Below are positions 1-37,351 of a stretch of 37,351 nucleotides of DNA, piece by piece. The translations under genes were made by a program, and so were the position numbers. This DNA is from Campylobacteraceae bacterium (GTDB taxonomy: Bacteria > Campylobacterota > Campylobacteria > Campylobacterales > Sulfurovaceae). The first letter of the stretch is position 1; each line of letters opens with the position of its first letter. The notes under the pieces are model-generated. The model made no database searches and was not told where the DNA came from. It saw only the letters and a program-made list of their open reading frames with translations. The stretch spans positions 1 to 37,351 of the forward strand of contig JALVXD010000172.1 of assembly GCA_027038295.1 (NCBI GenBank). Reading direction: 5' to 3'.

Positions 1-791
1 TTGAAGAGTATAAGAGGGTTAAAAGCTCTTTCTTTTCAGATGACTCTCCAAAATTTCTCAATAAAGATGATATTAAAAATATCACCTATAATCCAATAGG
101 AGCTCAAAGTTATGGAGTAGATGAACCTGCAACCTTTAAAGTTCAAGCGTTTTCATTGCAACATGGCATTACAGCAGGAATTAAACATCTAAGTACAGAG
201 GCAACTTTCCACTCTCCTATGGTGGGTCTGTTTAATCTATTTAATCTTATGGCAGCTATTGGCTCTTGTGTAATGTTAACAGGACGTAATGTTGCAGAGG
301 TTTGTGAAGTGGTAGAAAACTTTGCAGGTGTGGCAGGTCGTATGGAAGTGGTTTCACGTAAGCCACTGGTAATCGTAGATTTTGCTCATACCGATGACGG
401 GATGATTCAAGTGTTAGACAGTATGAAAGATGCAGATGTTTCTGTAGTATTTGGAGCAGGTGGAGACAGAGACAAAGGAAAACGACCACGCATGGGAGCC
501 GTAGCAGCCAAGTTTGCACAGAAAGTTTATGTCACATCAGATAATCCTCGTTCAGAAGAGCCTGAAGATATTATAAAAGATATCCTCTCAGGAATAAAAG
601 ACCAAACTCATACTCGTGCTATGGTCGATAGAGCTTTTGCCATTCAGGAAGCACTAAAAGAGTTAAAAGAGAATGAAGTGCTTATGATACTTGGAAAAGG
701 TGATGAGACCACAATGGAAATCAAAGGTGAAAAGATTCACTTTGATGACCGTGAGATAGTTCGAGCTTTATTAGCAGAAAATATTAAATAA
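1..791 (+). CDS. murE: UDP-N-acetylmuramoyl-L-alanyl-D-glutamate--2,6-diaminopimelate ligase, 3' part
   Basis: This is the C-terminal half of MurE, the cytoplasmic ligase that adds meso-diaminopimelate to UDP-MurNAc-L-Ala-D-Glu in peptidoglycan synthesis. The reading frame is open from base 3 to the TAA at 789-791, about 262 residues, so the start and the ATP-binding P-loop lie outside the window. Visible landmarks are HSPMVGLFNLFN (end of the central Mur domain), GRMEVV, VDFAHTDDGM (start of the C-terminal Mur ligase domain), GAGGDRDKGKRP, and TSDNPRSEEP. The last contains the DNPR motif that recognises diaminopimelate and separates MurE from the other Mur ligases. The gene ends 8 nt inside the convergent yaaA-family gene. 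Identification is firm; only the 5' extent is unknown. Confidence 0.95.
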   Translation, partial: EEYKRVKSSFFSDDSPKFLNKDDIKNITYNPIGAQSYGVDEPATFKVQAFSLQHGITAGIKHLSTEATFHSPMVGLFNLFNLMAAIGSCVMLTGRNVAEVCEVVENFAGVAGRMEVVSRKPLVIVDFAHTDDGMIQVLDSMKDADVSVVFGAGGDRDKGKRPRMGAVAAKFAQKVYVTSDNPRSEEPEDIIKDILSGIKDQTHTRAMVDRAFAIQEALKELKENEVLMILGKGDETTMEIKGEKIHFDDREIVRALLAENIK

Positions 792-1515
792 TAGTATAAA
801 TAATTTCTGTCTTATTCTTTTTCGTTTGAATCTCATCTATAGATAGGTTTTCTATAGGGAGTTTCATAAAATCTTCTAAGTTATCAATTTGAGCCTTAGC
901 AATTTCACGTAGTACAATTCCACGATAGGCTTTTGCCCAATGGCTTACCACTTTTCCCTCTTTTATAAATTTTAGAGTAGTGTATTTTTTTGTGGGCTTA
1001 TAAAATTTGTCATAAAATCCAGCTCTTAAATCTAAAATGTCTTCATTCTTCAGATACTCTTCCATTAAATGAGTCTGTTCTTTATAAAGTTTTTCAGGTT
1101 TTAACTCTCCTATAGCTTCACCTTGTTTTAGACGATACTCTGGAATCCTATCATCAGCACGTAAAAACCCAAAAAGATTAGAGCATAGTATGACATTAGT
1201 ATCTATGTAATGTTGCTCATTAGGAGTTAATGCATTATAAGAGAGATAGTCAAATGCAACACCAGTATATCTCTCTATTGCTTTCATCGTAAGCTCATGT
1301 ACTATATCTGTAGTATGGTAAGAAACATCAGCTTCTTTTTTAAGACCAAACATTTTTGAGAGAGTATCAAAATTATTTTGTTGAATAATATTTATATATT
1401 GATGTAGAAGTTTTTGTCGTGTAGCTGTAAGTTCTGGAAAGAGTAGAGTATTTAAATAGAAGTTATCACAGCCACCATTTATTTTTGTTTCACTTGGTGC
1501 AAGAAGAATTTTCAT
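784..1515 (-). CDS. yaaA: YaaA family protein (DUF328, peroxide stress response)
   Basis: This is a 243-residue protein of the YaaA/DUF328 family. In E. coli the family member limits intracellular iron during peroxide stress and binds DNA, but its exact biochemistry is poorly defined. The family N-terminus is clear (MKILLAPSETK), and a conserved central part follows (YTGVAFDYLSYNAL, then LFGFLRADDRIPEYRLK). The C-terminal SHWAKAYRGIVLREIAKA also fits the family. The ATG is preceded by an AAGG on the minus strand, and a TATAAT element lies 22 nt further upstream. It converges on murE and shares 8 nt with it at the 3' ends. Family assignment is confident; the physiological role here is inferred from homologues. 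Confidence 0.85.
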   Translation of the reverse strand: MKILLAPSETKINGGCDNFYLNTLLFPELTATRQKLLHQYINIIQQNNFDTLSKMFGLKKEADVSYHTTDIVHELTMKAIERYTGVAFDYLSYNALTPNEQHYIDTNVILCSNLFGFLRADDRIPEYRLKQGEAIGELKPEKLYKEQTHLMEEYLKNEDILDLRAGFYDKFYKPTKKYTTLKFIKEGKVVSHWAKAYRGIVLREIAKAQIDNLEDFMKLPIENLSIDEIQTKKNKTEIIYTII

Positions 1516-1536
1516 GAAAAACCTTGTTTTTAAAGA

Positions 1537-1542
1537 ATTATA
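1537..1542 (-). promoter_or_regulatory. -10 element for the yaaA-family gene
   Basis: TATAAT on the minus strand, 21 nt upstream of the ATG at 1513-1515. No convincing -35 box is visible, which is usual for Campylobacterota sigma-70 promoters. It stands nearly back to back with the tRNA operon promoter at 1582-1610. Confidence 0.45.
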
Positions 1543-1581
1543 GCGAATATCAAAGAATTTTTATTTTTTTTATAAAAATCC

Positions 1582-1610
1582 TTGACATGCTTTTTATTTT
1601 TGTCTATAAT
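1582..1610 (+). promoter_or_regulatory. Consensus sigma-70 promoter of the tRNA-tuf operon
   Basis: TTGACA at 1582-1587 and TATAAT at 1605-1610 are separated by exactly 17 nt, so every position matches the textbook consensus. The expected transcription start is near 1617, about 30 nt before the first tRNA. A promoter this strong is appropriate for tRNA and EF-Tu expression. Confidence 0.9.
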
Positions 1611-1646
1611 GCGACTCCATTTAAAGAATGACTTTAAATGAATGGT

Positions 1647-1723
1647 GCTGATGTAGCTCAGTTGGCTAGAGCAGCTGATTTGTAATCAGCAGGTCGGGGG
1701 TTCGAGTCCCTTCATCAGCTCCA
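1647..1723 (+). tRNA. tRNA-Thr (TGT)
   Basis: Cloverleaf with acceptor GCTGATG/CATCAGC (1647-1653 with 1713-1719). The anticodon stem CTGAT/ATCAG closes the loop TTTGTAA, giving anticodon TGT. The T arm is GGGGGTTCGAGTCCC and CCA is encoded at 1721-1723. It is the first of four tRNAs ahead of tuf, the same order as thrU-tyrU-glyT-thrT before tufB in E. coli. Confidence 0.97.
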
Positions 1724-1763
1724 TTAAAATTTTATCAGTGTTTGACCAGAAATATAAAAATAT

Positions 1764-1848
1764 GGTGAGTTACTCAAGTGGCCAACGAGGGCGGATTGTA
1801 AATCCGCTGACTACGTCTTCGAAGGTTCGAATCCTTCACTCACCACCA
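1764..1848 (+). tRNA. tRNA-Tyr (GTA)
   Basis: Class II tRNA with a long variable arm. The acceptor is GGTGAGT/ACTCACC, the anticodon loop reads GTA between GCGGATT and AATCCGC, and the T loop contains GGTTCGAATCC. The discriminator is A and CCA is encoded at 1846-1848. It is the second tRNA of the operon. Confidence 0.97.
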
Positions 1849-1868
1849 TTTATATATTTGATATAGAT

Positions 1869-1944
1869 GCGGGAATAGCTCAGTGGCTAGAGCCCCTGCC
1901 TTCCAAGCAGGATGTCGCGAGTTCGAATCTCGTTTCCCGCTCCA
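1869..1944 (+). tRNA. tRNA-Gly (TCC)
   Basis: The acceptor is GCGGGAA/TTCCCGC and the anticodon stem CCTGC/GCAGG encloses the loop CTTCCAA, giving anticodon TCC. The T arm is GCGAGTTCGAATCTCGT and CCA is encoded at 1942-1944. It is the third tRNA of the operon. Confidence 0.97.
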
Positions 1945-2045
1945 TAGTATCAAAGTAATCTGGAAGCTGGTGTGAAAATTTTATTACTACTTTCACATTA
2001 ACCAATCAAAATCATACACTTATTAAATTTTATAAATATTATTAT

Positions 2046-2120
<75 letters not shown>

Positions 2121-2127
2121 CCATGAT

Positions 2128-2222
2128 TATGGACAAAAGTATTATCATTTAAAAGGTTATCTTCAGCAGGTAGCTCATACGACTAGTCGTATTTTTACAA
2201 ACTGATAATAGTTTTGTCCATA
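2128..2222 (+). repeat. Nested inverted repeat between tRNA-Thr and tuf
   Basis: Arms of 20 nt at 2128-2147 and 2203-2222 are reverse complements at 19 of 20 positions (left arm begins TATGGACAAAAG). Nested inside is the perfect 16-bp palindrome ATACGACTAGTCGTAT at 2177-2192, followed by five T residues. The inner hairpin with its U-run could be a weak attenuator. The whole could be an RNase III-type processing structure separating the tRNA precursors from tuf mRNA, or a small MITE-like insertion. The structure is directly visible; the role is inference. Confidence 0.8.
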
Positions 2223-2255
2223 TTGTTGGTAATTAAAGCAATATTGAGTTATGTC

Positions 2256-2264
2256 TGATATAAT
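2256..2264 (+). promoter_or_regulatory. Extended -10 promoter element upstream of tuf
   Basis: TGATATAAT is a perfect TGn-TATAAT extended -10 element ending 38 nt before the tuf ATG. There is no consensus -35 box at the right spacing. It lies just downstream of the nested inverted repeat, so tuf may have its own start site in addition to read-through from the tRNA promoter. Confidence 0.6.
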
Positions 2265-2302
2265 GTCAGCAAATTTTTTAACAATTAACTTAGGAGAAAC
2301 AG

Positions 2303-3511
2303 ATGGCTAAAGAAAAATTCGAACGAACAAAACCCCATGTTAACATTGGTACAATTGGTCACGTTGACCACGGTAAAACTACATTAACAGCTGCAATCAC
2401 AATGTGTTTAGGGCTTAAAAATGGTCAAGCAACAATGGATTATGATCAAATTGATAATGCTCCAGAAGAAAGAGAAAGAGGAATTACTATTGCTACTTCT
2501 CACGTAGAGTATGAAACTGAAACAAGACATTATGCTCACGTAGATTGTCCAGGTCACGCTGATTACGTTAAAAACATGATTACTGGTGCTGCTCAAATGG
2601 ATGGTGCTATTCTTGTTATCGCTGCTACTGATGGACCTATGGCACAAACTAGAGAGCATATTCTTCTTTCTAAGCAAGTTGGTGTACCTTACATTGTAAT
2701 TTTCTTGAATAAAGAAGATCAACTTGATGATGAAGACAAAGAAGAGATGTTAGAACTTGTAGACATGGAAGTAAGAGAACTTCTTTCAGAATATGATTTT
2801 CCAGGTGATGATACTCCAATCGTTGCTGGTTCAGCATTCCAAGCACTTGAAGAAGCAAAAGCTGGAAAAGCTGGTGAATGGTCAGAAAAAATTTATAAAC
2901 TTATGGATGAAGTAGATGCTTATATTCCTGAGCCAAAAAGAGAAACTGATAAAGATTTCTTAATGCCAATTGAAGATATTTTTACTATTCAAGGTCGTGG
3001 TACTGTTGTAACTGGTAAAATTGATAGAGGTCAAGTTTGTGTTGGAGATGCAGTTGAAATTGTTGGTATTAAAGATAACCAATCAACAACTGTAACTGGT
3101 GTTGAGATGTTCCGTAAAGAAATGGATTGTGGTCAAGCTGGTGATAACTGTGGTGTTCTTATTAGAGGTATTGAAAAAGACGCAGTTGAAAGAGGTATGG
3201 TTCTTTGTAAGCCAGGTTCAATTACTCCTCACTCTAAATTTACAGCTGAAGTGTATATTCTTAAAAAAGAAGAGGGTGGTAGACACACTCCATTCTTTAA
3301 CAACTATAGACCACAGTTTTATGTAAGAACAACAGATGTTACTGGTTCAATTACACTTGCAGAAGGTGTTGAAATGGTTATGCCTGGTGACAACGTTACT
3401 ATTACTGTTGAGCTTATCAACCCAGTTGCTCTTGAGCAAGGTACTAAGTTTGCTATCCGTGAAGGTGGTAGAACTGTTGGTGCTGGTGTTGTTGCTGAAA
3501 TTATCGAGTAG
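2303..3511 (+). CDS. tuf: Elongation factor Tu
   Basis: EF-Tu is the GTPase that delivers aminoacyl-tRNA to the ribosomal A site. The 402 residues carry all GTP-binding motifs: GHVDHGKT at 19-26, the switch I segment with RERGITI, DCPGH, and NKED in the NKxD position. Domains 2 and 3 follow, with [13 protein letters not shown] and a C-terminus ending [23 protein letters not shown] ribosome binding site precedes the ATG. The gene sits in the tufB position, after four tRNAs and before rpmG. No second tuf follows fusA in this window, so it may be the only copy. Identification is certain. Confidence 0.99.
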
Positions 3512-3516
3512 TAGTC

Positions 3517-3669
3517 ATGAGAGAAACAATTCACTTAGGTTGTGAGAAGTGTACTAGACGTAACTATCACACCACTAAGAATAAAAGAAACACTGCTGAA
3601 AAACTTGCTTTAAAAAAGTATTGTAAGTGGTGTAAGTGTCATACTACACATAAAGAGATGAAGCTGTAA
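3517..3669 (+). CDS. rpmG: 50S ribosomal protein bL33
   Basis: This is a 50-residue ORF starting at the ATG 5 nt after the tuf stop. The sequence begins MRETIHLGCEKCTRRNYHTT and includes KYCKWCKCHT. It has two CxxC pairs, the zinc-ribbon (C+) form of bL33, a large-subunit protein near the E site. It is probably co-transcribed with tuf. The neighbourhood tuf-rpmG-tRNA-Trp-secE-nusG is widely conserved in bacteria and supports the call. Confidence 0.96.
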   Translation: MRETIHLGCEKCTRRNYHTTKNKRNTAEKLALKKYCKWCKCHTTHKEMKL

Positions 3670-3690
3670 CAAGTTCATTTACTCTATTTT

Positions 3691-3718
3691 AATATCATTG
3701 GGTACACTCAATGATATT
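3691..3718 (+). other. Hairpin between rpmG and tRNA-Trp
   Basis: AATATCATTG (3691-3700) pairs with CAATGATATT (3709-3718) over 10 bp with an 8-nt loop. The following TATTCTT is only weakly T-rich and runs straight into the tRNA. It may be an inefficient terminator of the tuf-rpmG unit or a processing signal for the tRNA 5' side. Confidence 0.6.
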
Positions 3719-3725
3719 TATTCTT

Positions 3726-3801
3726 AGGCCAATAGCTCAGTTGGTAGAGCACTGGTCTCCAAAACCAGGTGCCGGGGGTTCGAGTCCCTCTTGGCCTGCC
3801 A
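3726..3801 (+). tRNA. tRNA-Trp (CCA)
   Basis: The acceptor is AGGCCAA/TTGGCCT and the anticodon stem CTGGT/ACCAG encloses the loop CTCCAAA, giving anticodon CCA. The T arm is GGGGGTTCGAGTCCC, the discriminator is G (as expected for Trp), and CCA is encoded at 3799-3801. Its place between rpmG and secE is conserved in many bacteria. Confidence 0.97.
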
Positions 3802-3835
3802 TACAAATATATGGTAAATATAAAAGGTAAATACA

Positions 3836-4018
3836 ATGGAAAAATTAACAACATATTTTACACACGTTAAAGAAGAGATTCAAAAAGTTATATTTCCGAC
3901 AAAAGTACAAATAAGACAAGCGTTTTTTGCTGTTTTTATCGTCGTGACCGTTATATCTATTTTTTTAGCACTTGTTGACTTACTTATGTCATCTATTGTA
4001 ACAGCAGTAGTTGGTTAA
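3836..4018 (+). CDS. secE: Preprotein translocase subunit SecE
   Basis: SecE is the small membrane subunit that clamps SecY in the SecYEG translocon. At 60 residues it is the short single-span form typical of many bacteria outside the enterics. An amphipathic N-terminal helix contains the family signature VKEEIQKVIFPTK (about 11-23), and one transmembrane segment covers about residues 30-57. An AAAGG lies upstream of the ATG. The stop codon is followed after 1 nt by nusG, so the two are translationally close. Identification rests on the signature, size and the secE-nusG pairing. Confidence 0.95.
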   Translation: MEKLTTYFTHVKEEIQKVIFPTKVQIRQAFFAVFIVVTVISIFLALVDLLMSSIVTAVVG

Positions 4019-4019
4019 G

Positions 4020-4550
4020 ATGGCATTTCAATGGTATGCAATTCAGGTTTATTCAGGATCTGAACAAGCAGTTAAAAAAGGTATAGAGCTTTTAGCTATA
4101 GAAAATGGTATTGAAGATCAAATAGATTCAATTATTGTTCCTATAGAAGAAGTTATAGAGGTTAAGAATGGAGATAAGAAGATTACAGAACGTGTTCTTT
4201 ATTCAGGCTATGTGTTTGCATCAGTAGATTTGGACACAAGTCTTTGGCACAAAATTCAATCACTCCCTCGTGTTTCTCGTTTTATTGGAGAAGGTAAAAC
4301 AGCTACACCATTGAGTGATGCAGATATTAAAGTTATTTTAGAAAAAATGGAAAAGAAATCTGCTCCACGTCCTAAAGTTGACTTTGAAAATGGGGAGATG
4401 GTTCGTATTATTGATGGTCCATTTTCTAACTTTACAGGAATGGTTGAAGAGTATGACCTTGATCATGGGAAATTAAAGTTGAATGTTTCTATTTTTGGTA
4501 GAAATACACCAGTAGAAATTTTATATACGCAAGTAGAGAAAATTCTATAA
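4020..4550 (+). CDS. nusG: Transcription termination/antitermination factor NusG
   Basis: NusG binds the RNA polymerase clamp to reduce pausing and links transcription to Rho or the ribosome. The protein starts MAFQWYAIQVYSGSEQAVKKG, the beginning of the NGN domain. LYSGYVFASVDLDTSLWHKIQ follows, then PRVSRFIG. The C-terminal KOW domain contains GEMVRIIDGPFSNFTGMVEEY. I chose the ATG at 4020, which gives 176 residues, over a TTG at 4011 inside secE, because homologues begin at this methionine. A strong hairpin with a T-run follows the stop, so nusG closes the secE-nusG unit or precedes an attenuator before rplK. Confidence 0.97.
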   Translation: MAFQWYAIQVYSGSEQAVKKGIELLAIENGIEDQIDSIIVPIEEVIEVKNGDKKITERVLYSGYVFASVDLDTSLWHKIQSLPRVSRFIGEGKTATPLSDADIKVILEKMEKKSAPRPKVDFENGEMVRIIDGPFSNFTGMVEEYDLDHGKLKLNVSIFGRNTPVEILYTQVEKIL

Positions 4551-4557
4551 ATATGTA

Positions 4558-4584
4558 GGGGCAGAGCAATGTCTCTGCCTTTTT
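4558..4584 (+). terminator. Intrinsic terminator or attenuator after nusG
   Basis: GGCAGAG (4560-4566) pairs with CTCTGCC (4573-4579), with a CAATGT loop and the T-run TTTTT at 4580-4584. It starts 9 nt after the nusG stop. The ribosomal genes downstream continue on the same strand, so termination may be partial. Confidence 0.8.
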
Positions 4585-4616
4585 CTTATTGTTATGAAAT
4601 ATTGTGTAAAAGTTTA

Positions 4617-4645
4617 AATAATAAAAATATTTTATTTTTATTATT
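4617..4645 (+). other. A/T-only perfect hairpin in the rplK leader
   Basis: AATAATAAAAATA (4617-4629) and TATTTTTATTATT (4633-4645) are perfect reverse complements separated by TTT. With no G or C the RNA stem would be weak, so this may be an AT-rich promoter-proximal element instead of a functional RNA fold. Confidence 0.5.
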
Positions 4646-4694
4646 CAAGTTTTTATTTTTAAAATAAACGACTATTTAATCTAAGGAGATAACG

Positions 4695-5120
4695 ATGGCA
4701 AAAAAAGTAACTGAAAAGTTCAAAATGATGATTCCTGCTGGATCAGCTAACCCATCACCACCAGTAGGACCAGCACTTGGTCAACGTGGTGTTAACATTA
4801 TGGAATTCTGTAAGGCATTCAATGAAAAGACTAAAGACAAAATGGGTTTTAAAATTCCTGTTGTAGTTACAGTATATGCTGATAGATCTTTTACATTTGA
4901 AACAAAGCAACCACCTGCATCTGAACTTATTTTAAAAGCTGCAAACCTTAAAAAAGGTACAGATAATCCTATTCTTAATAAAGTTGGAACACTTACATCA
5001 GCTCAAATTAATGAGATTGTTGAGAAGAAAATTGCTGACTTAAATACAGATGATAAAGAGATGGCAGCTAAGATTATTGCTGGAACTTGTAGAAGTATGG
5101 GTGTAGAGATAGCTGGATAA
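4695..5120 (+). CDS. rplK: 50S ribosomal protein uL11
   Basis: uL11 binds the GTPase-associated centre of 23S rRNA with the L10-L12 stalk. The 141 residues match the family length. The N-terminal domain carries [19 protein letters not shown] with the proline-rich hinge residues, and the rRNA-binding C-terminal domain ends [14 protein letters not shown]. The ribosome binding site AAGGAG lies 6 nt before the ATG. The order rplK-rplA-rplJ-rplL-rpoB-rpoC is the standard bacterial arrangement. Identification is certain. Confidence 0.99.
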
Positions 5121-5195
5121 TTTCAGTTTTGATACCACTAAGCATCTATTTGCAAAAGTGGGAGATTATAGATAATATATATCGTGGAGAGATAA

Positions 5196-5909
5196 ATGGC
5201 AAAGAAAGTAAATAAAAAAAGAGCAGCACTCTTAGAGAAAATAGAAGTAGAGAAGAATTATGCTGTTGAAGAAGCAACATCACTTCTTACAGAATTGAAA
5301 TCAGCTAAGTTTGATGAGACCGTTGAGATTGCGTTGAACTTAAATGTTGACCCAAGACATGCAGATCAAATGCTTAGAGGTTCAGTAGTACTTCCAAATG
5401 GTACAGGTAAAGTTGTGAGAGTAGCAGTGTTTGCAAAGGATGATAAGGCTGATGAAGCTAAAGCAGCAGGGGCTGACTTGGTTGGTTCTGATGATTTAAT
5501 TGATGCAATTAAAGAGGGTAACATTGATTTTGATACTGTAATTGCAACTCCTAATATGATGGGAACACTTGGTAAAGTAGCTAGGATTTTAGGACCAAAA
5601 GGTTTAATGCCTAACCCTAAAACTGGTACAGTAACAATGGATATTACTAAGGCTGTTACAGAAGCTAAAGGTGGAAAAGTTAACTTTAGAACAGACAAAA
5701 AAGGTAATATTCATGCTGGAATTGGAAAAGTAAGTTTTGGTGCTGAGAAAATTTTAGAAAATTTAGAAACTTTTGTTCAGACCATTAACAAGGTTAAACC
5801 AGCATCTGCTAAAGGTAGATACATTACAAATGCTGCTATCTCTTTAACTATGAGTCCAGCAATAACACTTGATGCAAGTGAGCTTATGGATATGAAAGCA
5901 AAAGCTTAA
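5196..5909 (+). CDS. rplA: 50S ribosomal protein uL1
   Basis: uL1 forms the L1 stalk and usually also represses translation of its own mRNA. The 237 residues are slightly above the usual ~230. Diagnostic segments are [50 protein letters not shown] and [22 protein letters not shown] ribosome binding site precedes the ATG. The stop codon lies within an AAGCTT hairpin, and downstream begins the palindrome-rich spacer before rplJ. In E. coli the L1 target lies in the rplK leader; I could not identify an equivalent with confidence. Confidence 0.99.
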
Positions 5910-5920
5910 GTCTAAAGCTT
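5902..5920 (+). repeat. AAGCTT hairpin, copy 1
   Basis: Two AAGCTT boxes (5902-5907 and 5915-5920) are separated by 7 nt and can pair as a 6-bp stem; the first overlaps the rplA stop codon. A related element occurs at 6062-6081. Each sits 13-14 nt ahead of one of the long palindromes. Confidence 0.6.
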
Positions 5921-5934
5921 AGGGCAAAAAAGGG

Positions 5935-5992
5935 AAAGAGGGTATACAATAGGGGTCAGGTTTAAACCTGACCCCTATTGTATACCCTCTTT
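5935..5992 (+). repeat. 58-bp perfect palindrome with GGGGTCAGG core, copy 1
   Basis: Positions 5935-5963 and 5964-5992 are exact reverse complements with no spacer. The inner arm is AATAGGGGTCAGGTTT and the outer part is AAAGAGGGTATAC. The right arm runs into a T-run, so in RNA this is also terminator-like. The core resembles short palindromes that I associate with REP-type elements mobilised by IS200-like (RAYT) transposases. That link is from memory, and no transposase is in the window. Confidence 0.95.
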
Positions 5993-6016
5993 TTAACACC
6001 CTTTCTTGTCTTTTCC

Positions 6017-6033
6017 TTTATGCTTGGCATAAA
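6017..6033 (+). other. Small hairpin between the two palindromes
   Basis: TTTATGC pairs with GCATAAA around a TTG loop. It may be an independent structure or part of the material carried between the two repeat copies. Confidence 0.5.
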
Positions 6034-6061
6034 CTAATCTAGATTGAAGATAATAGGGGCG

Positions 6062-6081
6062 AAAGCTTAATATAAAGCTTT
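6062..6081 (+). repeat. AAGCTT hairpin, copy 2
   Basis: AAAGCTT (6062-6068) pairs with AAGCTTT (6075-6081) around AATATA. It resembles the hairpin at 5902-5920 in sequence and in its distance to the palindrome that follows. A further AAGCTT occurs at 6087-6092. Confidence 0.6.
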
Positions 6082-6094
6082 GAAAAAAGCTTGT

Positions 6095-6138
6095 TACTTC
6101 AATAGGGGTCAGGTTTAAACCTGACCCCTATTGAAGTA
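6095..6138 (+). repeat. 44-bp perfect palindrome with GGGGTCAGG core, copy 2
   Basis: Positions 6095-6116 and 6117-6138 are exact reverse complements. The inner 32 bp are identical to the core of the palindrome at 5935-5992, but the outer arms differ (TACTTC with GAAGTA). It ends 27 nt before the rplJ start codon and just upstream of the ribosome binding site. Confidence 0.95.
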
Positions 6139-6165
6139 CCCTTTTAGAGATCGAAAGGAGAACAA

Positions 6166-6651
6166 ATGACTAGAACTGAAAAAGAAGCTATTGTTAATGA
6201 ACTCTCAACTGCTTTTGCTGATCAGGGTGCTGTAATCGTATGTGATTATAAAGGTATGACTGTTGAAGCATTAGAAGGTGTTCGTAACATGGCAAGAGAA
6301 AATGATGTTAATGTTAGGGTAGTTAAAAATACACTTGCAACTATTGCACTTAAAAATGCAAACTGTGAAGAGTTAGAACTACTTGACAACAATGTTTTTA
6401 TTTGGGGTGAAGATCAAATTGCTACTTGTAAAGTGGCTGATAAATCTGCTGAAGCAAATAAAGATAATTTCTCAATCAAGTCTGGAGTAATTGAGTCTAA
6501 AGTTGCAGATATCGCTACGATTAATGCTATGGCTAAACTTCCAGGTAGAGATGAACTTCTTGGTATGCTACTTAATGTTTGGAATGCACCAGTGCAGAAC
6601 TTTACAATAGGTATGAGTGCACTTGCTACTAAACTAGAAGAAGAAGCGTAG
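6166..6651 (+). CDS. rplJ: 50S ribosomal protein uL10
   Basis: uL10 anchors the L7/L12 dimers to the ribosome as the base of the stalk. The 161 residues begin MTRTEKEAIVNELSTAFADQ and contain VIVCDYKGMTVEALEGVRN and VRVVKNTLATIALKN, the rRNA-binding N-domain. The C-terminal helix that binds L12 dimers is at about 130-161. A strong AAGGAG lies 6 nt before the ATG. In E. coli the L10-L12 complex represses this mRNA at its leader. Here the leader is occupied by the repeated palindromes, so the usual control may be changed or replaced. Confidence 0.98.
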   Translation: MTRTEKEAIVNELSTAFADQGAVIVCDYKGMTVEALEGVRNMARENDVNVRVVKNTLATIALKNANCEELELLDNNVFIWGEDQIATCKVADKSAEANKDNFSIKSGVIESKVADIATINAMAKLPGRDELLGMLLNVWNAPVQNFTIGMSALATKLEEEA

Positions 6652-6655
6652 TTTT

Positions 6656-6671
6656 ATCTATTTAAATAGAT
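6656..6671 (+). other. 16-bp palindrome in the rplJ-rplL spacer
   Basis: ATCTATTTAAATAGAT is a perfect palindrome just after the rplJ stop. A second small stem, AATGAT with ATCATT, follows at 6686-6703. Both are AT-rich and could only form weak hairpins; a role in mRNA stability is conceivable. Confidence 0.45.
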
Positions 6672-6730
6672 ATTAATTTGAATCTAATGATATTAAAATC
6701 ATTAAAAAATATAATTTTAAGGAATTAAAA

Positions 6731-7099
6731 ATGGCAACAACTAAAGAAGACGTTTTAGAATTTATTTCAAACATGTCAGTATTAGAGCTTTCTGAGCTTG
6801 TAAAAGAATTTGAAGAGAAATTTGGTGTATCTGCACAAGCTACAGTAGTAGCTGGTGGTGGAGCAGTAGCAGAAGCTGCTGAAGAACAAACAGAATTTGA
6901 CGTAGTACTTACAGATGCAGGTGCTAAAAAAATCAATGCTATTAAAGTTGTAAGAGCTATCACAGGTCTTGGACTTAAAGAAGCTAAAGCAGCAGTTGAA
7001 GAAGCTCCTACAACTCTTAAAGAAGCTGTATCTAAAGAAGAAGCTGAAGAGTTCAAAAAACAAATTGAAGAAGCTGGTGCTTCTTGTGAGCTTAAATAA
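6731..7099 (+). CDS. rplL: 50S ribosomal protein bL12 (L7/L12)
   Basis: bL12 is the multimeric stalk protein that recruits translational GTPases. At 122 residues it has the usual size. The N-terminal dimerisation region includes [21 protein letters not shown], followed by an Ala/Gly/Glu-rich hinge around 40-52. The C-terminal domain contains [20 protein letters not shown], then [15 protein letters not shown], the factor-binding helices. An AAGGA ribosome binding site is upstream. The gene is followed by a 12-bp hairpin and two unusual twin hairpins before rpoB. Confidence 0.98.
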
Positions 7100-7117
7100 G
7101 TTTTATTTAAGTCACAC

Positions 7118-7146
7118 ATTTCAAATGAGTTCTGCTCATTTGAAAT
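7118..7146 (+). other. 12-bp hairpin downstream of rplL
   Basis: ATTTCAAATGAG (7118-7129) pairs perfectly with CTCATTTGAAAT (7135-7146) around TTCTG. No T-run follows, so it is not a classic terminator. In E. coli the rplL-rpoB spacer has an attenuator and an RNase III site, and this could be a functional counterpart. That comparison is inference. Confidence 0.75.
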
Positions 7147-7169
7147 ACTAAAATATTTCGACCCTTTCT

Positions 7170-7192
7170 TCTACTGCATTAGTAACAGTAGA
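7170..7192 (+). other. Twin hairpin 1 in the rpoB leader
   Basis: TCTACTG pairs with CAGTAGA around the 9-nt loop CATTAGTAA. It shares the 17-nt stretch CTGCATTAGTAACAGTA with hairpin 2, 33 bp downstream. Confidence 0.75.
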
Positions 7193-7201
7193 TTATAACT
7201 C

Positions 7202-7226
7202 TTGTGCTGCATTAGTAACAGTACAA
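7202..7226 (+). other. Twin hairpin 2 in the rpoB leader
   Basis: TTGTGCTG pairs with CAGTACAA (one G-U pair) around the same loop CATTAGTAA as hairpin 1. The outer stem bases differ from hairpin 1 but still pair, which suggests selection for structure. Confidence 0.75.
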
Positions 7227-7247
7227 AATCAAAAAACCATTATCAAT

Positions 7248-7289
7248 TATAATTTTTTTTAGATGTAGTGATGAGCTATTGCGCAATAG
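7248..7289 (+). promoter_or_regulatory. Possible promoter and palindrome just upstream of rpoB
   Basis: A TATAAT at 7248-7253 is followed by the perfect 14-bp palindrome CTATTGCGCAATAG at 7276-7289. There is no clear -35 box. The palindrome would lie at the start of an RNA initiated here and could be an operator or a 5' hairpin. Weak evidence only. Confidence 0.35.
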
Positions 7290-7334
7290 TTTCTTTGTAT
7301 ATCTATACATTTATTAACATAAACATACTAATAA

Positions 7335-16042
<8,708 letters not shown>

Positions 16043-16050
16043 TCTTTCTT

Positions 16051-16080
16051 CTGTAGGCTGTAATAAATTGCAGTCTACAG
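16051..16080 (+). terminator. Probable terminator after rpoC
   Basis: CTGTAGGCTG (16051-16060) pairs with CAGTCTACAG (16071-16080) over 10 bp, including one G-U, with a 10-nt loop. A pyrimidine-rich stretch, CTTATCTTTCTTCC, follows. It starts 9 nt after the rpoC stop, and a new promoter for rpsL lies about 60 nt further on. Confidence 0.7.
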
Positions 16081-16142
16081 CTTATCTTTCTTCCTTAATT
16101 GACCCAAAGTCACATTACTATTAAATTCTCCCATACAAATCC

Positions 16143-16171
16143 TTAACAACTAAAGACTATTTCGGTATAAT
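16143..16171 (+). promoter_or_regulatory. Sigma-70 promoter of rpsL-rpsG-fusA
   Basis: TTAACA (16143-16148) and TATAAT (16166-16171) are spaced by 17 nt, one mismatch from full consensus. The expected start near 16178 gives a leader of about 90 nt containing a strong hairpin before rpsL. Confidence 0.8.
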
Positions 16172-16197
16172 ATGCACCATTTTCTATGTGTGGAAGC

Positions 16198-16230
16198 CCC
16201 GAAAATACGTTTAAACAGTGTATTTTCGGG
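16198..16230 (+). promoter_or_regulatory. Leader hairpin of rpsL mRNA
   Basis: CCCGAAAATAC (16198-16208) and GTATTTTCGGG (16220-16230) form a perfect 11-bp stem with an 11-nt loop. It lies between the predicted transcription start and the rpsL ribosome binding site. It could serve attenuation or autogenous control of the operon; no T-run follows directly. The role is inferred. Confidence 0.7.
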
Positions 16231-16270
16231 ACTTTCATGTCCAGATTTTAATTCAAATAAAGGAATTGTA

Positions 16271-16642
16271 TTGCCTACAATTAATCAATTAGTTCGTAAA
16301 GAACGTAAAAAGCAAGTGAAAAAATCAAAATCACCTGCATTAGTAAACTGTCCTCAAAGAAGAGGTGTATGTACTAGAGTTTATACTACAACTCCAAAAA
16401 AACCTAACTCAGCTTTAAGAAAAGTTGCAAAAGTTAGATTGACAAGTGGATTTGAAGTTATTTCATACATTGGTGGAGAAGGTCATAACCTTCAAGAACA
16501 CTCAATTGTACTTGTACGTGGTGGTAGAATCAAAGATTTACCTGGTGTTAAATACCATATCGTTCGTGGTGCATTGGATGCATCTGGTGTTAACGGTAGA
16601 AAAGTTGCTCGTTCTAAATACGGTACTAAAAGACCTAAATAG
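16271..16642 (+). CDS. rpsL: 30S ribosomal protein uS12
   Basis: uS12 lies at the decoding centre and governs accuracy and streptomycin response. From the TTG at 16271 the product is 123 residues, the family length, beginning (M)[20 protein letters not shown]. An AAGGA ends 6 nt before this TTG, and homologues start with MPTINQL, so the longer upstream reading frame is not used. Conserved loops [18 protein letters not shown] and [18 protein letters not shown] have lysines at the streptomycin-sensitive positions. It begins the rpsL-rpsG-fusA unit, with its own promoter upstream. Confidence 0.97.
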
Positions 16643-17288
<646 letters not shown>

Positions 17289-17299
17289 GGGAATAAGTT

Positions 17300-19387
17300 A
17301 TGGCAAGAACACATAAACTCGAAGACGTAAGAAACATTGGTATTGCAGCTCACATTGATGCTGGTAAAACAACAACTACTGAGAGAATCCTTTTCTATAC
17401 AGGTGTTGAGCATAAAATTGGTGAAGTTCACGATGGTGCAGCAACAATGGACTGGATGGAGCAAGAGCAAGAGAGAGGTATTACCATTACTTCTGCTGCT
17501 ACTACTTGTGAGTGGGACAAAAAGCAAATCAACATTATAGATACTCCTGGTCACGTTGACTTTACCATTGAAGTTGAGCGTTCTATGAGGGTACTTGATG
17601 GTGCTGTTTCAGTCTTCTGTGCTGTTGGTGGGGTTCAACCACAATCAGAAACAGTTTGGAGACAACGTAACCGTTATGGTGTACCATCAATTGTATTTGT
17701 AAACAAATATGATAGAACTGGTGCTGACTTTTACGAAGTTGAGAGACAAATTAAAGAGAGACTAAAAGGTAACCCTGTTCCTATTCAGCTTCCAATTGGT
17801 GCTGAAGAAAACTTTCAAGGGGTTATTGACCTTGTAAAAATGAAAGCAATCGTTTGGGATCAAGATGCTGCAATGGGCTCTAACTACCATGTTGAAGAGA
17901 TTCCCGAAGATATGGTTGAAATTTCTGAAACTTACCGTGAAAAAATGATTGAAGAGATCTCTTCAGCAGATGGTAATGATGAACTTATGGAAAAATACAT
18001 GGAAGGTGAAGAGCTTAGCGAAGATGAGATTGTAGCTGGTATTAAAGCTGCAACCATTGGTATGCACATTGTTCCAATGACGGTTGGTACAGCCTTTAAA
18101 AATAAAGGAGTTCAAACACTACTTGATGCAGTTGTTGCTTACCTTCCATCTCCAGTTGAATCAGCTGCCATTAAAGGTACGATGATGGATGATGAAGAAG
18201 TTGAAGTTGAAGTTCCATCTACAGATGATGGTGCATTTGCTTCTTTAGCATTTAAAATTATGACCGATCCATTTGTGGGTCAGTTGACATTTATTCGTGT
18301 TTACCGTGGTTCTTTACAGTCTGGTTCTTACGTACATAACTCAACTAAAGACAAAAAAGAGCGTATTGGTCGAATTATGAAAATGCATGCTATTAAAAGA
18401 GAAGAAGTTGATGAAATTTACGCAGGTGAAATCGGTGCTGTTGTTGGTCTTAAATCTACAACGACTGGTGACACACTATGTGATGCTTCAGACAAAGTAG
18501 TACTAGAGAGAATGGATTTCCCAGATCCAGTTATTTCTGTTGCTGTTGAGCCAAAAACAAAAGCTGACCAAGAAAAAATGGGTATTGCTCTTTCTAAATT
18601 GGCAGCAGAAGATCCTTCTTTCCGTGTTTCTACCGATGAAGAGTCTGGTCAAACTATTATTGCAGGGATGGGTGAACTTCACCTTGAAATTCTTGTAGAT
18701 AGAATGAAAAGAGAGTTTTCTGTTGAAGCAGAAGTTGGAGCTCCACAAGTTTCATACCGTGAAACTATTAGAGAATCTGTTGACCAAGAGTACAAATATG
18801 CTAAACAATCTGGTGGACGTGGACAATTTGGTCATGTTTATCTTAAAATTGAGCCACAAGAAGCTGGTTTTGGTTACGAGTTTGTTGATGCTGTTAAAGG
18901 TGGGGTTGTTCCAAAAGAGTTTATCAAACCTGTAGATAAAGGTATTCAAGAAGCAATGGCTAGAGGTATTCAAGCTGGTTACCCTGTTGAAGATGTAAAA
19001 GTTACACTTTATGATGGTTCTTACCATGATGTCGATTCATCTGAAATGGCGTTTAAACTTGCTGCTTCTATGGGATTCAGAGAGGGTTGTAGAAAAGCGA
19101 ACCCTGTTATTCTCGAACCAATGATGAAAGTTGAAGTTGAAACTCCAGAAGATTACATGGGAGACGTTATTGGTGACGTGTCTAAAAGACGTGGTATCGT
19201 TCGTGGAATGAGTGACAGAGCAGGAAACAAAATTGTTGATGCTTTTGTACCACTTTCTGAAATGTTCGGTTACTCAACAGACCTACGTTCAATGAGTCAA
19301 GGTCGTGCTACATACGCGATGGAATTTGATCACTATGCTGAAGTTCCACAAAATGTTGCAAAAGAGATTATTGAGAAGAGAAACTAA
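17300..19387 (+). CDS. fusA: Elongation factor G
   Basis: EF-G is the GTPase that translocates tRNAs and mRNA and acts in ribosome recycling. The 695 residues match the family. GTPase motifs are AHIDAGKT at 17-24, [11 protein letters not shown] in switch I, DTPGHVDF, and [10 protein letters not shown] for NKxD. Later domains carry [18 protein letters not shown] and the domain IV sequence [18 protein letters not shown]. The C-terminal domain V includes [26 protein letters not shown] lies upstream of the ATG. A strong terminator follows, and no tuf gene comes after it, unlike the E. coli str operon. Confidence 0.99.
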
Positions 19388-19409
19388 GGTTTTTCTTTTG
19401 TCTCTTTTT

Positions 19410-19445
19410 ACTCTATTGGGTTTTTCCCAATAGAGTATCTTTTTC
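19410..19445 (+). terminator. Intrinsic terminator after fusA
   Basis: ACTCTATTGGG (19410-19420) pairs perfectly with CCCAATAGAGT (19426-19436) around TTTTT and is followed by ATCTTTTTC. It ends the rpsL-rpsG-fusA transcript and marks the boundary of the core gene cluster. Confidence 0.92.
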
Positions 19446-19545
19446 AACTTTTTATTTTCTTCTTTTTTATTTTTATTTCTTTTTTATTTCTTTTCTTTTC
19501 TTTTTTCTAAACTTTTTATCCCTTCTTCTTATTATTATTCATTTA
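19436..19545 (+). other. G-free pyrimidine-rich tract
   Basis: 110 nt on the + strand contain no G and are mostly T with scattered C and a few A. The tract begins at the fusA terminator and is followed by about 130 nt of A/T-rich DNA leading to the first giant surface-protein gene. No gene is seen in the 293-nt spacer. It may be simply terminator tail plus promoter upstream DNA. Confidence 0.7.
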
Positions 19546-19680
19546 GGCTTTATTCTAATTCTTAAATTTATATTAAAATATAATTATAATTATCTTAAAT
19601 AAATAATAAATAAGATAGAATATAGTTTAAATTAAAATTAATTATTTATTTTAATGTAATATCTATATCAAGGAGAGAAA

Positions 19681-22600
19681 ATGAAAAGAATTCGCAATAT
19701 ATTATTACTTCTTACGACAATGTTTGTAAATGTTTTTGCACAGGTAGACTATGCCAATGTCAAAATTTCTGATGCACAGCCTACCGTAAAAAAATCAAAA
19801 TATAGTAATAGTTATTCTAAAACTACTGTTTCTAAAGTATCACTAGGAAGCTATGTTTGGTTTGACCATAATGGTAATGGGCTACAAGATTTAGGTGAGT
19901 TGGGTATTTATGGAGTTAACCTTAAACTTTATGATAATGCTGACTGTACAGGTACTGTTATAGCAACTACAAAAAGTTCAGATATTGGATATTACAAATT
20001 TTCTGATATTACACAAAGTACAGATAAGTACTGTATAGGAGTAGCGTACCCAAGTTATTGGACACATACTCTCCCTAACAGTGGTGATGATGCTTTGGAC
20101 TCAGATGTCATTACTATGAGCAGTAGTATGGGAAAAATAGAAAACATTTCATTGATTAAAAATAATCTGAACTTAGATGTTGGTTTACAGCACAAAGATA
20201 CAAATTGTCAGGTTCCAACACTAAAAACTGGAGCTACAGGAGAGTATAATTACAATAACTCATGGGCAAAAAGAGCCACACTTGATGTGGAGTTTGAAAA
20301 TGTGGTTGCCAATGGATTTTGTCATGAGTATAGCAACAGTGGTCCAGAAGTAGGAGAAAAGTATACGGCTCATTTAAAAGATAGGTTAAATTTTTCTAAT
20401 CTACAACGAGACCGACTTTCACGAACATTTAGATTTATGAGTGACCCTGAGATTATAGCATTGGTTGAAGAGAGTTTTAATCCTGAAGATAGACATTACT
20501 GGTTTAATGTTATGTCTAACGCATTTGTGTGGTACTACTCTGATTGGAAAAGTGATTTTTCTAAAATAGAAAACTATATAGATAATGGATGGTTATCAGA
20601 TAAGCTGACCGATGCAGAGAAATCCTCTTTAAAGGATATATCGAGACTTATTATTAATAAAATAGAAGGTCTTAACGGAGAAGTTCAGTATGAACCGATG
20701 AAAGTTTACTACCTCTGGAATGAAGATAATGATAAGCATCAAGATTTAATTGTTCCCGAGACATCTTTAGTACCAAAGCAGAGTGAATGTAAAGCACCTA
20801 TTGCTACAGCAGAACTAGGAGATTTTGTTTGGTTTGATGCCGATAGAAATGGTAAACAAGATAATGGTGAAGCTGGTTTAAAAGGTGTTAAAGTTGAACT
20901 GTACAGCAGTGATACCTTGGTTAAGAGTACAACGACAGATGCAAATGGTACCTATCTTTTTTCTACTTTAGAAGCTGGAGAGTACAGCTTGAAATTTTTT
21001 GCTAAAAATGGTTGGAGTATTACTAGTAAAAATGCAGAGGGTGTATCTGCTTCGTTAAATTCTGATGCTGATAAGAGTACAGGCAAAACAGAAGCGTTAA
21101 CACTGAATGATGGAGAGAAGAACCATGATATTGATGCAGGTATGTATATTACTCCTAAACCAGCTATTAAAATAACTAAAGAGACCAATGGTGGTAAGGT
21201 AGATAATATTGTTGAGGGTGATGTAGTTACTTGGACTTATGTTATTACTAACAGTGGAAATGAACCTCTCTCTAGTCTTGTCATTACTGACAACAAAGAG
21301 GGTACGGTTTCGGATTGTAAGGGTGAAGGTTCATTAGAAGCATTGAACCCTACAAAAAGTATCACTTGTACTAAAGTGGGAACAGCTATTTTAGGTGCAT
21401 ATGAAAACTCTGTGACCGTTGTAGCTTCTGCTGACAGTGTAGAGGTTCAAGACAGTGCAAAGAGTTCATATGTGGGTAAAGATGCTCCTATTTTAACAGG
21501 TTCTATTGGTGACTATGTTTGGTTAGACTTTAACCATAATGGTATCCAAGATACAGATGAGCCAGTAGTCAATGCGATAACTGTTAAACTTTTTAATAAA
21601 GAGAATAAAGAGATAGCTGTTACTAAAACAGATGCTTCTGGAAAGTATCAATTTTTAGATGTTGTAGCAGGTGAGTATTATGTGCAGTTTTCACTTCCAA
21701 GTGCTTACTCTACAACCATTCAAGATAGAGGTGATGATACCTTAGATTCAGATGTAAATGCAGATGGAAAGACAGCACTGTTTACTTTAGGTGCTGGTGA
21801 GAATATAGATAGTATAGATATGGGTCTCTACCCAATGTTGGTTGAGTTAGGAAATCGTGTTTGGTATGATGCCAATAAAAATGGTATTCAAGATGCTGAT
21901 GAAAAAGAGAATATAGCCAATGTTACAGTGAAGTTATATAAAGAGGGTGGTGAGTTTGTTAAAGAGACAAAAACACGTGCTTCTGGTCTTTATGATTTTA
22001 AAGATTTAATTGCTGGAAACTACTATGTTGTTTTTGATATTCCTGAAAACTATAAGGTAAGTCCTAATAATGTAGGAAACAATGAGAGTGATGACTCTGA
22101 TGCAAACCCTACAACAGGTAAAACAGATGTAGTGACATTGGTAGCTGGAATTAATAATAGAACGGTAGACATGGGTCTCTATCAAGAAGCTGCAAAAGTT
22201 GGTGATAGAGTTTGGTACGATGCCAACAAAAATGGTATTCAAGATGATGGAGAAGAGGGCGTAGGTGATGTTACCGTTAAGCTCTATCGTGTAGGTGAAG
22301 CTGATGCTGTAGCCGTTACTAAAACATCTGCAACAGGTATTTACCTTTTTGATAATGTATCTCCTGCTGACTATTATATTGTATTTACTGCACCTGCTGG
22401 TTATACTATTACAGAAGTAAATAAGGGTGATGAGAGTAAAGATTCAGATGCTGACGCTACTGGTAAAACAGAAAACTTTACACTACTTACGGGAACACAA
22501 AACTCTACTATAGATATGGGGGTTTACCAAAATGTAGTAAGTCTTGGAGACAAAGTTTGGCTCGATACCAACCATGATGGAATACAAGATGTAGGTGAAA

Positions 22601-25311
22601 CAGGTGTAAGAGACATCAACGTAACCATTCATAGTGAGACCAATGATTTTTCTAAGTCGGTTTTAACGGATGAAAATGGTAATTACTTGTTTACACACTT
22701 GTCTGCTGGTGAATATTCTGTAGAGTTTAAAGATATACCTTATGGACATCTTATTACTCAAAAAGATGTAAATGGTAACAAGAGTGACCTGAATGATTCT
22801 GATGTATATGTCAATGAAGATAAGAAGCTAGTAACAGAGGCAACACTTTTAACTCCTGGTGAAAATGATTTATCATGGGATATGGGAATCTATAAAACAG
22901 TTTGTCTTCCAGGAAAAGCAGTTCTTGGAAACTTGGTTTGGGAAGACTTTAACAAAAATGGTATTCAAGACATAGGTGAGCGAGGGGTGGCAAATGTAAA
23001 AGCAACACTCTTTAACAACGATACCGATGAAAAAGTAGCTGAGGTTGTTACTGATGAAAATGGTCTTTATGAGTTTGCACACCTTGACCCAGCGTTTAAC
23101 TACTATGTTCAGTTTACTCTACCTGCTGGTTATGTGGTAAGTCCACAAGACCAAGATGATGATATGATAGATTCAGATGCAGATGCAACGGGTAAAACAG
23201 ATGTAATTACTTTAGAAGCTGACCAGATTAACTCTACTGTTGATATGGGTATTCATCATGAGGGTTCTACCATTGGTGATAGAGTTTGGTACGATGAGAA
23301 AAATGGTGTAAGTAACGGTATTCAAGATGCAAGTGAAAATGGTGTTCAAGCTGTAAAAGTTACACTCTATAGTGCCAATGGTGATGAGGTTCAGACCACT
23401 CAAACCAATGCAAGTGGAGAGTACCACTTTACCAATGTTCCAAAAGGAAATTACACCATCGGTTTTTCTGAATTGCCAAATGGTTATGTCTTTACAGAGG
23501 AGAACCAAGGTGCCAATAGTGAGCTTGACTCTAACGTAAATGCGAATGGAAGAACAGATGTTATCGTTGTTGATGGTATTGCCAATGTAGGGGCTATTGA
23601 TGCAGGTATCAAAACACTCTCTCCTGTAGATTCTCGTCCAGATATAAAAAGAGGTACATCGGGAGAAAGTACAGTTATTGATATTTTAGCAAATGATGGA
23701 GATGGTACTTATGACCTTGACCCTTCAACGGTAAAAATTACAAACATACCTGATGGTGCAACACTGAGTGAAGATGGTAGAACTTTAACCGTACCAACTG
23801 AGGGTGTATGGAGTGTAAATCCTTCAACTGGAGCCATTACGTTTACACCTAATGATGGTTTTGTAGGAGACCCTACACCTATTAGTTATACGGTATCTGA
23901 TACACAAGGAAATGAGACGGGTGCTGATGTTGAAGTAAACTATCCACCTTTAGCACAAGATGACCATGTAAATGGTGAAGTTGGAAAGCAGATTGTTATC
24001 TATGTCCTTGATAACGACAGTAATACTTCAACACCACTTGATAAAACAACTGTAAGAATCATTGACCCTGAAAATGGTAATGAAGTAGAGACTTTAACCG
24101 TAGTTGGAGAAGGAACATGGAGTACCAATGAAGATGGTTCTATTACCTTTACTCCTGAAGATGGCTTTAAAAATAATCCAACTCCAATAGAGTATATCGT
24201 ACAAGAGCAGTCAGGAGATGTGAGTAATAGAGCAACTGTTACTATTGTTTACCCTGATGCAGTTGATGATGTGATTATTGTACCAGTAGGGCATACAGGT
24301 GACATTACGGTTAATGTACTTGAAAATGATAGTAACAATACAGAAGCTTCTAGCGTCTCTTTAGGATGTACAGAAGCAAATGTAAAAAGTTTAACGGTAG
24401 CAGGTGAAGGTGTGTGGAGCGTTACCGATATTGGAAGAGTTCTCTTTACTCCTAAGGCAGAATTTATTAATGAGCCTACAGATGTTAACTATACAGTTGG
24501 ATTGGTTTCAGGTGAGCGTTCTAACTGTGCAACCATAGATGTACGTTTGGAGTTGTTGGCTAGAGATGACAGCTCACTTATGAATGTAGGTGGCTCAACA
24601 TGTATTCATGTTCTAAACAATGACTATGGTTCTCTTAATCCAGAGTCTGTAAAACTTATTTTACCAGAGAAGATACCAGCTGGAAGTAGAGTGAGTGAAG
24701 ATGGAAAAACTTTAACTGTACGTGGTGAGGGTGTATGGTCTGCAAGTAGTGAAGGTATGGTTTGTTTTAGAGCTGAAGACGGCTTTACGACAACGCCAAC
24801 ACCAATTAACTATAGTGTAGAGAATCGTAATGCTTTAGTTAGCAATATTGCAACCATTACTTTAACTCAAGGTGGTGATGCAACCGTTGTCGCTACCAAT
24901 AACAGTGCTCAGGCAAATAATGGTGAGCCTATAGTTATAGATGTGTTGAGTGATGATAGAGGTGACATTAATGGTTCAAGCGTTTATATTTTAGATGTAG
25001 ATGGTAATAGAGTTCAGAGTCGTGTGGTTACGGGGGAAGGAACTTGGCAAGTAAATACTGACCAAACAGTAACATTTACACCAGAAGCAGGTTATACGGG
25101 TACGCCTACTCCTATTGAGTATGTTATTCAAGACCGTCATGGTGTTATTAGTAATACGGCTACGATTACTATTAAAGGAGTATGTACCTGTGAAGCATAT
25201 GAGAAGAGTATTCCTGTATTAAGTGATACAGCAGGAGTTTTAATGTTCTTGTTAACACTTTTACTAATGCTTTTCTTTTTTGAGAGAGAAGAAAATATGA
25301 GATATAGTTAG
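19681..25311 (+). CDS. Giant secreted SdrD_B/CshA-repeat surface protein with C-terminal sorting signal
   Basis: This 1876-residue predicted cell-surface fibre protein starts after AAGGAGAG. Residues 1-20 are a signal peptide. Eight SdrD_B-type beta domains (GDxVWxDxNxNGIQDxGE pattern) start near 53, 377, 606, 721, 839, 953, 1080 and 1196; their D-x-N-x-N-G-x-x-D loops suggest calcium binding. Residues 175-370 form a different domain with Cys214, [10 protein letters not shown] at 279-288 and KHQDLIV near 352, resembling a thioester adhesin domain with Asn in place of the reactive Gln. A DUF11-like domain spans about 493-597. Five CshA-like repeats of ~100 residues cover 1315-1834. The end is [14 protein letters not shown], one membrane span and EREE. 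The architecture suggests an adhesin or surface layer; the ligand is unknown. Confidence 0.85.
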
Positions 25312-25336
25312 AAATACCAAGATTAATTGGTATTTT
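25312..25336 (+). terminator. Weak hairpin after the first giant gene
   Basis: AAATACCAA (25312-25320) pairs with TTGGTATTT (25327-25335) around GATTAA, immediately after the stop codon. Only a short T-run is present within and after the stem. It may be a partial terminator before the beta-barrel gene. Confidence 0.5.
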
Positions 25337-25355
25337 CAGCTTAAACAGTGTAAAA

Positions 25356-25361
25356 TATAAT
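25356..25361 (+). promoter_or_regulatory. Possible -10 element of the beta-barrel gene
   Basis: TATAAT lies 27 nt before the ATG at 25389 in an A/T-rich stretch without a clear -35 box. It suggests that the small outer-membrane protein can be transcribed separately from the giant gene upstream. Confidence 0.4.
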
Positions 25362-25388
25362 TAAATAATATATAACAAAGGATTTAAA

Positions 25389-26126
25389 ATGAAACAAGTA
25401 AAACTATCGTTAATTGCTCTTTTTGCAATGGGAAGTTTCGGATATGCAGGTGGGGATATTATGCCAGTAACTGAGTTTGAAACAGAAGATGTTACTCTTG
25501 CAGAAGAGGCTTATGTTGAACCTGCTGTAGAAGAGGAGTATGTTGCTCCTGTAGTAGAAGCTCCAGCTCCCGTAGCTGTTAAGCCAGTTCCAGTGGTTCC
25601 TGTTAAAAACATTAAGGCAAATGGATTTTATGCAGGTTTAGGTATTGCAGGAGCTCAGTATAAATCAAATTGTGATTCAGCTTGTCCAAAATCAGGTAAA
25701 GATAAAACAGTTGGTGTTATGGCAAGAGTAGGTTATGACTTCAATAAATATGTAGGTATTGAAGCAAGAGGTATTAGAACCAACTGGAAAGCCGATGGTG
25801 GAAAAGTAAAACATGCAGGTATTTTTGTTAAGCCTATGTACCCTGTAACAGATGCAACTAATGTATATGGATTGGTTGGTGTGGCAAAAACTAAAACTGA
25901 TGGTCATCTTCAAAAGACAAATGCAGAAACATTGGCTCTTGGTGCTGGTGTAGAGGTTGACTTAAGTGCAGACAGAGCAAAAGAGGGTCGTTACAATAGA
26001 GCTTTTGATGGTCAAGGTGACCAAGAGAAAGGTTTGGGTGTATTCCTCGACTATGAAAGAATGGCAGTTAAATCAGGTGCTCCTGACTTAGATGCTGTTT
26101 CAGCTGGTGTTACTTACGACTTTTAA
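25389..26126 (+). CDS. Outer-membrane beta-barrel protein with Pro/Glu/Val-rich linker
   Basis: This 245-residue outer-membrane protein has a signal peptide at 1-20 (ending FGYA). An acidic, proline- and valine-rich linker follows at about 25-75 (repeated E-E-x-Y-V and P-V-x-V-x-P patterns). A small beta-barrel from about 76 to the end starts GFYAGLGIAGAQYKS. It includes GVMARVGYDFNKYVGIEARG and ends AGVTYDF, with the C-terminal aromatic residue used by the BAM complex. The barrel resembles the OmpA-type 8-stranded fold, but there is no peptidoglycan-binding OmpA domain. The Cys94/Cys98 pair (CDSAC) could form a disulfide. It lies between two giant surface proteins, which suggests, but does not prove, a shared envelope role. 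Confidence 0.75.
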   Translation: MKQVKLSLIALFAMGSFGYAGGDIMPVTEFETEDVTLAEEAYVEPAVEEEYVAPVVEAPAPVAVKPVPVVPVKNIKANGFYAGLGIAGAQYKSNCDSACPKSGKDKTVGVMARVGYDFNKYVGIEARGIRTNWKADGGKVKHAGIFVKPMYPVTDATNVYGLVGVAKTKTDGHLQKTNAETLALGAGVEVDLSADRAKEGRYNRAFDGQGDQEKGLGVFLDYERMAVKSGAPDLDAVSAGVTYDF

Positions 26127-26155
26127 TTTTATCTTCTTTTAGTCTTTTTTTCCCA

Positions 26156-26184
26156 AGCTTAGTGACCAAAGGGGTCACTAAGTT
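26156..26184 (+). terminator. Terminator after the beta-barrel gene
   Basis: CTTAGTGACC (26158-26167) pairs perfectly with GGTCACTAAG (26173-26182), extended by a G-U and an A-T pair. A T-rich segment (CTTCTTTTTTA) begins about 12 nt downstream. It separates the beta-barrel gene from the second giant gene, which therefore needs its own promoter in the A/T-rich DNA at 26200-26340. Confidence 0.75.
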
Positions 26185-26357
26185 GAAGTAAAATTCTTCT
26201 TTTTTATACTCCCTTTTTCTTTTACTATTTAAAATTGTTTTTCTCTAAATATTGGTGTTGTTCTTTTTTATATATTTTATTTCATTGTTACTATTTTAAA
26301 TTAAGTTCTATTTTATTTATACTAAAATAAATATATAAATTAGTAGAGGAAATTAAT

Positions 26358-29300
26358 ATGAATTTAAGAATAAGCTCTATACTTTCGATTTTATTACTTG
26401 GAAGTACGCTTCAAGCTGCAACACTGACACTTACGACAAAATATGGTGCAACAGGTGGATTAGCTGGTAACTTTAATAATGTTGGAGATCAGGTTAATGG
26501 ACGAAATATTTGTCCAGCTGTCAATGATTATAATAATGGTACAGCAGGATGTGATATGTCAGGTGATGCTGGTTATAGTGATAATGGTACTGGAGATCCA
26601 TCTGATGATAGTTATAGTGGGGATTTAATAGTTCGTACCAATGATAGTTTTGAAGCAGTTGCTAAATATAGTTGGCTTGGAAATGCTGGAGGAGATGAGG
26701 AGCAAGTAACAATTTCTGGAGTTTTACCAGCTGGTAAAGGATTTATTTGGGATGGTATTCCTGGTTCGTGTGATCAAACATTAAGTACACTTTCTGAAGA
26801 TAAGAAAAATATTGACTGTGTTAGAAAAGATTTTGATACAAATGATGTTGGTTCCTATAGTGAACAGATGACTTTTTCTGTTAAAGTTGAAGGAGACGCA
26901 GTTAATGGGAGTATTCCTGGTGATATTACGTTCTCTATTAAAGAGCCTACTGGTACAGCAGGTACACTTACTGATGGTGTAGAAGATGGAAATAGTGCTA
27001 ACCTTTTAAAGGTAACAGCTTCTCCACGTTGGAATATTGATAAACATGATGGTCCAGGATATTATACAACATCTTATGGAGTGAACGATGCAGATGGTAA
27101 TCCTGGGTGGTATCTTTGGTACAATTTTACTATTGAAGTAGATGAGGTTCCTGGAGAAACTGATGACCCTATCAACCCTAGCTTAGGGAATGAAGCTCTT
27201 AAAGGTGGTACTAATGCAACAGTTACATTTACAGATGATTTAAGTAATATCTCTCCTAATGCTAAATTAGTTACGTGGGATACGAATGGTAATTTTTCAC
27301 CAACATCTAATGCTTGTGATATGGATAACTATACTAATAGTGATGAGCCTTTTCCCTACTTAAATACGACTTATCCTGATAGAAGTATTCCTCTTGCTCG
27401 GGGTACAATGGGGGTTACTTGTACACAAACAGGTACTACTGTAGCCGTAGAGGTAACGGGTATTGATGGGACATTAACTAATGCACCTATTCGAAGTCAA
27501 AATGGAACTCTTTTACCTGTAAATCGTAATATTGCAGCTATTGGTGTACTGCGTGTATTTGTTCCTCTTTCTGATGTTGAAGCTGGAGAAGATGGGATAG
27601 TTGGTAATGATGATGATGGTACTTTGAGTGCAACAAACTGTTTAACTAATTTTAATCCAGTTGGTATATCAGATGGTACTAATTTTAATGGTTTAGGTGA
27701 GAGTGAAGCTGATAATTGTAGAAATATTACTCTATATGCTACGCGTGGTTCATGGAGTAAGTCTTATCGTAAGGGTTGGAGTGATCAATCTAATCAAATA
27801 AGCCAATGGGGAGGTGGCTCTTGGGCTTTACCTCCAACAGATGGATCAATAGTGAGGGCAGGTGATGCTACAGCTACTCCTGGCTCTGTTTGGGGTACTT
27901 ACACTGTATATACTAATACAGGTGGAACCGATATAGAGAATCCTGCAATATGTGATGTTATAGATGTTGAAACCTATAAAATGGTATTGCTTGATGCAAC
28001 TACAGATAATTCAGCTACTTTTGTAGATGATACAAAACATGCTGTAGATTTGAATTATGGTACCACAGAAACAGTTCCTAATATAAAAGTTGAATATGCA
28101 ACAGGTTATGTAGGCACATGGCCACCAGCTCCAGATGCACCAGCAGGTTTAGCTGTTGCAAGAGAGTGTAATGCTACAGATATTACTTGGTATCCAGATC
28201 TTCTTTCTGCTGAGGCAAGTGGACAACCAGTATCAAAGGTAAGACTTTCAGCTCCAACTTTACCTGTCCAAAAACTTATGGCAATGCGTATTAAACATGA
28301 AGCTCGTTCAACTTATTTGACATCGGGTGATCCCATACCAAATAATAAACTTTTAGTAAACTATGCAACCTATAAAAGTGCTTTAACAGATAACAAATAC
28401 GTTTCTATTAATTATCAGCCAAATGATGCAAGTATAAATCATATAGGTGGATGGTCTGGAGATAGACTGATCATGGAAAGAGCAAAAGTAAGAGTTTTAA
28501 AAGAGATGCTTCCTACAGCAGTAAGTCCTGGCTCTGAAGTAACGGTTAAGTTGACTCCAAGCTTTACAACAGATGGTTCAGGATCAGAAAGTAGTAATGT
28601 TCAAATTGTAGATGTTTTACCAAATGGATTAAGCTATAAAAATGGAACAACTATTGGTTCATATGGAACATCATTTACCCCTTATGGAGAGCCACAAGTT
28701 ATTTCTCCTGCTACAGATGCTACCTGTAACACTTATGCAGCAGCTATTGTAGCAAAAGGACATCCATGTGCTACACTCAATGGTGGCACAGGAAAAGAGA
28801 GTATTTTAGTTTGGGATTTAGGTTCTCAAACAACGGGGACAGTTTATAGTGATTTAAATTTGACAGCTATTGTTACTGTTGATGCACCAGCTGGTGTTTT
28901 AGCAAACTATGTGCAGATTGAGTCTCCAGCTGATGATAGTGTAGCATCAAAACGAGTTGATAATGCAAATGTAAGCAATTCGGTACCTTCATCCCTACTT
29001 ATTGTAAAAAGTGTTCAGACACCTCTACATGAAATTAATAAAGATGGACTCCTAAACTGGATGGAGTTTAGAGTTGGTTTGAGGAATGGAGCATCAACAC
29101 CTTTAACCGAATTAGATATTATTGATGTTTTACCTTTTAATGGTGATGGTGTAGAGGGAAGCTTTACGTTTACTCCTCTTCCTGGTACAACTGTAGCTAG
29201 AAAAAGAGATGTGGCTACAAACTTTAATGGAGCTTTTCAATTTGATAGTATGTCATTTGATGAAAATGGTCAATGTAATGCACGTGGTATATCGTATTGG

Positions 29301-32300
29301 TTTACGAAACAAGCAGGACCATTAGATATTAGTCCATTACACGCTTCAAATACAAAAGCAGATGGAACACCTGAGACTATTTGGTGTGAAGGTACTACAG
29401 ATGGACCAGATGCTGGATGTGGATTTACCGATGCAGAAGTCACAGCTGTACGTACAAGAGGTGTAAGTATGACAGCATCTGGAACATGTTTTGTAAATCT
29501 AAAGTTTGCGACAGATGATAATAATGATAATGATATCTACTCAAACACAGCTGCTTCAACAGCAATAGCTGAAGATGGAAGTAAGCTTGATGCTGTACTT
29601 TCAAATACAGTTTCAGCTAAAGTTTATGCGAGTAGTATTGGTGATAAAGTTTGGTATGATAGAGATGCTGATGGTATTCAAGATGAGGGAGAGACAGCTA
29701 TTGGTGGTGTGACTGTTAAGTTATACAAAGATGATGGTACACTTTTATCAACAACTATAACTGCTGCTGATGGTACCTATGGGTTTAAAAACCTTCTAAA
29801 TGGGGACTATATTATTGAGTTCATTAAACCAGTGGGATACTTGGTAACTACGAAAGGTAGTGGTGGAGATCAAACATTAGATTCTAATATTAATACTAAT
29901 GGGAAAACTGATATCATTACTTTGGGTGAAGATGAAGAGAACCCTACTATAGATGCAGGTTTCTTTAGTCCAATAATCTCAGGAAATATCTTTTCTGATG
30001 GTAATGGTGATAATACCATTAATGGAACAAAAATTTCTACAGTAAGTGAAGAGCAACTTCATGCAACACTGTTGGCTGAAGATGGAACTGTATTAGCAAC
30101 AAAACCTATTGCAGTAAGTGGTTCTTATGAATTTGATGGAGAAGATGGAGTGCTTGCTAATAAGAACTACTCTGTTGTTTTAAGTACTGTATCTGGAACT
30201 ACAATACCAAAACTCCCAGATACTTGGAATAATGCAGATGGTGAGCATATTGGAACAGCTGTTGGAACAGATGGTCAAAATGCACAAGGTGAAGGTGATG
30301 GTAAAATAGTTGTTAATCTTCTTGAGGAAAATGTTCCTGAAGTAAACTTTGGAATTAATGAGAAACCAGTAGCACAAGACAAAACAGAGGCTCCACAACT
30401 GAACCCAGGAGCAGATGTAAAAGTCTCTGTGCCAGATTTAAATGTAACAGATAGAGAAGATGGAACACCAACAACGATAACCATCACAACACTTCCTACT
30501 AATGGAAAACTCTATTATAATGGAAACTTAGTAACAGTAAATGAGGCTATTGAAAATGCAGACCCAAGTAAATTTACCGTTGACCCAGACAATGGTGACC
30601 AAACTGTTATGTTTAACTATACAACAACTGATAAAGTTGGTGTAGTATCAGATGAAGCAACGGTTACTATGCCATTTAGAGGATTGAAAATTTCAGGAAA
30701 TATCTTTGATGATGGAAGTGGTGATGATACTATTAATGGTACAAAAATTTCAAGTCCAGATAGTAAACAACTCTATGCAACTCTTTTAAATGGTGATGGT
30801 GCAGTATTGGCAACTAAAGCAATATCATCAGGAGCATATAGCTTTAATGGTGATGATGGGATTAAGCCAAATAGTAGTTACACCGTAGTGCTTAGTACAG
30901 AAGCAAATGCAACTGAGGCAAAACTTCCAACAGATTGGAACCATGCAGATGGTGAGCATATTGGTACAACTGAAGGAACAGATGGTGATGCAGATGGTTC
31001 CATTTCAGTTTCAGTAGAGGGTGTAGATGTTCCAGAAGTTAATTTTGGAATCAACAACAAGCCGACAGCTGTAGATAAAGCTGAGCCAACACAAGCAAAC
31101 CCTGGAAAAGATAATCAGGTAGTTGTACCAACATTGAGCATAGCAGACAAAGAAGATGGTACACCAACAACCATAACCATAACAACAGTTCCTACTAATG
31201 GAAAATTATACTATGATGGTGATGAAGTAAATGCTGGAGATACATTAACTGATTTTGACCCAAGTAAATTTACGGTTGACCCAGATAATGGAGACCAAAC
31301 TCTTGAGTTTAAATATACTGCAACAGATAGAGCTGGTGTGGTTTCAGATGAGGCTAAAGTGACTCTACCATTTACAGATATTGCTATCTCTGGAAAACTA
31401 TTTGATGATGGAAATGCTAATGGGAATGTCGATGGAAATTTAACAGCAAAAGCTGATGATACACAACTCTATGTAACTCTAGTCGATACTAATGGTGATG
31501 CTGTAGCTTCTAAACCTTTAGGTGCAGATGGAACATATATCTTCTCAAATGTTGATGGTGTTACACCAAATACAAACTATACCATGGTTCTTTCTGATGA
31601 AGCAAATAGAACAACTCCAAAGCTTCCAGAAAACTGGAACAATGCAGATGGTGAAAATATTGGTCTTAATGGACTTGACAGAGATGCAAATGGTATTGTA
31701 ACTGTTAATGTAGCTTCAACACATATTCCAGAGATTAACTTTGGTATCAATAAAAAGCCAGTAGCTGATGATAAAACAGAGCCAACACAGTTTAATCCAG
31801 GTTCAGATGTACAAGTAAGCGTTCCCACATTAACCGTTAGTGATAAAGAAGATGGAACTCCAGCTATTGTAACCATTAGAACACTGCCTACAAATGCAAC
31901 ACTCTATTATGATGGTGCAGAGGTAACAGTTGATATGGAGATAGCTGATTTAACGCTATTGACAGTTAACCCAGATGATGGTGACCAAACAGTACTGTTT
32001 ACGTATACTTCAACTGATGTAACAGGTATGGTCTCTGACCTAGCAACGGTGACTATGCCATTTAAAGGGATTAAAATCGCAGGTAATATCTTTAATGATG
32101 GTAATGCTGATGGTACAGTAAATGGTACGCCAATAGCTTCACCAAATGGTACGCAGTTACATGCTACTCTTTTAGATGTTAATGGAACAGCGATTGCCAC
32201 TACACCTATAGCAGAAGATGGAACATACAGCTTTGGAAATAAAGATGGTATTTTACCAAACCACTCATACTCTGTAGTACTTAGTACAACAGCTAATTCA

Positions 32301-34643
32301 AATGAAGCTTCTCTTCCAGTGAACTGGAACAATGCAGATGGTGAGCATATAGGTGCAAATACAGGTCTTGATGATGCTCCTGATGGAGTTATTAACGTAA
32401 CTGTAGTAGAGACAGATGTGGTCGAAGTGAACTTTGGAATCAATAAAAAACCAGTTGCAGGTGATAATACAGGTGAATTACAACTTAACCCAGGAACAGA
32501 TGTTCAGGTCAATGTAATTGATTTAAATGTTAGTGATAGTGAAGATACCACACCAAGTACTGTAACAATTAAAAGTGTACCAAGTAATGGAACACTATAT
32601 TATAATGGTGTAGAGGTTACAGAGAATCAAGTGATTGAAAATTTTGATAATAGTAAATTAACACTTGACCCAAATAATGGTAGTTTAACAGTTTCATTTA
32701 CTTATACAACTACAGATGGTAGTGGTGTAGAGTCAGACGTAGCAACTATTGCGATGCCATTTAAAGGTCTGAAAATTTCAGGAAATATCTTTAATGATGG
32801 TAACAATAATGGAACAGTCGATGGAGACTTAACATCAAAAGCTGATGAGGTAGCACTCTATGCTGTATTACTAGACAGTAATGGTAATTTTATGGCAAGA
32901 GAAGCTATAAAAGCAGCTGGTTCTTATGATTTTGATGGATTAGATGGAATTGTTCCAAACAGTACTTATAATGTTGTTCTAACTTCTGATGCAAATGGTA
33001 CAACAGCAATGTTGCCAAACACATGGACTAATGCAGATGGTGAGCATATAGGAGCTGATGCTGGTTTAGATAGAGTAGCAGATGGGGAGATTGAAGTTGT
33101 AGTAACTACTAAAGATATTCCAGAGATTAACTTTGGGATTAACAAAAGACCAGTGGCAGATGATAAAACAGAACCAGAGCAATTAAATACAAGTAGAGAT
33201 GCTCAGTATGTAGTACCTACGTTAACAGTGAGTGATAATGAAGATGCTTCACCAGTGATAACCATTACAACACTACCTACAAATGGAACACTTTACTATG
33301 AGGGAACTCCTGTAGAGTTAAATGCAACCATTGCAGACCCAAGTAAGTTGACAATTGACCCAGATGATGGTGACCAAAATATTACCTTTACCTATACATC
33401 AACAGATGTAACAGGTGCAATTTCAGACCCTGCAACGGTAGTTATGCCATTTGTTGGTGTGAAAATTTCAGGATACATCTTTGCAGATGGTAACAACGAT
33501 GAGACAGTTAATGGAACGCAGATAGCAACAGTAGATGGTGTTCAACTCTATGCAACACTTCTTAATGAGAATAATGAGACTTTAGCTACTGTAGCGATTG
33601 ATAGTAATGGAAGTTACCTCTTTGAAAACAAAGATGGTGTCTACCCGAACAATAATTACCATGTGGTACTTAGTACAGAAGCCAATGCTACAACAGCAAA
33701 ACTTCCAGAAAACTGGAACCATGCAGATGGTGAGCATATAGGTAGAGATAAAGGTTTAGATGATAGTGCTAATGGAGTGATAGATGTAAGTGTTGTAACA
33801 ACAGATGTTCCAGAGGTTAACTTTGGTATCAATAAAAGACCAGTGGTTGAAGATGTTACCTCAGTAGTTCAAGCCAATCCAGGTGCAGATAAACAAATAA
33901 AAGTGATAGATTTAGGTATTATTGATAATGAAGATGGTTCACCAAAAACGGTAACTATTGTATCTTTACCAACAGATGGTACACTCTATTATGATGGTGT
34001 TGCAGTAGAAAAAGGACAAATTATTCCTAACTTTAATAATAAGTTATTAACAGTTGACCCTAAAAATGGTGCAACAAAGATAGAGTTTGATTATACTACA
34101 ACTGATAATACAGGTTGGGAGTCAGAAAAAGCAAGAGCGACCATGCCATTTGCAGCTGTTGCTCCATCAGAAAACTTTACTGCAGAAGATGATGCACAAC
34201 CTGCAAGTTTAGAAGGTCCAGTAACTACTATAAATGTACTGGACAATGATGCTTTAGGTGCAGGAAGCATTATTCATCTTCTTGATACAAATAATGGTAC
34301 GATTTTATGGAATGATGGTACAGCTGTAGGTTCAGCAACCATTAATACACAAGATAGTGTTGTGGTTCCTGGTGAAGGAGTTTGGACAGTAAATGGTGAT
34401 ACAGTTGTGTTTACAGCAGAAGAAGGTTTCACAGGAATTCCAACACCAATCTACTATGTCGTAGAAGATAACCAAGGAAACCAAACCAATGCAGCACAAG
34501 TAGCAATTATAAGTAATTGTGTTTGTGATACTTATGAAAATTCTGTATCAGCATTGAATCCATGGTGGATGCTAGTCGGAATGTTCTTTATCTCAATTTT
34601 AGGAGCTCTCTTTGCAAGAAGAGAGTTTGAAGAACTTAAGTAA
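26358..34643 (+). CDS. Giant secreted multi-repeat surface protein with C-terminal sorting signal
   Basis: This 2761-residue predicted surface protein is preceded by AGAGGA. Residues 1-20 are a signal peptide ending LQA. About 21-230 is a beta-rich domain (TNDSFEAVAKYSWLGNAGG, LPAGKGFIWDGIPGSC) of a type I recall from large fimbrial or isopeptide proteins. DUF11-like segments occur around 707-870 and 878-1090, and an SdrD_B domain at 1092-1206 (SIGDKVWYDRDADGIQDEGE). Six tandem ~230-residue modules fill 1207-2598. A single CshA-like repeat (NVLDNDALGAGS, GEGVWTV, FTAEEGFTGIPTPI) covers about 2605-2718. The end is CVCDTYENSVSAL, one membrane span and ARREFEELK, matching the end of the other giant protein. 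Likely a long cell-surface fibre or adhesin; substrate unknown. Confidence 0.85.
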   Translation: MNLRISSILSILLLGSTLQAATLTLTTKYGATGGLAGNFNNVGDQVNGRNICPAVNDYNNGTAGCDMSGDAGYSDNGTGDPSDDSYSGDLIVRTNDSFEAVAKYSWLGNAGGDEEQVTISGVLPAGKGFIWDGIPGSCDQTLSTLSEDKKNIDCVRKDFDTNDVGSYSEQMTFSVKVEGDAVNGSIPGDITFSIKEPTGTAGTLTDGVEDGNSANLLKVTASPRWNIDKHDGPGYYTTSYGVNDADGNPGWYLWYNFTIEVDEVPGETDDPINPSLGNEALKGGTNATVTFTDDLSNISPNAKLVTWDTNGNFSPTSNACDMDNYTNSDEPFPYLNTTYPDRSIPLARGTMGVTCTQTGTTVAVEVTGIDGTLTNAPIRSQNGTLLPVNRNIAAIGVLRVFVPLSDVEAGEDGIVGNDDDGTLSATNCLTNFNPVGISDGTNFNGLGESEADNCRNITLYATRGSWSKSYRKGWSDQSNQISQWGGGSWALPPTDGSIVRAGDATATPGSVWGTYTVYTNTGGTDIENPAICDVIDVETYKMVLLDATTDNSATFVDDTKHAVDLNYGTTETVPNIKVEYATGYVGTWPPAPDAPAGLAVARECNATDITWYPDLLSAEASGQPVSKVRLSAPTLPVQKLMAMRIKHEARSTYLTSGDPIPNNKLLVNYATYKSALTDNKYVSINYQPNDASINHIGGWSGDRLIMERAKVRVLKEMLPTAVSPGSEVTVKLTPSFTTDGSGSESSNVQIVDVLPNGLSYKNGTTIGSYGTSFTPYGEPQVISPATDATCNTYAAAIVAKGHPCATLNGGTGKESILVWDLGSQTTGTVYSDLNLTAIVTVDAPAGVLANYVQIESPADDSVASKRVDNANVSNSVPSSLLIVKSVQTPLHEINKDGLLNWMEFRVGLRNGASTPLTELDIIDVLPFNGDGVEGSFTFTPLPGTTVARKRDVATNFNGAFQFDSMSFDENGQCNARGISYWFTKQAGPLDISPLHASNTKADGTPETIWCEGTTDGPDAGCGFTDAEVTAVRTRGVSMTASGTCFVNLKFATDDNNDNDIYSNTAASTAIAEDGSKLDAVLSNTVSAKVYASSIGDKVWYDRDADGIQDEGETAIGGVTVKLYKDDGTLLSTTITAADGTYGFKNLLNGDYIIEFIKPVGYLVTTKGSGGDQTLDSNINTNGKTDIITLGEDEENPTIDAGFFSPIISGNIFSDGNGDNTINGTKISTVSEEQLHATLLAEDGTVLATKPIAVSGSYEFDGEDGVLANKNYSVVLSTVSGTTIPKLPDTWNNADGEHIGTAVGTDGQNAQGEGDGKIVVNLLEENVPEVNFGINEKPVAQDKTEAPQLNPGADVKVSVPDLNVTDREDGTPTTITITTLPTNGKLYYNGNLVTVNEAIENADPSKFTVDPDNGDQTVMFNYTTTDKVGVVSDEATVTMPFRGLKISGNIFDDGSGDDTINGTKISSPDSKQLYATLLNGDGAVLATKAISSGAYSFNGDDGIKPNSSYTVVLSTEANATEAKLPTDWNHADGEHIGTTEGTDGDADGSISVSVEGVDVPEVNFGINNKPTAVDKAEPTQANPGKDNQVVVPTLSIADKEDGTPTTITITTVPTNGKLYYDGDEVNAGDTLTDFDPSKFTVDPDNGDQTLEFKYTATDRAGVVSDEAKVTLPFTDIAISGKLFDDGNANGNVDGNLTAKADDTQLYVTLVDTNGDAVASKPLGADGTYIFSNVDGVTPNTNYTMVLSDEANRTTPKLPENWNNADGENIGLNGLDRDANGIVTVNVASTHIPEINFGINKKPVADDKTEPTQFNPGSDVQVSVPTLTVSDKEDGTPAIVTIRTLPTNATLYYDGAEVTVDMEIADLTLLTVNPDDGDQTVLFTYTSTDVTGMVSDLATVTMPFKGIKIAGNIFNDGNADGTVNGTPIASPNGTQLHATLLDVNGTAIATTPIAEDGTYSFGNKDGILPNHSYSVVLSTTANSNEASLPVNWNNADGEHIGANTGLDDAPDGVINVTVVETDVVEVNFGINKKPVAGDNTGELQLNPGTDVQVNVIDLNVSDSEDTTPSTVTIKSVPSNGTLYYNGVEVTENQVIENFDNSKLTLDPNNGSLTVSFTYTTTDGSGVESDVATIAMPFKGLKISGNIFNDGNNNGTVDGDLTSKADEVALYAVLLDSNGNFMAREAIKAAGSYDFDGLDGIVPNSTYNVVLTSDANGTTAMLPNTWTNADGEHIGADAGLDRVADGEIEVVVTTKDIPEINFGINKRPVADDKTEPEQLNTSRDAQYVVPTLTVSDNEDASPVITITTLPTNGTLYYEGTPVELNATIADPSKLTIDPDDGDQNITFTYTSTDVTGAISDPATVVMPFVGVKISGYIFADGNNDETVNGTQIATVDGVQLYATLLNENNETLATVAIDSNGSYLFENKDGVYPNNNYHVVLSTEANATTAKLPENWNHADGEHIGRDKGLDDSANGVIDVSVVTTDVPEVNFGINKRPVVEDVTSVVQANPGADKQIKVIDLGIIDNEDGSPKTVTIVSLPTDGTLYYDGVAVEKGQIIPNFNNKLLTVDPKNGATKIEFDYTTTDNTGWESEKARATMPFAAVAPSENFTAEDDAQPASLEGPVTTINVLDNDALGAGSIIHLLDTNNGTILWNDGTAVGSATINTQDSVVVPGEGVWTVNGDTVVFTAEEGFTGIPTPIYYVVEDNQGNQTNAAQVAIISNCVCDTYENSVSALNPWWMLVGMFFISILGALFARREFEELK
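29976..34152 (+). repeat. Six tandem ~690-bp coding repeats
   Basis: Units start at 29976, 30690, 31386, 32076, 32775 and 33465 and are 690-714 bp long. Each encodes a first half of the type ISGNIFxDGN...TxNGT, then PNxxYxVVLST, WNxADGEHIG and VPEVNFGINKxP. The second half is of the type NPGxDxQVxVPxLxVxDxED, TLPTNGTLYYxG, DPxxGDQTVxFxYT and ATVTMPF. Copies are similar in protein but clearly diverged, so this is an old expansion. I recall closely similar composite modules in large Bacteroidetes surface proteins. Confidence 0.95.
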
Positions 34644-34650
34644 GAGCTTT

Positions 34651-35295
34651 TTATTGTGAAGCTTTTTTTAAAAAAAGCTTCAAAGATTTTTTAGATTTAT
34701 AATTCATCTTATACTCAATATGCTCCAAGTACCAAAGGAGCTGTTTGGGTGTAATATCTCTTTTTTTTGCCTCTTTTTTTAAGATATATTGAGGTACTTT
34801 ATGAGGCGTATGCATAAACTTTTTAGCCATTTTTTGAATAGACTCTCCATAACAGTTGTAACATAGTCTAGCAAATACAAAAGGTAAATTGGTCTCTTTG
34901 TGCCACTCTGTAGCCAAATCAATACCCTCTCCTCCATTTAAATAGTAGGTTAAAGCCTTATCTCCAATAATAACTTCTCCTTTTAAATTTAAAACTTCTG
35001 CTAAACGATTGGAAGTGGCTGATTCATTATCTACTTTATCCTCTCCCTCTATAACAAAAACTGAATAGACAGCTCTATTGGCAATAATACCTAAATCTGT
35101 GCAGTGATAGTTAGGAGACTCTATGCTGGAGATAAATGCTCCATTGATATGTCGTGACTTAAGAGCTTTGTTGATTTGACTAGGGACATTTTTTCTATAG
35201 TTAAGTGCCATTTTGGTACCTGAATGTTTAATGTAACGCTTCATAAAAACTTGAAAAGGTAAAAGATTGAGGTAGCTAATGGAACCAAATATCAC
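34651..35295 (-). CDS. mqnA: Chorismate dehydratase MqnA homologue
   Basis: MqnA removes water from chorismate to give 3-enolpyruvylbenzoate, the first step of the futalosine route to menaquinone used by Campylobacterota. The 214 residues begin MIFGSISYLNLLPFQVFM, the family N-terminus. NGAFISSIES, then IIGDKALTYYLNGGEGIDLA and EWHKETNLPFVFARLCYN resemble its periplasmic-binding-protein-like fold. The start codon is GTG at 35293-35295, preceded at 6 nt by AGGAGT, and an extended -10 element lies upstream. The gene diverges from moaD. The rest of the pathway is not in the window. The family is clear; enzymatic activity is inferred. Confidence 0.8.
   Translation of the reverse strand: MIFGSISYLNLLPFQVFMKRYIKHSGTKMALNYRKNVPSQINKALKSRHINGAFISSIESPNYHCTDLGIIANRAVYSVFVIEGEDKVDNESATSNRLAEVLNLKGEVIIGDKALTYYLNGGEGIDLATEWHKETNLPFVFARLCYNCYGESIQKMAKKFMHTPHKVPQYILKKEAKKRDITPKQLLWYLEHIEYKMNYKSKKSLKLFLKKASQ
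34657..34692 (+). terminator. Terminator after the second giant gene, inside the mqnA 3' end
   Basis: TGAAGCTTTTTTT (34657-34669) and AAAAAAAGCTTCA (34670-34682) form a perfect 26-bp palindrome, followed by TTTTTT at 34687-34692. It serves the plus-strand gene that stops at 34643, and it also encodes the last codons of the convergent mqnA homologue. Confidence 0.8.
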
Positions 35296-35327
35296 ACTTA
35301 TACTCCTGAATGAAAAATTTAAGCATG

Positions 35328-35333
35328 ATTATA
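35328..35333 (-). promoter_or_regulatory. Extended -10 element for mqnA
   Basis: The minus strand reads TGATATAAT, a TGn-extended -10, 32 nt upstream of the GTG start. It lies 12 bp from the oppositely oriented TATAAT of moaD, so the two promoters overlap. Confidence 0.55.
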
Positions 35334-35345
35334 TCAAACAACTTT

Positions 35346-35351
35346 TATAAT
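35346..35351 (+). promoter_or_regulatory. -10 element for moaD-moaE-moeA
   Basis: TATAAT lies 30 nt before the moaD ATG with no good -35 box. Its upstream recognition region overlaps the -10 of the divergent mqnA gene. Confidence 0.5.
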
Positions 35352-35381
35352 CGAAACAATTTTTAGAAAAAGGTATTAGAA

Positions 35382-35603
35382 ATGGTTATAGTGGAATTTT
35401 TAGGTCCCATAGGTGAAGAGTCTTTAGAGTTAGAAGCTAAAACACTTCATGATGTAGCAGAGCAACTACAAAAAATAGATACCATCAGTGCATGGCTAGC
35501 TAAATGTGCTGTAGCTGTTAATGACCAGATGACAAGTGATTTATCTATGGAACTTAAGAGTGGTGATAGAGTCTCTATTTTACCTCCAGTATGTGGGGGC
35601 TAA
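35382..35603 (+). CDS. moaD: Molybdopterin synthase small (sulfur carrier) subunit
   Basis: MoaD is the ubiquitin-like protein that carries sulfur as a C-terminal thiocarboxylate to molybdopterin synthase. The 73 residues form a beta-grasp protein (MVIVEFLGPIGEESLELEAK at the N-terminus, then LKSGDRVSILPPVCGG). The sequence ends in the required Gly-Gly, the site of adenylation and sulfuration. The ATG is preceded by AAAGG. moaE starts 4 nt after its stop, consistent with the two forming one heterotetrameric enzyme. Confidence 0.93.
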   Translation: MVIVEFLGPIGEESLELEAKTLHDVAEQLQKIDTISAWLAKCAVAVNDQMTSDLSMELKSGDRVSILPPVCGG

Positions 35604-35607
35604 GGTA

Positions 35608-36042
35608 GTGGAATTATATCAAGGTTCATTAGATGTAGAACAAATTTTTTCAAAGTGGTTACATGAAGAGGCAGCGTCCAACTATGGAGCATACATTCCT
35701 TTTGTAGGAACCATTCGAGCAGAAGATGGTATTGAAGCTTTGAGTTTTGATATTTATGAACCTGTGTTAGAGGCGTGGTTTAACTCTTGGGTTGAAAAGG
35801 CAGAGAAGTTGGGAGCCAAAGTAAAAATGGCACATGCTATTGGTGATGTTCCCGTGCATACATCATCTTATATATCAGCTGTTTTCTCACCAAAAAGAAG
35901 AGTGGCATTAGAACTTATAGATGAGTTTGTAGAAGATTTTAAAGCCAATGCTCCTATTTGGAAATATGATGTAAAAGATGGAAAAAGAATTTATGCAGAA
36001 GATAGAAGTACCCCTATGAGTGGTAGTGGGTTATTGGCGTAG
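35608..36042 (+). CDS. moaE: Molybdopterin synthase catalytic subunit
   Basis: MoaE converts cyclic pyranopterin monophosphate to molybdopterin with sulfur from MoaD. From the GTG at 35608 the protein has 144 residues and begins (M)ELYQGSLDVEQIFSKW. The frame is open further upstream (a possible ATG at 35536), but that would lie inside moaD and has no family support. Motifs are FVGTIRAEDGIEALSFDIYE, then AHAIGDVPVHTSSYISAVFS, and APIWKYDVKDGKRIY. The last places lysines at 119 and 126, the numbers I recall for the E. coli catalytic lysines. A short hairpin directly follows the stop. Confidence 0.94.
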   Translation: MELYQGSLDVEQIFSKWLHEEAASNYGAYIPFVGTIRAEDGIEALSFDIYEPVLEAWFNSWVEKAEKLGAKVKMAHAIGDVPVHTSSYISAVFSPKRRVALELIDEFVEDFKANAPIWKYDVKDGKRIYAEDRSTPMSGSGLLA

Positions 36043-36059
36043 GTTCGGTAGGACCGAAC
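36043..36059 (+). other. Hairpin after moaE
   Basis: GTTCGGT pairs with ACCGAAC around AGG, starting directly after the moaE stop. There is no T-run. It may be an mRNA stability element or a short dispersed repeat; only one copy is in the window. Confidence 0.6.
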
Positions 36060-36096
36060 ATTAAAATTAAATAGAATTAAAAAAAGGAAAAATAGA

Positions 36097-37302
36097 ATGG
36101 CATTTATGCACTTCGATGAGTCTATAGATATAATTAAAAATATCGAGATAGAGAGTTATAAAACACATAAAAAATATTTAACAGATTGTTTGGGCTATGT
36201 TTTGGCAGAAGATATTATTGCTGACCATAACTCACCAGCTTTTCCCACATCAGCTATGGATGGTTATGCAGTAAAACATGAAGATTTAGCATTGGGAAGA
36301 TTAAAAATTTCGAGTATTAACCCAGCAGGTTCTGACTTGGTAGATGAAGTTATTGGGGGGCAGTGCATTAAAACCTTTACAGGTTCACTTATGCCAAAAG
36401 GAGCCGACACTTTAATTCCTATAGAGAATGTAACAGTAGAAGGTGATGAAATTGTTATTAATGAAGAGGTTCCTTTTGGATTTTCAGTAAGAGCAATAGG
36501 TGAAAATTATGCCAATAGACAAAAACTTATAGAAGTAGGGACTAAAATAGACTTTGCAGATATAGGTGTTATGGCAAGTTTAAATGTTGTCTCTCCTTTG
36601 GTCTATGAAAAACCTAGAGTGGCTATCTTGTCAACAGGTTCAGAACTCCTTGAATTAGGAGAGAACCAAACTTCTGATGCACAAATTCGTAGTTCCAACA
36701 ACTATATCTTAGAAGCAATAGTCAAAAAATATGATGGAGAACCTCTACAGTTAGGATGCATATCTGATAATAAAGAGAGTATTTTATCGGCTGTTAAAAA
36801 AGCATTATCTCAAAGCGATATAGTCGTAACTACAGGTGGTGTATCGGTAGGTGATTTTGATTTTGTAAAAGATGTTATTGTAGAACTTGGTTGTGAGGTA
36901 CTCTTTAAAGGAGTACGTGTTAAACCTGGGCAACATATTATGGTAGCAAAAAAAGATGATAAGTTCATTGTGGCACTACCAGGGTTTGCGTACTCTTCTA
37001 CAGTGACAGCATTGCTCTATATGGTGCCACTAATAGCTAAACTTCAAAAAGGTAAGTGCTCTCTACGTATAGTTGAAGCAACACTTCGTTCACCTTTTAA
37101 TAAACGTATTAAGAAGGCAGAATTTACAGCGTGTAACTATAGTTTAGAAGAAGGGAGTTATTTTGTTGATTTTAATGGTAAGAAAGCTGGTTCTTCTGCT
37201 ATTTTAACCAATATGTTGGGTTCAACTGCTCTTTTGGTTACTTCAGAAGAAGATACGCCTAACGTAATAGGTGATAAGGTTAAAATTCTTCTTATCGACT
37301 AA
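36097..37302 (+). CDS. moeA: Molybdopterin molybdenumtransferase
   Basis: MoeA inserts molybdate into adenylylated molybdopterin, the final step of basic molybdenum cofactor synthesis. The 401 residues are near the family length. Signatures are PAFPTSAMDGYAVKHEDL, then FTGSLMPKGADTLIPIENV, the nucleotide-binding-like VTTGGVSVGDFDFVKDV, and FKGVRVKPGQHIMVAKK followed by ALPGFAYSS. AAAGGAAAA precedes the ATG at 36097; an in-frame ATG 9 nt later is possible. It is in the same orientation as moaD-moaE, forming a Moco unit. Confidence 0.96.
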   Translation: MAFMHFDESIDIIKNIEIESYKTHKKYLTDCLGYVLAEDIIADHNSPAFPTSAMDGYAVKHEDLALGRLKISSINPAGSDLVDEVIGGQCIKTFTGSLMPKGADTLIPIENVTVEGDEIVINEEVPFGFSVRAIGENYANRQKLIEVGTKIDFADIGVMASLNVVSPLVYEKPRVAILSTGSELLELGENQTSDAQIRSSNNYILEAIVKKYDGEPLQLGCISDNKESILSAVKKALSQSDIVVTTGGVSVGDFDFVKDVIVELGCEVLFKGVRVKPGQHIMVAKKDDKFIVALPGFAYSSTVTALLYMVPLIAKLQKGKCSLRIVEATLRSPFNKRIKKAEFTACNYSLEEGSYFVDFNGKKAGSSAILTNMLGSTALLVTSEEDTPNVIGDKVKILLID

Positions 37303-37326
37303 TCTTAACAGTTTGCATATTGGTAC

Positions 37327-37345
37327 GCACTTTTAAATAAAGTGC
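37327..37345 (+). terminator. Possible terminator after moeA
   Basis: GCACTTT (37327-37333) pairs with AAAGTGC (37339-37345) around TAAAT, 24 nt after the moeA stop. The window ends 6 nt later, so the presence of a T-run cannot be judged. Confidence 0.45.
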
Positions 37346-37351
37346 CAATTC

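Follow-up and report, generated by a model that had tools for sequence, protein, structure and literature searches.

Two perfect palindromes, A and B, that lie between rplA and rplJ in a member of the Campylobacteraceae are probably (we put this at roughly 0.7) miniature remnants of an IS200-like transposon (Y1, HUH) of the TIRYT or TIRtron kind, lodged at the apices of hairpins in the leader of the ribosomal genes. The window, as we call the whole 37,351-nucleotide stretch of DNA analysed, is contig C172 of a 2.8-Mb assembly that consists of 293 contigs and has a listed completeness of 96.56%. Relatives, contigs and loci are identified below by our own labels (G, C and L, respectively) where they have to be told apart.

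Palindromes A and B in the rplA-rplJ spacer

The features of the region are listed in Table 1. A first-pass annotation of this DNA had reported two perfect, spacerless palindromes in the rplA-rplJ spacer, which proved exact, with arms of 29 and 22 nt. It had also assigned them a common core of 32 bp; the sharing stands, the length does not, the core being 34 bp long and consisting of CAATAGGGGTCAGGTTT and its reverse complement (nucleotides 5947-5980 and 6100-6133). A background sample of 156,893 bases, drawn as 20 stretches from the same genome and covering about 6% of it, contained six perfect inverted repeats with arms of at least 12 nt and a loop of at most 12 nt, and the longest arm among them had 15 nt with a 4-nt loop. 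The longest perfect inverted-repeat arm in the rest of the window had 13 nt. Palindromes A and B are outliers, far above this background.

Table 1. Coordinates of the features of the window that are discussed in the text.
Feature	Position	Strand	Description
Palindrome A	5935..5992	.	58 bp, perfect, zero spacer, arms of 29 nt; tip of the upstream hairpin
Palindrome B	6095..6138	.	44 bp, perfect, zero spacer, arms of 22 nt; apex of leader stem P3
24-bp core of A	5952..5975	.	GGGGTCAGGTTT/AAACCTGACCCC, two GGGGTCAG transposon-end motifs head to head
24-bp core of B	6105..6128	.	identical to the 24-bp core of A
rplA (ribosomal protein L1)	5196..5909	+	PF00687
rplJ (ribosomal protein L10)	6166..6651	+	PF00466; ribosome-binding site AAGGAG at 6155-6160
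Short native hairpin, rpmG-tRNA-Trp spacer	3691..3718	+	G411 has a 60-bp GGGGTCAG palindrome in the same spacer
Whole hairpin A	5921..6012	+	base stem approximately 5921-5934 with 5999-6012, interior loop, palindrome A, then T-rich tract; predicted fold
L10-leader-like RNA core	6040..6157	+	P1, GCGAAAGC hairpin, P2, P3 (site B); positions transferred from the consensus
P1 of the leader RNA	GATT 6042-6045 with GATC 6149-6152	+	plus the strand pair AATAGGG/CCCTTTT; consensus

An origin of the palindromes as an artefact of the assembly of a metagenome-assembled genome (MAG) is scarcely credible. The division of the genome into 293 contigs speaks for it, but the flanks are unique on both sides of the palindromes, and other MAGs, which bear different sample labels, have in the same spacer palindromes that are similar without being identical and in several cases perfect, which makes an artefact unlikely.

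Elsewhere in the window, 3' of the ribosomal gene cluster, nucleotides 19681-25311 and 26358-34643 are occupied by two very large ORFs of 1876 and 2761 amino acids. These include SdrD B-like, CshA and other adhesin-type domains, and on this basis they probably encode giant surface proteins beside core ribosomal genes.

Distribution of the palindromes

A search of the palindromes' own genome with AATAGGGGTCAGGTTT at up to two mismatches recovered the four palindrome arms and three matches with two mismatches each. Since the reversed control pattern also had four matches, these three look like chance; one of them, on contig C105, was read as a lipoprotein-like coding start. The paired motif patterns are present in this genome only at the two sites of the rplA-rplJ leader. 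This confinement, together with the lack of a match to the corresponding transposase (see below), means that the palindromes are not an abundant REP family in their own genome. The genome search with the 16-nt arm that had been proposed in the first-pass annotation thus returned the leader arms as the only good copies, without the expected spread of a family.

The genus set comprised 34 genomes, about 70 Mb by rounded sizes, and nested matches were merged. The exact pattern GGGGTCAG-N(0-60)-CTGACCCC was found at 16 distinct places, 12 of which are in the rplA-rplJ leader (11 genomes), and the reversed control of the paired pattern had no match in the same 34 genomes. The other four exact places are the rpmG-tRNA-Trp spacer of G411, one place in G399, and two contigs of G412 that apparently represent one locus. 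A looser GGGTCAG pattern adds a second place in G399 and single places in G398 and G418, the one in G418 within a coding frame. The leaders themselves could be read in 30 genomes of the genus (G427 has a partial rplJ match and no leader; G399, G403 and G420 have no match). The exact pair GGGTCAG...CTGACCC is present in 11 of these 30 leaders and, if each arm motif is allowed one mismatch, in 12; decayed B copies recognized by reading in G418 and G422 bring the count to 14. With the same tolerance the motif pair was found in none of 40 leaders of other genera, which had been chosen by hand from 121 genomes of the same family outside the genus with an rplJ match. The motif-bearing inserts occupy two hairpin apices, the upstream one, A, and that of stem P3, B. 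This concentration of inserts in the rplA-rplJ leader is strong; the hot spot could be due to selection or shared ancestry instead of targeting, and short-read MAGs may lose palindrome copies elsewhere.

The rpmG-tRNA-Trp spacer was read in 20 relatives in addition to the palindromes' own genome, and in the latter as well as in 19 of the relatives it has a short hairpin or none. In G411 the perfect 60-bp palindrome (C194, 5046-5069, equivalent to L057, 1501-1524) is directly followed by TTTTT. Site A of G401 and G367 (L034 and L047) is occupied by another palindrome; its end, CTCTGCCCCTAC, resembles by reading a reversed GTAG-type REP. The sequences suggest that hairpin tip A may receive several kinds of palindromic element.

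Five stretches with the exact 24-mer turned up among 84,980 species genomes, three from Campylobacteraceae MAGs, where it is located in the rplA-rplJ spacer, and two from unrelated bacteria, at unrelated positions. The three MAGs are G410, G409 and G415, already members of the genus set, and provide no extra evidence. At up to two mismatches the 24-mer was present in one of 398 genomes of the order, namely the palindromes' own genome, in a sample that included just three other members of the genus. One genome of the Elusimicrobia has 20 GGGGTCAG-type matches, some of them overlapping, at unrelated places, which indicates that the motif, judged by its sequence, is part of a wide class of palindromes; one genome of the Deltaproteobacteria has a single match of this type, also at an unrelated place. 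No match was found when plasmid and phage records were searched with the spacer, plasmids with the 34-nt core, and viral contigs with the 24-mer. Literature searches found no title on such palindromes among the matches listed for the string GGGGTCAGGT, no relevant paper on a palindromic rplA/rplJ intergenic leader, and none on an L10 leader in Epsilonproteobacteria.

Relationship to Y1 transposons

Y1_Tnp genes are present in 30 of the 34 genomes of the genus. Of 29 loci taken from the Y1_Tnp search, GGGGTCAG motifs lie close to the gene in four and the variant AGGGTCAG in a fifth; one such Y1 protein, used as query, matched 27 of the 34 genomes, in many cases as fragments. Terminal inverted repeats of this kind could be delimited at nine of 30 fetched transposase loci, L142, L143, L145, L146 and L171 and the more distant L147, L149, L169 and L170, and many of the remaining loci are fragments or other Y1 types. 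The elements of G408, G421, G416, G367 and G424 are 850-864 bp long with inverted repeats of 21-26 nt that read GGGGTCAGGTGAACGTAATCA or close to it, and the more distant types, in G418, G413, G421 and G424, have repeats of 18-31 nt and lengths of 850-1093 bp. Three of the Y1 proteins match PF01797 with E values from 2.6e-15 to 5.5e-17.

The link between these elements and the leader is provided by relatives in which the site-A palindrome consists of element ends placed back to back around a centre of 3-7 nt (G421, G416 and G413), the match to the element ends extending, by reading, over about 20-22 nt. Two of these genomes, G421 and G416, hold both a full element and the leader palindrome. 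Direct reading of the two sequences showed that the right arm of the palindrome in G416 matches 22 nt of the right end of its own element, and that the left arm of the palindrome in G421 matches 22 nt of the left end of its own element. The inner sequence of the window copies, GGTTTAAACC, matches the known full-length ends over GGGGTCAGGT only, and a full element with GGGGTCAGGTTT at its ends did not turn up. The search of the palindromes' own genome for a transposase of this subfamily gave no match among 18 candidates scored, and its five Y1 genes have no GGGGTCAG within the fetched loci. The assignment of the window copies to the family, made by sequence comparison, is based on the GGGGTCAGGT core and on the intermediates of the relatives, not on a cognate element of the same genome. 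The first-pass annotation had suggested a mobile palindrome of an IS200-type transposase, to be checked by looking for many intergenic copies and for a Y1 gene flanked by the same sequence; the Y1 link and such a gene were both recovered in relatives of the genus, the gene was not found in the genome at hand, and the many intergenic copies did not materialize.

Other elements were encountered at these loci. At L153 (1410-2151) of G425 there is a Y1 element with inverted ends AAAAGGGGACAGGCTACTTTAAAG; GGGGACAG fits GGGGWSAS, and the element may define a second TIRYT type in the genus. Locus L166 (1961-2949) of G402, fetched for its Y1 match, has inverted TGTAGGTCGGAC...GTCCGAC hairpins by reading, perhaps GTAG-type REPs with their RAYT. 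In L075 (G408, C19), which encodes a 254-aa Y1 protein, a full-length GGGGTCAG element adjoins, at approximately 1399, a portion of a second Y1 transposase gene, which may mean that one transposon lies inside another.

Putative insertion sites and evolution of the arms

Both palindromes are located at hairpin apices, and the same hairpins are present in relatives that lack the inserts. For 12 family members outside the leader the symmetric flanks add up to 20 nt, versus 4.75 expected (P approximately 3e-5), in a test that depends on where boundaries are drawn, whose 12 loci are not fully independent, and which leaves out L217 (second contig of the G412 locus of L212; symmetry 0 by reading) and L228 (G399, same kind of site as L219); for L171 the left boundary used was that of an adjacent copy (length 1355 instead of 850; symmetry 0). 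These flanks support dyad insertion and suggest that the elements may insert at short dyads. In G409 and G411 a palindrome is found inside a palindrome (GGGGTCAG-TAAA-GGGGTCAGG... in G409), as would be expected under repeated insertion at dyads. Among the nine perfect copies of the leader type, eight have, by reading, symmetric outer arms of 5-19 nt (0 in G413), while those of elements elsewhere measure 0-4 nt, a difference for which insertion at dyads does not by itself account.

A tree based on rplJ and rplL of 30 genomes, and on rplA of only 10, identified as sisters the palindromes' own genome and G417 (support 1.00), G410 and G408 (0.996), and G415 and G419 (0.935). When the spacers of the first pair were compared, 25 of 102 positions differed inside the palindromes versus 16 of 154 outside, and 22 of the 25 palindrome differences, including an indel, are mirrored in the opposite arm. 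Site B is filled in G408 and empty in its sister G410, and the A palindromes of the sisters G415 and G419 differ. The nine perfect copies, whose arm lengths were entered by hand, contain 240 pairs, and eight decayed copies together span 188 positions, 13 of them mismatched and 9 paired as G-U; these lists leave out G419 (one mismatch by reading) and G426 (a variant GAGTTAGAC palindrome with an arm of 17). As decay proceeds without a preference for G-U, these few copies give no indication that the insert is selected for its pairing in RNA. According to PMC8794818, RNA hairpins can arise and be preserved through template switching, and we infer that template-switch rewriting would explain the perfect copies better than slow compensation.

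The leader RNA

Across 30 genomes of the genus the spacer includes an upstream hairpin (site A, absent in several), a hairpin of the TTTATGCTTGGCATAAA type and, 5' of the ribosome-binding site, a core that is conserved. The sequence of the base stem of hairpin A varies yet it remains paired in the relatives, by reading. Leader cores were cut from 66 of 70 leaders (four failed the motif), the cut falling inside the palindrome in G417, G411 and G408. The fold alignment used 24 hand-chosen leaders without a B insert, 17 from the genus and seven from other genera, and its consensus is a branched fold of 25 predicted pairs, 15 of which have double-sided changes. Site B is the apex of the third stem, P3, of this covarying RNA, and the conserved letters of the core are present in the window. 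When the palindrome-bearing leader was folded as a single sequence, A, P2 and P3 formed and P1 did not, its strands pairing locally and its 3' strand with the region of the ribosome-binding site. The predicted fold has two long stems and a free energy of -121.7 kcal/mol (z -13 vs shuffles), and a terminator scan of nucleotides 5700-6400 gave five sites versus 0.4 in shuffles, four of the five being palindrome A. Within 6139-6160, CCCTTTT pairs with GAAAGG of the ribosome-binding region in this predicted fold, instead of forming P1, and such alternative pairing could hide the ribosome-binding site.

The Rfam model of the ribosomal L10 leader (RF00557) had no match at E up to 1 in seven loci of the genus, nor at E up to 0.001 in any of 21 related genomes, in a search whose control detects 4 of 14 genomes. 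The Rfam matches that were obtained at E up to 1, mostly to microRNA precursors, were rejected because such models match any long hairpin. A possible mimicry of the leader strand AATAGGGGCGAAAGC by AATAGGGG within the palindrome was also considered and dropped, as other copies read AAAAAGGGG or GTAAAGGGG. The covarying rplJ leader RNA may deserve a model of its own; as a putative L10-type leader it would bind L10 for feedback control.

Comparison with known elements

Di Nocera et al. (2013, PMC3733652) describe TIRYT genes as having terminal inverted repeats (TIRs), some with a common GGGGWSAS, and many TIRs as occurring in dimers or clusters. The inverted ends GGGGTCAG/CTGACCCC of the window, at 5952/5968 and 6105/6121, fit this GGGGWSAS motif, and the genus resembles the TIRtron/TIRYT system in having a Y1/HUH gene with terminal inverted repeats, the same motif, and dimers. 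Unlike in that system, the dimers found here are gene-less, very low in copy number and concentrated at the hairpin tips of one ribosomal leader, and the cognate transposase was not found in the genome of the window although it is present in the relatives G421 and G416. The palindromes are best read as a variant of the TIRtron kind that strongly prefers particular sites, and are unlikely to be a conserved regulator.

With REP/REPIN sequences and their RAYTs they have in common that those, too, are palindromic extragenic units related to the flanks of IS200-like transposases (PMC2817692), and the best NCBIfam match of the cognate protein is REP_Tyr_transpos. However, the three proteins score 73.5, 72.2 and 60.1 bits, below the cut-off of 80 of the RAYT model (NF047646), no GTAG/CGTC was read at the feet of A or B, and in their own genome the palindromes occupy just two places, both in the rplA-rplJ leader. 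Insertion into a palindrome is also a property of the REP-targeting insertion sequences ISPsy8, IS1397, ISKpn1 and IS621; for ISPsy8, PMC1525189 reports insertion on the axis of symmetry of what is probably a REP hairpin. These belong to other IS families, and the target in our case is a hairpin of a ribosomal leader. The L10 leader of Rfam RF00557 is likewise a structured RNA directly 5' of rplJ with a branched, covarying fold; since its model has no match in the genus, the leader described here is either a diverged version or a separate one. Intervening sequences in stems of 23S rRNA are also inserted at an RNA helix without disrupting the core fold and are expected RNase III substrates. In contrast to these, the palindromes have no ORF, are much shorter, and are located in an mRNA leader.

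Origin of the palindromes

We propose that two GGGGTCAG ends would have been fused head to head without the transposase gene, and that the transposase would choose dyads, of hairpins or of short palindromes, as its points of insertion, perhaps in single-stranded or supercoiled DNA of the rplJ operon. The rplJ-rplL-rpoBC operon is essential and highly transcribed. Inserts that lengthen a stem would be tolerated at A and B because the RNA core is untouched, and template switching during replication would keep or rewrite both arms together, so as to give perfect palindromes. In the mRNA the inserts are expected to form stems of at least 20 bp, and RNase III cleavage or, at A, partial termination may follow. 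By this expectation the inserts would be tolerated passengers, possibly processed, with an RNase III cut, partial termination or no effect all being possible outcomes. The more general scheme, in which HUH/Y1 transposons land on hairpin tips, the ribosomal leader is their main safe harbour, and template switching keeps fast-evolving stems paired, is a tentative one that we consider rather doubtful as a whole.

A remnant of a transposon is to be weighed against a fixed regulatory element, in which the long hairpins would be terminators or attenuators maintained by selection because they set the ratio of rplKA to rplJL-rpoBC. Most of the 30 leaders of the genus have, by reading, a hairpin at A followed by a T-rich tract, and both the excess of terminator sites, four of five of them palindrome A, and a fold far better than that of shuffles (z -13) agree with such a function. 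We nevertheless regard it as unlikely: the GGGGTCAG palindrome is missing in many members of the genus and in all 40 leaders of other genera, the type of palindrome switches between sister species, the eight decayed copies, few as they are, do not suggest that pairing in the RNA is selected, and the common GGGGTCAG core is that of the transposon ends. The first-pass annotation would have seen a fixed element in palindromes without any other copy in the genome and with conservation in related genera. No other good copy was indeed found in this genome; the 40 leaders of other genera lack the palindromes, which within the genus vary in sequence and in presence.

Foldback synthesis or template switching could also have built the palindromes locally at a short hairpin, without a transposon, and the published mechanism (PMC8794818) fits the perfect arms, the zero spacer, and the mirrored substitutions and indel that separate the window from G417. 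It would not yield the same GGGGTCAG core at A, at B, in the tRNA-Trp spacer of G411 and at the ends of Y1 elements, and as the sole origin it is quite improbable; template switching is likely as a secondary process on the arms. The exact dyad symmetry would also suit a signal that acts at the level of DNA, such as an operator bound by a dimeric protein, a reading to which we attach very little weight, as the sequences of the inner and outer arms change freely while symmetry is kept, and as none of the 40 leaders of other genera has the palindromes. Usual operators are, moreover, far shorter than A and B.

Significance

Miniature transposons are usually studied as scattered repeats, and those described here are rare in their genome and recurrent at two hairpin tips of one leader. 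If targeting of hairpin dyads is true, it would link the choice of target by a transposon to RNA or DNA secondary structure. The fast, symmetric change of the arms between sisters constitutes a bacterial test case for template switching versus stepwise compensation in the pairing of stems. Should the more general scheme outlined above be true, the rplA-rplJ leader of this genus would be a natural system in which to watch hairpin transposition and the evolution of stems by template switching between sister species.
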